From assembly GCF_900109195.1 (NCBI RefSeq), contig NZ_FNZG01000005.1, positions 82,223 to 146,222 on the forward strand: DNA of 64,000 bases, in the 5' to 3' direction. The DNA is from Pseudooceanicola nitratireducens. GTDB taxonomy: Bacteria > Pseudomonadota > Alphaproteobacteria > Rhodobacterales > Rhodobacteraceae. This document shows, in pieces, positions 1 through 64,000 of this stretch. Both the position numbers and the translations under genes were made by a program. How positions within the stretch are numbered: position 1 is the first letter of the stretch; every line of letters begins with the position of its first letter. Below the pieces are notes generated by a model. It was not told the origin of the DNA. It made no database searches and saw nothing but the letters and a program-made list of their open reading frames with translations.

Positions 1-547
1 GACTGAACTCGGCCGGCTTGTGCACCACCGTACAGCCCGAGGCCAGCGCCGGAGCGATCTTCCAGGTCGACAGCATGAAGGGCGTGTTCCAGGGCGTAAT
101 GACGCCAACCGGCCCGATCGGGCGGCGCGAAGTCGTGTTCATCTGCGTCGGCGTGCGGGTCACGGCACCGTCTTCGGCATAGGGGGCCTGATCTGCGAAA
201 AACCGGAAATTCGCCGCGCCCCGGATCGCCGCCTTGGACATGAACCGCAGCGCCTGGCCGGTGTCCATGCATTCGGTAAAGGCGATCTCTTCTGCGCGGG
301 CCTCGATCGCCTCGGCCACCCGGATCAGGATCTTGCGCCGCTCGGCGCCGGGGGTTTTGGACCAGAGGGGAAAGGCCTCTTTTGCTGCGGCGGTGGCGCG
401 GTCGATATCCTCGGCCCCGCCCTTGGCCACCTGCGCCAGCACCGACAGATCCACGGGCGAGACCGTTTCGAATACCGACCCCGAGGCCGCGGGAACCGAC
501 TCTCCGGCGATGTGGTTCATCACCCCATTGGCACGGAAGTCGGCCAT
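1..547 (-). CDS. Aldehyde dehydrogenase, N-terminal part (cut by window edge)
   Basis: NAD(P)-dependent aldehyde dehydrogenase superfamily, oxidising an aldehyde to its acid. Read on the minus strand from ATG at 547, the frame stays open to base 1 and gives 182 residues, so the gene continues outside the window. The N-terminal family pattern is clear: GPVGVITPWN around residues 145-154 (Asn154 is the conserved oxyanion-hole residue) and KPAEFS at 177-182 (the cofactor-binding Lys). The catalytic Glu and Cys lie beyond the edge. It resembles semialdehyde dehydrogenases of aromatic catabolism, but the substrate cannot be read from this half. Confidence 0.9.
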   Translation of the reverse strand, partial: MADFRANGVMNHIAGESVPAASGSVFETVSPVDLSVLAQVAKGGAEDIDRATAAAKEAFPLWSKTPGAERRKILIRVAEAIEARAEEIAFTECMDTGQALRFMSKAAIRGAANFRFFADQAPYAEDGAVTRTPTQMNTTSRRPIGPVGVITPWNTPFMLSTWKIAPALASGCTVVHKPAEFS

Positions 548-1243
548 ATTCCGGAGTAACCGCTCAGGCACGGCAGCTCATCATCGGTGAAGAGGTTTCG
601 CATGATCTTGCGAGAACGGCCAATCGGTGCGTGTCGATCTCGGCTGCGATCCTGCTCACCTATACCTTTGCATTCAGCGCGCGGCGGTTGCACGTCTTTC
701 ACTCCATCCAGCTCTGTTCGAACATGTCCATTCTATTTGTGTTTCAGAACGCTAGGGGACTGGTCGCAACCCAGTCTAGAATGTGCCCCTTCGCCGAATT
801 GACGCGCATAGTGTGAATTATGTTGCATCATCTATCGGATGCGAAAGCTCATTCTCGGTCCCTCAGAAGACAAAACAGCGCTTCACCGGTTCTGCTGGTG
901 TGAACTTCTCTTGTTACTCATCGCCAGATGTCCGAACCCGCTCTCGCAGTTCTTCGAAAATCCCCTCACCGACCGAACCGAGCGTCTTCATCGTCGGCTC
1001 TCTTGAAAGACTGCACCGGACAGGAAGGAGGCCGAAGCCTTGCGGATTCCCCGGGACCTGATGGATCTGCCTGTCCGAAACGGAACTGGTCACAGGCCAG
1101 AGCCGATAAGGGCCGAAGAAGTCATGACGGGTGCCATCCGCCTGGATGCGTTTCAGCTACGTAGCGGATGATCCAACCCTAATTTCGGCCAGTCACCTTC
1201 CTAGTATCAGCTCGCTCACCTGCGTCAGGATCATCTGAAAGCT
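548..1243. other. Intergenic stretch without a recognisable gene
   Basis: About 700 bases between the aldehyde dehydrogenase start and the hipA remnant. Short open frames exist on both strands, but none carries a motif I recognise and their base use is less GC-rich than the neighbouring genes. I see no RNA gene or clear terminator. It is probably decayed DNA, like the two pseudogenes that follow. Confidence 0.5.
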
Positions 1244-2290
1244 TCAAGCGGGTATACTTGATTCCGTGCCAGTCATCCTGAGGCCAGCCAACCGCTCGGT
1301 CATCGCAGTGCTGAAGGTGTCGACTATGGATTGCGGGAAGGATCTGGGAAGGGATTGCGCGGCGGCACCGAGAGCTCCGGGCACGGCTGCCGCGATTTCC
1401 TCGATCAAGTCCGTGGCGTGTTTCTTCGAAATCCCCGCGCGCGTGGCGGTCCGCACAAAGTGCCGTCCGTGGATCTGGTCGACGCGATAGTGTCGCCTGT
1501 CGCCGACCGACATCGCCATCTTCATCTGCTTGCGTTCGAGCTGGCGGGCATTTAGCGCCCCTTGCGCCGACACGATGTCGTAGAACGGTGTCATCCGATA
1601 GCTGCCGCCGGGGCTCAGGAATACGCTGAAATTCTCGGCGTGGCCATCCGTGGCACCTATCAACCAGAAGATGAGCTGAGCTTTCAAAAAGGTGTCCTGA
1701 TCCTCGATCGGGGTATCGCTGCCTTTGAGCGGCCTCAGGACACCGATCATGCCGGGACCGCCCTCATTCTGGTATTTTAGCGTGGGGGGCAGACAGGGCC
1801 TGACAGCCATCCTCCTTGGGCAGTCGCAGTAATCACCCGTCTTTCGTCCAGCGGCGATCAAATCGCTCAATGACCAGTGCCTTGATATCTCCAAACGTCT
1901 GGATCGTGGCGGTGTTCACCGGCAGCCCGAATACGGCCGTGAGTTTCAGGCAGTAATATTCGTTCTCGACACAATCCGAGAGGTCGATGCCGCCGGGCAA
2001 TGTCCCGATCTGCGTCTTGATCAGATGCGTCGTCGGGGTTGTGCCGTGGAGTCTTATCCACTGACCCTCATTCCAAAGCAGGGCGGTCTTTTCCTGCGCG
2101 CCGGCAACCGAAATCCGGAAGGCGTCGTCGCGGGTGAGGCCGAGGGGTGCCTGGCTCAATCCGTCAGGATTTTCTCGATGGCTGCGGCATCGACCGCGTC
2201 ACCTTCTATCTTGCCGGTGGCATTGGGGACGTCGTCCTCGCCGGCGATGAACTGAAGCGCCCACACGCAGTTTTGACCGGCGCGCGATCA
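1244..2290 (-). pseudogene. Remnant of HipA-type kinase
   Basis: Degraded HipA-family Ser/Thr kinase (toxin of HipBA modules, targets aminoacyl-tRNA synthetase). Three pieces lie in different minus-strand frames. The upstream piece (about 2165-2280) includes WALQFIAGEDD and ends in TGA. The middle piece (1833-2159) includes ISVAGAQEKTALL and FDRRW. The last piece (1244-1894) has YQNEGGPGM, the catalytic loop GATDGHAENFSVFL, FYDIVSAQ and an intact C-terminus. The middle piece stops at a TGA that is one change from Trp, and reading on gives LLRLPKEDGCQALSAP before a frame change at a run of six C near 1795. The N-terminal domain is truncated and no hipB partner is seen. At least three lesions argue for real decay, though homopolymer sequencing error could add one. 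Confidence 0.75.
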
Positions 2291-2333
2291 AGCCGCTGCT
2301 GCGGGTCTGAGCCTGACAGGACAGTGAAAACGC

Positions 2334-2362
2334 GAAAGCCCGGCCGTGACGACCGGGCTTTT
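2334..2362 (+). terminator. Rho-independent terminator hairpin
   Basis: Perfect 9-bp stem AAAGCCCGG (2334-2342) with CCGGGCTTT (2352-2360), 9-base loop, and five T at 2358-2362 on the plus strand. It lies between two pseudogenes, so the transcript it once ended is not evident. Confidence 0.6.
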
Positions 2363-2446
2363 TGTTGCGGCCAGCATGGCTGGTCGGCTGCAGTTGAACC
2401 CCGACTTGATGGGATGGGCAACAGGCCGCAAGCTGCGACCCGAAGG

Positions 2447-3110
2447 TCACAGGTGCAGCGGCGGTACAACGTTGACTTCTGGAACGCCGCCAGCCTGGGC
2501 CAGGACGGCAAGAGACAGGCTATGTGTCGGACCGACGTCCCAGGTCGACAGCACCCATCTTTGCCTCGCACGGTCCGGTGAAGGGATCACCATGGACGGT
2601 GGATCAGGACAGACGGCAAAGCTGTCCAGGGCCATCAGCATGGCCAGTCCGGTGCCTTTCATGTAGGCTTCTTTCAGGGTCCAGATGTCATAGAACATCC
2701 CATGCCGATCGCCGGGAACCGCGGCCTCCAGGCAGCTGCGTTCGGCCGGTGCAAAGGAATCCCGCGTGATCGCGAACGGGGCGGAATGGCGGCGTTCTTC
2801 CACATCGACACCAAGATCGGTCCCCGTGCCATCGCCACGGCCACCAGTCCATGCGAATGGCTGAGGTTGAAGCAGATGCCGTCGCGTTGTTTGGGGGGAC
2901 AGTTCGGGTTTCCCCCGAGGGCCGACCACAAAACGCAGGTCCTGAGCCCTGCAGCCCGACTTCTTGGCCAGCATCCGCCGGCACAGCGCATGTGCCACCA
3001 CATAGTCGCGTCGGTCGCGATCATGATGGTACCTGGTAGCGCGGGCCTGTTCGTCAGGGCCGCAAGCAGACGCAGCAACCGGACGTCATGCTCATCTTGG
3101 CCAGAGGCGC
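2447..3110 (-). pseudogene. Remnant of Sfp-type 4'-phosphopantetheinyl transferase
   Basis: The family transfers phosphopantetheine from CoA to carrier proteins. Pieces in different minus-strand frames reconstruct the family order: LLRLLAAL, then DEQARATRYHHDRDRRDYV, then GKPEL, then GICFNLSHSHGLVAVAMARG (2830-2900), then TDLGVDVEE (metal-binding GVD motif) and WTLKEAYMKGTG (the W-x-x-K-E-A motif). The frame changes near 3050, near a run of six C at about 2900, and near 2835. With three frame changes the product cannot be full length. The 5' limit is approximate. No carrier-protein or synthase gene lies nearby, so what it once modified is unknown. Confidence 0.75.
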
Positions 3111-3415
3111 GCCAACCACGTTCAGCCCGACATCCAGCGAAATCCCCAACCCGAAACTTAGGTCCAGGACCACGACTTCCTTGGGTGTTTCAACCAGACA
3201 CAAGGGCGATTGATAGACGTCAGCATCAGACATCTCGATCCCGCTGCAGGCAGCAACTGACTGACCCAAAAAAATGGGCAGATTGATGGTACAGCTGTCC
3301 TGAGCATGGTGCGCCTTCGTCACTCTTCAAAATGATGGCTCAAGACACGCGGCCGCAGCGGCGCGCCCGGCCCCTTGCCGCGGCACCCTGTCACGAAATC
3401 GGCAACGGGCGGCGG

Positions 3416-3443
3416 TTGAACCCCCGTTCCAAGGGTGTAGAAC
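3416..3443 (+). promoter_or_regulatory. Possible sigma70 promoter for the Dabb-pabB pair
   Basis: TTGAAC at 3416-3421 and TAGAAC at 3438-3443 with a 16-base spacer, about 30 bases before the ATG at 3475. The rest of 3111-3474 shows nothing I recognise. Weak match, given as a candidate only. Confidence 0.3.
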
Positions 3444-3474
3444 GACCGCGCTTGCCCCTAGTTCAGGACCCGTC

Positions 3475-3792
3475 ATGATCCGCCATTTCGTCTTCTTCAC
3501 CGCGCAGGATGCGGACAACATCGACACCGTGCGCAAGGGGCTGCAGATCCTGACGCAGATTCCCCATGCCCAGCACCTGGAAATTGCGCTGAACCGGAAA
3601 TCCGACCCGGCCAGCAAGGAAGTCGATGTCGTGGTCTACGGCGAATTCGCCGATGATGCGGCGCTTGCGGCCTACAAGGCGCATGAGATCTACGCGGAAT
3701 CCATCCGCCGCGTGAAACCCATTCGCGAAATGCGCTTTGCCGCGGATTACGATACCGCGCGGGCCTTTACTTCGCCCGATGATCTCGGCTGA
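3475..3792 (+). CDS. Dabb-domain protein (stress-responsive alpha/beta barrel)
   Basis: 105-residue single-domain protein of the Dabb family, small dimeric ferredoxin-like barrels. The family signature is at the N-terminus (IRHFVFF), with a central VDVVVYGEFADDAALAAYKAHE segment split over strand and helix, as in other members. The family has no single known reaction; members include stress proteins and decarboxylase- or cyclase-like enzymes. It overlaps the pabB start by 14 bases, so the two are probably translationally coupled, but a link with folate synthesis is not established. Confidence 0.75.
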   Translation: MIRHFVFFTAQDADNIDTVRKGLQILTQIPHAQHLEIALNRKSDPASKEVDVVVYGEFADDAALAAYKAHEIYAESIRRVKPIREMRFAADYDTARAFTSPDDLG

Positions 3793-4951
3793 GGAACGGG
3801 CCGCCAGCCCCACGGGTCAGGCCCCCTTTGTCCTGCTGCGCGATGACCTTGCAGGTCGGGAACTGTGTTTCGATGCCCCGCATGCGCTGATCCGCGCGGA
3901 CCGGACCGAAGACGTGCTGCCCGCCCTGCGCCGCATCGATCAGGCGCGCGCGGCGGGCAAATGGTGCGCGGGTTTCGTCGCCTACGAGGCGGGATTTGCG
4001 CTGGACCCCAAGCTGCTGGACCACATGCCCCGGGATCGCGCGACGCCGCTGGTCCTGATGGGGGTCTTCGACGCACCCCTGGATCGCCCCGTGCCCGCCC
4101 CGCGGACCTCGCCCGCCGGGCTGACGGACCTGCACCCGGGGTGGCGCTTTGACGAGTATGCCCCGCGCTTTGCCCAGGTCCACCAGCACCTGCGGCAGGG
4201 CGATATCTACCAGGCCAACCTGACCTTCCCGTTCACCGCCCGCTGGCATGGCGACCCCCGCGCGCTGTTCGATCGGATGACGGCGCTGCAACCGGTGCGC
4301 TATGGCGCGCTGGCGGCGCTGGACGACGGCGCGGTGATCCTGTCCCGCTCGCCCGAACTGTTCTTCGAGACAAGCGAGGACGGCTGGATCGAGACGCACC
4401 CCATGAAGGGAACCATCCGGCGCGGGACCACCCCGAATGAGGACCGCGCCCTGGCCGACACCCTGGCGCGGGACGAAAAAAGCCAGGCCGAGAACCTGAT
4501 GATCGTCGATCTGCTGCGTAACGACATATCCCGCATCAGCCAGGTCGGAAGCCTGCATGTCCCCGATCTGTTTGCCATCGAAAGCTATCCGACCGTGCAC
4601 CAGATGGTCAGCCGCGTGCGCGCCCGCCTGACCCCAGGCACGACCCTGGGCGACATCTTCACCGCGTTGTTCCCCTGCGGGTCGATCACGGGTGCGCCAA
4701 AGATCCGGGCGATGCAGATCCTGCGCGGGCTCGAAGCCCGGGCGCGGGGGGTCTATTGCGGGGCCATCGGCTTTGCCGCGCCCTCGGGGCATGCGCGGTT
4801 CAACGTGGCGATCCGCACCCTGACGCTGCACCCCGCCGGCACCGCCGAATTCAGCGTCGGCGGCGGGCTGGTCTTTGATTCCGACGTGCGGTCCGAATAC
4901 GACGAATGCCTGCTGAAGGCGCGTTTTGCCACCGATCTGGTGAAAAGCTGA
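3779..4951 (+). CDS. pabB: Aminodeoxychorismate synthase component I
   Basis: Chorismate-utilising enzyme making 4-amino-4-deoxychorismate for folate; normally paired with a glutamine amidotransferase subunit not present here. 390 residues from ATG 3779; an in-frame ATG at 3737 lies deep inside the preceding gene and is less likely. Family motifs: HPMKGTIRRG with Lys210 (the PabB-type PIKGT lysine), KSQAENLMIVDLLRNDISR, SYPTVHQMVSRV, and PCGSITGAPKIRAMQI in the active-site half. The Lys in the KGT motif favours PabB over anthranilate synthase. It converges on the hydrolase gene with 3 bases between stops, leaving no room for separate terminators. Confidence 0.88.
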   Translation: MISAEERAASPTGQAPFVLLRDDLAGRELCFDAPHALIRADRTEDVLPALRRIDQARAAGKWCAGFVAYEAGFALDPKLLDHMPRDRATPLVLMGVFDAPLDRPVPAPRTSPAGLTDLHPGWRFDEYAPRFAQVHQHLRQGDIYQANLTFPFTARWHGDPRALFDRMTALQPVRYGALAALDDGAVILSRSPELFFETSEDGWIETHPMKGTIRRGTTPNEDRALADTLARDEKSQAENLMIVDLLRNDISRISQVGSLHVPDLFAIESYPTVHQMVSRVRARLTPGTTLGDIFTALFPCGSITGAPKIRAMQILRGLEARARGVYCGAIGFAAPSGHARFNVAIRTLTLHPAGTAEFSVGGGLVFDSDVRSEYDECLLKARFATDLVKS

Positions 4952-4954
4952 TCC

Positions 4955-5827
4955 CTAGGCGCGGTCGGGTCGCGACAGCAGGTCCTGCAGGATCGCGTTG
5001 ACCTCATCCGCCGCTTCGTAAGGTGCCCAATGGCCGGTGTTTTCAAGCCAGTGGGTGCCCGCCTGCGGGTTCCAGCCGGTCACGATCTGCGCGCGATCCG
5101 GGGTTTCGCCTTCGGGAATGAAGGCATCCTGCCGCCCCCAGGCAAGCGAGACATGGCCGGGGAAATCCACCAGCACGTCGCGCATGCCCGGCCCCCAGTC
5201 CAACCGTTCGACCCGCAGCCGTGCGGCGCTGGATCCCAGGTGCTGCACGGCGATGCTTTGCGCGGTGACGCTGTCGTCGCGCGCGAACATGATCGAGCGC
5301 AGGTTGAACGCCAGAGCGTCCCGCAGATCAACGCCCCTGCGGTTGCGCACGCCGCGCATGTCGGGCTTGGCCCCGCGCGCAATCCCCGCCGGTGCGACCA
5401 GCAGCGCATGGCTGATCCGGTCGCGGTGTTCCGCCATCAGCCGTCCGCCGGTGCTGCCACCAAAGGAAAACCCGAAGACCCTGTAGCGCGTGTCGCGCCC
5501 GATCAGATCGTCCAGACCCTGCGCCACCGCGCGCCCGACCGCCGCGATCGACAGGTCTTCGGGCAGGTCCGAGGCACCAAAACCCGGCTGATCCGGCACC
5601 AGAATGCGGTTGGTGCTGGCGAAGGCCTCGATATTCCGGACGAAATGCGGCCAGGAGCCATAGGCCCCGTGCAGCATCACCAGGACCGGCGCATCCGCCG
5701 GGCCCCATTCGGCCCAGGTGATCTGCTGCCCCGGGGCTCCGGTGACATGGGTCCGGGCCTGGGCCCGCAGACGATCCATCTGGGCATCCGCGCCCAGATG
5801 GCTGTCATCGCTGTCGGTGCCGTCCAT
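4955..5827 (-). CDS. Alpha/beta-fold hydrolase
   Basis: 290-residue alpha/beta hydrolase, last gene of a minus-strand acyl-CoA operon. The oxyanion-hole motif LHGAYGSW lies near residues 52-59, the nucleophile elbow GFSFGGS places Ser121 as nucleophile, and His266 in NTGHWAPYE is the likely catalytic base; an acid is probably in GRQDAFIP. No signal peptide, so cytoplasmic. It starts directly after the stop of the enoyl-CoA hydratase-like gene, so the two are coupled. Substrate unknown; a role as ester, lactone or C-C hydrolase in the same catabolic pathway is inferred from position only. Confidence 0.82.
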   Translation of the reverse strand: MDGTDSDDSHLGADAQMDRLRAQARTHVTGAPGQQITWAEWGPADAPVLVMLHGAYGSWPHFVRNIEAFASTNRILVPDQPGFGASDLPEDLSIAAVGRAVAQGLDDLIGRDTRYRVFGFSFGGSTGGRLMAEHRDRISHALLVAPAGIARGAKPDMRGVRNRRGVDLRDALAFNLRSIMFARDDSVTAQSIAVQHLGSSAARLRVERLDWGPGMRDVLVDFPGHVSLAWGRQDAFIPEGETPDRAQIVTGWNPQAGTHWLENTGHWAPYEAADEVNAILQDLLSRPDRA

Positions 5828-6601
5828 TCAATACCCCTTGAACACGGGCGTGCGGCGTTCATGCATGGCCCGGACCCCTTCCTTGAAATCCTCGGTCGGG
5901 CGCACCAGGCTTTGTTCGAAATGCTCGGCATAGGTGGCGCGTTTGAAGCCGTCCAGGAAGCCCATCCGCAGCGTCCGGCGCACACCCTGCACCGCCAGCG
6001 GGCCCGAGATCGCGATCTCGCGCGCCATCTCCAGCGCGGTGGCGCGCACGTCCTCGGGCTGGACCAAGCGGTCCAGCAGACCGATGGTCAGCGCCTCTTC
6101 GCCCGGGACGCGTTCGCCGGTCATGAACATCCAGGCGGCCTTCTGTTCGCCCACGACACGCGGCAGCGTGTAGGTGGTGCCAAAGCCCGGATGATAGCCC
6201 TGCCGGGCAAAGTTGGCCGACAGGCGCGACGCCCCGGATCCGACCCGGAAGTCCGCCGTCAGCGCCAGCCCCAGCCCGGCCCCCACGGCCGCACCCTGCA
6301 CGGCGGCCACCACGGGCTTGGCATTGCCGACCAGGCGGTGCGCTTCCTGGTACAGGTGGCGGCCGGCCTCTTGCGTGATGCTGTCACTGTCGTCCTTGGC
6401 GCGCTCGGCCAGGTTCGCCCCGGCGCAGAAATGCTTGCCTTCCGAACACAGGACAATGGCCCGCACATCGCGATCCGCATCGGCGGCGTCATAGGCATCA
6501 CCCAGGGCCGAGATTGCGGCGATGTCGACAAAGTTGTTCGGCCCCCGGCACAGTTCGATCACGGCGACATGGCCGTCGCGGGTCAGGGTTACATCGGTCA
6601 T
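5828..6601 (-). CDS. Enoyl-CoA hydratase/isomerase family protein
   Basis: 257 residues, crotonase fold acting on acyl-CoA thioesters. The oxyanion-hole segment HFCAGANLAER is near residue 60, and AVQGAAVGAGLGLALTADFR followed by GYHPGFGTTYTLPRVVG is typical of the family. The canonical hydratase Glu in the C-E-L position is replaced (the segment reads AGLGLA), so the exact reaction (hydratase, isomerase, hydrolase or C-C lyase) is uncertain. It lies between the acyl-CoA dehydrogenase (41 bases upstream) and the hydrolase (no gap) in one operon. Confidence 0.85.
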   Translation of the reverse strand: MTDVTLTRDGHVAVIELCRGPNNFVDIAAISALGDAYDAADADRDVRAIVLCSEGKHFCAGANLAERAKDDSDSITQEAGRHLYQEAHRLVGNAKPVVAAVQGAAVGAGLGLALTADFRVGSGASRLSANFARQGYHPGFGTTYTLPRVVGEQKAAWMFMTGERVPGEEALTIGLLDRLVQPEDVRATALEMAREIAISGPLAVQGVRRTLRMGFLDGFKRATYAEHFEQSLVRPTEDFKEGVRAMHERRTPVFKGY

Positions 6602-6642
6602 GGGGCCTCCTTCAGGCGTTTCGGCGGGTCAGGCGCACTGCG

Positions 6643-7818
6643 TCACAGCCCCGGAATTCGGTCGTCCAGCGCGTGGCGCGCGATCAGCATACGGTGCACT
6701 TCGCTTGGCCCTTCGTAGATGCGCATCAGACGGACGTGGTTGGCCATCATCGCCAGCGGCAGTTCGCGGGTCATCCCCATACCGCCAAGCGCCTGCATCG
6801 CCTTGTCGATCGTGTCCCAGGCCAGTTCCGTACCCATCAGTTTCACCATCGAACATTCGGTCCGCGCCTGTTGACCGCTGTCAATCTTGGCGGCCGTGTT
6901 GTAGACCATCAGGCGCAGCGCATGCAGCTGCATCTCGGCATCTGCGATCCACCATTGGATCGCCTGACGGTTTGCCAGAAGATCGCCAAAGGTCTTCCGA
7001 TCCCGCACCCAGGCCTTCATGATATCAAGGGCATAGCGGGTCTTGCCCGCGCACCATGCCCCCATCTGCACCCGTCGCGTGTTCAGCCGCAGCTGCATTG
7101 GGCCAAAGCCATCGCCCTCTTGCCCCAGCAGGGCCGAGCGCGGCAGACGCAGGTTGTCGATCACGATCTCATAGGTCGTGTGGCCGCCCAGCATGGGGAT
7201 TTCGCGCTGGATCACGAAGCCGGGCGTGTCGCGGTCGACGACAAAGGCGCTGATCCCGCCGCGCGCACCCTTGGACGGGTCGGTCGAGGCCATGAGAATG
7301 GTGAACGCGGCCTTGTCGGCCTTGGTGATCCAGATCTTGCGGCCGTTGATGACCCAGGTGTCACCCTCAAGCACGGCGCGGGTGGTCATGGCGGCCGGAT
7401 CGGCCCCGCCGCCGGGTTCGGAAATGGCGATGGCGCTGATCGCCTCGCCCCGGCTGTAGGGATCCAGATAGCGCAGCCGCTGTTCCGGGGTGCAGCATTG
7501 CATCAGCATCCGCAGGTTCGGGCTGTCGGGCGGGAAGGTGTATTCGATACAGGTCTGGCCCAGTTCCTCCCAGACGCCGACCATGGTCACGCAATCCAGG
7601 TCCGAGCCGCCGTATTCCTCGGGCCCGTCAAGGGCATACAGGCCAAGCTCTTTCGCGCGGGCATCCAGTGGCCCGCATTCCTCGTCGGTCAGATAGGCGG
7701 TGCCGCCGCGGGCTTCGCGCGCCAGGACCTGGGGCTCCAGCGGGCGCAGGTGGTCATCGCGGAACCGCGCGCAGAGATCGCGCAGCATCTGCTGTTCATC
7801 GCTAAGCCTGAAATCCAT
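6643..7818 (-). CDS. Acyl-CoA dehydrogenase
   Basis: 391-residue flavin acyl-CoA dehydrogenase, introducing a double bond alpha-beta to the thioester. Shows the central FAD/substrate motif AISEPGGGADPAAMTT, the following GDTWVINGRKIWIT strand, and the C-terminal ALGGMGMTRELPLAMMAN and IYEGPSEVHRM segments. Length is typical. First gene of the minus-strand operon and divergent from the TetR regulator across 143 bases containing a likely operator, so it is probably repressed by that regulator. The acyl substrate is not readable. Confidence 0.92.
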   Translation of the reverse strand: MDFRLSDEQQMLRDLCARFRDDHLRPLEPQVLAREARGGTAYLTDEECGPLDARAKELGLYALDGPEEYGGSDLDCVTMVGVWEELGQTCIEYTFPPDSPNLRMLMQCCTPEQRLRYLDPYSRGEAISAIAISEPGGGADPAAMTTRAVLEGDTWVINGRKIWITKADKAAFTILMASTDPSKGARGGISAFVVDRDTPGFVIQREIPMLGGHTTYEIVIDNLRLPRSALLGQEGDGFGPMQLRLNTRRVQMGAWCAGKTRYALDIMKAWVRDRKTFGDLLANRQAIQWWIADAEMQLHALRLMVYNTAAKIDSGQQARTECSMVKLMGTELAWDTIDKAMQALGGMGMTRELPLAMMANHVRLMRIYEGPSEVHRMLIARHALDDRIPGL

Positions 7819-7853
7819 TGCGCCCCCTCCTGATCAAGGGTTAGCCTTTACTT

Positions 7854-7863
7854 ACCGATCGGT
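7854..7863. promoter_or_regulatory. Likely TetR-type operator in the divergent promoter region
   Basis: Perfect palindrome ACCGATCGGT inside TTACCGATCGGTCAA, 36 bases before the acyl-CoA dehydrogenase start and about 100 before the tetR start. Sequence and position fit a TetR-family fatty-acid-type regulator controlling both directions; binding is inferred. Confidence 0.55.
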
Positions 7864-7961
7864 CAACTCGATCTGCGCCGACGCAAATGCAGGGGCGCAC
7901 TTGGGGTTTCACGATGCGGAACAAAGCGATAGGTTGCGGCGCGATACAGATTGGAACCCCG

Positions 7962-8591
7962 ATGACCCAGGCCGACGAACCCGAACTTGTGAAACACTCC
8001 GGCAAGATGCCCGGCGAAAAGCGCAAGGCACAGATCCTGTCTGCCGCGACCAAGCTGTTTGCGCGGGCGGGTTATACCGGCACGTCGCTGCGGGATGTGG
8101 CCGAGGAATGCGGCATGACCAAAGCCGCGCTGTATTACCACTTTGCCGACAAGGAAACGTTGCTGCGGGCGGTGGTGGAACACCGCATGTCCATGCTGAA
8201 CAAGGTGATCGACGCCGCCCTGGCCGACATCCCCGAGGATCAGCCGATGCAGCGGATCCGCGCCTTTGTCCGCGCCAGCGGGCGGCATATCGACAATGAC
8301 CGGGCGGGCTGGGTCGTGGGCGCGCGGATCTTCTGGTCGATCGACGCGCTGGCGGATCGGGACGCGGTGATCCCGCTGCGCGACCAATACGAAGGCCGGC
8401 TGCGCGCCGAGATCGACAAGGCCATCGCCGCCGGAGAGCTGGTGGATCAGGACAGCGGCATGATCTCGCGGTTGATCCTGAGCTGGGTGAACTACACCCC
8501 GCGCTGGCACAAACCCGAAGGCCCGCTCAGCGTCGAGGACGTGGTGGATCAGTTCCTGGATGTCACCCTGGCCGGTCTGCGCCCCCGGTAA
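7962..8591 (+). CDS. TetR/AcrR-family transcriptional regulator
   Basis: 209 residues from ATG 7962; an upstream in-frame ATG (7887) would add 25 residues that do not look like the family and would run close to the operator. The N-terminal helix-turn-helix reads GTSLRDVAEECGMTKAALYY followed by HFADKETLL around residues 41-68. The C-terminal part is the variable ligand/dimer domain. Divergent from the acyl-CoA operon, so the likely ligand is an acyl-CoA or pathway intermediate. It converges on motE with 15 bases between stops. Confidence 0.88.
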   Translation: MTQADEPELVKHSGKMPGEKRKAQILSAATKLFARAGYTGTSLRDVAEECGMTKAALYYHFADKETLLRAVVEHRMSMLNKVIDAALADIPEDQPMQRIRAFVRASGRHIDNDRAGWVVGARIFWSIDALADRDAVIPLRDQYEGRLRAEIDKAIAAGELVDQDSGMISRLILSWVNYTPRWHKPEGPLSVEDVVDQFLDVTLAGLRPR

Positions 8592-8606
8592 GGGCGCAGT
8601 TTCGGG

Positions 8607-9239
8607 TCACTCAAGCTGCAGGTTGTTCAGGCGCTGATCGCCGGGCAGCTTCGACCGTTCCAGGATGATCTTGGAAATCGCCCGTGCCCGCACCGGGGTC
8701 AGCCCGGCCAGGATCGGCGCGGCGGTGCGTTCGGACATCGTGCCCAGAACCATCACCGAGACCTCGATATCCAGGTCGTTCATGATCGCGGCGGCATCCT
8801 TGGGCTTCATGTTGGAATACAGCGCAACAAGGCGGCGGACATCGTCGGTCTTGGCGGCTTCGACCTTGGCCAGCAGCCCGTCGAGCGCGGATTTCAGATC
8901 TTCCAGACGGGCCTGTTCCAGCTGAAGCTTTTCCGAGGCCAGGTCGATTTCGGCCTCGCGCTGTGCAAGGGCGGCTTTCTGTTCTTCCAGAAACTTCCGT
9001 TCCGTCGAAATGATCTGAAGCATCTCTTCCGGCATGGCGCAGGCGCGCGGCATCGTGTCGGTCGCGGCCTCTTCGGCGGGCTTTTCTTCCGGCTCGGCCG
9101 TGGCCGCGATGGCGGGCGACAGGAACAGACCTTCCCCGGCCGGCATGGGTTTTGCCGGTTCGATCAGCGCGACGCCCAGCTTGGCGACGCCGACACCGGC
9201 CAGCGCCAGCAGAAGGATCGGGAAGGGCCGCATCGCCAT
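8607..9239 (-). CDS. motE: MotE-type flagellar motor chaperone
   Basis: 210 residues. A hydrophobic N-terminus (about 4-26) acts as signal or anchor, then a low-complexity Ala/Glu stretch, a coiled coil (about 72-130, many Glu/Lys/Gln), and a C-terminal MgtE-N-like helical domain (LVALYSNMKPKDAAAIMNDL onward). This matches MotE proteins, periplasmic chaperones of a motor protein in rhizobia. Last gene of fliL-fliM-pflI-motE on the minus strand, 2 bases after pflI. The classical MotE partner MotC was not identified; the large periplasmic protein at 29110-31113 is a candidate by position only. Confidence 0.75.
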   Translation of the reverse strand: MAMRPFPILLLALAGVGVAKLGVALIEPAKPMPAGEGLFLSPAIAATAEPEEKPAEEAATDTMPRACAMPEEMLQIISTERKFLEEQKAALAQREAEIDLASEKLQLEQARLEDLKSALDGLLAKVEAAKTDDVRRLVALYSNMKPKDAAAIMNDLDIEVSVMVLGTMSERTAAPILAGLTPVRARAISKIILERSKLPGDQRLNNLQLE

Positions 9240-9241
9240 GA

Positions 9242-9598
9242 TCAGCCCCGCGTCCGTGCGGTTTCAAAGAAGCCGCGCACCAGATCAGACTTGCCCGAGA
9301 CCTTGGTGACGCCTGCGGGTTTCTTCACCTTTTCGCGGCTGGTGCGGAAGGACACCACCTGCGCCTCGGGCTTGTCGGCCTGCGGCATGGGGATCGGGTT
9401 GCGCACCTTTTCGGCAACGCTGCGCAGCATGGAAACCGAGCTTTCCGATTTCTCGACCGCGTCCGAGAACTGGCCCACGACCGGGCCCATGTCCTTCAGA
9501 ACCGCCAGCAGCGCCTTGACCCGGCGGTCCACCAGGTAGGCATAGGCCAGCGTGCCGACCAGCAGGATAAGGATCGCAATATCAATTAGGTAGGACAT
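9242..9598 (-). CDS. pflI: DUF6468 / PflI-type flagellar protein
   Basis: 118 residues with one N-terminal membrane helix (about 4-22) followed by a basic cytoplasmic region (VDRRVKALLAVLKDMGPVV) and a short tail. The position between fliM and motE and this design match the DUF6468 family, whose Caulobacter member PflI influences flagellar positioning. Its start lies 17 bases inside the end of fliM, so it is translationally coupled. The molecular role is not known in this group. Confidence 0.65.
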   Translation of the reverse strand: MSYLIDIAILILLVGTLAYAYLVDRRVKALLAVLKDMGPVVGQFSDAVEKSESSVSMLRSVAEKVRNPIPMPQADKPEAQVVSFRTSREKVKKPAGVTKVSGKSDLVRGFFETARTRG

Positions 9599-10529
9599 CG
9601 GTCATTTCCTCTTCGTCTTTCAGCTGATCGGTGATTTTCAGGGCCAGGCGGCCATTCTTGCGCTTGCCGGTCTGGGCCAGGTACATGTCGTGGCCGCTGC
9701 AGATCAGCGCGACCTCCTGGTCATTGTCGATGCCCAGATCCAGCACCTGCCCCTTCTTCCATTCCAGAACATCCTGAAGCGGAACGCGGACCTCGTGCAG
9801 GCGGGCGGTGACCAGGACCTCGGTGTCGGAAATCACCTCGGTCAGGTTGCGCCGCCAGGACTTGTCGCCGCCAAGCGACCCGCCATGGAAGGGCTGCACC
9901 AGAAGGTGGCGGATCGTCGACAGGGCGTTGAAGGGCGCGACCACGTAGAAATACCCGTCGCGGTCATCCATCGTCACATGCATCCGAAGCCGCACGCAGC
10001 CGGTGTTCGGCGGGGCCAGAACCATCGCCTGGGCGTTGGTTTCCAGATGCGAGACCGAGAAGCTGACGGCGGTCAGCTGCGCGAAGGTTTCCGACAGCTC
10101 GTCCAGGATCAGCTGCGTGATCTCGGACCCGATCTTCTTTTCAATCGCGGTAAAGCTGCGCGGGGCCCATTCGCTGCGCTCGGCCATGCGGCCGCCAAAG
10201 GTGATTTCCAGCGCGGAAATCAGCAGCGTCGGGTCGATCACCAGGGCAAAGGGGCCGTCCCATTCCACCTCTTCCACCACGGAAATCAGCGCCGGGCTGG
10301 GCACGCTTTCCAGCGCGTCGCCCGTGGGCAGGTAATCGATGCTGTCGATATTCGCTTCGCAGATCGCGCCGATGTAATGCTTCAGCGCCGGACCGACCGC
10401 CAGGGCAAAGCGTTCCAGCAGCACCTCGAGAATGGGGAAGCGCTCATAAGACCGCTTGGCCCGCTGGATGATTTCCTCTTCGACCGGGGTCGAGGCAGGC
10501 AGATCGGCTTTGGCGGATGTGGCGCTCAT
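9582..10529 (-). CDS. fliM: Flagellar motor switch protein FliM
   Basis: 315-residue C-ring protein linking FliG and FliN. The middle domain contains FALVIDPTLLISALEITFGG, and the C-terminal SpoA-type domain spans about 225-300 (VPLQDVLEWKKGQVLDLGID). The extreme N-terminus (MSATSAKADLPAS) lacks the LSQ-E-E-IDAL CheY-binding motif of classical FliM, matching the lack of chemotaxis genes in the window. It lies 2 bases after fliL and overlaps pflI. Confidence 0.92.
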   Translation of the reverse strand: MSATSAKADLPASTPVEEEIIQRAKRSYERFPILEVLLERFALAVGPALKHYIGAICEANIDSIDYLPTGDALESVPSPALISVVEEVEWDGPFALVIDPTLLISALEITFGGRMAERSEWAPRSFTAIEKKIGSEITQLILDELSETFAQLTAVSFSVSHLETNAQAMVLAPPNTGCVRLRMHVTMDDRDGYFYVVAPFNALSTIRHLLVQPFHGGSLGGDKSWRRNLTEVISDTEVLVTARLHEVRVPLQDVLEWKKGQVLDLGIDNDQEVALICSGHDMYLAQTGKRKNGRLALKITDQLKDEEEMTDVLPN

Positions 10530-10531
10530 GG

Positions 10532-11059
10532 TTATTGCACAATCAGGTCAGCGATGAGGATTTCACGGGGCGCGTCGCTGTCGGCGACGGACCGGGCGCG
10601 GCGCAGCAGTTCGGCCTTGAGAACGGTCAGCCCGGCGCTGCCCTGGATGTCCCGTTCGGACAGCTGGCGCAGGTAGTCCTGGAAGGCGTCGCGCACGAAG
10701 GGCTTGCGCTCTTCGATGTAGGAGGCACCCGGCATGTTCTCGTCATAGACCAGCGCGGCGTTCAGCTTGAGAAAGCGGGTGGTCTGGCGGCCGGTGGCGG
10801 TGGTGGCGTGGATGTTGACGATGATTTCCTTGAAGGGCGTCACGATGATCGACACTGCGCCTTCGTCAGAAGAATGGGTGATCTCGACGTCGCCCGTGGG
10901 CGATTCCGCGGCCTTGGTCACCTCGATCGCGGCGGGATCCTTGCCGCCGATAACAAGGGCAAGCGCACCGTCGAATCCCATGGACGCAACCAGCCCGCCG
11001 GTCAGGGCCACAAGACCCACGACCGTGACAAGGACCAGTGAAACGACCCGTTTCTTCAT
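10532..11059 (-). CDS. fliL: Flagellar basal-body protein FliL
   Basis: Stator-associated inner-membrane protein. 175 residues from ATG 11059 (MKKRVVSLVLV); a longer frame starts at 11098 but would add 13 residues ahead of a normal FliL start. A membrane helix at about 5-27 is followed by a periplasmic domain, and the C-terminus PREILIADLIVQ is the typical FliL end. First gene of the minus-strand fliL-fliM-pflI-motE operon, divergent from fliF. Confidence 0.88.
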   Translation of the reverse strand: MKKRVVSLVLVTVVGLVALTGGLVASMGFDGALALVIGGKDPAAIEVTKAAESPTGDVEITHSSDEGAVSIIVTPFKEIIVNIHATTATGRQTTRFLKLNAALVYDENMPGASYIEERKPFVRDAFQDYLRQLSERDIQGSAGLTVLKAELLRRARSVADSDAPREILIADLIVQ

Positions 11060-11158
11060 GAAATGCTGCCCTATTCCGCCTGCTTGCCGATTCCGCATCT
11101 ATCCATGAACGATGCGTGGTTATTTCTTGTGAAACATGCCGTTTTGAGGGTAGATTGG

Positions 11159-11213
11159 CAAGTATAAACTGCAATGTCAGCTTGCATTTCAAGAATAGAT
11201 CGGCCTATTCTTG
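11159..11213. promoter_or_regulatory. Inverted CAAGAATAG/CTATTCTTG boxes between fliL and fliF
   Basis: CAAGAATAG at 11190-11198 and CTATTCTTG at 11205-11213 form a perfect inverted repeat with a 6-base spacer (10-bp arms counting the outer T/A). A related CAAGTATAA lies at 11159-11167. The same 9-mer recurs upstream of ftcR/flgI, motA and inside the start of fliI. Likely binding site of a flagellar regulator acting on both divergent operons; the binder is not known. Confidence 0.55.
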
Positions 11214-11245
11214 ATCAAAATGGCAGAACAAAGTCGGGGGCATCG

Positions 11246-12958
11246 GTGCAGGCCTTGCTAGAAAATCTCAGGGCTCTGGGTCAGGGGCGGTTGATCGCCC
11301 TTGGCGTCACTGGCGTCATCCTGGTCCTCGCGACCGTTTTCGGCATCCGCGCCGTGATGGAGCCGAGCTATTCCACCCTTTACCGCGACCTGACCCCATC
11401 CGAGGCCTCGCGCATGGTCGGCGCGCTGGAAGGCGCGGGCTTCAAGGTCACCGTCGACAGCTCGGGCTCGATCCTGTCGGTGCCGCAGGAAGACCTGGCG
11501 CGCGCCCGGATGGAGCTTGCCGGTCAGGGCCTGGTCAGCGACGGATCCGCCGGATGGGAATTGTTCGACGAGGCCTCGGGGCTGGGCATGAACAGCTTCA
11601 TGCAGAAGATCAATCGCCTGCGCGCCCTGGAAGGCGAACTGGCCCGATCGATCCAGACCCTGAACGGGGTCGAAGCCGCGCGCGTCCACCTGGTCCTGCC
11701 GGAACGCGAAGCCTTTTCCCGCGACCGGCCCCAGCCCTCGGGCAGCGTCATCGTGCGGCCCCGCCCCGGTCATCAGGTCACCGTCCGTCAGGCCCAGTCG
11801 ATCCGCGCGCTGGTGTCTTCGGCCGTGCCCGAGATGTCGGCAGGCAATGTCACCGTCCTGACCGCCAGCGGCGAAACCGTTCTGGCTGAGGAAGGGCAGG
11901 ATGCCAGCGAAGTGACCCAGCAGGCGCTGAAGGCATCCGTCGAGGATCGCATCGCATCCAACGTGACCGAGATCCTGACCGCCCGCGTCGGGGCCGGCAA
12001 TGCCCGCGTGAAAGTCAGCGTCGATCTGACCACTGAACGCCAGGTGATCCGCGAACAAAGCTATGACCCCGAACAGCGTGTCGTGCGGTCGACCGAAACC
12101 CGGGAAGAGACCCGCGAAGACATGGACCGCAACAGCGGTGAGGTCGGCGTGGTCGATGACATTCCCGCCTCGCTGGCCGAAAGCGGCGGTGCCACCAGCC
12201 AGAACTCGGTCTCGAAGACCGACGAGGTGGTGAACTACGAAATCGGCAACAAGCAAAGCGAAACGATCCGCGAACCCGGTGAGATTCAGCGCATTTCCGT
12301 CGCCGTTCTGGTCAATGGCATTTACAACGTGCTCGACAACGGCGAGATCGCCTATGAAGAACGCACCCCGGAAGAGCTGGAGCGTCTGAACCAGCTGGTC
12401 CAGGCCGCCATCGGCTTCAACGAAACCCGTGGCGACAGCATTTCCGTCGATAGCCTGCGGTTCATGGATTATTCGATGGATGTGGGCGACGCGACGAATG
12501 CCTCGGTCGTGCAGATCCTCAAGGACAACCTGATGTCGATCCTGCGGGCGCTGTTTGTCCTGGCGGTGATCGCGGCGATCCTGCGGTTCGGCGTCAAGCC
12601 GCTGCTGGCCAGCGCCATGCCGAAGGAGATCGAGGGCGAGGCCTCGGGTGACACCCCTGCCCTGCCCGGCGTCGAGGCCGACGGCGAAGGTGGCGATGCA
12701 GACGCAGGCGACATGCCCGACGGGCTGCCCGCCCCGGCCCAGGCCGCACAACCCCGCCCGCGCCGTGCGCAGCAGGGCGGCGTGTCCGGCCAGGTGCTGG
12801 AACCGATGCACATGGCGGGCCCGGACGACATCATCAACATCGGCGCGGTCCATGGCGGCGTTCACAAGGGCTGGATCAACACCGTGAGCGGCTTGATCGA
12901 ATCGCAGCCTGAGGATTCTCTGAAGGTTGTGAAGACCTGGCTGGCAGAGGGAGCATAA
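11246..12958 (+). CDS. fliF: Flagellar MS-ring protein FliF
   Basis: Forms the MS ring around the export gate. I choose GTG 11246 (570 residues, first residues QALLENLRALGQGRL), preceded by a GGGGG ribosome-binding site 5 bases upstream. The in-frame ATG 11174 would put the inverted boxes inside the gene and add residues unlike FliF. The first membrane helix is at about 17-37; then ring-building motifs including ELARSIQTLNGVEAARVHLV; the second helix is at about 430-455; the cytoplasmic tail ends in the FliG-binding part (SGLIESQPEDSLKVVKTWL). First gene of fliF-H-N-P-G, 3 bases before fliH. Confidence 0.93.
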   Translation: MQALLENLRALGQGRLIALGVTGVILVLATVFGIRAVMEPSYSTLYRDLTPSEASRMVGALEGAGFKVTVDSSGSILSVPQEDLARARMELAGQGLVSDGSAGWELFDEASGLGMNSFMQKINRLRALEGELARSIQTLNGVEAARVHLVLPEREAFSRDRPQPSGSVIVRPRPGHQVTVRQAQSIRALVSSAVPEMSAGNVTVLTASGETVLAEEGQDASEVTQQALKASVEDRIASNVTEILTARVGAGNARVKVSVDLTTERQVIREQSYDPEQRVVRSTETREETREDMDRNSGEVGVVDDIPASLAESGGATSQNSVSKTDEVVNYEIGNKQSETIREPGEIQRISVAVLVNGIYNVLDNGEIAYEERTPEELERLNQLVQAAIGFNETRGDSISVDSLRFMDYSMDVGDATNASVVQILKDNLMSILRALFVLAVIAAILRFGVKPLLASAMPKEIEGEASGDTPALPGVEADGEGGDADAGDMPDGLPAPAQAAQPRPRRAQQGGVSGQVLEPMHMAGPDDIINIGAVHGGVHKGWINTVSGLIESQPEDSLKVVKTWLAEGA

Positions 12959-12961
12959 ACC

Positions 12962-13624
12962 ATGAGTTTTGTATTCGAACGGGACTTTGACGAAGAAGAA
13001 GCCTTCGAGAAGCGCAAGCGCATCCACGAACAGCGGGCGATCTACACGCCCGAGGATCTGGAAGAAGCGGTGCAGAAGGCTGTCAAGGACGCCTATGAAG
13101 ACGGCCGGATGGCCGGGCGCGCCGAAGCCTCGGTCCAGCATCAGGAAACCACCGCCGCCAAGACCGCCGATGCGCTGGTCGTGCTGGCGCCGCGCCTGCA
13201 GGAAATCCTGACCCAGGCCGATCAGCACAAGGCCGCGCTGGAACACCAGGTTCTGGACTACATCATGACGATCGCCCGCCAGCTGATCCCCACGATCCTG
13301 TCCGACACCGCCCTTCTGCGGACCGAAGCCGAAGTGAAGAAAGCCATTTCCATGGCCATCGGCGCCGCATCCCTGCGCATCTTCGTGCCCGCCGACCTGG
13401 CCGGAGACCTGAGCGAGGGGATCGAGCACCAGGTGCAGCAGGCCGGCTTCTCGGGCCGGGTGCAGATCCAGGCCGACCACCGCATGCGCCCCGGCGACAC
13501 CCGCGTTGTCTGGGATCACGGTGGCATGGATTTCAGCCTGACCGAGCTGTGTGACAACACCCTCAAGGCGCTGAAGGCAGCGACCGACGACGCCATGGCG
13601 CGTCGCAATACCGAACTGGAGTAA
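12962..13624 (+). CDS. fliH: FliH-like export ATPase regulator
   Basis: 220 residues; FliH dimers bind the FliI ATPase and dock it at the C ring. Charged helical N-terminus (FERDFDEEEAFEKRKRI), a GxxxG-like central helix (AYEDGRMAGRAEA), then a globular C-terminal domain with a family-like HRMRPGDTRVVWDHGGMDFS segment. Placement between fliF and fliN is typical. Sequence in this family is poorly conserved, so the call rests on layout and the C-terminal pattern. Confidence 0.75.
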   Translation: MSFVFERDFDEEEAFEKRKRIHEQRAIYTPEDLEEAVQKAVKDAYEDGRMAGRAEASVQHQETTAAKTADALVVLAPRLQEILTQADQHKAALEHQVLDYIMTIARQLIPTILSDTALLRTEAEVKKAISMAIGAASLRIFVPADLAGDLSEGIEHQVQQAGFSGRVQIQADHRMRPGDTRVVWDHGGMDFSLTELCDNTLKALKAATDDAMARRNTELE

Positions 13625-13627
13625 ATC

Positions 13628-14002
13628 GTGGCGAAAGAACCCGAAAAACCCGAAGAGACCGAGGCGGCAGCCGCCCCCGCGGGTGAAACCGCAGCGGCAG
13701 AAGAAACCGTGATGGATGCGATGATGTCCGGCCCCAAGGATGGCGCCGGGTACAACATCGACGCCATGATGAATGTCGGACTGAACGTGCAGATCGTGCT
13801 GGGCAAGACCCGGATGCCAATCTCTCAGCTGCTGAAACTGTCGCGCGGCTCGATCATCGAGCTGGACAAGAAGATCGGCGAACCCGTCGACATCGTCATC
13901 AACGACCGCCTCGTGGCGCGCGGTGACCTGGTCAAGCTGGACGAAGACCGGATCGGCGTGTCGCTGATCGAGATCGTCAAAGACTACGTGTCGGAGAAAT
14001 AG
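13628..14002 (+). CDS. fliN: Flagellar motor switch protein FliN
   Basis: 124-residue C-ring protein, started by GTG 13628 just after the fliH stop. An acidic, Ala/Glu-rich N-terminal 35 residues precede the SpoA/FliN domain: VQIVLGKTRMPISQLLKLSR, GSIIELDKKIGEPVDI, NDRLVARGDLVKLDEDRIGV. Typical length and motifs. Lies in fliF-H-N-P-G with 3-base gaps on both sides. Confidence 0.93.
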   Translation: MAKEPEKPEETEAAAAPAGETAAAEETVMDAMMSGPKDGAGYNIDAMMNVGLNVQIVLGKTRMPISQLLKLSRGSIIELDKKIGEPVDIVINDRLVARGDLVKLDEDRIGVSLIEIVKDYVSEK

Positions 14003-14005
14003 GCG

Positions 14006-14833
14006 ATGCGGGCGGCCCGTTCCGTCCGTCTTGTCGTCCCGACGCTTGCCGCGCTCGGGCTGATTGCCGTGGCCGTGCCCGCGATGGCGCAGGACGGCGG
14101 ATCCTTCCTGTCCTCGATCACCGACGCGCTGTCGGATGCCGCACCGGGCAGCGACGAACGCGCGACGCTTTCGGGCCGCATCATCCAGCTGGTCGCGGCG
14201 ATGACCGTGCTGTCGATCGCGCCGGGGATCCTGGTGGTGATGACCTCTTTCACCCGGTTCGTCATCGTCTTCTCGATGCTGCGGTCCGCGCTTGGCCTGA
14301 ACCAGACGCCGCCGAACATGGTGCTGTCGTCCATGGCGCTGTTCATGACCTTCTTCGTGATGCAGCCGGTGCTGGAAGACGCCTGGCAGACCGGGGTCGA
14401 GCCGCTGATCAACAACGTGATCACCGAGGAACAGGCGATCCAGCGCACCGCCGAACCCTTCCGCGTCTTCATGGCCGCCAATACCCGCGAAAAGGACCTG
14501 GCGCTGTTTCAGGACATCGCCGCTCGTGCCTCGGGCGACACGCAGGCCCCGCAGGTCAATGACGACGGGTTGCCGGAATGGCGCAGCCTGGTGCCGGCTT
14601 TCATGATCTCGGAACTGCGGCGGGCGTTTTCGATCGGCTTCCTGATCTACCTGCCCTTCGTGGCCATCGACCTGATCATCGCCTCGATCCTGATGTCCGC
14701 GGGCATGATGATGCTGCCGCCAGTGCTGATCTCGTTGCCGTTCAAAGTCATCTTCTTCGTCCTCATCGACGGCTGGTACATGCTGGCCGGGTCGCTGATG
14801 GAAAGTTATCTGCCCGCCGCGAGCGGGGGTTAG
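14006..14833 (+). CDS. fliP: Flagellar export gate protein FliP
   Basis: 275 residues. An N-terminal signal peptide (about 1-28, ending AMAQ) is followed by the FliP/type III gate domain: TSFTRFVIVFSMLRSALGLN, PPNMVLSSMALFMTFFVMQP and the C-terminal VAIDLIIASILMSAGMMMLP with LPFKVIFFVLIDGW. These helices form the export pore with FliQ and FliR, which are encoded in the second flagellar block. No fliO was seen beside it. Confidence 0.95.
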   Translation: MRAARSVRLVVPTLAALGLIAVAVPAMAQDGGSFLSSITDALSDAAPGSDERATLSGRIIQLVAAMTVLSIAPGILVVMTSFTRFVIVFSMLRSALGLNQTPPNMVLSSMALFMTFFVMQPVLEDAWQTGVEPLINNVITEEQAIQRTAEPFRVFMAANTREKDLALFQDIAARASGDTQAPQVNDDGLPEWRSLVPAFMISELRRAFSIGFLIYLPFVAIDLIIASILMSAGMMMLPPVLISLPFKVIFFVLIDGWYMLAGSLMESYLPAASGG

Positions 14834-14847
14834 GAAAGGAAACCGTC

Positions 14848-15894
14848 ATGGCCGTGACCGAAATTCAGCGCAAGCAAACCGCGTCCCGCCTGCCCTCGAA
14901 GCGTCCGCTGAAAGGCGCAGAGAAAGCGGCGATCCTGTTCCTGTGCCTCGGCGAACAGCGCGGATCGGCGCTGATGCAGAAGCTGACGAACGAGGAAATC
15001 CAGACCATGACCCGCGCCATGTCCGGCCTGGGCGTGATTGAGGCCGAACAGGTCGAGGCCGTGATGTCCGATTTCGTCGAAGGCATCGCCAACGGCGGCG
15101 GCGTCGTCGGATCCTTCAGCGTGGCCGAGGACATGCTGCGCGCCTTCCTTCCGACCGAACAGGTGGATGGCATTCTGAAAGACATCCGCGGCCCGCTGAT
15201 GGAGAAAGACCTTTGGGCGCGTTTCTCGTCGTTGTCGGAAAACGTCATCGCGAACTACCTGAAACAGGAACACGAACAGACCGTCGCGGCGATCCTGTCG
15301 AACGTGAAAACGGATGTCTCGGCCAAGGTTCTGCCGCTTCTGGGTCAGGAGAAAATGGAGAAGGTGGTCGAACGGATGATCCGGATGGAGGCCGTGCCGC
15401 ACCACATGATGAAGCAGATCGAGGAAACCCTGCAAACCGACATCATCAGCGCCCCAGCCCAGCCGACCGCGAACGAGATGCAGCAGAAGATGGCCGATCT
15501 GTTCAACAAGCTGGACGTGACCGCGTTCCAGGAACTGTCCAACACCCTCGAAGGGCGGATCCCGGAAACCTTCGCCGCGATCAAAGGCAAGATGTTCACC
15601 TTCGACGACCTGTCGAAGCTGCAGCCCATTGACCTGGCCCGCGTGATGCGCGGCGCGCCGGGCAACGCCCTGCCGATCGCCCTGCGGGGTGCGAAGAAAG
15701 AGGTTCGCGATGTCTTCCTTTCGGCGCTGCCGGGCCGGTCGCGCGACATGCTGGAAGAAGAGATGAACACTATGGGTCCGGTGCGCGGCCGCGACGTGCG
15801 CGACGCCCAGGCCGGCCTGGTCGACTATGCCAAGGAACTGGCCGATGAAGAGGTCATCGCCCTGCCCATGGCCGACGACGAGGACTTCATCTGA
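14848..15894 (+). CDS. fliG: Flagellar motor switch protein FliG
   Basis: 348-residue rotor protein that binds FliF and contacts MotA. Start ATG 14848 with GGAAAGGA about 8 bases upstream; the frame is open further upstream but that part overlaps fliP. Motifs: KAAILFLCLGEQRGSALMQ at the N-terminus, middle-domain AFLPTEQVDGILKDIRG, and the charged C-terminal torque helix in TFDDLSKLQPIDLARVMRG and SRDMLEEEMNTMGPVRGRD. Downstream of fliP rather than next to fliF, an order worth noting. Confidence 0.93.
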   Translation: MAVTEIQRKQTASRLPSKRPLKGAEKAAILFLCLGEQRGSALMQKLTNEEIQTMTRAMSGLGVIEAEQVEAVMSDFVEGIANGGGVVGSFSVAEDMLRAFLPTEQVDGILKDIRGPLMEKDLWARFSSLSENVIANYLKQEHEQTVAAILSNVKTDVSAKVLPLLGQEKMEKVVERMIRMEAVPHHMMKQIEETLQTDIISAPAQPTANEMQQKMADLFNKLDVTAFQELSNTLEGRIPETFAAIKGKMFTFDDLSKLQPIDLARVMRGAPGNALPIALRGAKKEVRDVFLSALPGRSRDMLEEEMNTMGPVRGRDVRDAQAGLVDYAKELADEEVIALPMADDEDFI

Positions 15895-15901
15895 TAGGGA
15901 A

Positions 15902-15931
15902 TTACCTGTATCGCCAGTGCGTTACAGGTAA
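15902..15931. terminator. Hairpin between convergent fliG and the DUF1217 gene
   Basis: Perfect 9-bp stem TTACCTGTA (15902-15910) with TACAGGTAA (15923-15931) and a 12-base loop, overlapping the stop of the minus-strand gene. No T tract. The convergent position suggests a bidirectional transcript end. Confidence 0.45.
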
Positions 15932-16746
15932 AGCTTCGACGCCGAGAAGGTCACCGGATCGATCGTCGAGGTGATCGAGATGATATTCTGCGCGGCCGAG
16001 CCCGAGTTCGCCGTGAGCATGGTCAGCGCCGCATTGTTCGCCGTCGCCGTGCCGTTCAGCGCGTCCGAGATCACGACGTATTTGCGCACCATGTCCTCGA
16101 TGAACTCCGGGTCCTGAAGGTCTTCCAGGTCCAGCTTGGATTTCAGGATCTCGGCCTGTTTGTCGATATCCAGCCCCGAAAGCTCGGACGGAAGGCCAAG
16201 CGTGGTCTGGAAGAACTCGGTCAGGCCGGTATCTGCCAGGATCTCGTAGACCGAGGAAATGTCGGCGGCCTTGTTGCGGAACTCCAGCGCCGTGGCGACG
16301 GTTTCGTTCTGCTCTTCTGCCGCGTTCAGGAACTGCCGTTCGACATAGCGGTCGACCATGCGGGTCTTCCAGCCGGACAGCAGCGTGTTCAGGTTGCCTT
16401 CGCCGTTCTCCTGGAAACCAAGTTCCTCGTACATCTCGCGGAACCGGGTGTCGGTCAGGCGGTTCACAAGGGCGTCGGATTCCTCGATGTTCGACTTGAG
16501 GATCTTCTTGATCATCGCCTTGCCGAACATCTGGTCTTCCAGATCGAAGGCGCGCATGACGAACCCGTAAAGTTCGGGATCGTCCACCAGTTGATCCACG
16601 GTCTCTACATCGCCGATGTTTTCCTTGAAATATTCGATGGCCCGGCTGTGCTGGGCGGTATTGCGAATGATTTCAAGCTGGCTGTCCCGGGTTCTGTCGA
16701 CCAGGTTCAGACCGTTCAGCGAAGAGAGACCGGAAATTGGGATCAT
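15922..16746 (-). CDS. DUF1217-type flagellar-region protein
   Basis: 274 residues, mostly alpha-helical and acidic, with no signal peptide or membrane helix. The repeating pattern IEYFKENIGDVETVDQLVDD ... FVMRAFDLEDQMFGKAMIKK ... TDTRFREMYEELGFQE matches DUF1217 proteins, which occur in alphaproteobacterial flagellar clusters and have no settled function. Its start overlaps the flbT stop by 4 bases (gene order flaF-flbT-this gene on the minus strand), so it is likely cotranslated with the flagellin regulators. An axial or export-related role is possible but unproven. Confidence 0.65.
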   Translation of the reverse strand: MIPISGLSSLNGLNLVDRTRDSQLEIIRNTAQHSRAIEYFKENIGDVETVDQLVDDPELYGFVMRAFDLEDQMFGKAMIKKILKSNIEESDALVNRLTDTRFREMYEELGFQENGEGNLNTLLSGWKTRMVDRYVERQFLNAAEEQNETVATALEFRNKAADISSVYEILADTGLTEFFQTTLGLPSELSGLDIDKQAEILKSKLDLEDLQDPEFIEDMVRKYVVISDALNGTATANNAALTMLTANSGSAAQNIISITSTIDPVTFSASKLYL

Positions 16747-17222
16747 CCGACTTCACGGCGCAATGCCGGCTCCTGTTCTTCCATATGCGCAGGTGCGCCG
16801 CGGGCGTCGTCGCGCAGGCTGGCCGGACGGGGCACATTGGCGCCCAGGATCTCGGCTTCGCGTTTCATCAGGGGACGCAGGGCGCGCAGCGCCTTGTAGA
16901 AATCGCCCTGGCTGACAAAGTTCGCGGCCTCGAAGACGCAATGCACACTTGGCGGGCCGAAACTGGTGGCCAGCGCGGCCAGCTGCTGCTGGATCGGCTT
17001 GCGCAGCTTGTCCTGCAGTGCAGGGTCGGTCAGCGCGGTCTGCACCAGGAAATAGGCCTGGTTCACAGGGGTCACGGCGGCCTTCTTGCTTAGAAGATCC
17101 TGCCCGCGAACCACGTCCGCCTTGGTTTCGATGACGATCGTCGACTTGCGGGTGGAATTGCGCACCACGCAACCGTTGATGACGATCCGCTCAAAGGGTT
17201 TGAGTGTCAGTTGAAGCGCCAT
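16743..17222 (-). CDS. flbT: Flagellin post-transcriptional repressor FlbT
   Basis: 159 residues. The FlbT family represses flagellin synthesis by acting on the flagellin mRNA 5' leader (shown in Caulobacter). Family pattern: LTLKPFERIVINGCVVRNST, then DVVRGQDLLSK, then YFLVQTALTDP. Lies 3 bases after flaF and close to four flagellin genes whose leaders share two hairpins, which makes those leaders the obvious candidate targets. The C-terminal tail after about residue 130 is variable. Confidence 0.9.
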   Translation of the reverse strand: MALQLTLKPFERIVINGCVVRNSTRKSTIVIETKADVVRGQDLLSKKAAVTPVNQAYFLVQTALTDPALQDKLRKPIQQQLAALATSFGPPSVHCVFEAANFVSQGDFYKALRALRPLMKREAEILGANVPRPASLRDDARGAPAHMEEQEPALRREVG

Positions 17223-17225
17223 GGA

Positions 17226-17624
17226 TCACCCCCTTGGACCCGGCTGTGCGCCGGAGAGCCCTGCGATCAGGCTCTGGTTGATGGTGACCAATGTGCCCAG
17301 CCCGGCCCCGCCGCCCAGAACGATCGCCGTCTGCCGTTCCACGAACAATGCCAGCGAAATCAGCCCAGCCTTAAGTTGGATCGGCAATCCGTTTTCGGGC
17401 TGGGACAGATCGTGCTTGATCGTGGACCAGAGTTTCAGGTTTTCGGCAACCACACCGCGCAGGCCCTTGGCCAGCAGTTCCGACCGGACGAGTTTCTTCG
17501 TCGCGCCGTCGAATTCAGCCGTGTGTTTTTCCATTTCGCCGGTGACGCGCAGGAACACCCGACGCTCGATTTGTCGGGGGGACTCGCTTTCTCTAATCGT
17601 GCGTTTGTACGCCGCGATACTCAT
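17226..17624 (-). CDS. flaF: Flagellar biosynthesis regulator FlaF
   Basis: 132 residues, helical cytoplasmic protein that works with FlbT and promotes flagellin synthesis or export. Family features: tyrosine-containing N-terminus (AAYKRTIRESESPRQIERR), KLVRSELLAKGLRG and NLKLWSTIKHDLSQPENGLP. First gene of flaF-flbT-DUF1217 on the minus strand. A GCAATTGTG box lies 56 bases upstream of its ATG. Confidence 0.88.
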   Translation of the reverse strand: MSIAAYKRTIRESESPRQIERRVFLRVTGEMEKHTAEFDGATKKLVRSELLAKGLRGVVAENLKLWSTIKHDLSQPENGLPIQLKAGLISLALFVERQTAIVLGGGAGLGTLVTINQSLIAGLSGAQPGPRG

Positions 17625-17679
17625 GTTGACCTGTCCTCATTTACCGCATTCTGCGGTTTTGATTTATGGTTCGTACCCC

Positions 17680-17688
17680 GCAATTGTG
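17680..17688. promoter_or_regulatory. GCAATTGTG box upstream of flaF
   Basis: GCAATTGTG at 17680-17688, 56 bases before the flaF start. It shares its core with boxes upstream of three flagellin genes and flgI; the right half (GGC) is not conserved here (TCC). Confidence 0.4.
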
Positions 17689-17705
17689 TCCTGCGGTGGT
17701 CCAAG

Positions 17706-17745
17706 AAAGGGCCGGTCCGTGATCTTCTGCCTGATCCGGCCCTTT
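17706..17745 (-). terminator. Terminator of flagellin gene 1
   Basis: AAAGGGCCGG (17706-17715) pairs with CCGGCCCTTT (17736-17745), 20-base loop; on the minus strand the stem is followed by TTTCTTGG. It lies 60 bases after the flagellin stop. Confidence 0.5.
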
Positions 17746-17804
17746 GGTCATGTCTTCATTTTGACCGCGCCGGGGCCTGTCACCCCGGCACGCTCAATTC
17801 AGTC

Positions 17805-18641
17805 TTACTGGAAGAGGCTCAGGATGTTCTGAGGCGAGGAGTTCGCGATCGACAGCGACTGCGTGGCCAGCTGCTGCTGCACCTGCTGCGCCTGAAGCTT
17901 CGCGGCTTCTTCTTCCATGTCCGCGTCGATCATGGACCCGATGCCGCTATCAAGACGGTCGGTCAGTTCGCCCAGGAATTCCTTCTGGGTTTCGATCGAT
18001 TTCTCGGCAATGCCCAGGGCGGTCGCGGCGGCAACGGCTGCGGACAGCTGTGCTTCTGCGGCCTGAAGGGCGGCAACTTGCGAACCGGCCGAAGTGGCGG
18101 CGGTCAGGTCGATGGCGGCCAGCACGGACTGGATGGCGCCCAGGTCCTGCTGCAGGAAGGTCATCGTCGTGGTGTTGATGGAACCGCCCGCGGCACGGCT
18201 GATGCCGGTCACCAGGGTCACGGTCGCGCCCGAGTTCACATAGTCGGTGCCATTGAAGGTCGCCTGCGAAATCGTGGTGGACATACGGGCCACCAGTTCG
18301 TCCAGTTCCGCCTGGACGTCAGCGCGCACTTCCGAGGTACCGCCCTGCGCGAATGCAACGCGCTCGGCGAAGTCATTGGCCAGTTCGACCAGGGTTTCGG
18401 CACCCAGGCGGGCGGTCGAAACGGCGTTCTTCTGCAGCGTCAGGGTTTCGTCGATCGCTTTGAACATGCCGCTGTCGCCGGACATGGTCTTCGAGATCGA
18501 GAAGTAGGCTGCGTTGTCCTTGCCGGACGCAATTTTAAGGCCGGTCGAGATACGGCCCTGCGTTTCGGTAAGGTTGTTGTTGATTTGACGAAGGGTCGAC
18601 AGCGCGGTCATCGCGCTGTGGTTCGTGAGGATAGAGGACAT
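17805..18641 (-). CDS. fliC: Flagellin (copy 1)
   Basis: 278-residue filament protein, one of four consecutive flagellins of identical length. Conserved N-terminal D0/D1 helix (MSSILTNHSAMTALSTLRQI, then GRISTGLKIASGKDNAAYFS) and C-terminal D0 (QLATQSLSIANSSPQNILSL). Only a short middle segment is present, with no large outer domain. This copy is the most divergent: N-N-L-T-E-T-Q-G instead of the D-T-Q-S type, DADMEEEAAKLQAQ, and last residue Gln. Its leader hairpin also has the most changed stem. Own upstream box and downstream terminator indicate an independent unit. Confidence 0.95.
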   Translation of the reverse strand: MSSILTNHSAMTALSTLRQINNNLTETQGRISTGLKIASGKDNAAYFSISKTMSGDSGMFKAIDETLTLQKNAVSTARLGAETLVELANDFAERVAFAQGGTSEVRADVQAELDELVARMSTTISQATFNGTDYVNSGATVTLVTGISRAAGGSINTTTMTFLQQDLGAIQSVLAAIDLTAATSAGSQVAALQAAEAQLSAAVAAATALGIAEKSIETQKEFLGELTDRLDSGIGSMIDADMEEEAAKLQAQQVQQQLATQSLSIANSSPQNILSLFQ

Positions 18642-18705
18642 CTCTTACTGCTCCGATATATTTTTATCGTGTTGTCGACTTCTGTCGAAAAACGGGCCTG
18701 CCCGT
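18642..18705 (-). promoter_or_regulatory. Structured 5' leader of flagellin 1
   Basis: On the minus strand, hairpin I is ACGGG-CAGG-CCCGT (18692-18705), hairpin II is TCGAC-AGAA-GTCGA (18675-18688), then an A/T-rich linker and a GGAG site (18651-18654) before ATG 18641. Hairpin II has a different stem from the other three copies but keeps the AGAA loop, which is the covariation expected of a functional RNA. Proposed FlbT-responsive element. Confidence 0.6.
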
Positions 18706-18721
18706 GCGTCCAGCCTTACCA

Positions 18722-18744
18722 GCAATTGTCGGCATTGTGTAAAC
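18722..18744. promoter_or_regulatory. GCAATTGTCGGC box upstream of flagellin 1
   Basis: GCAATTGTCGGC at 18722-18733 followed by GCATTGTGTAAAC (18732-18744). Variant of the box seen upstream of flagellins 2 and 3 and flgI, about 80 bases before the start codon. Confidence 0.4.
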
Positions 18745-18859
18745 AAAAATTCGCTTAATAAGGGTGGTGTTGCGGTGTCGTCACGGCCAACCAGACGGCC
18801 AAGCATAGACATGCTTTACAATTTTCACACGCTTTTACAGATACTTACATGAATAGATC

Positions 18860-18884
18860 CAAGGATAGATTATTTCTACCTTAG
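18860..18884. promoter_or_regulatory. Degenerate inverted CAAGGATAG box
   Basis: CAAGGATAG (18860-18868), ATTATTT, CTACCTTAG (18876-18884). Closely resembles the ftcR/flgI site (CAAGAATAG then ATTATTTA). It lies in the flagellin 1-2 interval, about 220 bases upstream of flagellin 1. Confidence 0.35.
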
Positions 18885-18950
18885 GTTGAACTGCGGCAAT
18901 GGGGTCGCGGCGAACCGCAACCCCGGATGTTCAGAAAAGGTCAGTCCCGA

Positions 18951-19787
18951 TCAGGAAAAGAGATTCAGGATGTTCTGCGGCGACGAATTCGCAATGGACA
19001 GCGATTGCGTTGCCAATTGTTGTTGCACCTGAAGCGCCTGCAGACGCGCGGCCTCTTCTTCCATGTTGGCGTCGATCATCGACCCGATGCCGCTATCAAG
19101 GCGATCGGTCAGTTCACCCAGGAAGTCTTTCTGGGTTTCGATGGACCGTTCGGCAATGCCAAGCGCGGTCGCGGCGGCCACGGCTGCGGACAGCTGGGCC
19201 TCGGCGTTCTGCAGGGCGGTCGCCTGAAGCGTCGCAGTGGTGGCCGAAGTGATCGAAATTGCATCCAGCGCGGATTGGATCGCGCCCAGATCCTGCTGCA
19301 GGAAGCTCATCGAGGTGGTCGAGATCGACCCGCCTGCCGCGCGCGAAATGCCGGTCACCACGGTGACGGTCGCGTTCGAGTTCACGTAGTCGGTGCCGTT
19401 GAAGTTCGACTGCGCGATGGTCGTGGCCATCCGCGCGACCAGTTCGTCCAGTTCGGCCTGGATGTCATCGCGGACTTCCTGCGTGCCACCCTGTGCAAAG
19501 GCGACGCGTTCGGAAAAGTCCTGTGCCAGATCAACCAGCGTTTCCGCACCCAGGCGGGCGGTCGAAACGGCGTTCTGCTGAAGCGTCAGGCTTTCATCGA
19601 TCGCCTTGAACATGCCGCTGTCGCCGGACATGGTTTTCGAGATCGAGAAATAGGCGGCGTTGTCCTTGCCCGAGGCGATCGACAGACCGGTCGAGATCCG
19701 CGACTGCGTGTCAGACAGGTTGGTGTTGATGTTCCGCAGGGTGGACAGCGCGGTCATGGCGCTGTGATTGGTAAGAATGGAAGACAT
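18951..19787 (-). CDS. fliC: Flagellin (copy 2)
   Basis: 278 residues with the same D0/D1 layout as its neighbours: MSSILTNHSAMTALSTLRNI at the start and SLSIANSSPQNILNLFS at the end. Differences cluster in the middle (TTSMSFLQQDLGAIQSALDA, then ISITSATTATLQATALQNAE), which is the surface-exposed part. Upstream it has the conserved leader and an exact GCAATTGTGGC box. All four copies keep intact frames, so the expansion looks selected rather than decaying; they may build filament segments with different properties. Confidence 0.95.
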   Translation of the reverse strand: MSSILTNHSAMTALSTLRNINTNLSDTQSRISTGLSIASGKDNAAYFSISKTMSGDSGMFKAIDESLTLQQNAVSTARLGAETLVDLAQDFSERVAFAQGGTQEVRDDIQAELDELVARMATTIAQSNFNGTDYVNSNATVTVVTGISRAAGGSISTTSMSFLQQDLGAIQSALDAISITSATTATLQATALQNAEAQLSAAVAAATALGIAERSIETQKDFLGELTDRLDSGIGSMIDANMEEEAARLQALQVQQQLATQSLSIANSSPQNILNLFS

Positions 19788-19846
19788 GTTCTGCTCCGAT
19801 TTTTCTTATCTCTCCATCGGATTTCTTCCGAAACCGGGCCTGCCCG
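19788..19846 (-). promoter_or_regulatory. Structured 5' leader of flagellin 2
   Basis: Hairpin I CGGG-type (19835-19846), hairpin II TCGGA-AGAAA-TCCGA (19817-19831), A/T-rich linker, and GGAG at 19794-19797. The 3' arm UCCGAU could alternatively pair with AUCGGA at the ribosome-binding site, suggesting a switch. Confidence 0.6.
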
Positions 19847-19985
19847 TGGCGACAGTTAACCTTTTCAATTTGACCAAATTAAGAAACAAACACTTGCAAC
19901 CCACTTTTCACGACATTTTTGCAAAGACACATATGTTTCAATGGGTTAAACACCCCTTTCGGATAGTGAATGTGTTTTCAATCGG

Positions 19986-20001
19986 GCAATTGTGGCCAAA
20001 C
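19986..20001. promoter_or_regulatory. GCAATTGTGGC box upstream of flagellin 2
   Basis: GCAATTGTGGCCAAAC at 19986-20001, about 200 bases before the flagellin 2 start. On the minus strand it reads GTTTGGCCACAATTGC, nearly identical to the flagellin 3 site. Confidence 0.5.
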
Positions 20002-20112
20002 TGTGACGAAAAGCCGGGCGACTGTCCTCAATTGGACTTCAACCTTTAGGCGAAATGACCAGTTGCGCAATTTTTGTGCAGCCCCTCCACTCCCCTAGCC
20101 CGGAAACGAAGA

Positions 20113-20136
20113 AAGGCCGCAGTTCCCTGCGGCCTT
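20113..20136 (-). terminator. Terminator of flagellin gene 3
   Basis: Perfect 10-bp stem AAGGCCGCAG (20113-20122) with CTGCGGCCTT (20127-20136), TTCC loop; the minus strand continues TTTCTTCG. 24 bases after the flagellin stop. Confidence 0.75.
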
Positions 20137-20159
20137 CCGGTCTGATCTGTGATCCCGCG

Positions 20160-20996
20160 TCAGCGGAAGAGCGACAGGATATTCTGTGGCGCAGAGTTCG
20201 CGATCGACAGGGACTGTGTCGCAAGCTGCTGTTGCACCTGAAGCGCCTGCAGTCGCGCGGCCTCTTCTTCCATATTGGCGTCGATCATCGAACCGATGCC
20301 GCTGTCCAGACGATCCGTCAGTTCGCCCAGGAATTCCTTCTGGGTCTCGATGGACTTCTCGGCAATACCAAGCGAGGTCGCGGCAGACACGGCTGCGGCC
20401 AGCTGGGCTTCTGCGGATTGCAGCGCGGCGGCCTGCGAACCGGCCGAAGTAGCGGTCGTCAGGTCGATGGCGGCCAGGGTCGCCTGGATGGTGCCCAGAT
20501 CCTGCTGCAGGAAGCTCATCGTCGTGGTCGAGATCGAACCGCTGGACGACCGCGAGATACCGGTGACAACCGTGACAGAGGAGTTCGCGTTCACATAGTC
20601 GGTGCCGTTGAAGGTGGCCTGGGCGATGGTCGTCGACATACGCGCGGCCAGCTCGTCCAGTTCGGCCTGCACATCGGCGCGCACTTCCGCGGTGCCGCCC
20701 TGGGCAAACGCGACGCGTTCCGAGAATTCCTGCGCCAGATCAACCATCGTCTCGGCACCCAGGCGGGCGGTGGAAACGGCGTTCTGCTGCAGGGTCAGGT
20801 TTTCGTCGATCGCCTTGTACATGCCGCTGTCGCCGGACATGGTTTTCGAGATCGAGAAATAGGCGGCGTTGTCCTTGCCCGAGGCAATGGACAGACCGGT
20901 CGAGATACGGCTTTGCGTGTCCGACAGGTCGCTGTTGATGTTGCGCAGGGTGGACAGCGCGGTCATGGCGCTGTGGTTGGTCAGGATGGAAGACAT
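20160..20996 (-). CDS. fliC: Flagellin (copy 3)
   Basis: 278 residues from the ATG at 20996, the same start as the other copies; the frame stays open upstream to 21089 but that part is the leader. N-terminus MSSILTNHSAMTALSTLRNI, C-terminus SLSIANSAPQNILSLFR. Together with copy 4 it forms the closest pair (shared SAPQNILSLFR and ARLQALQVQQQLATQSLSIA). The middle region reads TFLQQDLG-like (MSFLQQDLGTIQATLAAIDL). Own leader, upstream box and strong terminator. Confidence 0.95.
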   Translation of the reverse strand: MSSILTNHSAMTALSTLRNINSDLSDTQSRISTGLSIASGKDNAAYFSISKTMSGDSGMYKAIDENLTLQQNAVSTARLGAETMVDLAQEFSERVAFAQGGTAEVRADVQAELDELAARMSTTIAQATFNGTDYVNANSSVTVVTGISRSSSGSISTTTMSFLQQDLGTIQATLAAIDLTTATSAGSQAAALQSAEAQLAAAVSAATSLGIAEKSIETQKEFLGELTDRLDSGIGSMIDANMEEEAARLQALQVQQQLATQSLSIANSAPQNILSLFR

Positions 20997-21059
20997 GTTC
21001 TGCTCTCCGGTATTCTTTTTATTTTTCGCCGGATTTCTTCCGCGGTCGGGCCGTCCCGT
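20997..21059 (-). promoter_or_regulatory. Structured 5' leader of flagellin 3
   Basis: Hairpin I CGGG-ACGG-CCCG (21047-21058), hairpin II CGGA-AGAAA-TCCG (21030-21042), linker, and GGAG at 21005-21008. Here the arm reads UCCGG and the ribosome-binding region CCGGAG. In copies 2 and 4 they are UCCGA and UCGGAG, a paired change that supports alternative pairing with the binding site. Confidence 0.6.
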
Positions 21060-21183
21060 ATGAAAATTGCTAGAGCGACAATCGGGCAAGAATATGAAAG
21101 CTGAGCGTTTTCAGGATTTTTCCTGATAAGTTGTATCCTGAATGAAAACAATAACTTAAGACGCGGAAACAATTCACTTGCCT

Positions 21184-21199
21184 GCAATTGTGGCGAAAC
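21184..21199. promoter_or_regulatory. GCAATTGTGGC box upstream of flagellin 3
   Basis: GCAATTGTGGCGAAAC at 21184-21199, about 190 bases before the start of flagellin 3. Differs at one base from the flagellin 2 box over 16 positions. Confidence 0.5.
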
Positions 21200-21239
21200 T
21201 TGGGCACGCCCCGGCCGCCTGTATATACCTGGACCCCGC

Positions 21240-21268
21240 AAAAAAGGCCGCGATAAACGCGGCCTTTT
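21240..21268 (-). terminator. Terminator of flagellin gene 4
   Basis: Perfect 11-bp stem AAAAGGCCGCG (21242-21252) with CGCGGCCTTTT (21258-21268), ATAAA loop, and six T on the minus strand. 26 bases after the flagellin stop; probably ends the flgI-rod-binding-flgN-flagellin transcript. Confidence 0.8.
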
Positions 21269-21293
21269 CCAGAATTTCGATACTGATGCGGGA

Positions 21294-22130
21294 TCAGCGG
21301 AAGAGAGACAGGATGTTCTGCGGCGCAGAGTTCGCGATCGACAGGGACTGTGTCGCAAGCTGCTGTTGCACCTGAAGCGCCTGAAGCCGTGCGGCTTCTT
21401 CTTCCATGTTGGCGTCGATCATCGACCCGATGCCGCTGTCCAGACGATCCGTCAGTTCACCAAGGAACTCTTTCTGGGTCTCGATGGACTTCTCGGCAAT
21501 ACCAAGCGAGGTCGCCGAGGCAACGGCTGCGGACAGCTGTGCTTCTGCGGTCTGCAGGGCGGCTGCCTGTGCACCGGCCGAGTTGGCCGCTGTCAGGTCG
21601 ATGGCGTCCAGTGCGGACTGGATCGCACCAAGGTCCTGCTGAGCGAAGGTCATCGTCGTGGTCGACACGGAACCCGAGGAGGAACGCGAGATACCGGTCA
21701 CGACGGTGACGTTGGCGGTCGAGTTCACATAGTCGGTACCGTTGAAGTTCGACTGGGCGATGGTGGTGGACATACGGGCCACCAGTTCGTCCAGTTCGGC
21801 CTGGACGTCGGCACGCACTTCGGCAGTGCCACCCTGGGCGAACGCGACGCGTTCGGAGAATTCCTGCGCCAGGTCAACCATGGTTTCGGCACCTAGGCGG
21901 GCGGTCGAAACGGCGTTCTGCTGCAGGGTCAGGTTTTCGTCGATCGCTTTGAACATGCCGCTGTCGCCGGACATGGTTTTCGAGATCGAGAAGTAGGCTG
22001 CGTTGTCCTTGCCCGAAGCAATCGAGAGGCCGGTGGAAATCCGGGACTGCGTCGAGGACAGATCGTTGTTGATGTTACGCAGGGTCGACAGCGCGGTCAT
22101 TGCGCTGTGGTTGGTCAGGATGGAGGACAT
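21294..22130 (-). CDS. fliC: Flagellin (copy 4)
   Basis: 278 residues, same architecture: MSSILTNHSAMTALSTLRNI at the start and SIANSAPQNILSLFR at the end. The middle differs from copy 3 (TMTFAQQDLGAIQSALDAID). Unlike copies 1-3 it has no GCAATTGTGGC box directly upstream; it follows flgN by 106 bases and may be read from the flgI promoter, while keeping its own structured leader. So it is possibly expressed with the P-ring and chaperone genes, earlier than the others. Confidence 0.95.
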   Translation of the reverse strand: MSSILTNHSAMTALSTLRNINNDLSSTQSRISTGLSIASGKDNAAYFSISKTMSGDSGMFKAIDENLTLQQNAVSTARLGAETMVDLAQEFSERVAFAQGGTAEVRADVQAELDELVARMSTTIAQSNFNGTDYVNSTANVTVVTGISRSSSGSVSTTTMTFAQQDLGAIQSALDAIDLTAANSAGAQAAALQTAEAQLSAAVASATSLGIAEKSIETQKEFLGELTDRLDSGIGSMIDANMEEEAARLQALQVQQQLATQSLSIANSAPQNILSLFR

Positions 22131-22193
22131 GTTCTGCTCCGATATTTTTTATTTTTTCGTCTTCGGATTTCTTCCGAGAACGGGCCTGCCCGT
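22131..22193 (-). promoter_or_regulatory. Structured 5' leader of flagellin 4
   Basis: Hairpin I (22181-22192, CGGG stem with CAGG loop), hairpin II TCGGA-AGAAA-TCCGA (22163-22177), a T-rich (minus: A-rich) linker, and GGAG at 22137-22140. Same order and spacing as the other three leaders. Confidence 0.6.
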
Positions 22194-22236
22194 GGAGCAC
22201 AACTAAACGGGGAAATGGGGCAGGAATAAGGAAGCT

Positions 22237-22638
22237 TTAGAGCGATTGGTCGAAATGTTGGGAAGAGGTCGGATTTTTTGCACGCTTTTCGCCGTTCGGC
22301 CCGTAGGTCCCGGACAGGGAATGCCGGTCGCGGATGCGGTCAAGTTCTTGGATGATCGTGCCGGTGGCTTCGGTCATCTTCTCCAAAAGCGCATGATCTT
22401 GGGCGATAAGTTCCCGTAATTCCGTCAGTTTTTCCCGAAGCTCGCCCGCCTGGGGGTGATCCTCCAGCAAGGCGCGGGGCACGGCGAAGGCCTCTTCTAC
22501 CTCGGCCAGAAGGGCGGACTTCTGCGGATAAAGTTCCGTCACCTCGGCAAGACGACCACCCGTAATTGCTGCGATTTCGTCGCGCAACACACGGCTGAGG
22601 CGATCAACCACCGACAGAGCTTGAGCCATGGACGCCAT
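22237..22638 (-). CDS. flgN: FlgN-like export chaperone
   Basis: 133 residues, fully helical and charged, as in FlgN-type chaperones of the hook-junction proteins FlgK and FlgL. The long heptad-like stretch RLSRVLRDEIAAITGGRLAE ... LYPQKSALLAEVEEAF ... LREKLTELRELIAQDHALLE fits the FlgN fold; sequence conservation is always weak. Last-but-one gene of the flgI operon, 11 bases after the rod-binding gene. The start could also be the ATG three codons in. Confidence 0.6.
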   Translation of the reverse strand: MASMAQALSVVDRLSRVLRDEIAAITGGRLAEVTELYPQKSALLAEVEEAFAVPRALLEDHPQAGELREKLTELRELIAQDHALLEKMTEATGTIIQELDRIRDRHSLSGTYGPNGEKRAKNPTSSQHFDQSL

Positions 22639-22649
22639 ATTCTATCCCC

Positions 22650-22961
22650 TTATCCGCGCATCGCGGCGCGATATGCGCTGATGCTGTTTTCGACGCTTGC
22701 CGCGATTCCCGTGGTCCCCTGCTCGACCAGCTGGTCGGCATAGGCCCGCGCCAGGAAGCTGCGCCAGGTCTCTTCCGCAAAGCCGCCGCCCATGTCGCCC
22801 AGGGGCACGGTCTTCAGCATCTCTTCCATGACCTGGGTCAGGAAGACCGCTTCGAATTCCTTGGCGGCCGTCTTGGCCAGATCACTGGGGTTCGGGCTGG
22901 TGCGGTTCAGATAGGCCTGGCCTTCGGCCAGCGCGGTGAAATTCGAGGCGGGAATATCCAT
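22650..22961 (-). CDS. Rod-binding protein (FlgJ N-terminal domain only)
   Basis: 103 residues corresponding to the rod-binding half of FlgJ: AKTAAKEFEAVFLTQVMEEM, then GGGFAEETWRSFLARAYADQ, then GIAASVENSISAYRA. The muramidase half is absent; wall opening is probably supplied by the lytic transglycosylase at 54135-54893. Cytoplasmic or exported to the rod, acting as scaffold in rod assembly. 9 bases after flgI, in the same operon. Confidence 0.85.
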   Translation of the reverse strand: MDIPASNFTALAEGQAYLNRTSPNPSDLAKTAAKEFEAVFLTQVMEEMLKTVPLGDMGGGFAEETWRSFLARAYADQLVEQGTTGIAASVENSISAYRAAMRG

Positions 22962-22970
22962 GGGCGAACC

Positions 22971-24077
22971 TCAGATGATTTCCAGGTCGGCATGCAGGGC
23001 GCCGGCGGCCTTGATGGCCTGAAGGATCGAAATGGTTTGGCTGGCGGTCACGCCGATGGCGTTCAACCCGTCGACCAGGCGTTGCAGCGACACGTCACCT
23101 TCCAGGATGGTGAAGTTGACTTCGGCCTCCTGCACCTCGACCTCGGTCTGGGGCACGACGACGGTGGTGCCGCCGATGCTGATCGGCTCGGGCTGGCTGA
23201 CTTCGATATCCTCGCGCACGACAACCGTCAGGCCACCCTGCGACACGGCCACCTTGTCGACGCGAACGTTTGACCCGATCACGATGGTGCCGGACCGCGC
23301 GTCGATGACCACCTTGGCCACGCTGTCGGGCTGCACCATCAGGTTTTCCACGGCCGCCATCATTTCAGGCGTGTCGCCCTTGTCGTTGCCCATCACCTCG
23401 ATGGTCGAAGGATCCAGCACCTGCGCCGTCCCCGGGCCAAGCGCCATGTTGATCTTTTCAGCCACGCGGTGCGCGGTCGTCATGTCGGGGGACCGCAGCG
23501 CGATCCGGAAGGACCGCAGCGAGGCGAGGGTAAAGTCGATTTCATTCTCGACCGTGGCGCCGTTTTCGATCCGGGCCACCGTGGGCACGCCTTCGACGAT
23601 CGAGGCATTGACCCCCTGCGCCGCATAACCGGCCACCGCGATCGGGCCCTGCGCCACCGCATAGACTTCGCCATCGGCACCGGACAGCGGCGTCACGATC
23701 AGCGTGCCCCCCCGCAGGGACGAGGCATCGCCAAGCGAGGACACGACCACATCAATGGTCGACCCGCGCCGCGCAAAGGGCGGCAGCATGGCCGTGACCA
23801 TGACCGCAGCCGTGTTCTGCGTGCGCATGTTGTCTTCGGAAAGGTTGCCGACGCCCAGGCGTTCCAGCATCCCTTCGATGGATTTTTCCGTAAAGGGACT
23901 GTTGCGCAGCGTGTCACCGGTCCCGTTCAGACCGACGACGAGCCCGTAGCCCACAAGCTGGTTTTCCCGCACCCCTTCAAAGGAGGCGATGTCCTTGATC
24001 CGCACATCCGCCCTTGCAGTTTCCACAACCGGAGCGAGGGCGATCATGACGGCGAGAGCTGCTCTTATAACCCGCAT
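22971..24077 (-). CDS. flgI: Flagellar P-ring protein FlgI
   Basis: 368 residues from ATG 24077; a TTG start at 24104 is also in frame but is less likely. The signal peptide MRVIRAALAVMIALAPVVET ends before ADVRIKD, giving export to the periplasm where FlgI forms the P ring. Typical segments: RIKDIASFEGVRENQLVGYG, LVVGLNGTGDTLRNSPFT, and the C-terminal LNAIGVTASQTISILQAIKA. First gene of the operon running into the rod-binding gene, flgN and probably flagellin 4. Confidence 0.95.
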   Translation of the reverse strand: MRVIRAALAVMIALAPVVETARADVRIKDIASFEGVRENQLVGYGLVVGLNGTGDTLRNSPFTEKSIEGMLERLGVGNLSEDNMRTQNTAAVMVTAMLPPFARRGSTIDVVVSSLGDASSLRGGTLIVTPLSGADGEVYAVAQGPIAVAGYAAQGVNASIVEGVPTVARIENGATVENEIDFTLASLRSFRIALRSPDMTTAHRVAEKINMALGPGTAQVLDPSTIEVMGNDKGDTPEMMAAVENLMVQPDSVAKVVIDARSGTIVIGSNVRVDKVAVSQGGLTVVVREDIEVSQPEPISIGGTTVVVPQTEVEVQEAEVNFTILEGDVSLQRLVDGLNAIGVTASQTISILQAIKAAGALHADLEII

Positions 24078-24115
24078 GACCTGTTTTCTTGTCGTTGTTT
24101 GCAAGGATTATTGCA

Positions 24116-24159
24116 GCAATTGTGGCATAAACACAAGAATAGATTATTTACTCTTCTTG
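24116..24159. promoter_or_regulatory. Combined boxes in the flgI/ftcR divergent region
   Basis: GCAATTGTGGC (24116-24126) sits 39 bases before flgI. Next to it lies an inverted pair, CAAGAATAG (24134-24142) and CTCTTCTTG (24151-24159), one mismatch, 8-base spacer. This is the only region where both recurrent elements meet. It lies upstream of the regulator gene itself, so autoregulation is possible. Confidence 0.5.
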
Positions 24160-24176
24160 GTTGTGGACGGATTTGC

Positions 24177-24206
24177 TTGACGCTCACAGGTTTGTGTTTC
24201 TACACT
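24177..24206 (+). promoter_or_regulatory. Likely sigma70 promoter of ftcR
   Basis: TTGACG (24177-24182), 18-base spacer, TACACT (24201-24206), 52 bases before ATG 24258. The inverted box pair ends 18 bases upstream of the -35 hexamer, a normal place for an activator site. Confidence 0.45.
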
Positions 24207-24257
24207 GTAAGGAAAACACAAAGAGGCCGATCCAGAAAACAAGGATCGGGGAGCAGC

Positions 24258-24971
24258 ATGCATATTTATCTTTACGAGCCGCGCGCGGATCGTCTGAATG
24301 GACTCATGGCAGAGCTTCGGTCGGCGCGAATGAAGCCCGTTCCGATTCAAGAGGCCTTCTTCCGTGGTGAACTGGGCCTTCTCAACCGCAGCGGGCACGA
24401 AGACCGGCCCTTCCTTCTGGCCGACAATCCCGAAGTTCTGGAACAGATCACCGCCCTGCGCACCGCAGGTTGCACCAATCCGATCCTGGTGATGCGGGAT
24501 TTCCGAAATTCACGCGACACCGCCGCCGCGCTGGACGCGGGGGCCGATGATGACATCGTCATCCCGGTGAAGGCGATCGAGCTGAAGGCGCGCATCAACG
24601 CGGTGACCCGCCGGTCCCATGGCCATGCCGCCGAAAGCATCGAAGTGGGTGAGGTCGTCGCCTATTTCGACGGTCGCGATCCCGAAGTCTCCGGTGCCAC
24701 GGTGAAACTGTCGCGCCGCGAACATGCGATCTTCCAGCAGCTGGTGCTGAACGCTGGTCGCGTTGTGTCCAAGGGATCCATCTACGATGCGGTCTATGGC
24801 ATGTCCGAGGATCAGCCCTTCGACAAGGTGATCGACGTCTATATCTGCAAGATCCGCAAGAAGATCGACCAGGCCGCGGACTCGGGCCACAACTATATCG
24901 AAACGGTGCATGGCCGGGGCTACAAGTTTGCCGCCGCCGCCGATGCGCTGGTCCAGGCTGGCGGGATGTGA
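24258..24971 (+). CDS. ftcR: FtcR/CtrA-like OmpR-family flagellar regulator with degenerate receiver
   Basis: 237 residues from ATG 24258 (GGGGAGC upstream). The C-terminal winged helix is clear: VKLSRREHAIFQQLVLNAGR, then VIDVYICKIRKKID and YIETVHGRGYKF, the same pattern as CtrA. The N-terminal domain has receiver topology (GCTNPILVMRD, AALDAGADDDIVIPVKAIEL), but the paired acidic residues near position 9 are missing (LYEPR) and the conserved Lys of the K-P motif is Ile (VIP). Asp56 in FLLAD may align with the phospho-acceptor. It probably works without normal phosphorylation, as described for FtcR/Rem-type flagellar regulators. Divergent from flgI; convergent with flgL. Confidence 0.75.
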   Translation: MHIYLYEPRADRLNGLMAELRSARMKPVPIQEAFFRGELGLLNRSGHEDRPFLLADNPEVLEQITALRTAGCTNPILVMRDFRNSRDTAAALDAGADDDIVIPVKAIELKARINAVTRRSHGHAAESIEVGEVVAYFDGRDPEVSGATVKLSRREHAIFQQLVLNAGRVVSKGSIYDAVYGMSEDQPFDKVIDVYICKIRKKIDQAADSGHNYIETVHGRGYKFAAAADALVQAGGM

Positions 24972-24991
24972 TCCCGCCAACCGGCGTTTTT
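24959..24991 (+). terminator. Terminator of ftcR
   Basis: Perfect 9-bp stem TGGCGGGAT (24959-24967) with ATCCCGCCA (24971-24979), 3-base loop, overlapping the stop codon, then five T at 24987-24991. The 7-base gap before the T run is longer than usual. Confidence 0.55.
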
Positions 24992-24992
24992 C

Positions 24993-26072
24993 TTACAGGA
25001 AGTTGATGTAGGACAGCTGCGACAGCCGCGCGGTCACCGCGTAGCTGGCCTGCAGTTGTGTCTGGATCGAGGTCAGGCGCGTCGCTGCCTCATAGGGGTC
25101 GACCGACTCCAGTTCGCTGATGTGCAACGACAGCACTTCCTTCTTGTTGTTCAGCCGGTCATTCGCATCTTCGACCAGCTTCTGCATCGTGCCGGTGCGG
25201 GTCTCGGATGCCAGAACCGCGTTGACCCCGGACCCAAGCGCCGAGGCGGCCGCCCCGATCCAGGCCTCATAGGCGTCATCGTCACCAATATCCGCCGGAT
25301 CGGTCGTCGCCAGCATTGCCAGCCCACGCATCAGGTCGCGGAACCCCTGGTCGTTGGCCTGCACCCCATAGCTGATGTCGAGGGATTCATCGATCTGCGC
25401 CGTCATCCGGGGGTTTGCGTTGCCCAGCCCGTCGGTCAGCGGCGTGCCGTTGAAGAAGCTTTCGTCATAGGCATGCGCCGCGGTGCCCGGTGTGCCGTTG
25501 AAGGCCGCATCCAGCGCCGCGATCTTTGACGCCGCATCCGTTGCATCCGTGATCCCGCCACCCACGATGGCCGACATCACGTCCGAGGGCGAAAGCCCAG
25601 TGCCGCTGTCGTCCTGGCCCCAGGAATTCATCGCCGCGCGGTCGCTGTCGACACCGGCGAACAACGACTTGCCGTTGTAGCTGGAATTCAGGAAGGACAC
25701 GATCGTGTCATAGGCGGTCGCCGCCATTTCCTGCAGGTACTGCGGCCGCGAAGACGAGGCATCGGTGTTGGTGATCGTGGCGGTCAGCACTTCCTGCGCG
25801 GCTTCGCGGATGTTGCCAAGCGCGGTGGCCATCAGGTCCAGCCGGTTTTGCAGGAAGGTGTTGGATTCGATCCGCCCCTCGGTGCGTTCATAAACGGCGC
25901 GGGTGCTCATCGCCTCGATCGACCGGGACCCGAGCGCGGCAAAGGGATCGGCGTGCCGGCCCGTCGCGACCTCGGTCTCGGCGTTCATCATCAGGCGGGT
26001 CATGTCGCTGGTGGTGCGCTGCCGGGACAGCAGGCTTTGCAGCGAGGAAATGGTTTGGACGTAGGATACCAT
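24993..26072 (-). CDS. flgL: Hook-filament junction protein FlgL
   Basis: 359 residues; last of flgE-flgK-flgL on the minus strand, 15 bases after flgK. The flagellin-like N-terminus (SSLQSLLSRQRTTSDMTRLM, NAETEVATGRHADPFAAL) and C-terminus (TRLTSIQTQLQASYAVTARL, SQLSYINFL) form the coiled-coil ends of junction proteins. The middle contains YNGKSLFAGVDSD, a segment typical of FlgL. Exported by the flagellar type III system without a signal peptide. Confidence 0.88.
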   Translation of the reverse strand: MVSYVQTISSLQSLLSRQRTTSDMTRLMMNAETEVATGRHADPFAALGSRSIEAMSTRAVYERTEGRIESNTFLQNRLDLMATALGNIREAAQEVLTATITNTDASSSRPQYLQEMAATAYDTIVSFLNSSYNGKSLFAGVDSDRAAMNSWGQDDSGTGLSPSDVMSAIVGGGITDATDAASKIAALDAAFNGTPGTAAHAYDESFFNGTPLTDGLGNANPRMTAQIDESLDISYGVQANDQGFRDLMRGLAMLATTDPADIGDDDAYEAWIGAAASALGSGVNAVLASETRTGTMQKLVEDANDRLNNKKEVLSLHISELESVDPYEAATRLTSIQTQLQASYAVTARLSQLSYINFL

Positions 26073-26087
26073 GGTCAGTCCTCAGCC

Positions 26088-27503
26088 TCAGGATGTCAGG
26101 CTCAGCAGCGTGTCGATCATCTCGGATGCGACCCGCAGCGCCTGGGAGTTTGCGTTGTACGACTGTTCGATCAGCGTCAGGTTCTGAAGTTCCGTATCGA
26201 TGTTCACGCCACGGGCGTTCAACCGCGCCTCGCGGTAGGTTTCGCTGCTGGTCGTCAGCGAGGTCAGCTGACTTTGCGCGTCGACCCGTCGGGCCTGCTG
26301 GGCAGAAAAGATGCCCGTGGTGAAATCCATGATCGTCGCCGTGGCCCCCTGCCCCGCCGCCGTGTCATAGGACACCTGGGTGTCGAAGAAATCGAGGAAG
26401 GCCAGGATCTGCGTGTTGTCCGAGGCCGCGCCGGTCGTCACCGCGCCAAGCCCGTCACGGATCAGGGTCAGATCGCCACCCTTGTGCGGGTTGACCGCGT
26501 CGTTCACCTTGATGCGCCCGGCCAGCCCTTCGGCCGGGGTGACCGACAGGGCGGATCCGGCATCGGTGAACAGCCCCGCCTGACCAACCGCAAGGCTGGT
26601 GTCGGCACCTTCGAACCCGGCGATCAGCGACCGCGCGACCTCGTCCAGCTCAAGCTGCTGCTGCGGCACGATTTCGTTGAACAGGATGATGTTGCCCGCA
26701 AGCGACCCCTGATCGGCCCCGCGCCGGCCGCTTTCGCCCGGCGTGATATCCTCGGTCCCGGAATACAGCGTGCCGGTGGCGCGATCAAAACTCAGCTCGT
26801 TCACATGGCCGGCGACGACCAGCGTCTGCCCGCCCGCCGCATGGACCGAGGCCCGGCCTTCACTGTCATAGGCCACCGTGATCTCGACCACGCTGGACAG
26901 CGTGTCCAGCTGGGCGCCGCGGCGGTCTTCCAGCGCGGCATAGGTTTCTGTGCCCGGCTCGGCTCGGCCGATGTCGGCGTTGATGCGTGCCAGTTCCTTC
27001 ATCGCCGCATTGGCGGTTTCAAGATCCGCATCGATGCCATTCAGCGCCGTGGTCTCCAGCGTGCTCAGCGCCGAATTCGCGTCGTTCAGCGCCTTGGCCA
27101 GGGAATTGGCGGACAGAAAGACCTCTTGCTGCAGCGATGCGTCGCCGGGATCGTTCGACAGCAGGCCCAGGTCGTTCTGGAAATTGGACAGAAGGTTGGG
27201 AATGCTGGTTTCCGACTCCAGCGTGCCCAGCTGCGCGGTGTAGACGGCAAGCGAGGACGACAGCGCGTTCTGCTTGGCGGCATAGGACAATTCGGTCCGG
27301 TAGAGCGCGTCCATCGTGTTGTCCATCGCGCGCGAGATGCCCAGAACCTGGACGCCGCCGCCTATGGCTTCGGTCACGTTCAACGTGCGGTGCGAATAGT
27401 TTTCGTCCTGCGCGTTGGCGATGTTCGTAGACACCAATTGGGCCCGCTGCGAATTCGCAAGCAGGCCGGACCGACTGGCAAGAATGGCAGAAATGATGCT
27501 CAT
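26088..27503 (-). CDS. flgK: Hook-associated protein FlgK
   Basis: 471 residues, first junction protein on the hook. N-terminal rod-hook signature ASRSGLLANSQRAQLVSTNI then ANAQDENYSHRTLNV; C-terminal segment NTELQNLTLIEQSYNANSQA then LRVASEMIDTLLSL, which is the FlgK end. The middle includes VDRFTA-free, Ala/Gly-rich variable regions normal for the family. 62 bases after flgE and 15 before flgL. Confidence 0.92.
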   Translation of the reverse strand: MSIISAILASRSGLLANSQRAQLVSTNIANAQDENYSHRTLNVTEAIGGGVQVLGISRAMDNTMDALYRTELSYAAKQNALSSSLAVYTAQLGTLESETSIPNLLSNFQNDLGLLSNDPGDASLQQEVFLSANSLAKALNDANSALSTLETTALNGIDADLETANAAMKELARINADIGRAEPGTETYAALEDRRGAQLDTLSSVVEITVAYDSEGRASVHAAGGQTLVVAGHVNELSFDRATGTLYSGTEDITPGESGRRGADQGSLAGNIILFNEIVPQQQLELDEVARSLIAGFEGADTSLAVGQAGLFTDAGSALSVTPAEGLAGRIKVNDAVNPHKGGDLTLIRDGLGAVTTGAASDNTQILAFLDFFDTQVSYDTAAGQGATATIMDFTTGIFSAQQARRVDAQSQLTSLTTSSETYREARLNARGVNIDTELQNLTLIEQSYNANSQALRVASEMIDTLLSLTS

Positions 27504-27565
27504 GGACCTGTTCCTTCTGGAAGGGGCCCGCCGCGCTGGTCATTCTGACCGCGCGGCGACTATGT

Positions 27566-28876
27566 TTAACGCTTCAGCCGGACGGTTTCGTCCAGCATCT
27601 CGTCCGCCGTCGTGATGATCTTGGCGTTGGACGAGAAGGCGCGCTGCTTCTGGATCAGTTCCGTCAGCTCCTCGGCGATATCCACGTTCGAGCTTTCGAC
27701 AGCCCCCCCGGTGATCTCGCCCGCCGTGCCGGTTCCGGCTTCGGCCAGGGTGAAGGCGCCGCTGTCTTCCGAAATCAGGAAGGTCGCGTTGTCGGCGGTC
27801 AGCAGCCCGTTCGGGTTGGGAACCGTGGCCAGCGGGATCTGGTACAGCGCGCGGCGCATCCCGTTGTCGAAGATCCCGTACACTATCCCGTCATTGCTGA
27901 TCTCGGCCCGGGCCAGCGACCCGGACTGGGTGCCGTCGGCGTTACCAGTCAGCGGGACATAATCGCCCGAGAACTGGGACAGGCCACCGAAAGAGTTCGG
28001 AGCCCCCATGTCGACTGTTATTGTCTGCGGGGTGGTCCCGTTATCTATTGTGACTGTCGCGATCCCGGTCGAGGTGTCAAAGCTGAAGGCCGCCGGCGCG
28101 GTGGCCGTGCTGGTCACACCCGAGAAGCCCGACGGCGTGCCCGCCAGGGCACCGCTGTCGTTGAAGGTCGCGGTCAGGCTGCCATAGGTCGCGCCGCTGG
28201 AATCCGTGATGCTCAGGTTCCATTCATTAGCGGTCGAGGACGGTTGCCACGAGAATTGAAGCCGCTCTGCCGCACCAAGCGGCGTGAAGTACTCTATAGA
28301 ACTTATAAACGGATCACCTGGTGTGGCGAGGCCGGTTTCCTGGCTGGGCAGGTTGCCGGTCAGGGTCATTTCCGAAGTCGGGTTGCCAGCGATCGACATC
28401 TCGGCGATGCGCACCGTTTCCAGGCCCGAGAACTGGTTGCGGTCGATCACGCCAAGCGACCCGGTCTCGTCATAGGGGAAGCCGCCCAGATACATGCCGG
28501 CGGCGTTGCGCAGGTAGCCTTCGCTGTCCGGCTGGAAGTCGCCGGCGCGGGTCAGGTAGTGCTCGGGTTCGCCGGTTCCGTCGTTGACGTTCCGGGTGAC
28601 CGCAAAGAAACCGCTGCCGCTGATGGCCAGGTTGGTGGCTTCGCCGGTGCTCAGCGGCGTGCCGTCCTGGGTGTTCTCATGCACGACTTCCGCCCGCACG
28701 CCCGAGGCGCTGACAGATCCGCTCGGGTTGGTGGCACCCGACGTCAGCATCTGCGCAAAGCTGCGGCGGAAGCCATAGGTGTCAGAGTTCGCGATATTGT
28801 AGGAGATCCGCGCCACGGCCTTGGAGTTGGCCATAAGTCCACTGACCCCAGACATCATTGCCTGTGAAATGCTCAT
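27566..28876 (-). CDS. flgE: Flagellar hook protein FlgE
   Basis: 436 residues from ATG 28876 (MSISQAMMSGVSGLMANSKA); the frame runs 16 codons further upstream without a hook-like sequence. N-terminal SYNIANSDTYGFRRSFAQML is the rod/hook signature; the central hook domains contain SGSGFFAVTRNVNDG and RAGDFQPDSEGYLRNAAGMY; the C-terminal VESSNVDIAEELTELIQKQR and AFSSNAKIITTADEML are typical. First gene of flgE-flgK-flgL; hook length is set by FliK and capped by FlgD, both present. Confidence 0.93.
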   Translation of the reverse strand: MSISQAMMSGVSGLMANSKAVARISYNIANSDTYGFRRSFAQMLTSGATNPSGSVSASGVRAEVVHENTQDGTPLSTGEATNLAISGSGFFAVTRNVNDGTGEPEHYLTRAGDFQPDSEGYLRNAAGMYLGGFPYDETGSLGVIDRNQFSGLETVRIAEMSIAGNPTSEMTLTGNLPSQETGLATPGDPFISSIEYFTPLGAAERLQFSWQPSSTANEWNLSITDSSGATYGSLTATFNDSGALAGTPSGFSGVTSTATAPAAFSFDTSTGIATVTIDNGTTPQTITVDMGAPNSFGGLSQFSGDYVPLTGNADGTQSGSLARAEISNDGIVYGIFDNGMRRALYQIPLATVPNPNGLLTADNATFLISEDSGAFTLAEAGTGTAGEITGGAVESSNVDIAEELTELIQKQRAFSSNAKIITTADEMLDETVRLKR

Positions 28877-29002
28877 TATACTGCCCCCGAGTTTTTTATT
28901 AGGGTTTGGTTTTACTCGACCCATGAAATAGGCGGGGCACTTTTCATTTGGGTTAAAGAATTGGGAATTTTGTCGACGGACGAGACTTTGTTCCCATCTT
29001 CG

Positions 29003-29031
29003 CTAATCTTGTGGTTGTGCGCGTGCTCTTG
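29003..29031. promoter_or_regulatory. CTAATCTTG box upstream of flgE
   Basis: CTAATCTTG (29003-29011) with a second CTCTTG at 29026-29031, in the interval between the flgE start and the stop of the next gene upstream. Variant of the CTATTCTTG element. The rest of 28877-29109 is A/T-rich leader without other signals I recognise. Confidence 0.35.
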
Positions 29032-29109
29032 CCCGAGACATGCACAACCTCTTGTCAGCTCTTGCCGGATCGGCCCCTGACCCCAAGGATCAGAGGTTAA
29101 CGAAACCGG

Positions 29110-31113
29110 TCAGTTGGTCGCCTTTGCCGGGTCCTGTACCGCCTGTTCGACGGTCTCCAGCGTGCTGGCGGCGGAATTCATCCGCATCCGCGCGGTATCC
29201 TCGCGCAGCGGCCACAGCGCGGCACCGGGGTCCAGAAGGCCCTGGGCAATCGTGCTCCACTGCGGGATCGAGGTCAGTTCGGGAAAGTCCTGCGACAGCG
29301 CCAGGGTGGTCGCCCAGTCGCCGCCCCGGTAAGAGGCCAGCAGCAGGTTGATCGCATCCTCGAAGGGCAGCTCCTGCCCGGCCTCGTCCCACATCTGCTG
29401 ATAGATGCCCTGCGATGCAGGCCAGTCTTCGCGGTCGAAATAGGCCTTGGCCTTCAGGCGCAGGAACTCCATGTCCGGGCGCGCCACGGCGGTTTCCAGC
29501 ACCGCGGCCCCCTGCCCCGTGCTGGCGTAAAGCTTTGCCAGAAGCACGCCGCGCTGATCCTCCAGCTCGGTCTCGCCCGAGGCCAGCGGTTCGCGCAGCG
29601 CCGACAGCGCATCGTCATAGCGCCCGCCCATTTCCAGACTGCGGGCCTGTTTCAGGCGCAGTTCGTCCAGGCGGACATCAGTGACCTCGGCCAGGCCAAG
29701 GTCGCGCGCCACGGCCAGGTGGTCGTGCACGGCTTCGTATTCCTGCGCGGCGACCAGCGTCGACCCGATCGACAGGAAGCGGTCGGCGAATTTTTCGCCC
29801 TGTACGTCAAACCCCGGCTCGAACCGGAAATCCGGGGCGATCTTGCGATGCGCGCGCAGGAAATCCGACAGGGGCAGCTCTCCGCTGGCACCTTCGGCGT
29901 AAAGTTCGGAAATCAGCGCCCGCGCCTTCTGACGCGCCAGCCCGGCCTCTTGCTGTTCCGGGAACCGATCCAGGATCGAGCCATAGGTATGCACCGCCGC
30001 CACCCGGTCGCCGTCGGCGCGGTCCAGCGCGGCCAGGTCGGTCAGAACCGCCAGCGCATAATCGTCGCCCCGCCAGATGTTGCTTTCGCGTTCCAGCAGC
30101 TCGCGCGCTTCGGGGATGTCCATCAGGTCGTGGCGCAGGCCCATGGCCACAACGGCCGTGCGCGCGCGGTGGCCGTAAAGGTCGTGCTTCTTTCCGGCCA
30201 GGGCATAGCTGTCGAAGGCGGCCAGAAGGTCCTGCCCCGCCTCGGCGGCGCGGCCCAGAAGATAGTGAAAGGCGCTGCTGTCGCGCAGCCCGGCGTGCTT
30301 GCGGAAGTCCAGCGCGAAGTCGCGGGCGCTGTGCCAGTCCTCGCTTGCGATCGCGGCTTCGAGCAACCCGGGCAGGATCGCTTCGCGGTAGCCCTTGGGC
30401 AGATGCTGCATGCGCTCCTGCACCGTGGGCAACAGGTCGGCGGCCTGATCATAGTCCTTCTTGCGGATCGCCAGCAGCGCGATGAAGACGGGCTGATCCG
30501 GCCAGCTGGCATAGGCCGGGCCCAGCATCGCCTGCGCCCGTTGCGTCAGCCCGGTGTCGCGCGGATCGATCAGACCAAGCGCCAGCTCCATCACCGCACG
30601 GCGCAATTCCTGCCCGCCGGACAGGTTCGCCCGGTCCAGCCCTTCCAGCACCGAAAGCCCCTCGGGGCCCTGGGCGTGACGGTAATGCAGCCGCGCCTGC
30701 GCCAGCAGGGCATCGGCGATCTCGGCGCTGATCCCCCATTGCGCGGCGGGCTTGTCCAGCGCACGGGCCAGCGCGTTCTGGATGCCGCGCCGTTCAGTCA
30801 GGAAAGACCGCTCTGTCGCGTCCGAGGAATAGAGCATCTGCGCCGGGATCTGCCAGTCCTCGCCCTCGCTTGGGGCAAGCGACGGGTCCGGGGCGGGGCG
30901 CGCCAGCCGGGGCTCGGCCTGTGGCGGCACCATCTGCGGCGCGGTCTGTTCGGGGGCAAGCGGAGCTGTCTGCGCAGGCTCAGACGAGGCCGCGTGATCC
31001 CCGGGCATGACCTCTTCGGCCTGCTGCGGTGCATGGGGGTCCGTCTCGGACACCGCCGCACCGGCAAGAAATGAGCCAATCAGGCAAAAGGATATGCAAA
31101 GATAGCTGCGCAA
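29110..31113 (-). CDS. Large exported helical-repeat protein of unknown function
   Basis: 667 residues. A signal peptide (about 1-22, MRSYLCISFCLIGSFLAGAA) leads to the periplasm, then a Pro/Ala/Gln-rich linker (about 25-85), then a long alpha-helical region with TPR-like repeats (for example KKDYDQAADLLPTVQERMQ, QDLLAAFDSYALAGKKHDLY, EMGGRYDDALSALREPLASG). No catalytic motif seen. It lies between flgE (minus) and flgF (plus), inside the flagellar block. It could be a motor or ring accessory such as a MotC-like partner for MotE, but that is inference from location and compartment only. Confidence 0.7.
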   Translation of the reverse strand: MRSYLCISFCLIGSFLAGAAVSETDPHAPQQAEEVMPGDHAASSEPAQTAPLAPEQTAPQMVPPQAEPRLARPAPDPSLAPSEGEDWQIPAQMLYSSDATERSFLTERRGIQNALARALDKPAAQWGISAEIADALLAQARLHYRHAQGPEGLSVLEGLDRANLSGGQELRRAVMELALGLIDPRDTGLTQRAQAMLGPAYASWPDQPVFIALLAIRKKDYDQAADLLPTVQERMQHLPKGYREAILPGLLEAAIASEDWHSARDFALDFRKHAGLRDSSAFHYLLGRAAEAGQDLLAAFDSYALAGKKHDLYGHRARTAVVAMGLRHDLMDIPEARELLERESNIWRGDDYALAVLTDLAALDRADGDRVAAVHTYGSILDRFPEQQEAGLARQKARALISELYAEGASGELPLSDFLRAHRKIAPDFRFEPGFDVQGEKFADRFLSIGSTLVAAQEYEAVHDHLAVARDLGLAEVTDVRLDELRLKQARSLEMGGRYDDALSALREPLASGETELEDQRGVLLAKLYASTGQGAAVLETAVARPDMEFLRLKAKAYFDREDWPASQGIYQQMWDEAGQELPFEDAINLLLASYRGGDWATTLALSQDFPELTSIPQWSTIAQGLLDPGAALWPLREDTARMRMNSAASTLETVEQAVQDPAKATN

Positions 31114-31132
31114 TTCTTGACTTCAGTTCTTG
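31111..31132. promoter_or_regulatory. Direct TTCTTG pair before flgF
   Basis: CAATTCTTG (31111-31119) and CAGTTCTTG (31124-31132), a direct repeat with 13-base period, 98 bases upstream of flgF and overlapping the start of the minus-strand gene. Weaker version of the CTATTCTTG element. Confidence 0.3.
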
Positions 31133-31229
31133 GAGGTGCTTCTATCAATCTAAGAAAAACACCGCCATCGCAAGAAAAGAAAAAGGATAGGCGGGAAAAT
31201 CTCTTGGGACCGGGCAGAGGATCCTCATC

Positions 31230-31982
31230 ATGGACAACACCACGTATGTGGCATTGTCACTGGCGCGCGCCATGCAGCGCGACCTGGACGTGACGGCGAA
31301 TAACATCGCCAACGCCAATACGGCGGGCTTCAAGGCCGAACGCATCATCTTTTCCAGCTATCTCCACCCGGACGAAGGCCAGCAGGTCGGTCAGGGCACC
31401 AACTTTGTCGTCGACGAAGGGTCATATCTGGACCGGACGCAGGGCGCGCTGACCCGCACCGACAACCCGCTGGACATCGCCGTGAAGGGCGACGCCTTCC
31501 TGTCCTACCGCACGCCCGAAGGCCAGATCGCCTATGGCCGCGACGGCCAGCTGGCGCTGGACCGCGACGGATACCTGGTGACGCTTTCGGGGGCCAAGGT
31601 GCTGGACGAAGGCGGCGGCGACATCGTGATCCCGCCCGGTGCCGGCAAGATCCTGATCGGCACCGACGGCACGATTTCGTCAGAGGAAACCGTCGTTCTG
31701 GGCCGCATCGGCCTGTTCGATGTGCCGGACGTGCAATCCTACATCCGCCTGGGCAATTCGATGCTGGTGCCGCCGCCCGGACAGGGCAGCCTGGCCGAAC
31801 CGACCGAAACCGCCGAGATCGCCCAGGGCCAGATCGAGATGAGCAACGTGTCGCCCGTGGCTGAAGTCACGCGGCTGATGATGATCCAGAAGGCCTATGA
31901 CCAGGCCACGAAACTGATGAGCACGGAAGACGACCTGCGTAAGGACATGCTGTCGCGTCTGGGCCGTGCCGCCATCGGATAA
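31230..31982 (+). CDS. flgF: Flagellar proximal rod protein FlgF
   Basis: 250 residues. Rod-family N-terminus MDNTTYVALSLARAMQRDLD then VTANNIANANTAGFKAE; the FlgF/FlgG fold continues with NPLDIAVKGDAFLSYRTPEG and ends with SNVSPVAEVTRLMMIQKAYD. Shorter than FlgG-type distal rod but typical for FlgF in this group. First gene of flgF-flgG-flgA-flgH, 12 bases before flgG. Confidence 0.9.
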   Translation: MDNTTYVALSLARAMQRDLDVTANNIANANTAGFKAERIIFSSYLHPDEGQQVGQGTNFVVDEGSYLDRTQGALTRTDNPLDIAVKGDAFLSYRTPEGQIAYGRDGQLALDRDGYLVTLSGAKVLDEGGGDIVIPPGAGKILIGTDGTISSEETVVLGRIGLFDVPDVQSYIRLGNSMLVPPPGQGSLAEPTETAEIAQGQIEMSNVSPVAEVTRLMMIQKAYDQATKLMSTEDDLRKDMLSRLGRAAIG

Positions 31983-31994
31983 CGAGGGAAGCAG

Positions 31995-32780
31995 ATGAAA
32001 GCACTTGGAATTGCCGCAACCGGCATGATGGCGCAACAGACCAACGTCGACGTCATTTCGAACAACATCGCCAACGCCTCGACCACCGGGTTCAAGACCG
32101 CCCGCGCCTCGTTCCAGGATCTTCTTTACGAAAACCTGCAGCGTGAAGGGGCGCAGACCTCGTCCCAGGGCACCTATCTGCCCGTCGGCATCGACGTGGG
32201 CTTTGGCGTGCGCACCGCAGGCACCGTCCGCCTGAACACCCAGGGCGGGCTCAGCCAGACCGAGAACAAGACCGACATCGCCATCGAGGGGCGCGGCTAT
32301 TTCGTCGTGAACATGCCCGACGGCAATTCCGCCTATACCCGCGACGGCGGCTTCCGCCTGAACGCCGAAGGCCAGATCGTCACCCAGCAGGGGTACGAGG
32401 TCAGCCCCGGCATCGTCGTGCCCGCCGACACCACCACGCTGGAAATCGGTGAGACCGGCATCGTGTCCGCCTATGTCGGCAATGACACCACCCCGGTCGA
32501 AATCGGACAGCTGACCCTGGCCACCTTCGTCAACGACGCCGGCATGCGGCCCCTGGGCAACAACCTTCTGGCGGCCACCGTGGCCTCGGGCGATGCGACG
32601 CTTGGCAATCCCGGCGATCCCGCCGTGGGCATCCTGCGCCAGGGCTATCTTGAGAACTCGAACGTCAACATCATCCAGCAGATCACCGATCTGATTTCGG
32701 CGCAGCGCGCCTATGAGATGAATTCGAAGTCGATCGAGACCGCAGACCAGATGATGACCACCGCCAACCAGATCCGCTAA
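31995..32780 (+). CDS. flgG: Flagellar distal rod protein FlgG
   Basis: 261 residues, standard FlgG length. N-terminal MKALGIAATGMMAQQTNVDV then ISNNIANASTTGFKTARASF; the FlgG-specific insert LLYENLQREGAQTSSQGTYL is present; C-terminal LENSNVNIIQQITDLISAQR then AYEMNSKSIETADQMM. Second gene of the operon. The rod passes through the P ring (FlgI) and L ring (FlgH). Confidence 0.95.
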   Translation: MKALGIAATGMMAQQTNVDVISNNIANASTTGFKTARASFQDLLYENLQREGAQTSSQGTYLPVGIDVGFGVRTAGTVRLNTQGGLSQTENKTDIAIEGRGYFVVNMPDGNSAYTRDGGFRLNAEGQIVTQQGYEVSPGIVVPADTTTLEIGETGIVSAYVGNDTTPVEIGQLTLATFVNDAGMRPLGNNLLAATVASGDATLGNPGDPAVGILRQGYLENSNVNIIQQITDLISAQRAYEMNSKSIETADQMMTTANQIR

Positions 32781-32812
32781 GTCCAGGGTCCCCAGCCTCA
32801 GGGGCGTGAGCC

Positions 32813-33481
32813 ATGAAAAGCTTCCTCTACTATGTGACCATCGCGCTGTTCGTCTTTGTCCTGCCCGGTGCCCTGCTGGCCGAGGACGTGAAGACGCTGA
32901 TCGAGGAGCGCGCCCGCGACAAGTTCGGGGCCGAGCTGCCGGACAACGCCGGGTTCCACATCACCACCCCCGACGGCGCCCCGTCGGAGGCGGTGATGCT
33001 CTCGGCCTTCTGGATGGACCGCGACACCGGGCGCTACCTGGCCAACGCGGTGCTTGAGGACAGTAATGTGGTGCGCCTGGAAGGGCTGGCGATTGCCACG
33101 CTGAACGTGCCGGTGCCGCTGCGGCGGATGCTGCCCGGCGACCGCATCACCGACGAGGACCTGGGCGTGGTGAAACTGCCCCTCGCCCGCGTCGGCGTCT
33201 TTACCGTGACCGAGGCGCGCGACCTTGTCGGCATGCAGGTGAAACGCCTGCTGACCCAGGGCCGCCCGGTCATGACCCAGTCGATCACCAAGCCGGTCAT
33301 CATCGACCGGGGCGATCGCATTTCGATCCGTTATGACGACGGGCTTCTGTCTTTGTCCGCGCCCGGCAAGGCGCTGGACGACGCCCACATGGGCCAGGAG
33401 ATCCGCATCGTGAACCTTGTCAGCAATACCTCCCTGACCGGCGTCGCCGTCGAGAAGGGCATCGTGGAGGTCCTCCGTTGA
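32813..33481 (+). CDS. flgA: Flagellar P-ring assembly chaperone FlgA
   Basis: 222 residues with an N-terminal signal peptide (about 1-23, ending LLAED). The C-terminal SAF-like domain contains VPVPLRRMLPGDRITDEDLG and the family segment GQEIRIVNLVSNTSLTGVAV. FlgA helps FlgI assemble the P ring in the periplasm. Its stop codon overlaps the TTG start of flgH by 4 bases. Confidence 0.9.
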   Translation: MKSFLYYVTIALFVFVLPGALLAEDVKTLIEERARDKFGAELPDNAGFHITTPDGAPSEAVMLSAFWMDRDTGRYLANAVLEDSNVVRLEGLAIATLNVPVPLRRMLPGDRITDEDLGVVKLPLARVGVFTVTEARDLVGMQVKRLLTQGRPVMTQSITKPVIIDRGDRISIRYDDGLLSLSAPGKALDDAHMGQEIRIVNLVSNTSLTGVAVEKGIVEVLR

Positions 33482-34251
33482 ATTCCCTCACCCCGCGGGC
33501 TTTGCGCCTGTCGATCTCTTGTCTTGCGCTTCTGGCGATTGCCGGCTGTGCCGCCGATCCCTTTGGGCAGGATCCCAAGGTCTCTGGCCTCGAACTGACG
33601 GCCGAAACCATGCCCGAGGTCGCGCGCGTGCAGGTTCCCATGCCGCCGCCCGAAGTGGCCAAACCGATGGAGCGCGGCGCGGCCTCGTCCCTATGGCAGC
33701 GCAGCTCGGGCGGGTTCTTCGCCGACCAGCGTGCCACCAAGGTGGGTGACATCCTGACCGTGCTGATCGAGATCGACGACCAGGCCTCGCTGTCCAACGC
33801 ATCCGACCGGGACCGGTCCGGGTCCAGCCAGTTCACCAAGCCCAAGTTCTTCGGCTATGGCGGCATGCTGCACCGGCTGCTGCCGGGCGTCAGTGCCGCC
33901 GATCTGCCGTCTGACAACGTGGTGGACCTGAGTTCGCAGACCACAGCCAGTGGATCCGGCTCGATCAGCCGGAATGAATCGATCAGCCTCAAGGTTGCCG
34001 CGCTGGTCATGCAGATGCTGCCGAACGGCAACATGGTCGTGGCCGGCCGTCAGGAAGTGAAGGTCAACCAGGAACTGCGGGAACTGCGTGTCGCGGGGAT
34101 CATCCGGCCCCAGGACATCAACATGAACAACACGATTCCCTATGAAAAGATCGCCGAAGCACGCATCACCTATGGCGGTGACGGCAGCATTTCGCGCCAG
34201 CAATTGCGCGGCTATGGCGAGGGCGTGGTGGACATAGTCCTGCCGTATTAA
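33478..34251 (+). CDS. flgH: Flagellar L-ring lipoprotein FlgH
   Basis: 257 residues starting at TTG 33478, which overlaps the flgA stop (TTGA), so translation is probably coupled. Lipoprotein signal LALLAIAGCAADPF-like (read LLAIAGCAADP) with the lipid-bearing Cys near residue 23. Family motifs: DQRATKVGDILTVLIEIDDQ, then VAALVMQMLPNGNMVVAGRQ, VKVNQELRELRVAGIIRPQD and the C-terminal GEGVVDIVLPY. Outer-membrane bushing of the rod. Confidence 0.93.
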   Translation: MNSLTPRALRLSISCLALLAIAGCAADPFGQDPKVSGLELTAETMPEVARVQVPMPPPEVAKPMERGAASSLWQRSSGGFFADQRATKVGDILTVLIEIDDQASLSNASDRDRSGSSQFTKPKFFGYGGMLHRLLPGVSAADLPSDNVVDLSSQTTASGSGSISRNESISLKVAALVMQMLPNGNMVVAGRQEVKVNQELRELRVAGIIRPQDINMNNTIPYEKIAEARITYGGDGSISRQQLRGYGEGVVDIVLPY

Positions 34252-34349
34252 GGTTAAAGAACTCTAAAAATTGCCCTGATCGGGAAAAACTCTCGCCTTG
34301 AATCGGCGTCAAAACGGCATCCGAGATAAAACCTTGCTCGGGTGCCGAC

Positions 34350-35255
34350 ATGAAGAAATCCCAACTGATCCTCGCTGCTGTGCCGATCGTTTGCGCATTG
34401 GGCGGCTTTGGTGCCGGCACCTTCCTGAAGGGCGCGGACCACGGGACCGACATGACCCATGCCGCCGACACCGCGCATGAGGCCAAACCCCACGTTCCCG
34501 CCCCCCGGACCGAAGCCGAAGCCGCGCTGCACGCGCTGGCGACCGAAGACGGGCACGGCAAGGATCATGGCGCGGATCATCAGACGGGACATGACATCGC
34601 CAAGCCGATGGATCACCCCGACACCGGCAAACCCGACAGCCACGGCCCGGAAACCCTGACCAAGGTGTCGATGAACGACGCGGCCACGCACAAGGCTCCG
34701 CCGGTTGGCGACGTGCCCGAAGTGCACCGCATCGATTACGACAAGCTGGCCAAGGCCGAAGCCGAGATGAAGAAGAAGGCGGCCATCGCCAAGGCCCGCG
34801 CCCGCCAGGAACAGCGCATGGCCGACATGAAGAAGGCACCGCGCGCCGCGCGGGGGGCCCATCCTTCGCTTCTACCGCTGGAGACCGAGGCCAAGATCCA
34901 CGAAGAGGCGATCAAGCGCATCGTCGATTCCGATGACCACGTGGTGAAGATGGGCCGCCTGACCGTTCCGGTCTATGGCGCGCGCTCGACCGCCTATTAC
35001 GTGGCCGACTTTGCCATCACCGTGACCGACCTGGACCAGGCCGGATTCTACTTCACCGCCGAAAACGCCACCCGCGTGCGCGACCAGGTGATGACCACCA
35101 TGGCCACCATTGCGGAAACGCAGCTTCTGCGCGGCCCCAAGGTGGAAAGCGAAGTGGTCGCCGAACGGATCGCCAAGGACCTGCGCGACCGCTTCTTCGG
35201 GGTCGAGGATTTCCTCTTCCTGTCGCTTTACAAGACCGACGTGCCGCGCGGCTAA
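34350..35255 (+). CDS. FliL-like protein with a His/Asp-rich linker
   Basis: 301 residues. An N-terminal membrane helix or signal anchor (about 5-25, LILAAVPIVCALGGFGAGTF) is followed by a long low-complexity region (about 28-120) very rich in His and Asp (for example DGHGKDHGADHQTGHD, KPMDHPDTGKPDSHG), a charged helix (DYDKLAKAEAEMKKKAAIAK), then a C-terminal FliL-like periplasmic domain (GRLTVPVYGARSTAYYVADF ... TDLDQAG ... DFLFLSLYKTDV). A second FliL-type protein besides 10532-11059. The His-rich part could bind metal; this is inference. 98 bases after flgH, likely same operon. Confidence 0.6.
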   Translation: MKKSQLILAAVPIVCALGGFGAGTFLKGADHGTDMTHAADTAHEAKPHVPAPRTEAEAALHALATEDGHGKDHGADHQTGHDIAKPMDHPDTGKPDSHGPETLTKVSMNDAATHKAPPVGDVPEVHRIDYDKLAKAEAEMKKKAAIAKARARQEQRMADMKKAPRAARGAHPSLLPLETEAKIHEEAIKRIVDSDDHVVKMGRLTVPVYGARSTAYYVADFAITVTDLDQAGFYFTAENATRVRDQVMTTMATIAETQLLRGPKVESEVVAERIAKDLRDRFFGVEDFLFLSLYKTDVPRG

Positions 35256-35257
35256 GC

Positions 35258-35917
35258 TTACTCGACCGCTGCGACCAGACCCGCCAGCGCGGTGCTGCCA
35301 TTGCTCAGATGCAGCATCGACTGACCATTTTCCAACGTCAGACGTTCCACCACGGCCTTGGTATAGGGCGATGAGGTCAGCACGTTGCCCTCGGGATCAG
35401 TTGCGATGATCTCGGCGGTATAGATACCGTCGTCGACCGGCAGGCCTTCGGTGCTCAGCCCGTCCCAGGTCACCGTGTGCAGCGTCTCGGCCGAGGTCTC
35501 CAGCCCTTCGATCTGCGCCACGGATGTGCCCGCGCTGTCGCGGATGATCGCCCGGACCTCGTTCGCGGTGGTGCCCAGCACATAGTCGAAACTGCCCTGC
35601 CCGCTTTCCAGGTCGAACAGATCCCCGGGGATCGAGACTTCGCGCCCGATCAGGCCCAGATCCTGCGTCAGCCCGACGGTCGCCAGCTGCGAGGTGATGT
35701 TTTCCAGATGGCTGTTGGTCTGGATGCCCTGTTCCACCTGGCTCAGCTGTGCCAGCTGCGACACGAAGGTCGAACTGTCCATCGGCTCCAGCGGATCCTG
35801 GTTGGTCAGCTGCGCGGTCAGAAGCTTCAGGAACGACTGGTAATCCGCCGTCAGCTTGTTCGAGGCAACCTGGCTCAGCGTCTGTGTGCTGCTGGTGGTA
35901 CTGGTGACTTCGACCAT
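35258..35917 (-). CDS. flgD: Hook-capping protein FlgD
   Basis: 219 residues. N-terminal LTADYQSFLKLLTAQLTNQD then PLEPMDSSTFVSQLAQLSQV is the strong FlgD signature; the C-terminal part has the FlgD Ig-like and tudor-like domain (HTVTWDGLSTEGLPVDDGIY). It caps the growing hook. Last gene of the minus-strand group orf252-sigma-fliK-flgD, 11 bases after fliK, and convergent with the FliL-like gene with 2 bases between stops. Confidence 0.93.
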   Translation of the reverse strand: MVEVTSTTSSTQTLSQVASNKLTADYQSFLKLLTAQLTNQDPLEPMDSSTFVSQLAQLSQVEQGIQTNSHLENITSQLATVGLTQDLGLIGREVSIPGDLFDLESGQGSFDYVLGTTANEVRAIIRDSAGTSVAQIEGLETSAETLHTVTWDGLSTEGLPVDDGIYTAEIIATDPEGNVLTSSPYTKAVVERLTLENGQSMLHLSNGSTALAGLVAAVE

Positions 35918-35928
35918 TTTGGCCCCCT

Positions 35929-37299
35929 TCAGGTCAGGACGTTCAGGCGGCCATCTGCTGCAATGGCCGGTTGCGCCACTGGCGCGATGTCAATTTCGGG
36001 TTCAGCGTCGTCTTCCAGGACCAGGCGGCTGCTGGCCCCGGCCTGTTGCCCCTGCTGGGCGGCCTGGCCCTGCTGGCCAAAGTCCTCAAAGCTCATCGCC
36101 TCTTCCCCGACCGAGGCGCCGCCGTCGCGCAACAGCCCGGCCAGCATTTCGCGGTCGGACCGCATGGCGTTCAGCACCGCCGGGTTTTCGGCCCGCAGCA
36201 CGACGCGCAGCTTGCCTGCCTCGTCGGCCGAGATCTCGATCTCCATCTTGCCCAGACCCTGCGGGGTCAGTTCGATCTTGGTGGTGCCCTCGGCAAAGCT
36301 GACGCCGCGGATCTGTCCGGCCAGGTTGCGCGCCAGCCCCTGCGCGGGCGACGGCTGGGACGTCTGTACCGGGGCCGAGACCTCGGCCACGGCGGCGATC
36401 ATCGGGGCGGCCGTCGGCTGCGGGGCGGCCAGGATGGCCTGCACCTCGGGCGGCAGGCTGCGATCTGCGGGCGCGGCCACGGCCTGTGCAAACAGGATCT
36501 TCAGCGCGTCGGGCAGCGGGGCCGCCTGCAAGGCATTGGTGGCATCGGTCGCTGTGGCGGTTGCGCCTGCGACGGCCTCGGCCACGGCGGCGTCGGGGTC
36601 CAGCTTGGCCTCGGCCTCGGTGCCCGCCTGCCCCATGGCGGCGCGGAAACGGGCCAGCGTGTCGCCCAGACCTTCCCCCAGGCCCTCGCCCAGGGTGTCT
36701 GTCAGCCCCTCGCCCAGGTCCGCCAGGGTCGTTTCCAGATCACCGGTGGCTCCCTGGGCCTCGGTGCCCGCCAGAACCGCCTGCGCCACGCGGGCCAGCG
36801 GCCCGGCAGCGGCGGTGTCACCGGCCAGAAGCCCCGTGGTCCCGCCCGCGCCCAGAAGGTCGCCATCCAGCGCGCCAAGCGCCGACAGATCCAGCGGGCC
36901 CAGCACCTGGCCCAGATCGGCGAAATCGAAACCCGCCTGCTGCAACATGCCGTCCAGCTTGGTCAGCATGGATTTGGCCCAGTCGTTCAGCGCAGTGGCA
37001 TCGGGGATGACGCCATCGGGGAAGGTCTCGGCCAGGCTGTCCTGCGCTTCGGCGCGGAACTGGCCCAGCAGATCGGCCAGCTTGGTCAGCTTGCCCTGCC
37101 CGGTGGTCGTGGCTTCGGGTTCCTGGGTCATGACGCGCGCCATCAGCGCGGCAAATCCCCCTGCCCCGTTGGTCTGACCCGCGGTCTGGCCCGTGGCCTG
37201 CGCGCCGTCGCCGTCACTTTGGGACGTGCGCGCGCTGGCGGTGGCACCGGTCTTGGTGCCTGCCTGGGCCATGGCCCCGAAATTCAGAATCGTTGTCAT
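35929..37299 (-). CDS. fliK: Flagellar hook-length control protein FliK
   Basis: 456 residues from ATG 37299 (MTTILNFGAMA). A long Ala/Gly/Thr-rich N-terminal ruler region is followed by a conserved C-terminal domain: EGTTKIELTPQGLGKMEIEI, ADEAGKLRVVLRAENPAVLN, AMRSDREMLAGLLRDGGAS. The C-terminal domain acts on FlhB to switch export specificity. Downstream of the sigma factor gene by 30 bases and 11 bases before flgD. Confidence 0.85.
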   Translation of the reverse strand: MTTILNFGAMAQAGTKTGATASARTSQSDGDGAQATGQTAGQTNGAGGFAALMARVMTQEPEATTTGQGKLTKLADLLGQFRAEAQDSLAETFPDGVIPDATALNDWAKSMLTKLDGMLQQAGFDFADLGQVLGPLDLSALGALDGDLLGAGGTTGLLAGDTAAAGPLARVAQAVLAGTEAQGATGDLETTLADLGEGLTDTLGEGLGEGLGDTLARFRAAMGQAGTEAEAKLDPDAAVAEAVAGATATATDATNALQAAPLPDALKILFAQAVAAPADRSLPPEVQAILAAPQPTAAPMIAAVAEVSAPVQTSQPSPAQGLARNLAGQIRGVSFAEGTTKIELTPQGLGKMEIEISADEAGKLRVVLRAENPAVLNAMRSDREMLAGLLRDGGASVGEEAMSFEDFGQQGQAAQQGQQAGASSRLVLEDDAEPEIDIAPVAQPAIAADGRLNVLT

Positions 37300-37329
37300 A
37301 ATGTCCGCTCGCCTCAAATCGGCGATGCC

Positions 37330-38079
37330 CTAGTTGAGCATCGCCTTGTGAAAACCGTTGTCCAACAGGAACCGCCGCAGCCGGGTCATCGCCCGCCGTT
37401 CGACCTGGCGCAGGCGGTCGCGCGACATCTCCATCGCATCGGCCAGCTCTTCCAGGGTCTCGGGCACGGGCTGAAGCTTGCGCCTGCGGATCACCTCGGC
37501 CTCTTCGTCGTTCAGACCGGTCATGGCGGATTCGATCAGCCGGCGCTGCACCTGGTGCAGCGATTCCGCCGCGGCTGTTTCCTCGGGCGTCAGATCGGCA
37601 CTGACAAGCGCGTCCATGAACGACTGGGTGCCGTCCCCCATGGGGGCGTCCAGCGCGACGATGCCCTGCATCGCCATGGTGATCACGCTCTGATCCTCTT
37701 CGGCCATCTTCCCGCTGCGCATCTCGGTCACGGCGCGCACGGGCACGTCGATCACGGAACGGATGCGGGTCGCGGCGCTGGTCACACCGTTCATCACCCA
37801 CCATCCGGCGTAGGTCGAAAACCGAACGTCCTGGCCCAGGTCGAAATTGTCGGCGGCCCGGATCAGACCCAGCACGCCCTCGGCGGCCAGATCCTCCTGG
37901 TGCACGGGGTTGTCCGTGTACCGTACCGCCATCGACCACGCCTGCCGGGCATGGGACCGTATCAAAAGCTCAAGCGCTTCCTGGTCGCCATGATCCTGCC
38001 AACGCCGGATCGCGTTTCTCTCTTCATCTAACTCCAGCAGCGGGATTCTTGCCGCCGCCTGGACACTGTCTGGCATCAT
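37330..38079 (-). CDS. RpoH-related sigma70-family factor of the flagellar cluster
   Basis: 249 residues from ATG 38079 (a TTG at 38112 is also in frame). Region 2: EDLAAEGVLGLIRAADNFDL then VRFSTYAGWWVMNGVTSAAT; region 4: LEELADAMEMSRDRLRQVER then RAMTRLRRFL. The layout resembles RpoH rather than FliA or ECF factors, but the RpoH box (QRKLFFNLR) is absent, so it is not a standard heat-shock sigma. As no fliA, flgM or rpoN is seen in the window, it may be the cluster's dedicated sigma factor; target promoters are unknown. Between fliK and the unknown gene at 38178. Confidence 0.75.
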   Translation of the reverse strand: MMPDSVQAAARIPLLELDEERNAIRRWQDHGDQEALELLIRSHARQAWSMAVRYTDNPVHQEDLAAEGVLGLIRAADNFDLGQDVRFSTYAGWWVMNGVTSAATRIRSVIDVPVRAVTEMRSGKMAEEDQSVITMAMQGIVALDAPMGDGTQSFMDALVSADLTPEETAAAESLHQVQRRLIESAMTGLNDEEAEVIRRRKLQPVPETLEELADAMEMSRDRLRQVERRAMTRLRRFLLDNGFHKAMLN

Positions 38080-38177
38080 TTCGTGTGCCTGCTTTCCCTG
38101 CCAAAAAAGCAAGTACAGAAAAGCACAGAACAGGAATTCTTTGAAGAATTGTTTGATTAAAGAATGGTTTAATTAGG

Positions 38178-38936
38178 TCAGTTTCTTTGAGAATTGTTGA
38201 CCTGAACCGGGGAAATCCTTGTTGACACACCGATTTCCTTGGAAACCGTGGCGCCGACATGCTGCAGCCAGTCTTCGAACCCGCGGGTGCCACCCTGGGC
38301 CAGCATCAGCCGTGCGGGGACCGCCGCCGGGCCGCTGATGGCGAAACTTGCGTCCAGCGCCGAGAGATAGCGCAGCAGTTCCGGACGGCGCAGGAAGTCC
38401 GCGCGATCGAACAGCCCGCAGGTATCTGCCCCCGGCACCCCTGCCCCGGACCAGTAGGACCCCAGAGAGGCCGCAAGCCCCAGCCGGAATTCGGTCGGAT
38501 CCAGCGCGGTGTGGCGGAAGCCGCTGGCCTCGATCAGCTGGTCATAGCTGCAGGCCATGGCATAAAGCGCGTCGGTCTCACGTTCCATCGGGAACAGACC
38601 GGTGCGCAGCAGGGTCAGAAGGATTTCGCCCAGGATCATGCCGGCGTCATAGGACACGGGGTTGGTCGATCCGGCGTCGCGCAGCACGACCAGCGCGCCA
38701 TAGGGCACGTCGACGCCCAGTTCCTCGACCAGCACGTCGCCCAGGGGCAGCGCGGGCATCAGTTCGGCATCGTCCAGCATGACGGCAACCCGGTCGCTGC
38801 CCGCCTGGGCCGAGACCAGCACGTGGTGCACCGGAACCAGCGCGCGCAGCTGGCGGGACAGGGCCTGCGCCTCTGCACCCCGTGCCGGCCGGATACGCCC
38901 CGTCCAGATGTCTTCCAGTACTCGGTCTTGTCCCAT
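38178..38936 (-). CDS. Unknown protein upstream of the sigma factor gene
   Basis: 252 residues, not recognised. No signal peptide or membrane helix; mixed alpha/beta composition with LSRQLRALVPVHHVLVSAQA, PYGALVVLRDAGSTNPVSYD and a helical C-terminus ending QVNNSQRN. It precedes the sigma gene by 98 bases in the same direction and likely shares its transcript. The pairing suggests a possible regulator of the sigma factor, or a FliK/FlgD-associated factor; neither is shown by the sequence. Confidence 0.6.
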   Translation of the reverse strand: MGQDRVLEDIWTGRIRPARGAEAQALSRQLRALVPVHHVLVSAQAGSDRVAVMLDDAELMPALPLGDVLVEELGVDVPYGALVVLRDAGSTNPVSYDAGMILGEILLTLLRTGLFPMERETDALYAMACSYDQLIEASGFRHTALDPTEFRLGLAASLGSYWSGAGVPGADTCGLFDRADFLRRPELLRYLSALDASFAISGPAAVPARLMLAQGGTRGFEDWLQHVGATVSKEIGVSTRISPVQVNNSQRN

Positions 38937-39137
38937 GAAACCGCCCCAATATCTTGTGGGTCCAACCTATAGGTAGGCGGGCGCTGATAAAAGGAAACTA
39001 TCCGGGAAGGGCTGCGAAATATGGGGATAACTTTTCCCCGTTTCGCTAGATATAGCGGGTAGCCCAATGGGCAGACGAAGGCAAGGCGTTTACAGACAAG
39101 CGCCTTTTGCAATTTTCCGGGATGTGGATAAACGACC

Positions 39138-39170
39138 GCCGCCCGCGCCGGGAAATCGGGCGCGGGCGGC
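39138..39170. terminator. Strong GC hairpin downstream of motB
   Basis: Perfect 12-bp stem GCCGCCCGCGCC (39138-39149) with GGCGCGGGCGGC (39159-39170), 9-base loop, 57 bases after the motB stop (minus strand). No T tract, so a rho-dependent or bidirectional end is possible. Confidence 0.5.
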
Positions 39171-39203
39171 CATTGGCGGGCGTTTCCGATCTGGAAACAC
39201 CCG

Positions 39204-39218
39204 TTAACGCGGCTTTAA
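39204..39218. promoter_or_regulatory. Consensus-like CtrA site
   Basis: TTAA (39204-39207), seven bases, TTAA (39215-39218); extended form TTAACG ... TTTAACG matches the CtrA pattern TTAA-N7-TTAA. It lies between the motB stop and the gene at 38178-38936, about 270 bases upstream of that start. The only exact spacing of this type I found in a flagellar interval. Confidence 0.4.
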
Positions 39219-39226
39219 CGATTCGA

Positions 39227-40276
39227 TCAGCGATTCGAGGGCAGCGCCTGCGGCAGATCCTCGGGGCGTGGCGGCTCGGGGTAGGCCAGCAGCACGCTGA
39301 TGCGCCGGTTCTCGGCCGCCTCGGGGTTCGCCGCATTCAGCGGCTCGGTCGAGGCGAGGCCGGAAATCCGCTTGATCCGCGACGGCGACACGCCGGTGTC
39401 GATCAGCACGCGCCGCGTGGCATTGGCGCGGTCGGCCGAGAGTTCCCAGTTGGAATAGCCGACGCTGTTGGTGAAGGGCACCGCATCGGTGTGGCCGGTG
39501 ATGACGATGGCGTTCTTCATGTCCGCGATCGCCTCTCCGATGATGCGCAGCAGGTCGCGGGTGCGGCTGTCGACCCGGGCCGAGCCGCTGGTGAACATGG
39601 ACTGCCCCGCGTTGTCGACGATCTGCACCAGCAACCCGTCCGAGGTGCGGTCAAAGCGCAGGTTCTCGCCCAGGTCCCGCAGGTCAAGACGGTCGGCGAT
39701 GTGGCGGCGGATCTCGTTCTCCAGCTGCTCCATCTGGGCTTCGCGCTGCTTCACCTCGGCCTGATATTGTTCCTGCATCGCCTGCGCCTCGGCGGCGCGT
39801 TCGGCGGCAGTGCCATCGAATTCCTGGTCGCTCGTACCGTCCTGGCCGGCCTTGGTGGCGGCGTTTTCGACCATGGTGCCGTCTTCAAGCGTCTCGTATT
39901 CCACCAGAACGTCGGTAGCTTCTTCCCGCAGGCGGCTGTCGAAGACGGCCAGCGGGTTTTCCTGTCCAAAGCTGGGCAGGCGGGTGTTGCCGTCGGGCGT
40001 GTTGGACCCGCCCTGTTCGCCGTTCGGCGCAATGATCTGGCCGTCCAGCATGCCCTGCCCCTTGCCGCCCGATTGCGACAGCGACGGGGTGAAGTAATCG
40101 GCCAGCCCCCTCAGCGCCTCTTCGTCCGAGGCGGCCAGGATCCACAACAGAAGGAAGAAGGCCATCATGGCGGTCATGAAGTCGGCATAGGCCACCTTCC
40201 AGCCGCCGCCGTGGTGTCCGCCACCGCCGACTTCTTCAATCTTCTTGATGACGATCTGTTGGTCGTTACCTGCCAT
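39227..40276 (-). CDS. motB: Flagellar motor stator protein MotB
   Basis: 349 residues. One N-terminal membrane helix with the proton-channel Asp in KVAYADFMTAMMAFFLLLWI (Asp32); then a plug/linker region and a C-terminal OmpA-like peptidoglycan-binding domain (about 215-340) with GHTDAVPFTNSVGYSNWELS and SADRANATRRVLIDTGV. Partner of MotA (45896-46762), which is encoded about 6 kb away on the other strand. Last gene of a minus-strand group after two MucR-type genes. Confidence 0.95.
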   Translation of the reverse strand: MAGNDQQIVIKKIEEVGGGGHHGGGWKVAYADFMTAMMAFFLLLWILAASDEEALRGLADYFTPSLSQSGGKGQGMLDGQIIAPNGEQGGSNTPDGNTRLPSFGQENPLAVFDSRLREEATDVLVEYETLEDGTMVENAATKAGQDGTSDQEFDGTAAERAAEAQAMQEQYQAEVKQREAQMEQLENEIRRHIADRLDLRDLGENLRFDRTSDGLLVQIVDNAGQSMFTSGSARVDSRTRDLLRIIGEAIADMKNAIVITGHTDAVPFTNSVGYSNWELSADRANATRRVLIDTGVSPSRIKRISGLASTEPLNAANPEAAENRRISVLLAYPEPPRPEDLPQALPSNR

Positions 40277-40318
40277 GCGCCCTCTGCCTTATGCCCGCTT
40301 CGTGTTGTCGGGGGGTGC

Positions 40319-40336
40319 GCGCCCCTTGCGGGGCGC
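40319..40336 (-). promoter_or_regulatory. Stable GNRA-type hairpin between mucR and motB
   Basis: GCGCCCC (40319-40325) and GGGGCGC (40330-40336); on the minus strand the loop is GCAA, a stable GNRA tetraloop. No T run follows, so it may be an mRNA processing or stability element, or an attenuator. Confidence 0.4.
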
Positions 40337-40342
40337 CCTGCG

Positions 40343-40756
40343 TTACGCGTCGGTGTCCAGTTTCTGGACGCCGCGGTCATATTTGCCAAAGCCCGCCTGT
40401 TTGGCGTGGCTGGCCTTTTTCCGCGAATAGCTGGGGGCAACCAGCGCGAAATCGGCCGGAAGCCCGAACATCGTGCGATACTCCGCCTCGGTCAGCCCGT
40501 GTTCCGCGCCCAGATGCCGTTTCAGCATCTTGAAGCCCCGACCGCAGCACAGGCAGTATACCTTGTCCTCGGTCACGGCGCGGTCCAGCGGCAGCGCGGG
40601 TTTCACCGCGCCAGTCTGCGGCGGCTCGGGGGTTTCCCCCGCGCCGCCCATCAGCTTGTTGTACAGTTCTACAATCGCGTCCGGTGTACTATCCGGCCGC
40701 GCAGCATAGGACGCGACGATCGTTGCGATCATGTCCTTTCTGCTCTGGTCTGCCAT
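40343..40756 (-). CDS. mucR: MucR/Ros-family zinc-finger transcriptional regulator
   Basis: 137 residues from ATG 40756 (an in-frame ATG at 40768 adds 4 residues). MucR pattern with an intact prokaryotic zinc finger: C-L-C-C-G-R-G-F-K then RHLGAEH gives C-x2-C and H-x4-H spacing, followed by GLTEAEYRTMFGLPADFALV and APSYSRKKA. These proteins bind AT-rich DNA and control motility and surface genes in alphaproteobacteria. 66 bases before motB. Confidence 0.88.
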   Translation of the reverse strand: MADQSRKDMIATIVASYAARPDSTPDAIVELYNKLMGGAGETPEPPQTGAVKPALPLDRAVTEDKVYCLCCGRGFKMLKRHLGAEHGLTEAEYRTMFGLPADFALVAPSYSRKKASHAKQAGFGKYDRGVQKLDTDA

Positions 40757-40829
40757 GAGATGCCTCAATCACTGCCATTCGGGGCCATCGTCCGATCTTT
40801 TGCCGGATCCGACCCTCTTTTGGTTATTG

Positions 40830-41156
40830 TTATCCATGATGACCTTGCCTTTGCGCGGCTGCTCTCCGCGCAAGGTAGTTGGCCGCCACCATGGGGTATT
40901 CGGGGGGAAGCCCCCATCTGTCCCGATATTCTTCGGGTGTCATCCGGAGCGTTTCGCGAAGATGCCGCCGAAGCAGCACCTGACGAGACCCCGTTTCCAG
41001 GCAGACAAGGAAATTCGGCGTCACGCTGTCTTCGATCCGCACCGCCGGCCGCAAGGCCTGCGCCGGGCCGGTTGCGGCACGCGCAAGGAAAGACCGGGAT
41101 GTCAGCCAGGCCAACAACCCCTTTCGTCTTTCAAAAACGCCCCGTCCGATACCCAT
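40830..41156 (-). CDS. Small MucR-like protein with degenerate zinc finger
   Basis: 108 residues from ATG 41156 (GGGG upstream); a TTG start at 41213 is possible. The second half is MucR-like (LRMTPEEYRDRWGLPPEYPM, VAANYLARRAA), but the finger reads CLETGSRQVLLRRHLRETLR: second Cys and last His are missing, so it probably cannot hold zinc in the usual way. It may act as a partner or modulator of the intact MucR encoded 73 bases downstream. The N-terminus (GVFERRKGLLAWLTSRSF) is not MucR-like. Confidence 0.65.
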   Translation of the reverse strand: MGIGRGVFERRKGLLAWLTSRSFLARAATGPAQALRPAVRIEDSVTPNFLVCLETGSRQVLLRRHLRETLRMTPEEYRDRWGLPPEYPMVAANYLARRAAAQRQGHHG

Positions 41157-41272
41157 TTCAGCCCCTGTCCAGGCGCTTCTGCGCCTCCTGTTGAAGAACA
41201 GATAGGCCAACAAGGTTAAAGACCGTTATAAAGCCGGAGTTTTTCATGCGATGACAAGATTATCCCGTGGCT

Positions 41273-43132
41273 TTACGGACACACAGCCGTTTTCATCATG
41301 GAAAGCGGCTGGTCCCATTGCCCCAGTTTCGCCTGACGATACAGCTTCAGGTTGCCATACCAGGGGTCGATGTCGCCCTCATTGCCCCAATACCACATGC
41401 ATTCCGACCCCGTGGGGATCAGCACATGGGTGTCGTCATGCCCGATGGCACCGGCCACATGGGCGGTGGTGTTGTCGATGGTCAGGATACGGTCCATCGC
41501 CGCGACCTGGGCAAAGAAGGTCGCCAGATCGGCCATCTGATCGACTTCGGGGTCGTCCAGGATGGTGATGTCGGGGCGCGCGCGCTGTGCGGCCTCAATC
41601 TCAGACGTGCGGTCGCCGTATTGCAGGTTCACCACCAGCGCGCCCTCGGGCACGGCACTGACGATATCCATCAGGCTGACCGACCGCAGATGCCCCAGCA
41701 TGGACCCCGAGGCCCAGGCCGCCCCGATGATCGGCCCGCCTTTGGCCAGGGCTTCGTACTTGCTGCGCAGATGCTGCATCCGGGTCGCATTGGGCGTGAC
41801 CCAGGGTTTCTGATGCGCGGCGCGGTCGGCCGGATCGATGAATCGGGTCAGATCCCCGATATACATCATCTCGTTCGCCTTCATCTCGCGCGGTTCCGAG
41901 GTGAAGACATTGCGGTCCATCACCTCGAACCCATAGGCATTGCCTTCCAGCGCTTTGATGAAACGCGCGTCAGTGGCCAGCGTGACCTTGGTTTTGCCCA
42001 GATCCACCGGGGCCAGCCGCAGCAGACCAAGAAGCGCCAGCTGGTCACCGACCCCCTGTTCGCCGATCAGGAACAGCTGCTCTAGCGCCTTCAGATTGTC
42101 CGGGTCCGAGTTTTCATAGGGGATATAGCTGCGCTGGCGCTTCTCGAAGCGGTCCTTGAAGAATTCCGGCCCGCGGGTGAAATCGCCCTTGCGCATCAGG
42201 AAGGCGCCATAGGCCTTGGACACCTTCAGCTTGGCCCCCGTAACGTGCATGCCTTCCAGATAGGCGTCGTCGGCCTCATCGCTGCGGCCGATGTCCTGCA
42301 GGATGTTGGCGACGATGCCGCGGATTTCGGCATAGCGGTCGGGGTTGGTGAATTCATGCGCCTCGGCCAGGTCCAGCGCGACCTCGGGCTGGTTCGAAAT
42401 CCGCAGCGCCAGCACCTTATATAGCACGACCGTATCGCGATCCTTGGTGGCGTCATCTGCCAGCAGCTCGTCGGCCAGCGCGATCGCGGGGTCCAGACGG
42501 CCGGTATAGATCAGCGCGCGCAGGCGGGCGATGCGATAGCCCTCTTCCTCGGGCTTCAGCTTCCAGGCCTTTTCCAGCCAGACGGCGGCCTTCCCGGTTT
42601 CCTCGATGTCGGTCAGCATGTCGGCCAGCTTCATGCTCAGCTCGGCATCGTCCTGCTTGGCGATGACCGGCTGCACCACGTCGACGGCGGCCTGGATCCG
42701 GCCCATCTGGCGCATCAGCTCCATATAAAGAACCAGCAGCCCCTTTTCGTCGGCCCCGGCGGCAAAGGCGCGGGCGGCGGTGCGGGTGGCCTCTTCGGGT
42801 TTGACCTGAAGCACATGGGCCTTGGCCAGACCGACCAGCGCCGAAGGCTCCGACGGGGCGAAATCCAGCGCGCGCTGGAAAAAGGCCGCGGCGGTGTCGC
42901 CTTCGCGCTGCGCCAGCGCGGCACCGCCCATGACGACCCAGGCATGCACGGATTTCGGATGGCTTTTCGTGATCGGATGGGCCAGCTGCACGGCCCGCAG
43001 CACGTTGTTCTGGTTCAGGGCCTTGTAGGCCTCGTGCAGATCAAGGCTTTCCGACCCCTTGATGCCATAGATCTTGGACGCCTTGGCGATCCGGGCGCGG
43101 CGGTCTTTGCGGGAGAGTGCGGTTTCGGCCAT
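41273..43132 (-). CDS. TPR-glycosyltransferase-like protein
   Basis: 619 residues, cytoplasmic. TPR-like repeats cover about residues 30-330 (AWVVMGGAALAQREGDTAAA, FFQRALDFAPSEPSALVGLA). The C-terminal part (about 340-615) resembles the glycosyltransferase half of TPR-linked sugar transferases, with LFLIGEQGVGDQLALLGLL, ILTIDNTTAHVAGAIGHDDT and a PWYGNLKLYRQ end. Together with the next gene upstream (6 bases away), it is a candidate for modification of flagellin or another axial protein. The donor sugar is unknown. Confidence 0.65.
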   Translation of the reverse strand: MAETALSRKDRRARIAKASKIYGIKGSESLDLHEAYKALNQNNVLRAVQLAHPITKSHPKSVHAWVVMGGAALAQREGDTAAAFFQRALDFAPSEPSALVGLAKAHVLQVKPEEATRTAARAFAAGADEKGLLVLYMELMRQMGRIQAAVDVVQPVIAKQDDAELSMKLADMLTDIEETGKAAVWLEKAWKLKPEEEGYRIARLRALIYTGRLDPAIALADELLADDATKDRDTVVLYKVLALRISNQPEVALDLAEAHEFTNPDRYAEIRGIVANILQDIGRSDEADDAYLEGMHVTGAKLKVSKAYGAFLMRKGDFTRGPEFFKDRFEKRQRSYIPYENSDPDNLKALEQLFLIGEQGVGDQLALLGLLRLAPVDLGKTKVTLATDARFIKALEGNAYGFEVMDRNVFTSEPREMKANEMMYIGDLTRFIDPADRAAHQKPWVTPNATRMQHLRSKYEALAKGGPIIGAAWASGSMLGHLRSVSLMDIVSAVPEGALVVNLQYGDRTSEIEAAQRARPDITILDDPEVDQMADLATFFAQVAAMDRILTIDNTTAHVAGAIGHDDTHVLIPTGSECMWYWGNEGDIDPWYGNLKLYRQAKLGQWDQPLSMMKTAVCP

Positions 43133-43138
43133 GGCCTG

Positions 43139-44491
43139 TCACTCCTTCGGGACAGCAAAATAATCGATGGTGTGAACGTAGGGCGTGGAATCGACGATCC
43201 GGTAGCCCGCGCTGCGGCACCATTTCTGGGCGAACCCCAGCATGTTCTCGCGCAGGACCTCGACCCAGATCACAGGCTTGTCCCGGGCGATCAGCGCGCT
43301 TGCGCCTTCCAGCACGTCCAGCTCCATGCCCTCGGCGTCGATCTTGATGAAATCGACTGGGTCTTCGCCCATCAGCTGATCCAGCGTGCGCGTCTCGATG
43401 CCGCCTTCGGCATCTTCGACCAGACGGGTGGCACCAAGGTTGTCGGCGTTGTCGGTCTGGGTGCGGAAGGTGCCGGTGTTCTTGCCGGCGCCATAGCCCA
43501 TGCCGCGCGTGTCGATACGGGGGCGTATGTTGTTGGCGTCGATATTCTGTTCCAACAGGGTCAGCGCCTCGGGGTTGGGTTCCACCGGATAGATCCGTTC
43601 GGCGTCCAGATGACGCGCGTACCAGACGACGTGGTTGCCGATGTTGGCACCCACCTCGACGATGCGGGGCTTGGGATTGCGGATCAGTTTCTTCAGCTTT
43701 TCCAGGCTGTCGGCCTCGAAAAACTGGCCGCGCAGATGGGTCATCTGGATCAGGTCGTTCGGGTTGGCCACGCGCATCCGCGCGGGCCCCTGCCCTGCCC
43801 CCTCGTCGGGGACGGTCGCCCAGATTTGGACCTCTTTCAGCTGCTCCGCCCACTGGCGGTTCGTCTCATTGTTCCAGTCCAGACCGGTGGCCGATCGTGG
43901 CCCGGTGGAGTGCTGTCCCCGGACGTTCACAAAGAAGATCTCGGGGCGTTTGGCACAGCGGCAGTCCTTCCACAGCTGGCAATACAGCTTGTAGTCCTCG
44001 CCGGTGTCCATCGCCTCGTCAAAGCCATAGCGCGCAACGCAATCGGTCCGCATGAAGCCGCCGATCTGTACGGCACCGTATGGCGGACACGACAGGAAAT
44101 CTTCGCGCGAATTCAGGCTTTCGCGCTGCTCTTCGCGCAGGGTCGGTTCCCCGCCCTCGTCCAGGGTGCAGATCAGCCCCCAGACCACATCCAGATCGGG
44201 TTCCTGCGCCACGACCCGCCCGAAGGCCTGAAAGGCATTCGGCGTCAGAATGTCGTCGGCATCCAGGAAGAAGATCCAGTCCGAACCTGCCTCCTGCGCC
44301 TGTCTGATCGCGGTGTTCCGCCGCGCGGACCGACCATGTTCGCCCTTGGTGTCGTCCATCATCAGATGGGTGACGCTGTCGAAGGGCCCCATGTCAAAGG
44401 CTTTGGCCTGTTCGACCGAGGGCGCACAGCTGGCATCGAACAGCGCCTCATGCCCCGGTCCGACCGGGGTGATGATGGTCAGCGCGGTCAC
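43139..44491 (-). CDS. Fusion of family 2 glycosyltransferase and FkbM methyltransferase
   Basis: 450 residues, two domains. Residues 1-230: GT-A glycosyltransferase with RSARRNTAIRQAQEAG and the metal-binding DADD at 77-80 (WIFFLDADDIL). Residues about 250-450: FkbM-type SAM methyltransferase with motif I EVGANIGNHVVWYA and DFIKIDAEGMELDVLEGASA. One chain could transfer a sugar and methylate it. It overlaps the preceding gene (44488-45765) by 4 bases and lies 6 bases before the TPR-glycosyltransferase gene. A role in flagellin glycosylation is inferred from its place in the flagellar block. Confidence 0.75.
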   Translation of the reverse strand: MTALTIITPVGPGHEALFDASCAPSVEQAKAFDMGPFDSVTHLMMDDTKGEHGRSARRNTAIRQAQEAGSDWIFFLDADDILTPNAFQAFGRVVAQEPDLDVVWGLICTLDEGGEPTLREEQRESLNSREDFLSCPPYGAVQIGGFMRTDCVARYGFDEAMDTGEDYKLYCQLWKDCRCAKRPEIFFVNVRGQHSTGPRSATGLDWNNETNRQWAEQLKEVQIWATVPDEGAGQGPARMRVANPNDLIQMTHLRGQFFEADSLEKLKKLIRNPKPRIVEVGANIGNHVVWYARHLDAERIYPVEPNPEALTLLEQNIDANNIRPRIDTRGMGYGAGKNTGTFRTQTDNADNLGATRLVEDAEGGIETRTLDQLMGEDPVDFIKIDAEGMELDVLEGASALIARDKPVIWVEVLRENMLGFAQKWCRSAGYRIVDSTPYVHTIDYFAVPKE

Positions 44492-45765
44492 TGACCGGCC
44501 TCGCGGGCCATCGTGCCGATCAGATCAAGCGGCGTTCCGATGAACCGCGTCACCTCCGGGTCGATCTGATCCGTGGGCGTGGCGATATTGCTGGCGCGGC
44601 GATCCGCACCCGAGACGACGGGATCCTGCGCATAGTTCAGGATGGCCCCGGCCGCGGCGCCGACCGCGACCAGCGCCAGCATGGCGGCGCGCATCGGGGT
44701 GACCACGCCGCGCAGCAGCGGGCGCGACTGGTTCGCCGCCTTGGGCTTTTCGGGCATGGCGTCGCCGGGGGTGACGAAGACGCCCTTCCCGGTCACCGTG
44801 ACCTCGGCCGCGCGCGGATTGGCGGTGAAGCGATCAACGATGGCCGGCGGGAATTGCGCCACCGGAATGTCCAGCACGGCGGGCGCACCGGGGGCCCAGG
44901 CCGCCAGCGTGTCGCGGGCCAGCATGAAGCGCGACAGGTCATCGCGGAACAGCAGTTCCTCGACCCGGACGGGCGCGGTTTTCACCGTCACCTTGTCGCG
45001 CGCGATGACCAGGCGGATCACATCGGCCTGGGGCACCAGTTCCGCCTGAAAGACGTGGCATTCCTCGGACATCAGCTGCGCGGCGGGGGCGTAGCCCGGC
45101 GGGTATTGCGGCTCAACCACCGGGGCGGCGACGGGCGCGGGTTCGGCCTTTACCGCCTGGGCCAGACCGCCCATGGTCAGCCGAAGGCGCGGCTTGATCC
45201 CCTTGGGGCGCGCGGCGCGGGCGCGGATCTCGGGCGAGACGCGCGGCGGCAGCTTCAGTTCGCGGTGACGGAAGGTGGGGGTGATGACCTCGGCGGTGTG
45301 ATCGGCATCGAATGCGGGGCGGCCTTCGGACCGCGCCTCGAAGGTGCGCCGCTCGGCCCGCAGGGGCGCGGGTTTCGCCGTCGTCTCGCGCGGGCGCATG
45401 GTGTCGGGGTTCAGCCCCTGGTCCTTGGCGTAGCGATAGTTGATCGCGTAATCCAGCGCGGTCTCGGGCAGGTCGATCGTGTCGGCGACCAGCGTCAGCA
45501 GCTTCTGCTCTTCGGAAAAGAACACCTTCCGCGTCGGATATCCGCGCATCTCGGGGACCACGGTGAATTCGCCCACGGAACGTTCAAGAATGCCGGCCAC
45601 CTTGCTGAGAACGGAATGACCTTCGTCCTGGTGGTAGACGACGATTTCGCAATCGCCCGAATCCTCAAGGCAGAGCACCACGTTCATGTCATCCGGCCAT
45701 TCGGCGAAGACGCCAGCCAGCTGATCCGCATCAAGGAAATACGCCAGTTTGTCTGTCTGGTTCAT
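44488..45765 (-). CDS. Unknown membrane-anchored flagellar-cluster protein
   Basis: 425 residues from ATG 45765 (GAGG 9 bases upstream); another ATG at 45786 has no clear ribosome-binding site. Not recognised. An N-terminal globular domain (NQTDKLAYFLDADQLAGVFA, VVPEMRGYPTRKVFFSEEQK) is followed by a Pro/Arg-rich middle and one membrane helix near the C-terminus (about 375-395, AAMLALVAVGAAAGAILNYA). First gene of the group that runs through the two glycosylation-type genes and mucR genes to motB, divergent from motA. Possibly a motor or envelope accessory. Confidence 0.6.
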   Translation of the reverse strand: MNQTDKLAYFLDADQLAGVFAEWPDDMNVVLCLEDSGDCEIVVYHQDEGHSVLSKVAGILERSVGEFTVVPEMRGYPTRKVFFSEEQKLLTLVADTIDLPETALDYAINYRYAKDQGLNPDTMRPRETTAKPAPLRAERRTFEARSEGRPAFDADHTAEVITPTFRHRELKLPPRVSPEIRARAARPKGIKPRLRLTMGGLAQAVKAEPAPVAAPVVEPQYPPGYAPAAQLMSEECHVFQAELVPQADVIRLVIARDKVTVKTAPVRVEELLFRDDLSRFMLARDTLAAWAPGAPAVLDIPVAQFPPAIVDRFTANPRAAEVTVTGKGVFVTPGDAMPEKPKAANQSRPLLRGVVTPMRAAMLALVAVGAAAGAILNYAQDPVVSGADRRASNIATPTDQIDPEVTRFIGTPLDLIGTMAREAGQ

Positions 45766-45800
45766 CAAACGGCCTCGTCGGAGCATGAAACAATCGCCAA

Positions 45801-45819
45801 CTATTCTTGTTTATACTTG
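45801..45819. promoter_or_regulatory. Direct CTATTCTTG/TTATACTTG boxes between orf425 and motA
   Basis: CTATTCTTG (45801-45809) and TTATACTTG (45811-45819), 10-base period, in the divergent interval. CTTG at 45816-45819 is followed after 17 bases by CATATG, a possible RpoH-like -35/-10 arrangement for motA. Confidence 0.45.
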
Positions 45820-45895
45820 ATCGGATGTCAATTATACATATGCTGCGAACAACAGACCGGTTTAACCCGGCAGAGCAGCATATAGGTGGCAGACA

Positions 45896-46762
45896 ATGAC
45901 AATGTTCCTTGGCTTGGCGATGGTCATTGGCCTCGTCTTCGGGGGCTTCATGCTGTCGGGCGGCAAGATGGACATCGTCCTTCATGCCCTGCCCTTCGAA
46001 GGCATGATGATCGGCGGCGCATCCCTGGGATCCTTCGTCATCGCAAACTCCTTCTCGGTGATCAAAGGCGCGGCAAAGGGCGTCGGCAAGGTCGTTAAGG
46101 GTCCGAAATGGAAAGGCAAGGATTACAATGACTTGCTGGCCCTGATGTACGAACTGACCCGGATCTACAAAGCCAAGGGCATCCTGGCACTGGACGATCA
46201 CATCGAGAACCCGAAAGAATCCGAGATCTTCCAGCGCTATCCCAAGATCCTCAAGGATCACTTCGCGCTGGACCTGATCCGCGACAGCTTCCGCATGCTC
46301 TCGATGCAGTTCGACGACAAATACGCGACCGAAGACGTCATCAACCGCAAGATCAAGAAGCACCATCACGAGGCACTGGAAGCCGCCCATGCGATTCAAT
46401 CCATGGCCGATGGTCTTCCGGCAATCGGGATTGTTGCGGCTGTTCTTGGTGTGATCAAGACCATGTCCTCGATCGACCAGCCGCCCGAGGTTCTGGGTGC
46501 CATGATCGGTGGCGCGCTTGTCGGGACCTTCCTTGGCGTGTTCCTGGCCTATTGTATGGTGCAGCCGATTTCCGGCCGCCTGACCCAGATCGAAGACGAA
46601 GACGGCGCCTTCTACCACGTGATCCGCGACATCTTTGTCGCCATGGTCTCGAACCAGCCGCCGAACATCTGTGTCGAAATCGGCCGCGGCAACATTCCGA
46701 CGCGGATGCAGCCCGACTTCTACGAAGTTGAGGCGGCCCAGAAAGAACTGCCGGCCGTCTGA
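45896..46762 (+). CDS. motA: Flagellar motor stator protein MotA
   Basis: 288 residues, proton-channel partner of MotB. AGGTGG ribosome-binding site. Helices at about 2-20 and 27-45 (FLGLAMVIGLVFGGFMLSGG, EGMMIGGASLGSFVIANSF), a cytoplasmic loop with the torque-related charged segment, then two helices from about 168 (DGLPAIGIVAAVLGVIKTMS, GALVGTFLGVFLAYCMVQPI). First gene of motA-orf115-fliJ; the next gene starts on its stop codon. Confidence 0.95.
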   Translation: MTMFLGLAMVIGLVFGGFMLSGGKMDIVLHALPFEGMMIGGASLGSFVIANSFSVIKGAAKGVGKVVKGPKWKGKDYNDLLALMYELTRIYKAKGILALDDHIENPKESEIFQRYPKILKDHFALDLIRDSFRMLSMQFDDKYATEDVINRKIKKHHHEALEAAHAIQSMADGLPAIGIVAAVLGVIKTMSSIDQPPEVLGAMIGGALVGTFLGVFLAYCMVQPISGRLTQIEDEDGAFYHVIRDIFVAMVSNQPPNICVEIGRGNIPTRMQPDFYEVEAAQKELPAV

Positions 46763-47109
46763 TGCGGGTCGCGGTCTATATGCTAAGCGCCGCGGCCGCC
46801 GTGTCGGTGCCGGGGATCGTGGCCAACCAACTGGGCTGGCGCATCGGCGATCTGTCGATGTTCGCCCAGGAAGAGGCCGAGCCCCTGCCCCCCGAGGCGG
46901 CGCCGCAGCTGGTCAGCTACGAGACCGCCGACGAAGAGGAAGACGCCGCAGCGGCCGAAACCCCGATCGACGAAGAATTTCTGCCCCGCCAGGTGACGCT
47001 TGGCGGGTCTTTCGTCGCCCTCCCCGAGCCCACGCTGACCGCCATGCGGGACAAGCTGGTGGCGATGCGCGGCGGCACCCCCGACAGCAAGAAATCCGGG
47101 GGCCACTGA
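46762..47109 (+). CDS. Unknown small exported protein between motA and fliJ
   Basis: 115 residues, not recognised. A hydrophobic N-terminus (about 1-22, AVYMLSAAAAVSVPGIVAN) suggests a signal or anchor; then an acidic region (ETADEEEDAAAAE) and a short C-terminal part (RQVTLGGSFVALPEPTLTAM). The ATG overlaps the motA stop by one base and the stop overlaps the next ATG, so all three genes are coupled. Probable motor or export accessory, by context only. Confidence 0.6.
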   Translation: MRVAVYMLSAAAAVSVPGIVANQLGWRIGDLSMFAQEEAEPLPPEAAPQLVSYETADEEEDAAAAETPIDEEFLPRQVTLGGSFVALPEPTLTAMRDKLVAMRGGTPDSKKSGGH

Positions 47110-47525
47110 TGTCGGCCAAGCGACGCCGCGCCCTGTCCCTGATGGAACGTCTGCGCGGCCTCGACATTGACGAGGTCAAGCGCGACATGGCCGATCTGCG
47201 CCGCCAGATGACCGCGCTGAAGGAAGGCCGCGAGGATCTGCGCGAACGGCTGAAACGCGAACGCCTAGTGTCTTCCCCCGAGGCGCAGCCCTATATCGCC
47301 GCCTTCGTGCAATCGGTCACCGCCGAGATGCGCCGCATCGAAGCCAAGATGCTTGAGATCGAACCCCAGCTGATCCGCTATGAGAACCAGCTGAGAGAGC
47401 TGTACCGGGAGCAGAAGGTCTATGAGACCGTGCGCGTGAAGGACCTGCGCGACGAACAGCGCGAACGCGCCCGCCGCGAACAGCAGGAGATCGAGGAAAT
47501 GACGATCCTGCGTTGGAACCGCTAA
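47109..47525 (+). CDS. fliJ: FliJ-like coiled-coil export protein
   Basis: 138 residues from ATG 47109, overlapping the previous stop by one base. Almost entirely charged helical coiled coil (RRALSLMERLRGLDIDEVKR, DMADLRRQMTALKEGREDLR, QLRELYREQKVYETVRVKDL), the size and form of FliJ, which sits in the FliI ATPase ring. FliJ sequence is poorly conserved, so the call rests on design and on being the only such protein in the cluster. fliI is 4 kb away beyond the rep genes. Confidence 0.6.
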   Translation: MSAKRRRALSLMERLRGLDIDEVKRDMADLRRQMTALKEGREDLRERLKRERLVSSPEAQPYIAAFVQSVTAEMRRIEAKMLEIEPQLIRYENQLRELYREQKVYETVRVKDLRDEQRERARREQQEIEEMTILRWNR

Positions 47526-47572
47526 AACTGGCGTAAAAACACCATATCCGCTGCCTCAAGGATTAATTCCAA

Positions 47573-47595
47573 CTAATCTTGGCAGATTCTTCTTG
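47573..47595. promoter_or_regulatory. CTAATCTTG/TTCTTCTTG boxes upstream of repA
   Basis: CTAATCTTG (47573-47581) and TTCTTCTTG (47587-47595), direct repeat with 14-base period, about 100 bases before repA. Same family of elements as in flagellar intervals. Confidence 0.35.
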
Positions 47596-47624
47596 CCCGA
47601 ATCTGAAAAACGCCGCATCTAATT

Positions 47625-47668
47625 ACGCTATAAAGCGTCTAGAACGGCAAAATCCGTAACAAACGGAT
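47625..47668 (+). promoter_or_regulatory. repA control region: two short inverted repeats
   Basis: ACGCT-ATAA-AGCGT (47625-47638) overlaps a -10-like TATAAA; candidate operator for RepA autorepression. ATCCGT (47652-47657) and ACGGAT (47663-47668) form a small leader hairpin before the GAGGGG ribosome-binding site at 47675-47680. Confidence 0.4.
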
Positions 47669-47689
47669 CAGACAGAGGGGCGAGCAGAC

Positions 47690-48865
47690 ATGCGCCGCAG
47701 TGAACGTATCGACAAACTGATCGGTGAACACGCCGAACGGTTGTCAGAGCGGCTACAGCAACACCGGGCACAATTGTTCCCGCCGAACGCCTCGAAAGAG
47801 ATGCGGAAATTCGCGGCCGGTGAGGTCGCGGATCTGCTTGGCGTGAAGGACAGTTACCTGCGCAAGCTGCATCTGGACGGCAAGGCCCCGGATGTCGAGA
47901 TGAAGGGCAACGGACGGCGCTATTACACCAGCGACGACATCCAGACCCTGCGCGAGATGTTGGAAAAAGGTGCAAAGGTTCCAGGCACTTACATGCCGGG
48001 CCGGCGCGACGGTGACCATCTTCAGGTGATCACGGTGATCAACTTCAAGGGCGGGTCGGGCAAGACTACGACCGCCGCGCATCTGGCGCAGAAGGCGGCG
48101 CTTGATGGCTATCGCGTCCTGGCGATCGACCTTGACCCGCAGGCCTCGCTCTCTGCGCTGCACGGGTTCCAGCCGGAATTCGATCTGCTGGACGGCGGCA
48201 CGCTTTATGATGCGATCCGCTATGACGATCCCGTGCCCTTGGCCGACGTCATCCAGAAAACATATTTCACGAATCTCGACCTGGTCCCGGGCAACCTGGA
48301 CCTGATGGAGTTCGAACACGAAACCCCCCGCGCCCTCTCCGAACGGTCGGGCAGTCTTTTCTTCACCCGTGTCGGCGACAAGCTGGCCGAGGTCGAAGCA
48401 GACTATGACGTGGTGGTGATCGACTGCCCGCCGCAGCTGGGCTTCCTGACCATGTCCGCGCTGTCCGCCGCCACCGCCGTTCTGGTGACCGTGCATCCGC
48501 AGATGCTGGACGTCATGTCGATGTGCCAGTTCCTGCTGATGACCTCGAACCTTCTGGGCGTGGTGTCCGAGGCGGGCGGCAACATGGACTACGACTGGCT
48601 GCGCTATGTAGTCACCCGCTACGAACCGGGCGACGGGCCGCAGAACCAGATGGTCAGTTTCATGCGGTCGATGTTCGGCGATCACGTGTTGAACCACACC
48701 GTTCTGAAATCCACCGCGATTTCGGATGCGGGCATCACCAAGCAGACACTCTACGAGGTCGAGAAAAGCCAGTTCACCCGGACAACCTATGACCGGGCGC
48801 GCGAAAGCCTCGATCAGGTGAACGGCGAAATCGAAGGTCTGATCCAACAGGCATGGGGGCGCTAG
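47690..48865 (+). CDS. repA: Plasmid partitioning ATPase RepA
   Basis: 391-residue ParA-type ATPase of a repABC module; it drives segregation and autoregulates the operon. N-terminal winged-helix region (about 40-95: FAAGEVADLLGVKDSYLRKL, GRRYYTSDDIQTLREML). The deviant Walker A KGGSGKTT is at residues 120-127, then LAIDLDPQASLSAL and VVVIDCPPQLGFLTMSAL. Start ATG with GAGGGG upstream. repB follows after one base. Confidence 0.95.
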   Translation: MRRSERIDKLIGEHAERLSERLQQHRAQLFPPNASKEMRKFAAGEVADLLGVKDSYLRKLHLDGKAPDVEMKGNGRRYYTSDDIQTLREMLEKGAKVPGTYMPGRRDGDHLQVITVINFKGGSGKTTTAAHLAQKAALDGYRVLAIDLDPQASLSALHGFQPEFDLLDGGTLYDAIRYDDPVPLADVIQKTYFTNLDLVPGNLDLMEFEHETPRALSERSGSLFFTRVGDKLAEVEADYDVVVIDCPPQLGFLTMSALSAATAVLVTVHPQMLDVMSMCQFLLMTSNLLGVVSEAGGNMDYDWLRYVVTRYEPGDGPQNQMVSFMRSMFGDHVLNHTVLKSTAISDAGITKQTLYEVEKSQFTRTTYDRARESLDQVNGEIEGLIQQAWGR

Positions 48866-48866
48866 G

Positions 48867-49838
48867 ATGGCACGCAAGGATCTGCTCAAGGGATTGATGG
48901 GGGATCCGCTTCCCCGGACCGAACCCACGGAACCGAAGATCGTCAAGGCAGAGGAGCCCGGCTCCCCTGCCCGTCCGCGTTATTCCAAGGGGGCCATCGG
49001 GGCCGTCAGCCAATCCATTGCCGAACTCAAAAGCCGCGCCCTGATCGAGGTCACCGCCGATCAGATCGACCCCGGCGGGCTGGAAGATCGCCTGGGCGAA
49101 GACCCCGAGGACATGGAGCAGCTCAAGGCCTCCTTGCGTGACTACGGTCAACAGGTGCCGGTGCTTCTGCGTCACGATCCCAAGCAGGAAGGCCGCTATC
49201 AGATCGTCTATGGCCGCCGACGGATTGCCGCAATGCGGGCGCTGGACATGCCGATCAAGGCAATGGTCCGTGATCTGACCGACGATGAACTGGTCGTCGC
49301 CCAGGGTCAGGAAAACACCGCCCGGAAGGATCTGACCTTCATCGAAAAGGCGAACTTTGCCCGGCAGATGCGCGACGGAGGATTCGACCGCAAGGTGATC
49401 TGCGACGCGCTGAACATCGACAAGACGGTGATTTCCCGGATGCTCAGCGTGGCGGACACCCTGCCCCTTGCGGTGATCCAGGCGATCGGCCCCGCGCCTT
49501 CGGCCGGGCGGGATCGCTGGCGGCTTCTGGCGGATCGCTATGCCAACCGAAGCTCGGGTGCGGAACTGGCGGGGGCTTTGAAGTTCTCGGTCAACCTGCC
49601 CTCGGACCAACGGTTCGAGGCCGCGCTTGCCGCGCTGACCGAGGAAAAGCCGAAACCCAAGAAGCCTGATGATCGCGTCGTCACCGGGGCCGCCGATGCG
49701 CCCCTGGCGCGCGCGAAATCCTCGGGGCGGAAAACCGTCCTGACGTTTGACAGCAAGGAAACCGACGGGTTCGAAACCTGGCTGATCGACAACCTTTCCG
49801 ACATTCACCGCGACTGGCTGAAGACCCGCGGCGAATAA
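48867..49838 (+). CDS. repB: Plasmid partitioning protein RepB (ParB family)
   Basis: 323 residues. The ParB N-terminal domain includes SLRDYGQQVPVLLRHDPKQE, YQIVYGRRRIAAMRALDMPI and QGQENTARKDLTFIEKANFA (CTP-binding region). A helix-turn-helix follows (DGGFDRKVICDALNIDKTVI, SRMLSVADTLPLAV), then the C-terminal dimerisation region. Expected to bind the GTTGACAGCTGTCAAC palindromes at 49959 and 51194. Between repA and repC in the usual order. Confidence 0.95.
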   Translation: MARKDLLKGLMGDPLPRTEPTEPKIVKAEEPGSPARPRYSKGAIGAVSQSIAELKSRALIEVTADQIDPGGLEDRLGEDPEDMEQLKASLRDYGQQVPVLLRHDPKQEGRYQIVYGRRRIAAMRALDMPIKAMVRDLTDDELVVAQGQENTARKDLTFIEKANFARQMRDGGFDRKVICDALNIDKTVISRMLSVADTLPLAVIQAIGPAPSAGRDRWRLLADRYANRSSGAELAGALKFSVNLPSDQRFEAALAALTEEKPKPKKPDDRVVTGAADAPLARAKSSGRKTVLTFDSKETDGFETWLIDNLSDIHRDWLKTRGE

Positions 49839-50022
49839 CCCAGAGCAGCAGCAACCAAGGAGGCACGAAAAACCGGCAGATCCAAAAGAAAAGACCCCCC
49901 AGGACATATCATCCCAGAAGGCCTTGTTCGTTCTAGCACCTCGAATTTAGCCCTTTCGGTTGACAGCTGTCAACTCTGCCAAGCGGCAGAGAACGGGAAA
50001 GATTTGCCTTTCGTGATAAAAA
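49839..50022. other. repB-repC intergenic region
   Basis: In repABC modules this interval normally carries a counter-transcribed RNA that limits RepC synthesis. It contains a partition palindrome at 49959. I see short C-rich and A-rich tracts (49895-49910) but no clean terminator stem, so I do not place the RNA ends. Confidence 0.35.
49959..49974. repeat. Partition-site palindrome upstream of repC
   Basis: Perfect 16-bp palindrome GTTGACAGCTGTCAAC. Identical to the copy at 51194-51209. Fits a RepB-bound parS-type site of a repABC replicon; sequence may define the incompatibility group. Confidence 0.75.
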
Positions 50023-51192
50023 ATGCGGACAGTGACAACGACGCCCTTCGGGGCGCGGCCGGTAACGGCTTGCCTGATGGAAAATCAGGCCCGTGGGCGT
50101 GCGCTCGCGCAGATTTCAAGTGTCGACAAGTACCAGGTTCTGAACGCGGTCGGCCTGATCGCTCGTGATCTCGGGCTGTCTGATCGCAATATCGCCGTGC
50201 TTCAGGTTCTTCTGTCCTTCCACCCGGATCGGGATCTGAAAGACGGTGCGGCGATGGTGGTCTTTGCCTCCAATGCCTCACTGTCCGAACGTGCCCATGG
50301 GATGCCGGAAAGCACCCTGCGCCGGCATCTTTCTTCTTTGGTGAACGCGGGTCTGATCCTACGGCACGACAGCCCGAACGGCAAACGCTATGCCCGCCGT
50401 GGTGCCGGTGGCCAGATCACCCGCGCGTTTGGTTTCGACCTGACCCCCCTTCTGACTCGGGCGCCGGAAATCCTTGAACGCGCCAATATCGAAATCGCGC
50501 GGCGGGAACAGATCAAGGCAATGCGCGAAGAGGTCTCCCTGATGCTTCGGGATGCGAGCAAGCTGATCGAATATGCTCTGCACAGCGGATTAGAGACGAA
50601 TTTGGACGAAGTTGACGACCGTACAAAGCTGGCCCGCCAGGTCCTGCGAAGGAAGCTGTCCTATCATCAGTTACGCGAGATGCGCGACCAGATGGCAACT
50701 CTGATCAACGACATTCACGCCCGCCTTGGAACACAGATCACCACCGATCCGCAGGTGGAAAACACCGTGGACATCCAGGTGAAAACCGAGACGAAAACAG
50801 CGGAACTGAGCGGCAACCCCGCGCAAAATGAGCGCCACTATCAGAAATCAGATAAAGATATACCTGATAAGAAAGCCCCGGACCTGGGGATGGTTCTAAC
50901 CTCCTGCCCCGATGTCACAGCCTATTTCGACCGACCTGTCAGGGATTGGAGCGATTATCTGTATGCCATCTGTAGCGTGGCCCCAATGGTTGGCATTGAT
51001 GCACAGAACTGGGCCAAGGCGTGCCAGACCATGGGACCCGAGAATGCGGCAGCAACTGTGGCTGTGTTGGTTCAACGCATCTCTGAAATTGCGAATCCCG
51101 GGGCCTATTTCCGAACGCTTGCGCAAAAAGCAGGGGAGGGTGATTTCTCACCGCTCCCCTTGTTGACTGCGCTCGCCCGGAAGGCGGCGTGA
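50023..51192 (+). CDS. repC: Replication initiator RepC
   Basis: 389 residues from ATG 50023; the N-terminal TTPFGARPVTACLMENQARG matches the family start. A winged-helix DNA-binding region follows: VLQVLLSFHPDRDLKDGAAM, VVFASNASLSERAHGMPEST, LRRHLSSLVNAGLILRHDSP. The C-terminal domain is at about 285-389. An AT-rich stretch inside the gene is the probable origin. Flanked by two identical palindromes. Essential for replication of the element. Confidence 0.95.
   Translation: MRTVTTTPFGARPVTACLMENQARGRALAQISSVDKYQVLNAVGLIARDLGLSDRNIAVLQVLLSFHPDRDLKDGAAMVVFASNASLSERAHGMPESTLRRHLSSLVNAGLILRHDSPNGKRYARRGAGGQITRAFGFDLTPLLTRAPEILERANIEIARREQIKAMREEVSLMLRDASKLIEYALHSGLETNLDEVDDRTKLARQVLRRKLSYHQLREMRDQMATLINDIHARLGTQITTDPQVENTVDIQVKTETKTAELSGNPAQNERHYQKSDKDIPDKKAPDLGMVLTSCPDVTAYFDRPVRDWSDYLYAICSVAPMVGIDAQNWAKACQTMGPENAAATVAVLVQRISEIANPGAYFRTLAQKAGEGDFSPLPLLTALARKAA
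50838..50876. other. AT-rich stretch inside repC, candidate origin
   Basis: In a GC-rich gene, 50838-50876 is strongly AT-rich and carries ATCAG repeats (TATCAG, AATCAG) and the inverted CTGATAAG. In repABC replicons the origin lies inside repC in such a region (established); assignment here is by composition. Confidence 0.5.
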
Positions 51193-51210
51193 AGTTGACA
51201 GCTGTCAACT
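51193..51210. repeat. Partition-site palindrome downstream of repC
   Basis: AGTTGACAGCTGTCAACT, 18-bp palindrome whose 16-bp core equals the 49959 copy. It fills the gap between the convergent stops of repC and fliI and could also end transcription. Confidence 0.75.
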
Positions 51211-52565
51211 CATCCCTCTTTCGGGGTCTCGACCTCGATCCCGGCGTGGCCAAGAAGTTCGTAAAGCTTCGCGAAGGCCTGATCGGACGTCGTGCTTTCA
51301 GATTTGCCCTGGGTCAGGAAGTTCTCGGCCGGACGGGCGAAACGGATTGCTGCGTCAATCTCGCTGTCCGAACCGTCGCGGTAGGCCCCGATGCGGATCA
51401 GTTCTTCCATGTCGGAATAACGGGCCAGCGCCCGACGCGCCGCGCGCAGGACCGCGTATTCACCGGGGTTGTGACAATCGGGCAGCATCCGCGAAATCGA
51501 CTTTTGAAGGTTGACCGCCGGATAGCGCCCCTGTTCCGCGACCGAACGATCCAACACAACGTGACCATCCATGATCCCGCGCACCGCGTCGGAAATCGGT
51601 TCGTTCATATCATCGCCATCGACCAGAACGGTATAAAGCGCGGTGATGTCGCCCTTTTCGCCAGTGCCCGGTCCGGCGCGTTCGAGCAGCTGCGGAAGTT
51701 CCGCAAAGACGGTCGGCGGATAGCCCTTGGAGGTCGGCGGCTCGCCCCCGGCCAATCCGATCTCGCGCTGCGCCATGGCAAAGCGGGTGACGCTGTCGAT
51801 CAGCAGCAGAACGTGCAGCCCCTGATCGCGGAAGTATTCGGCCACGGCGGTCGCGGTCCAGGCGGCCTGCCGGCGCATCAGCGGCGGTTCGTCCCCGGTG
51901 GACACAACGATCACGGACCGGTTCAGACCTTCGGTGCCCAGGTCCTTCTGGATGAAGTCCTGCACCTCGCGCCCGCGTTCGCCGACCAGACCCACGACAA
52001 TCACATCCGCCTGTGCCCTGCGCGCCATCATCGACAGCAGGGACGATTTGCCAACGCCCGAGCCGGCGAAGATCCCCATGCGCTGACCCCGGCACAGCGG
52101 CGTGAAGACATCGAAGACGCGCACGCCCGTGTCGATGCGATCGCCAACACGGCGGCGGGCATAGGCGTTCGGCGGCGCGGCCTTGGGCGCACAGGCAAGG
52201 GGGCCTTCGTGCAGGGTGCCCATATTGTCGATCGGCTTGCCAAGCGCGTTCACCACCCGGCCGATCCAGCTGAGGTCAGGGCGGATGGTTTCGCCGCTGG
52301 TCGAGATCTCAACCCGGTCGCCAATCGTCACGCCATCCCAGTTGCCGAAGGGCAGGACCTGGGTGCCGGCGGAAGACACCGCGACGACCTCGGCCAGGAC
52401 CGGACCCTTTCGCCCATGGATTGTGCAGCGCTGACCGATGCCAAGCGCCCGGTTCAATCCGACCACGGTCAGGGTCAGGCCGACGATGGCGCTGACCTCA
52501 CCCGCTATTCTTGCTGCTTCGGATGTCCGAGCAAGGGTAGAAAGCTGAGAGAATGCCGTCTTCAT
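51210..52565 (-). CDS. fliI: Flagellar export ATPase FliI
   Basis: 451 residues. Walker A in GIFAGSGVGKSSLLSMMARR, Walker B region VLLLIDSVTRFAMAQREIGL, then AGGEPPTSKGYPPTVFAELP, all typical of FliI/type III ATPases. The N-terminal beta-barrel includes GQRCTIHGRKGPVLAEVVAV. It energises export with FliH and FliJ. Divergent from flgB. Codons 19-20 (AGA ATA, unusual in this GC-rich gene) lie inside an exact CTATTCTTG box (52505-52513). Confidence 0.95.
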   Translation of the reverse strand: MKTAFSQLSTLARTSEAARIAGEVSAIVGLTLTVVGLNRALGIGQRCTIHGRKGPVLAEVVAVSSAGTQVLPFGNWDGVTIGDRVEISTSGETIRPDLSWIGRVVNALGKPIDNMGTLHEGPLACAPKAAPPNAYARRRVGDRIDTGVRVFDVFTPLCRGQRMGIFAGSGVGKSSLLSMMARRAQADVIVVGLVGERGREVQDFIQKDLGTEGLNRSVIVVSTGDEPPLMRRQAAWTATAVAEYFRDQGLHVLLLIDSVTRFAMAQREIGLAGGEPPTSKGYPPTVFAELPQLLERAGPGTGEKGDITALYTVLVDGDDMNEPISDAVRGIMDGHVVLDRSVAEQGRYPAVNLQKSISRMLPDCHNPGEYAVLRAARRALARYSDMEELIRIGAYRDGSDSEIDAAIRFARPAENFLTQGKSESTTSDQAFAKLYELLGHAGIEVETPKEG

Positions 52566-52631
52566 GATAACTATCCATTGCTCTTGCGATTTTATTCATG
52601 CTAATCTTAGCATCAATTAAGTATATCCTTG
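52505..52631. promoter_or_regulatory. CTATTCTTG-type boxes between fliI and flgB
   Basis: Exact CTATTCTTG at 52505-52513 inside the fliI 5' end. CTAATCTTA at 52601-52609 and ATATCCTTG at 52623-52631 lie in the 90-base divergent interval. AAAGGAA precedes the GTG of flgB. Confidence 0.45.
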
Positions 52632-52655
52632 GTTGAATGAAAAGGAAACCTTGCT

Positions 52656-53057
52656 GTGAGGCTGAGCGACCTGTCCTTCTTCAATCTCGCATCCAACCGG
52701 ATGAACTGGCTTGGCGCGCGCCAGCAGGTGATCGCGCAGAACGTGGCCAACTCGGACACGCCCGGTTTCAAGTCGCAGGATGTGACCCCCTTTGCCGATG
52801 TGCTGCGCAGCACCGGAGCGTCCGGCGTACGCACCACCAACAGCCGCCACATCAGTGGCCTGTCCGGATCCCGCGTCGAGGGCATTTCCCAGGTCGAAGA
52901 CCCGGATGCCTACGAGACCTCGCTGGATGGCAACAACGTCGCGCTGGAACAGCAGACGATCAAGGCGACCGAGGTGTCGGAAAACTATCGCCTGGCGGCG
53001 CAGCTGTATCGCAAGGGGCACGAGCTTCTGACGCTGGCCGCAACGGGCGTCAGATAG
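52656..53057 (+). CDS. flgB: Flagellar proximal rod protein FlgB
   Basis: 133 residues starting at GTG 52656 with AAAGGAA upstream. Family signature LGARQQVIAQNVANSDTPGF then KSQDVTPFADVL; C-terminal NNVALEQQTIKATEVSENYR then LAAQLYRKGHELL. First gene of the plus-strand operon flgB-flgC-fliE-fliQ-transglycosylase-flhA-fliR-flhB. Confidence 0.93.
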   Translation: MRLSDLSFFNLASNRMNWLGARQQVIAQNVANSDTPGFKSQDVTPFADVLRSTGASGVRTTNSRHISGLSGSRVEGISQVEDPDAYETSLDGNNVALEQQTIKATEVSENYRLAAQLYRKGHELLTLAATGVR

Positions 53058-53071
53058 GGTAGGGGGCAGAC

Positions 53072-53482
53072 ATGGATCCGTTGAAATCCATCCTTGATAT
53101 TTCCGCCAGCGGCATGCTGGCCCAGGGCGAGCGGCTGAAGGTCGTGTCGGAAAACGTCGCGAACGCGTCATCGGTCGGGGCTTCGCCGGGCGAAGATCCC
53201 TATCGCCGCAAGACCATCACCTTCGAGGAAATGGTCAATCGCGAAACCGGGGTTTCGACGGTGCATGTCGCCTCGATCGACCGGGACAACACCGACTTCT
53301 CGCTGCGGTACGAACCGTCGCATCCGGCCGCGAATGAGCAGGGCTTCATCAAGGTGTCGAACGTTTCGACCGTGATGGAGATGGCCAACATGCGCGAAGC
53401 GGCCCGCAGCTATGAAGCCAACATGAACATGTTCGAGGCCGCACGTCGCATGCGGTCGCAGATCATCGATCTGCTGAAGTAA
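53072..53482 (+). CDS. flgC: Flagellar proximal rod protein FlgC
   Basis: 136 residues. N-terminal LKSILDISASGMLAQGERLK then VVSENVANASSVGASPGEDP; C-terminal VSNVSTVMEMANMREAARSY then EANMNMFEAARRM, the FlgC end. 14 bases after flgB and 10 before fliE. Confidence 0.93.
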   Translation: MDPLKSILDISASGMLAQGERLKVVSENVANASSVGASPGEDPYRRKTITFEEMVNRETGVSTVHVASIDRDNTDFSLRYEPSHPAANEQGFIKVSNVSTVMEMANMREAARSYEANMNMFEAARRMRSQIIDLLK

Positions 53483-53492
53483 GGGCTGAGCA

Positions 53493-53813
53493 ATGGACAA
53501 GCTGATCACCACGGGCCTGGTCAACAACGCCTATGGATCGTCCAGCAAGCTGCAGGGCGGGGCAGGGGCCATTGCGTCGCCCGAGGAAGCCGCCGGCGTC
53601 AACTTTGCCGAACTGGTCCGCAATGCCGCGCAGAACACCGTCACCACCGTGCGCGAGGCCGAGCAGGTCCAGCAGGCCGGTCTGGTCGGCGAGGTATCGG
53701 CGCAGCAGGTGGTCGAGGCGACGATGGAAATGGAAACCACGCTGCGGCTTGCGGTTTCCGTACGCGACCGTCTGGTCGAGGCCTATCAGCAGATCATGCA
53801 GATGCCGATCTGA
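53493..53813 (+). CDS. fliE: Hook-basal body junction protein FliE
   Basis: 106 residues, the adaptor between MS ring/export gate and rod. Typical C-terminus: QQVVEATMEMETTLRLAVSV then RDRLVEAYQQIMQMPI. The N-terminal 40 residues are variable, as usual. Part of the flgB operon, 10 bases after flgC. Confidence 0.92.
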   Translation: MDKLITTGLVNNAYGSSSKLQGGAGAIASPEEAAGVNFAELVRNAAQNTVTTVREAEQVQQAGLVGEVSAQQVVEATMEMETTLRLAVSVRDRLVEAYQQIMQMPI

Positions 53814-53865
53814 TTGATCTGAACGCGCGCCCCCGAGGTCCGGGGCGCGGGCAAAGCGGGGTGAC

Positions 53866-54135
53866 GTGACTGAGACAGACGCATATGACATCCTGTCGGA
53901 TACCTTTCTGACGGTGCTGCTGGCATCCTCTCCGATCCTCGGGGTGGCGCTGGCCGTGGGGCTTGTCATCGCGTTCTTCCAGGCGCTGACCCAGATCCAG
54001 GAAATGACCCTGACCTTCGTGCCGAAGATCGCGGCGATCTTCGTGGTGCTGCTGATCGCCACGCCGCTGATCTATTCCACGGTCAAGACCCTGTCGGACC
54101 GGGTCTTCGACCTGATCGCAAGCGGGACGGTGTGA
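53866..54135 (+). CDS. fliQ: Flagellar export gate protein FliQ
   Basis: 89 residues, two membrane helices (VLLASSPILGVALAVGLVIA and IAAIFVVLLIATPLIYSTV), GTG start at 53866. FALTQIQEMTLTFVPK-type segment (ALTQIQEMTLTFVPKI) is the family hallmark. Forms the export gate with FliP and FliR. Stop overlaps the start of the next gene (TGATG). Confidence 0.95.
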   Translation: MTETDAYDILSDTFLTVLLASSPILGVALAVGLVIAFFQALTQIQEMTLTFVPKIAAIFVVLLIATPLIYSTVKTLSDRVFDLIASGTV

Positions 54136-54893
54136 TGCGCAGGGGTCTGTTTGCCGCATTTCTGACAGGACTGACAGTTCTGTCATCTCAGGCATCTGCC
54201 CAATGGGCCGGTTTCTACAAGCCGACCGAACGCGCCGTGGCGCGGGTCGAGGCGAGTGCGAACGGGCTGTGCGTGCGGGAAATCCTGCTGGCCCAGATGC
54301 GTCACGACATCCCCGATAATCTGTTGCTGGGCATAGGCTTGCAGGAAAGCGGCCTGTACCGCGATGGAGAGCTGACCGTCTGGCCCTATGCCGCGAATGC
54401 CGAAGGCCGGGGCAAGTATTTCGAAACCGAAGCCGAGGCGACCGCCTGGGTCGCCGCGCAGCAACAGGCCGGGGTCAAGTCCATCGACGTGGGCTGCATG
54501 CAGATCAACATGCTCTGGCATCCCGATGCCTTTGACAGCGTGACCGAAGGCTTCAACCCCGCCAGAAATGTCGAATATGCGGCGCAGTACCTGGCGCGGC
54601 TGTACCGGTCAAAGGGCAGCTGGCGCGAGGCCGCCGCCGCCTATCATTCCCGCACGGAAGAGCTTGGCCAGGCCTATCTGGCCCGGCTGGACCGCAACGT
54701 CGCCGTCGCCAATGCCGAGCTTGACCGCCTGCGCGCCCTGGTTGGCGCAACCCGCCGCGACCCCGCCCCCAGCAAGCCCCACACGGGGGCCTTCTGGACC
54801 GCGGATCTAAGCCAGGACGGCAGCCGCGGACGCACCCTATTCGGGACCGGAGAGCTGTCTCCGATCCTGCCCAATCTCAGCCGGGGGTCCTGA
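54135..54893 (+). CDS. Lytic transglycosylase (flagellar, SLT domain)
   Basis: 252 residues from ATG 54135, overlapping the fliQ stop. Signal peptide (about 1-22, LTVLSSQASAQ). SLT-type domain with catalytic Glu in LLLGIGLQESGLYRDGELTV, then VGCMQINMLWHPDAF and AAQYLARLYRSKGSWREAAA, AYHSRTEELGQAYLARL. Located among rod and export genes, it probably opens peptidoglycan for the rod, replacing the muramidase half missing from the FlgJ-type protein (22650-22961). Confidence 0.9.
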   Translation: MRRGLFAAFLTGLTVLSSQASAQWAGFYKPTERAVARVEASANGLCVREILLAQMRHDIPDNLLLGIGLQESGLYRDGELTVWPYAANAEGRGKYFETEAEATAWVAAQQQAGVKSIDVGCMQINMLWHPDAFDSVTEGFNPARNVEYAAQYLARLYRSKGSWREAAAAYHSRTEELGQAYLARLDRNVAVANAELDRLRALVGATRRDPAPSKPHTGAFWTADLSQDGSRGRTLFGTGELSPILPNLSRGS

Positions 54894-54896
54894 TCC

Positions 54897-57002
54897 ATGG
54901 CCAACAGCGATCTGATCGGAAACACCAACGGCGGCGGACAGATGTTCGCCCTGGGTCTGAAGAACCGCGACATCGGCTTTGCCTTTGGTGTCGTGCTGGT
55001 CCTGGCGGTGCTGTTCATCCCGCTGCCGCCGATCATCCTGGACTTTGGCCTGGCGATTTCGCTGGCGCTGTCGGTGCTGATCCTGATGGTGGCGCTGTGG
55101 ATTCCGCGCCCGCTGGACTTCAACTCATTCCCGACGCTGCTGCTGGTCGTGACCATGCTGCGGCTGTCGCTGAACGTCGCCTCGACCCGGCTGATCCTGT
55201 CCGAAGGGCACACCGGCAGCGGGGCCGCAGGGGGCGTGATCGAAGGGTTTTCGCGCTTCATCGTCTCGGGTAATTTCGTCATCGGGATCGTGATCTTTGC
55301 CATCCTCGTGGTGATCAACTTCCTTGTGATTACCAAGGGTTCGACCCGGATCGCGGAAGTCAGCGCGCGCTTCAGCCTGGACAGTATGCCCGGCAAGCAG
55401 ATGGCGATCGATGCCGACTTGGGCGCGGGCCTGATCGACGAACACGAGGCCAAGCGCCGCCGGAAGGAACTGGAAGACGAAAGCGGGTTCTTCGGGGCCA
55501 TGGACGGTGCGTCCAAGTTCGTGCGCGGCGATGCGGTGGCCGGCATCATCATCACGCTGATCAACGTGATCGGCGGCATCCTGATCGGTGTGCTGCAGCA
55601 TGATCTGTCGGTCGGGGACGCGGCGAATTCCTATACCACGCTGACCATCGGCGACGGTCTGGTGACCCAGATCCCGGCGCTGATCGTGTCGCTGGCCGCC
55701 GGTCTGATCGTCACCAAGGGCGGCACCGAAGGCGCCGCGAACGAGGCCGTGCTGGGCCAGCTGTCGCGCTTTCCCAAGGCGCTGTACATGGCCGCCGGTC
55801 TGCTGGCCTCCATGGGGCTTCTGCCCGGTTTCCCGCTGATCGTCTTCCTGGCGCTTGGCGGGCTGATGGCGGGGCTGGGCTATTACATCGGCCAGCAGGA
55901 AGAAAAGGCCGCCGAGGCCAAGCGCCGCGCCGAGATCGAAAAGACACGCGAGACTGCCAAGGCCAAGGAAGACACGGTCCAGTCCACCATGAAGCTGGAT
56001 GATCTGCGGCTTGAGATGTCGGAATCGCTGGTGCAGCTGATGTCGGCCTCGGACGCGGCGCTGCCCGGCAAGATCAAGTCGCTGCGCAACCTCTTTGCCC
56101 GCGAATTCGGCTTTGTCCTGCCCTCGGTGCGGATCACCGACGAACCGGGGCTGCCGATGAACACCTATGCCATCCTGGTGCAGGGGGTCGAGGTCGCAAG
56201 GGGAGAGGTCCGCCCGAACGGCATGATGGTGGTGAACCCCGCCGACAACCCGCTGCAGATGGCCGGAGAGGCCGCGAAGGATCCGACATTTGGTCTGGAT
56301 GCGCTGTGGATCCTGCCCAACCAGGCCAGCGAGGCCGAGCGGCAGGGCTATACCGTCGTCGATCCCGAAAGCGTCATCACCACCCATCTGACCGAGGTGG
56401 TGAAGGAACATATGCCCGACCTGCTGACCTATGGCGCAACCCAGCACCTGATCGAGACGCTGGACCGCGATTACCAGAAACTGATCGGGGAAATGGGGTC
56501 CAGCCCGGCGATCCTGATCCAGCACGTGCTGCAGGGGCTGCTGAACGAACGGGTCTCGATCCGCAACCTGCCGCTGATCGTCGAGGCCGTGGCCGAGGCC
56601 AAGCGCGGCACCTCGAACGTGGTCAACATTGTCGAACACGTGCGCCGCCGCCTGTCGAACCAGATCTGCAAGGCGCTGAGCGATGAAAACGGGTCCATCC
56701 CGGTGATCACCCTGTCGCAGAAATGGGATCAGGAGTTCATGGACGCGATCCGCATCAACGGCGACGACAAGAACCTGATCATGGCCCCGCAGCGGATCCA
56801 GGAATTCGTGCTGGAAGCCCGTCGCACCATCCAGATGCATGCCGCCGAAGACCGCTGGCCCGCGATCCTGGTCGCGCCCGAGGCCCGCAGCTTCATCCGC
56901 AACATGTTGGAACGGGTCAGCCCCATGACCCAGGTGATTTCCCATAACGAGGTGCACCGCAACGCCAACCTGCGCACCCTGACCACCATCGGTAAGGACT
57001 GA
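54897..57002 (+). CDS. flhA: Flagellar export gate protein FlhA
   Basis: 701 residues, normal length. N-terminal membrane part with eight predicted helices; the cytoplasmic loop signature is conserved (ARFSLDSMPGKQMAIDADLG then AGLIDEHEAKRRRKELEDES). The C-terminal substrate-docking domain is from about residue 350 (NTYAILVQGVEVARGEVRPN; RLSNQICKALSDENGSIPVI). It shares one base with fliR, so the two are coupled. Confidence 0.97.
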   Translation: MANSDLIGNTNGGGQMFALGLKNRDIGFAFGVVLVLAVLFIPLPPIILDFGLAISLALSVLILMVALWIPRPLDFNSFPTLLLVVTMLRLSLNVASTRLILSEGHTGSGAAGGVIEGFSRFIVSGNFVIGIVIFAILVVINFLVITKGSTRIAEVSARFSLDSMPGKQMAIDADLGAGLIDEHEAKRRRKELEDESGFFGAMDGASKFVRGDAVAGIIITLINVIGGILIGVLQHDLSVGDAANSYTTLTIGDGLVTQIPALIVSLAAGLIVTKGGTEGAANEAVLGQLSRFPKALYMAAGLLASMGLLPGFPLIVFLALGGLMAGLGYYIGQQEEKAAEAKRRAEIEKTRETAKAKEDTVQSTMKLDDLRLEMSESLVQLMSASDAALPGKIKSLRNLFAREFGFVLPSVRITDEPGLPMNTYAILVQGVEVARGEVRPNGMMVVNPADNPLQMAGEAAKDPTFGLDALWILPNQASEAERQGYTVVDPESVITTHLTEVVKEHMPDLLTYGATQHLIETLDRDYQKLIGEMGSSPAILIQHVLQGLLNERVSIRNLPLIVEAVAEAKRGTSNVVNIVEHVRRRLSNQICKALSDENGSIPVITLSQKWDQEFMDAIRINGDDKNLIMAPQRIQEFVLEARRTIQMHAAEDRWPAILVAPEARSFIRNMLERVSPMTQVISHNEVHRNANLRTLTTIGKD

Positions 57003-57754
57003 TGGACCTTGGCGCGCTGCTGTCCACCCAGTTCCTTGCAGTGGCGCTGGTCTTTGCACGGATCGGGGCGGCGATGATGTTCATGCCGGGCTTTGGCGAA
57101 AGCTTTGTCTTCGTGCGTCACCGGCTGGCGGCGGCGGTGCTGATCGCGCTGGCCATCACCCCGATCGTCGCCACGCCCGGCGCGCCCCCGGGGGGCATCG
57201 ACCTGGTGAAAGCCATGGGGGTCGAGGTCACGCTTGGCATCTGGATCGGGCTGGTGTCGCGCATCCTTCTGACCGCCATGCAGGTGGCGGGGGCGCAGAT
57301 CGGCATGGTGTCCGGCCTGTCGAACGCCTTTGCGCCCGACATCGGGTCTTTTCAGGGGTCGACCCTGATCGCGACGGCGCTGCTTCTGGCCTCGGTCGCG
57401 GTGATCTTTGCAGCCGACATCCACCATCTGATCCTGGAAGCGCTGATCGAAAGCTATTTCGTCTTTCCGCCCGGGTTGATCATGCCCGGCGATCTGGCCG
57501 AACAGATCGCCCGCGCCGCCCAGACGGCGTTTTACATCGGGGTCTCGGTCGCGGCCCCCTTCTTTGTCATGGGCGTGGTGCTGAACCTTGGCCTTGGCCT
57601 GACCAACCGGATGCTGCCCAGCCTTCCGGTTTTCTTCGTTGCCGCCCCGGTGCTGATCGCCGCGGGGCTGTTCGTTCTTGTTCTGGCCGTTCCCACGGCC
57701 GTGCGCACCTTTGCCACCCGCTTTGTCGAGTGGCTGGGCCTGCTGAGTTTCTGA
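57002..57754 (+). CDS. fliR: Flagellar export gate protein FliR
   Basis: 250 residues, about six membrane helices: AVALVFARIGAAMMFMPGFG near the N-terminus, ILLTAMQVAGAQIGMVSGLS, GSFQGSTLIATALLLASVAV, and VLNLGLGLTNRMLPSLPVFF. These match FliR/type III gate proteins. Between flhA (one-base overlap) and flhB (10-base gap). Confidence 0.95.
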   Translation: MDLGALLSTQFLAVALVFARIGAAMMFMPGFGESFVFVRHRLAAAVLIALAITPIVATPGAPPGGIDLVKAMGVEVTLGIWIGLVSRILLTAMQVAGAQIGMVSGLSNAFAPDIGSFQGSTLIATALLLASVAVIFAADIHHLILEALIESYFVFPPGLIMPGDLAEQIARAAQTAFYIGVSVAAPFFVMGVVLNLGLGLTNRMLPSLPVFFVAAPVLIAAGLFVLVLAVPTAVRTFATRFVEWLGLLSF

Positions 57755-57764
57755 GGAGGCGCGC

Positions 57765-58892
57765 ATGGCAGAAGAGGACAAGCAGAACAAGACCGAAGCC
57801 CCAACCCCGCGAAAACTAAGACAGGCGCGCGAGAAAGGGGACGTTCCGTCATCAAAAGAAGTCGGCAACATGATGTCCGTCATGTCGCTGTTCCTGGTGG
57901 CGATCTTCTTCCTCCCGCAGCTTGGGCCGATGCTGGTCGGCAGCCTGCGCCGCGTCTTTGAAAACGCCGGCCAGGTGGTCATCGGGGAAGACCGCCAGGG
58001 CATCCGCGACCTGAGCCAGGTCACTATGGAGCTGTCGGGCAGCCTGGCCACCGTGCTGGCCCCGGTGGCCTTCACCATGGTCTTTGCCGCCATCGTCGCG
58101 GTCCTGATCCAGGGAGAGGTCGTCGTCGCCGTGGACCGGATCACGCCGAAACTGTCCAAGGTGAACCCGATCGAGGGGTTCAAGAAGATCTTCTCGCTGG
58201 ATGCGATGGTCGAGTTCCTGAAAAGCGTGGCCAAGGTGCTGGTGGTGGGCGGCATCTCGATCTACATCGCGCAGGTCGCGGTGCGGGGGATCTGGCAGGC
58301 GCAGGGCGTCTCGCCCGAGGCGATCCTGCCCTATATCGGGCGCTATGCCTCGATCCTGCTGATCATCATCACCATCCTTCTGACCGTCCTGGCGGCGGCG
58401 GATGTGATGTGGAAGCGGTTCCAGTGGATGAAGAAGCTGCGGATGTCGATCCAGGACATCAAGGACGAACACAAGGAAATGGAAGGCGACCCGCTGATCC
58501 GCGCCAAGCGGGCCGAACAGCGCCGCCGCAGGGCGCAGCAGCGCATCACCACCGCCGTGCCGACGGCGACCGTGGTGCTGACCAACCCGACCCATTTCGC
58601 CGTCGCGCTGCGCTATGACAACGGCACCGACCAGGCCCCGATCTGTGTCGCCAAGGGGGCCGACCTGATGGCCGCGCAGATCCGGAAGGTGGCACGCGAC
58701 AACGACGTGCCCCTGGTCGAGAACCGCCCCCTGGCGCGCGCCCTGCACGACGTCGCCGAGATCGACGAGGAAATCCCGTTTGAACACTGGCAGGCCGTGG
58801 CCGAGATCATCGGCTATGTCCTGGACCTGCAGGCCAATATCCAGCGCATGCCGCCCGAGGGCTCGACCCTGCGGTGGTGGGACGACGAATAG
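57765..58892 (+). CDS. flhB: Flagellar export switch protein FlhB
   Basis: 375 residues. Typical start EDKQNKTEAPTPRKLRQARE then KGDVPSSKE; four membrane helices; cytoplasmic domain with the self-cleaving NPTH at 274-277 (VVLTNPTHFAVALRYDNG) and GADLMAAQIRKVARDNDVPL. It switches export from rod/hook to filament substrates together with FliK. Last flagellar gene of the window. Confidence 0.97.
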   Translation: MAEEDKQNKTEAPTPRKLRQAREKGDVPSSKEVGNMMSVMSLFLVAIFFLPQLGPMLVGSLRRVFENAGQVVIGEDRQGIRDLSQVTMELSGSLATVLAPVAFTMVFAAIVAVLIQGEVVVAVDRITPKLSKVNPIEGFKKIFSLDAMVEFLKSVAKVLVVGGISIYIAQVAVRGIWQAQGVSPEAILPYIGRYASILLIIITILLTVLAAADVMWKRFQWMKKLRMSIQDIKDEHKEMEGDPLIRAKRAEQRRRRAQQRITTAVPTATVVLTNPTHFAVALRYDNGTDQAPICVAKGADLMAAQIRKVARDNDVPLVENRPLARALHDVAEIDEEIPFEHWQAVAEIIGYVLDLQANIQRMPPEGSTLRWWDDE

Positions 58893-58994
58893 GCGGGGCA
58901 GGGGGGGAAGGCCCGGCTGCGGGAGTGATGTCTCAAATTAATTAGCTTGCAAACCATTATCCAGCTATGTAGTTTGCCGGCAGGAGGAGACGTC

Positions 58995-59858
58995 ATGATC
59001 AATTACGACGCGCTGATGGCGCGGGAATTCCCTGTCATCGAACATCAGTATACCGCCAAGGACAGCATCCTGTATGCGCTTGGACTGGGGCTTGGGGTCA
59101 CGGACCCGCTGAACCCGTCGCATCTGCGCGCGACCTATGAACGCGACCCCGATTTTGCCGCGCTTCCGGCGATGGTCAATGTCCTTGGCTATCCCGGCTT
59201 CTGGGCGATGGAGCCTGACACCGGCCTGACCTGGCAGAAGATCCTGCACGGCGAACAGGCGCTGACGCTGCATGCGCCGCTGCCCGCCGAAGGCACGCTG
59301 GTCAGCCAGCTGCGCATCACCGGCATCGTCGACAAGGGCGAAGGCAAGGGCGCGCTGATCTATTCCGAACGCGACCTGACCGACAAGGCGACGGGCGCGC
59401 GGGTGGCCACCGTTTCCTCGACCTCGTTCGCGCGGGGCGACGGCGGTTTTGGCGGGCCGGACGGGCCGGTCAAACCCGTCCAGCCGGTGCCCGAGGGCAC
59501 GCCGGATGTCACCCATGATTTCACCACGCCCGAAGGGGCCGCGCTGATCTATCGGCTGTCGGGCGACCTGAACCCGCTGCACGCCGATCCGGCCGTGGCC
59601 GAAGGGGCCGGGTTCAAACGCCCCATTCTGCACGGGCTTTGCACGCTTGGCGTGGCGTCCTGGTCGATCACCCAGGCCCTGGCGGATGGCGATTTCACCG
59701 CGCTCACGCATCTTGAGCTGCGCTTTACCTCGCCGGTCTACCCCGGTGAAACCATCCGCACCGAGATGTGGCGCGACGGCAGCGACATCCGCTTCCGCGC
59801 CCGCGTGGTCGAACGCGACGTGGTGGTTCTGAACAACGGTCTGGCGCGGCTGAAATAA
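58995..59858 (+). CDS. MaoC-like (hot-dog) acyl-CoA dehydratase
   Basis: 287 residues from ATG 58995 with GGAGGAGA upstream. Double hot-dog protein; the C-terminal hydratase motif is SGDLNPLHADPAVAEGAGFK then RPILHGLCTLGVASW, with the Asp-x4-His pair of (R)-specific enoyl-CoA hydratases. N-terminal half degenerate (FPVIEHQYTAKDSILYALGL). First gene of a four-gene acyl-CoA operon following flhB by 102 bases. Confidence 0.85.
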   Translation: MINYDALMAREFPVIEHQYTAKDSILYALGLGLGVTDPLNPSHLRATYERDPDFAALPAMVNVLGYPGFWAMEPDTGLTWQKILHGEQALTLHAPLPAEGTLVSQLRITGIVDKGEGKGALIYSERDLTDKATGARVATVSSTSFARGDGGFGGPDGPVKPVQPVPEGTPDVTHDFTTPEGAALIYRLSGDLNPLHADPAVAEGAGFKRPILHGLCTLGVASWSITQALADGDFTALTHLELRFTSPVYPGETIRTEMWRDGSDIRFRARVVERDVVVLNNGLARLK

Positions 59859-59893
59859 CGCCCGCCAGATCCCCGCGATTTCCAAGGAGACAG

Positions 59894-60310
59894 ATGATGA
59901 CCGACCGGCCCCTGCCGACGATCTATGCCGAAACCCGGTTCTACTGGGACGGCGCAAAAAAGGGCAAGCTGCTGCTGAACGCCTGCAAACCCTGTGGCGA
60001 CAAGGCGTATTTCCCGCCGCGTCCCTTCTGCCCGACCTGCGGGTCGCGCGATGTGGGCGTGATCGAGGCCAGCGGCAAGGGCCGGCTGTATTCCTACATC
60101 ATCAACCACCTGCCCGCGCCCGGGTACGAACCGCCCTTTACCGTCGCGGTCGTCATGCTGGACGAGGGTGTGAAGATGGTCGCCAATATCCTGGACTGCC
60201 CCGCCGATCCTGAAGCGTTGGAGCTTGATATGCCGCTGGAAGTCACCTTCGAGCAGCGCGGCGACATCGCCGTTCCCCAGTTCAAACCCGCCACCGGAGG
60301 TGCCGCATGA
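59894..60310 (+). CDS. Zn-ribbon/OB-fold (DUF35) protein
   Basis: 138 residues. Rubredoxin-like zinc ribbon with Cys31, Cys34, Cys46 and Cys49 (CKPCG ... CPTCG), then an OB-fold acyl-CoA-binding part (GKGRLYSYIINHLPAPGYEP). Such proteins form complexes with the thiolase-like protein encoded next, helping C-C bond cleavage of acyl-CoA. The stop overlaps the thiolase start (ATGA). Confidence 0.88.
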   Translation: MMTDRPLPTIYAETRFYWDGAKKGKLLLNACKPCGDKAYFPPRPFCPTCGSRDVGVIEASGKGRLYSYIINHLPAPGYEPPFTVAVVMLDEGVKMVANILDCPADPEALELDMPLEVTFEQRGDIAVPQFKPATGGAA

Positions 60311-61452
60311 GCCGCGCAAGTATCGCCATCGTCGGCGCCGCAGAAACCACCCGCATGGGCAAGGTCCCGGAACTGTCGCAAACCGGGTTGCACGCCGATG
60401 CCGCGCTGAACGCCATGGCCGAATGTGGCCTGACGCCTGCCGATATCGACGGCGTGGCCACCGGCGGTCACGACGTGGCCGAGATCATTCAGTACCTGGG
60501 CATCACGCCGACCTGGTATGATGGCACATCCGTGGGCGGCTGTTCCTTCATCACCCTGGTGCGCCACGCGGCCGCGGCGATTGAAACCGGTCTGTGCAAG
60601 ACCGTGCTGATCACGCATGGCGAAAGCGGGCGGTCGAACAACCGCAATCACCGCCCGATCTTCCCGTCGATGCAGCAGCAGGAATTCGAATCCATCTATG
60701 GCCCGCTGTTCCCGCCGTCGCGCTTCACCCTTCCGGTCATGCGGAAGATGAAGGACGACGGCCTGACCGAGGAACAGCTGGCCATGGTCGCCGTGGCGCA
60801 ACGCGAGTGGGCCTCCCACCACCCGCGGGCGTCCATGCGCGATCCCATCACCGTCGACGATGTCCTGAACTCGAAGATGATCGCCTATCCCTTCCGGCTG
60901 CTGATGTGCTGCCTGGTGTCGGATGGCGGCGGCGCGCTGATCCTGACCAGCGCCGAGAGGGCCAAGGATTTCCCGACGAAACCCGTCTATCTGCGCGGCA
61001 TGGGCGGTGAATCCGCCGAAGGGCCGATGATTTCCCAGATGGAAAGCTTCAGCTCGTCCAAGGCGTTTCGCGTCTCGGGCAAGATGGCCTTCGAGAACGC
61101 CGGGATCAGCCATTCGGATGTCGATCACCTGATGATCTACGATGCCTTCGCGCATCTGCCGATCTACGGGCTTGAGGATCTGGGCTTTGTCGCACCCGGC
61201 GAAGGCGGGGCCTTCATCGCCGAGGGCAACACCCGCCCGGGCGGCAAGCTGCCGCTGAACACCAACGGGGGCGGCCTAAGCTACATGCATTCGGGCATGT
61301 ACGGGATGTATGCCTTGCAGGAAAGCATGCGGCAGATGCGCGGCGTTTCGCCGGCGCAGATCGACGACGCCAAGCTTTCCGTGGTGCATGGGGTCGGGGG
61401 CATGTTCAGCGCCGCCGCGACCGTGGTACTGACCACCGAGGACCAGTGGTAG
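60307..61452 (+). CDS. Thiolase-family lipid-transfer-type protein
   Basis: 381 residues, SCP-x/lipid-transfer thiolase group. N-terminal IAIVGAAETTRMGKVPELSQ; SVGGCSFITLVRHAAAAIET around the usual nucleophile position; the C-terminal NTNGGGLSYMHSGMYGMYAL is the family hallmark. Works with the DUF35 partner, probably as an aldolase or thiolase on a branched or ring-derived acyl-CoA. The exact nucleophile cannot be assigned with certainty. Confidence 0.88.
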   Translation: MSRASIAIVGAAETTRMGKVPELSQTGLHADAALNAMAECGLTPADIDGVATGGHDVAEIIQYLGITPTWYDGTSVGGCSFITLVRHAAAAIETGLCKTVLITHGESGRSNNRNHRPIFPSMQQQEFESIYGPLFPPSRFTLPVMRKMKDDGLTEEQLAMVAVAQREWASHHPRASMRDPITVDDVLNSKMIAYPFRLLMCCLVSDGGGALILTSAERAKDFPTKPVYLRGMGGESAEGPMISQMESFSSSKAFRVSGKMAFENAGISHSDVDHLMIYDAFAHLPIYGLEDLGFVAPGEGGAFIAEGNTRPGGKLPLNTNGGGLSYMHSGMYGMYALQESMRQMRGVSPAQIDDAKLSVVHGVGGMFSAAATVVLTTEDQW

Positions 61453-61517
61453 GCCGGACCCGGCCACCACACATAACGGTCTAAGAATAAGGCCAAATCT
61501 CAAGGGGAGGGGACGAG

Positions 61518-63971
61518 ATGGCAGGGGCACTTGCTGGGCTAAGGGTATTGGACCTGACGGATCACCGTGGCCTGTTGGCCGGGCGCATGCTGGGCCTGAT
61601 GGGCGCGGATGTGCTGGCGATCGAGCCTCCGGGCGGAGGTGCCGCGCGGAGGGAGCCTCCCTTCGATACCGAGGGCGGGTCGCTTTACTGGCAGACCTAT
61701 GGCACCGGACGGTCGTCGCTGATCCTGGATCGCGCGACGGAAGAGGCGCGGCTGCTGGACCTGATCGCCCTGGCCGACGTGGTGCTGGAATGCGGCACGC
61801 CGGGCCGCGATCCCTTCCTGGACACCGACGCGCTGCTGGCGCGGAACCCGGGCGTGATCCACGCCATCATGACCCCCTTTGGCCTGACGGGCCCGGGGGC
61901 GGGGCGGGCCTCGTCCGACCTGACGCTCTGGGCGGCGGGCGGACCGCTGAACCCGACGGAATCCCAGGCCGGCGTGCCGACGCGGCTGTCCCTGCCGCAG
62001 GCCTGGCACCACGCGGCGGCCGATGCGCTGTGCGGCGTCATGGTCGCGCTGGAAGCGCGGCGGCGGGGTGGCAAGGGCCAGCGGGTGGTCAGCAACGCCC
62101 AGGCCTCGGCCACGCAATGCACCCTGTCGCTGTCCATGGCCGCCGTCATCGGCCACCCGAATTACGTCTTCCGGGCCGAGGTGAAGTCGAAGAAGAAAAA
62201 GGAACTGGACCTCTCGGGGTCCGGGTCGCGCACGCAGCGGTCGAAATGGCCGGTCAAGGACGGGTTGGTCGAGATGCACCTGGCGCTTGGCCCCGCCGCC
62301 GGTCGGTTCACCAACAACCTGTTCAAGTACCTCGACAGCATCGGGGTCGTGTCGAAGAAATTCGTGGAATGGGACTGGATCACCCTGCCGCCCCGGATCG
62401 AAAACGACGAGATCAGCGAAGACGAGATGGAGCAGGCCCGCACCGAGGTCGCCGCCTGGTTCGCCACGATCACCAAACGAGATGCGGTCGAGCTGGCGCT
62501 AGAGCATCGCCTGATGCTGGCCCCGATCTTTGACGCGGGCGATCTGCTGGACAGCCCCCATGCTGCCGCGCGCGGATTCTTTGACGAGGTCGGCGCGCTG
62601 AAACTGCCCGGCAAGCTGGCGCTTGGCTGGGACAAAGGCTTTGTGGCCCCCGCGCCGGCCCCAGGTCCGGGCGAAGGTGGCGACGCCATGGTCACCGCCT
62701 GGAGCCAGCCGCGCGAAACGCAGCCCTTTGCCCCGGCCAAGGTCCCTGCGCAGGTCGCGAAACCTCTGGACCAGATCAAGGTGCTGGACCTGTCCTGGGT
62801 GGTCGCCGGCCCGATGATCGGCCGCAACCTGGCCGATTTTGGCGCGCAGGTCATCCGCATCGAAAGCGTGAAAAAGCCCGAGGTCGCCCGTCTGACCGGC
62901 CCCTTCCCGGGCGGCGAAAGGAACCTGAACAAATCCGGCCTGTACGAAAACTGCAACGCCGGGAAGCTGGGCGTGACCCTGGACATGGGCACCGAGGATG
63001 CCAAGCAGATCGTGCGCGATCTGGCGGCCAAGGTCGACGTGGTCGTCGAAAGCTTTGCCCCCGGCCAGATGGACAAATGGGGCCTGGGATACGAGGTCCT
63101 GTCGCAGGAGAACCCGGGCCTTGTCATGGTCTCGACCTGCCTGATGGGGCAATCGGGGCCGTGGTCGTCGCTGGCGGGCTTCGGCAATATCGGCGCGGCC
63201 ATGTCGGGGCTGCAGATCCTTGCGGGCCGCGAAGGGGCGGATCCGATCGGACCCTACGGGCCCTATACCGATTTCGTCGCCCCGCGCCTGGCGCTGCCGG
63301 TTCTGCTGGCCGCGCTTGAGGATCGGCGCAAGACGGGGCAGGGGCGCAAGCTGGACATCAGCCAGGCCGAGGCCGGGATGCAGTTCATCGCCGAGGCCTT
63401 CGCACAGGCCTCGGTCACGGGAACCTCGCCTGTTGCGCGGGGCAACCGGGACGCGAGTTGCGTGCCGAACGAATGCTACCGCTGCGCCGCGCCTGAAGGC
63501 GACAGCGCCTGGATCGCCATCAGTGTCAGCGATGACGCCGCCTGGCGATCGCTGCGCGACGTGACCGGGCTGGCGGTGCTGGCCGACCCGGGGCTGGAGC
63601 GCCTTGCGGGCCGGATTGCGCAGGAACGGATGATCGACAGCGCCCTCGCGGACTGGTGCAGCAGTCGCGACGCGGCTGAGGTTGCCGCGCTGCTGCAGGA
63701 CGCCGGGGTGGCCGCCGCCGTGGCCGCAACGCCTGCCGATCTGGCCGCAGACGCGCAGCTGGCGCATTGGGGTCATTTTGAAACCCGCCCCCGCACCGAC
63801 GGCACGCCTGCGCATCACGAGACCTGCCGGTTCCAGCTAAGCCTGACCCCCGCCGAGGTGCGCGTCGCCGCGCCCGAATACGGCCGGGACACGAACCTGG
63901 TGCTGCGCGACTGGCTGGGGCTGGATGAGGCACGGATTGCGGAATTGCGCGAGGCTGGTGCGCTGACCTGA
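61518..63971 (+). CDS. Double-length CaiB/BaiF-type CoA transferase
   Basis: 817 residues, about twice the usual length: two tandem class III CoA-transferase domains (about 1-395 and 410-817). Each starts with the family pattern (AGLRVLDLTDHRGLLAGRML; IKVLDLSWVVAGPMIGRNLA). The second half keeps GPYTDFVAPRLALPVLLAAL with the catalytic Asp; in the first half the matching site reads LPQAWHHAAADALCGVMVAL, so it is likely altered. GGGGAGGGG ribosome-binding site. It probably activates the carboxylic acid degraded by this operon. Confidence 0.9.
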   Translation: MAGALAGLRVLDLTDHRGLLAGRMLGLMGADVLAIEPPGGGAARREPPFDTEGGSLYWQTYGTGRSSLILDRATEEARLLDLIALADVVLECGTPGRDPFLDTDALLARNPGVIHAIMTPFGLTGPGAGRASSDLTLWAAGGPLNPTESQAGVPTRLSLPQAWHHAAADALCGVMVALEARRRGGKGQRVVSNAQASATQCTLSLSMAAVIGHPNYVFRAEVKSKKKKELDLSGSGSRTQRSKWPVKDGLVEMHLALGPAAGRFTNNLFKYLDSIGVVSKKFVEWDWITLPPRIENDEISEDEMEQARTEVAAWFATITKRDAVELALEHRLMLAPIFDAGDLLDSPHAAARGFFDEVGALKLPGKLALGWDKGFVAPAPAPGPGEGGDAMVTAWSQPRETQPFAPAKVPAQVAKPLDQIKVLDLSWVVAGPMIGRNLADFGAQVIRIESVKKPEVARLTGPFPGGERNLNKSGLYENCNAGKLGVTLDMGTEDAKQIVRDLAAKVDVVVESFAPGQMDKWGLGYEVLSQENPGLVMVSTCLMGQSGPWSSLAGFGNIGAAMSGLQILAGREGADPIGPYGPYTDFVAPRLALPVLLAALEDRRKTGQGRKLDISQAEAGMQFIAEAFAQASVTGTSPVARGNRDASCVPNECYRCAAPEGDSAWIAISVSDDAAWRSLRDVTGLAVLADPGLERLAGRIAQERMIDSALADWCSSRDAAEVAALLQDAGVAAAVAATPADLAADAQLAHWGHFETRPRTDGTPAHHETCRFQLSLTPAEVRVAAPEYGRDTNLVLRDWLGLDEARIAELREAGALT

Positions 63972-63986
63972 TGGGGTTGGATTAGC

Positions 63987-64000
63987 GGGGGGGGGGGGGG
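63987..64000. other. Run of 14 G at the window end
   Basis: After the CoA transferase stop and 15 bases of sequence, the window ends in 14 consecutive G. In Illumina data this is often a poly-G artefact at a contig end; a real G tract is possible. Confidence 0.7.

Follow-up and report, generated by a model that had tools for sequence, protein, structure and literature searches.

What might explain why four flagellin genes of Pseudooceanicola nitratireducens each carry the same structured leader, and what would read it? The genes stand in a row on the minus strand of the 64,000-nucleotide stretch of contig NZ_FNZG01000005.1 analyzed here (called the window), with flaF and flbT downstream of them on the same strand. 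The features, in window positions, are:

22131..22193, minus strand: flagellin 1 leader (covariance model R1, 75.8 bits; sequence)
21294..22130, minus strand: flagellin 1, 278 aa (Pfam PF00669, 1.5e-16; PF00700, 4.2e-12)
20997..21059, minus strand: flagellin 2 leader (R1, 44 bits; sequence)
20160..20996, minus strand: flagellin 2, 278 aa from the ATG at 20996 (PF00669 match)
19788..19846, minus strand: flagellin 3 leader (R1, 68.6 bits; sequence)
18951..19787, minus strand: flagellin 3, 278 aa (PF00669 match)
18642..18705, minus strand: flagellin 4 leader (R1, 64.3 bits; sequence)
17805..18641, minus strand: flagellin 4, 278 aa (PF00669 match)
17226..17624, minus strand: flaF (Pfam PF07309, 1.2e-20)
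16743..17222, minus strand: flbT, proposed leader reader (Pfam PF07378, 2.8e-31)

Four flagellin genes with one leader

Each leader is about 60 nt long, contains two stem-loops and lies directly 5' of a flagellin gene. A first-pass annotation of the window had placed the leaders correctly: each ends one base before the ATG of a minus-strand flagellin (ATGs at 22130, 20996, 19787 and 18641). The parts that it had described include a hairpin I with a CGGG stem, a hairpin II looped by AGAA(A) and an A-rich linker. All four copies have these, together with a GGAG Shine-Dalgarno sequence, and the AGAA loop stands 39-42 nt before the ATG. In the leader at 22131 the order is hairpin I (22180-22193, ACGGGCAGGCCCGT), hairpin II (22163-22177, five pairs, loop AGAAA at 22168-22172), the A-rich linker, CGGAGCAG and the ATG at 22130. 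Three copies share the hairpin I sequence (A)CGGG-CAGG-CCCG(T), reading CGGGCAGGCCCG at 19788 and again ACGGGCAGGCCCGT at 18642; the 20997 copy has CGGG-ACGG-CCCG, with loop ACGG. Hairpin II is TCGGA-AGAAA-TCCGA at 22131 and 19788, and CGGA-AGAAA-TCCG, four pairs followed by a bulge, at 20997. The 18642 copy, TCGAC-AGAA-GTCGA, had been singled out for differences in both arms around a retained loop; both arms are indeed altered and the loop core is kept, but the loop itself is AGAA there and AGAAA elsewhere. The start region is CGGAGCAG in the copies at 22131, 19788 and 18642, and CGGAGAGCAG in the 20997 copy. The reported adjacency of flbT and flaF to the flagellin genes is borne out by the Pfam matches, and flbT is the sole FlbT match in the whole genome at E<=1e-5.

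With Rfam 15, no family reached its gathering score in the window, and the leader loci of 20 relatives gave only three sub-threshold matches at E<=0.5. The flg-Rhizobiales RNA (RF01736) is comparable, being likewise a cis element that belongs to a flagellar gene of alphaproteobacteria. It was not among the two Rfam matches at 16700-24500 (E<=1), had no hit at E<=0.01 anywhere in this genome and was over its cut-off in 0 of 230 genomes of the class, and was rejected; the best RF01736 match (L205) covers the start of what is presumably a rod gene, not of a flagellin.

Covariation of hairpin II and a strand-specific loop

The annotation had held that a larger alignment free of covariation would speak against a conserved leader. 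An alignment of 33 leaders (A2), built without using structure, gave hairpin II covariation of 0.436 against 0.178 ± 0.017 in shuffled alignments, a value reached in 0 of 500 shuffles, and all six pairs are altered on both sides. This strongly supports a conserved structured leader. The alignment took 33 of 36 leaders, leaving out L012, L023 and an L015 leader near-identical to one of L014. There were 37 regular-expression matches, one of which (L012 1260) was not a flagellin, and L013 was without a start; two of the 80 fetched loci gave no flagellin match.

The loop can be counted apart from any alignment. Hairpins of at least four pairs closing an AGAA loop occur in 71 of 106 family flagellin leaders, compared with a mean of 1.4 and a maximum of 3 in 20 sets of dinucleotide shuffles, and the complementary TTCT loop occurs in 0 of 106; therefore the loop acts on the sense strand. 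When all 4-nt loops were tallied over 126 leaders, AAAA (20 versus 1.0) and AGAA (17 versus 0.9) came out on top.

Two layouts and relics of lost flagella

Family leaders come in two layouts: type A, to which the window's leaders belong, has the loop 36-47 nt before the ATG, and type B has it 70-97 nt before. At E<=1, model R1 matches the four leaders and nothing else in the whole genome. Over 198 family genomes it finds 11 matches at E<=0.01 in only seven genomes, nine being flagellin leaders and two not (L028, which falls in the end of another coding frame, and L030). R1 is therefore narrow, and the wider claim rests on the type B model, R2, and on the loop counts. Searched against 149 genomes at E<=0.01, R2 gives 98 matches: 86 lie no more than 60 nt from a flagellin, and the other 12 fall at scars of flagellar clusters, one of them in this genome. 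Among strong model matches the leader is restricted to flagellins or relics, and the covariance models can locate both flagellin leaders and the scars of lost flagella from sequence alone. The type B picture has its limits. Run on an alignment (A6) of 44 of the 57 type B leaders, RNAalifold predicts no hairpin but the last. For hairpin 1 of this layout, there is hardly any variation at pairs 1 and 3, and pair 2 alone is clearly above shuffles (2/500), so pairing there rests more on conservation than on covariation.

FlbT as candidate reader

FlbT is the likely reader of the AGAA leader hairpin, because flaF and flbT follow the flagellin genes, CsrA was not over its cut-off in this genome (best PF02599 match 12.8 bits, cut-off 27), and flagellins of a second kind are without the hairpin. 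Of 149 family genomes, 114 have FlbT and 122 have flagellin. Within the same genomes, the hairpin sits on the flbT-linked kind of flagellin but not on the second kind: the second-kind flagellins L065-L069 have no AGAA hairpin, and three of their five genomes carry FlbT (G039, G051, G097) as well as a different flagellin that does have one (L226, L128, L225). The loci travel as a block, and leader and flbT may therefore co-occur by linkage. Unlinked flagellins also retain the hairpin, as in G086, where eight of nine flagellin leaders have it (L208-L215, not L114), which is what a trans-acting reader requires. Seven of 106 family leaders, however, lack AGAA at the type A or type B distance, which counts against FlbT as the reader.

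Outside the family the link between FlbT and the hairpin is modest. At a looser cut-off, the hairpin occurs in 14 of the 32 leaders taken from FlbT genomes (and is missing from 18), compared with 1 of 21 from genomes without FlbT (p=0.0019), a test that, like those below, ignores shared ancestry and the several leaders per genome and uses leaders that were partly hand-picked. At stricter cut-offs, counted before correction of one label, the association was no longer significant: 8/31 versus 1/22 (p=0.064), 9/31 versus 2/22 (p=0.097) and 7/31 versus 2/22 (p=0.28).

Other readings of the leader

Could the hairpins serve a very abundant mRNA as 5' stabilizer and ribosome standby element, with no dedicated protein and with AGAA kept for hairpin stability? 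We regard this as improbable, though it is the strongest of the alternatives. Hairpins that give way to a single-stranded, A-rich stretch and then to a good Shine-Dalgarno sequence would fit such a role, as would the varying hairpin I loop in the type A group; relic leaders, moreover, persist in genomes in which FlbT was not found (e.g., G055 and G070), which counts against FlbT as the reader. A stability role would favor GNRA or UNCG loops, but at five or more pairs AGAA is found in 42 of 106 leaders (1.1 shuffled), far above GAAA (7; 1.3 shuffled) and GCAA (3; 0.8 shuffled), and the AGAA loop is retained over very different stems.

Somewhat less credible still is a different trans-acting factor, whether RNA-binding protein, RNase or small RNA, that reads the AGAA hairpin while FlbT acts elsewhere. 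The modest association outside the family is compatible with it, and so is G226 (L146), a genome rated 100% complete in which the hairpin is present and FlbT was not found, a case that weighs against FlbT. Against such a factor stands the division between flagellin kinds within the same genomes, with the hairpin on the kind that sits with flaF-flbT; CsrA, as noted, did not pass its cut-off here.

We consider it very unlikely that the leader is a switch in which the 3' arm of hairpin II pairs instead with the Shine-Dalgarno region (TCCGA with TCGGA). Perfect complementarity of 5-6 nt does exist in three copies of this genome and four of close relatives, and some minimum-energy folds pair the start region long-range, but the complementarity is limited to 7 of 42 type A leaders and is absent from the TCGTC/GACGA class, where hairpin II is kept. 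A DNA operator can be dismissed almost entirely: inverted repeats close to a promoter region often prove to be operators, but here the arms vary, the loop is kept and the signal is confined to one strand (AGAA 71/106, TTCT 0/106).

Transcription attenuation was rejected after a consensus scan of the leaders turned up no site resembling a terminator. An antisense role of the AGAA loop against flagellin codons 3-6, suggested by the match that the type B hairpin can make to ATTCTGAC, was rejected too, real leader-gene pairs being no better than permuted ones (observed mean reached by 190 of 200 permutations for type A and 97 of 200 for type B).

A proposed model of FlbT control and its relation to known systems

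FlbT, a conserved regulator of flagellin, is reported to bind the fljK 5' UTR of Caulobacter crescentus (Anderson and Gober 2000, as cited in PMC4347634 and PMC4894983; related, PMC7591256 and PMC9812332), and reports describe it as a repressor in Caulobacter and an activator in another alphaproteobacterium. In a 2015 review no binding motif is given for FlbT, and its mechanism is termed unresolved. The likeness to fljK, drawn from such descriptions and not from leader sequence, lies in a flagellin 5' UTR and FlbT in the same genome and in the reported post-transcriptional control of flagellin; unlike fljK, the window has four co-directional flagellins beside flaF-flbT. Among the genomes analyzed, Caulobacter served only as a control genome without a locus. 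The cluster of Phaeobacter inhibens DSM 17395 has flbT, flaF and fliC next to one another (PMC11974857).

On balance, we think it probable that the leader with its covarying AGAA hairpin is the site that FlbT would bind, holding flagellin translation until export is possible. FlbT, perhaps together with unexported flagellin, a co-repressor according to reports on Caulobacter, would grip the AGAA hairpin just upstream of the ribosome landing site, and would there block initiation or speed mRNA decay. Flagellin export, aided by FlaF, would relieve the block, and all four flagellins would therefore answer to one signal. Repression as the sign of control is inferred by analogy and could be reversed, as reported for the other alphaproteobacterium. 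The small, precisely placed hairpin, with its fixed AGAA loop and exchangeable stems, offers a concrete RNA target for loop and stem swaps.

A broader and more tentative proposal is that FlbT may read an unlisted, alphaproteobacteria-wide family of flagellin leaders with tandem hairpins and A(G/A)AA loops, gripping simultaneously either a pair of these hairpins or a single one plus the start region, with the order of AGAA and AAAA being swappable (L213, L214). If true, this family and FlbT could be viewed as the alphaproteobacterial counterpart of CsrA-FliW, which is described as controlling flagellin mRNA in Bacillus and Campylobacter (PMC4894983). The likeness is one of logic, in that CsrA-FliW, as described there, combines an RNA-binding repressor of flagellin mRNA with a protein antagonist that restrains it; the leader loop here, however, is AGAA and not GGA, in a genome in which CsrA was not over cut-off.

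The FlbT fold

A solved relative of FlbT was not found by sequence, and no RNA-binding match from fold searches of FlbT was significant. The N-terminal part of FlbT looks like CsrA by eye, and the AF2 model of FlbT shows five N-terminal strands. When FlbT and CsrA profiles were compared with hhalign, one column aligned; a second run gave E 0.14 in an unrelated stretch, and the beta domains were not aligned. CsrA was also absent among the matches listed by Foldseek/VIA for the whole FlbT model and for residues 1-66 (a weak model, pTM 0.41). Foldseek matches to residues 1-66 included several RNA-phage coat proteins, all at E of 1 or worse, of which no use is made here.

The flagellin leaders of the window

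The four flagellin genes lie in series and are followed on the same strand by flaF and flbT, the adjacency on which the first-pass annotation had built.

22130-21294, minus strand, flagellin 1, first of the series
about 21268-21240, terminator-like stem-loop after flagellin 1, read from the sequence
20996-20160, minus strand, flagellin 2, second of the series
20138-20111, terminator-like stem-loop after flagellin 2, from a consensus scan
19787-18951, minus strand, flagellin 3, third of the series
18641-17805, minus strand, flagellin 4, last of the series
17624-17226, minus strand, flaF, downstream of flagellin 4
17222-16743, minus strand, flbT, after flaF

The closest named relatives of these flagellins come from Pseudooceanicola and Primorskyibacter (83-89% identity), which points to a genome of the Rhodobacteraceae/Roseobacter group. 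The proposed shared layout is present in all four leaders, which run 5' to 3' through hairpin I with its CGGG stem, hairpin II with its AGAA(A) loop, an A-rich linker and CGGAG(AG)CAG, with the ATG 3-6 nt further on. Because terminator-like stem-loops follow flagellins 1 and 2, some of the genes are likely to be separate transcripts; flagellins 1 and 2 may each have their own.

Covariation of hairpin II

A pattern search of the window and 23 named loci gave 37 matches, 36 of them at flagellin starts and one belonging to another gene. All 36 starts are preceded by a hairpin with an AGAA loop and at least 3 pairs. The ATG follows this loop at a distance of 38-46 nt in 35 leaders and of 58 nt in that of L012, which has two such hairpins. 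When 33 of these leaders were aligned without structure (alignment A2), 84.7% of cells paired versus 69.5% after shuffling, and changes on both sides were found in all six hairpin II pairs. The covariation score was 0.436 versus 0.178 ± 0.017 in shuffles, which leave relatedness among the leaders in place, and 0 of 500 shuffles reached it; sliding the partner by one column gave 0.147 or less. Covariation, whose absence from a larger alignment would by the first-pass annotation's own test have refuted its reading, is present in this one. Although the shuffles keep relatedness, the stems are so varied (TCGGA/TCCGA, TCGAC/GTCGA, TTCGTC/GACGAA, CTTCG/CGAAG, CCCGG/CCGGG) that many stem changes must have occurred.

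A covariance model search, proposed at the same stage, was run with R1, built from the 33 leaders. At E<=1 in the whole own genome it matched exactly the window's four flagellin leaders; across 198 family genomes at E<=0.01 it gave 11 matches in 7 genomes, nine of them flagellin leaders and two not. A second leader layout prevails in the family.

Two layouts across the family

Of 106 unique leaders of MSSxxTN-kind flagellins, 42 place AGAA 36-47 nt upstream of the ATG (type A, as in the window) and 57 place it 70-97 nt upstream (type B); seven have it at neither distance and none at both. Pairs 1, 2 and 5 beat all 500 shuffles when the 42 type A leaders are anchored only by a 5-nt loop and the AGAA-ATG distance. 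Type B runs GTC-AGAAN-GAC, a variable middle, then typically GGCGC-AAA(A)-GCGCC and AAGGA. In a type B alignment of 44 leaders (A6), the eight scored pairs of hairpin 1 and the last hairpin gave a covariation of 0.277 versus 0.179 (0 of 500 shuffles). Five pairs vary on both sides, including all four of the last hairpin, versus 3.4 in shuffles, of which 27 of 500 get to five. RNAalifold predicted the last hairpin only on A6, not hairpin 1. Only pair 2 of type B hairpin 1 is clearly above shuffles, because the letters there vary so little. Of 20 additional flagellin leaders, 17 contain an AGAA hairpin with at least 3 pairs. Some type B loci, L105, L119 and L121 among them, have a recurrent GGTGGCGCG-like stretch upstream of the first AGAA hairpin, and this stretch may form another hairpin.

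The AGAA leader would be a defined RNA, shared across the family, for a type of control previously known from single examples. Rfam 15 had nothing over the gathering score in the window, only two sub-threshold matches, outside the leaders, at 16700-24500 (E<=1), and only three sub-threshold matches in 20 relatives' leader loci (E<=0.5). In literature on FlbT, FljJ, fljK, flaF, CsrA, a Rhizobiales motif and flagellin hairpin leaders, judged by titles and excerpts, no description of the AGAA-loop hairpin was found.

Loop identity

In 126 leaders, all 4-nt loops on stems of at least 4 pairs, at least 3 of them G-C, were tallied. The commonest are AAAA, in 20 leaders (shuffled 1.0), AGAA, in 17 (0.9), and CAGG, the loop of hairpin I in the window's group, in 12 (0.7). 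Hairpins of the A(A/G)AA(N) or AAA kind are found in 100 of the 126 leaders versus 6.9 per shuffled set, and 29 leaders versus 0.2 contain more than one. The paralogous L213 and L214 of genome G086 have the order swapped, with CGTC-AAAA-GACG first and GCGC-AGAA-GCGC last; the last hairpin likewise has the AGAA loop in L216 (G025), also a paralogous flagellin leader. G086 has nine flagellin domain matches. Of 106 leaders, 71 have the AGAA loop and 0 its complement TTCT, which argues for an element acting as RNA, not as a DNA operator.

Outside the family, leaders of L142, L144, L151, L152 and L159 have GC-AAAA(C/U)-GC type hairpins, and in their CCAGAAUGGAG-like or CCGAGAACGGAG start regions an AGAA hairpin of 2-3 pairs would span the Shine-Dalgarno GG(A). 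Several are preceded by TGGCAY-N5-TTGC boxes, which we take to be sigma-54-like.

FlbT as candidate reader

FlbT is the obvious candidate reader of the AGAA hairpin. In Caulobacter, FlbT is reported to act on the flagellin 5' UTR with the flagellin FljJ as partner, and FlaF to be the flagellin export chaperone (PMC7591256, PMC4347634, PMC9812332); a Brucella report has FlbT required for flagellin production (PMC8781033), and one on P. inhibens has an flbT transposon mutant still motile (PMC11974857). For this reading, the leader, its pairing, loop and placement, and the flagellin specificity of strong model matches are observed; the predicted role of FlbT is to grip the AGAA hairpin, 5' of and close to the ribosome site, possibly together with the start region or hairpin I, its activity being set by flagellin not yet exported.

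Of 149 family genomes, 114 gave an FlbT match and 122 a flagellin match. The second kind of flagellin, M(T/A)xINTN (L065-L069), lacks the AGAA hairpin; three of the five genomes concerned carry FlbT and an AGAA hairpin on their MSSILTN flagellin (L128, L225, L226). The hairpin is also kept where flagellin and flbT lie far apart (eight of nine flagellins in G086; L126 in G134), as a trans-acting reader would require. Outside the family, 53 leaders came from the best 30 flagellin loci and 36 hand-picked places, usable starts only and sometimes several per genome. With ancestry ignored, an AGAA hairpin of at least 3 pairs, at least 2 of them G-C, occurs in 14 of the 32 leaders whose genomes have FlbT versus 1 of the 21 whose genomes do not (Fisher p=0.0019). 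With ancestry likewise ignored, and counted ahead of a correction to one label, the figures are 8/31 versus 1/22 at 4 or more pairs (p=0.064), 9/31 versus 2/22 with one G-C allowed (p=0.097), and 7/31 versus 2/22 at 5 or more pairs (p=0.28). The sole exception at the looser cut-off is G226, with the hairpin and no detected FlbT. No CsrA over the cut-off was found in the own genome.

Leaders left at probable flagellar scars

The type B model R2 gave 98 matches at E<=0.01 in 149 family genomes, 86 of them with a flagellin domain match at most 60 nt downstream. Each of the remaining 12 loci was inspected.

L231, L234, L235, L238: leader before a broken fliC, about 46-56 codons long, abutting the end of flgE on the other strand
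L228 (C18:92111-92203), L230, L232, L233, L236, L237, L239: leader abutting an opposite-strand motB-like fragment
L229: leader abutting a fliP fragment

Since 86 abut a flagellin and the 12 others appear on inspection to be flagellar scars, all 98 can be read as one or the other, flagellin leader or flagellar-cluster scar. The flgE and fliP identities were confirmed by tblastn against window proteins; the motB-like fragment reads as the first ~30 codons of motB, an identity that passed tblastn for L236 only (33 aa) and in the other six rests on the shared alignment. The flgE junction, with flgE a long frame on the other strand, looks alike each time, and a flagellin domain match at E<=1e-8 was found in none of the four genomes. 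Of 20 weaker R2 matches (0.01 < E <= 0.1), 4 abut a listed flagellin; among the other 16, the three inspected (L240-L242) had no clear gene, and these matches are left unassigned.

L228 lies in the own genome outside the window (G000:C18:92111-92203), a type B flagellin leader without a flagellin, joined to a motB-like 5' fragment. It is likely the scar of an older flagellar cluster, so the window's type A cluster may be a replacement. In seven genomes with different genus labels, leader and motB meet at the flagellin start codon in what seems one common junction, which may reflect one inherited deletion, repeated deletion at one site, or transfer.
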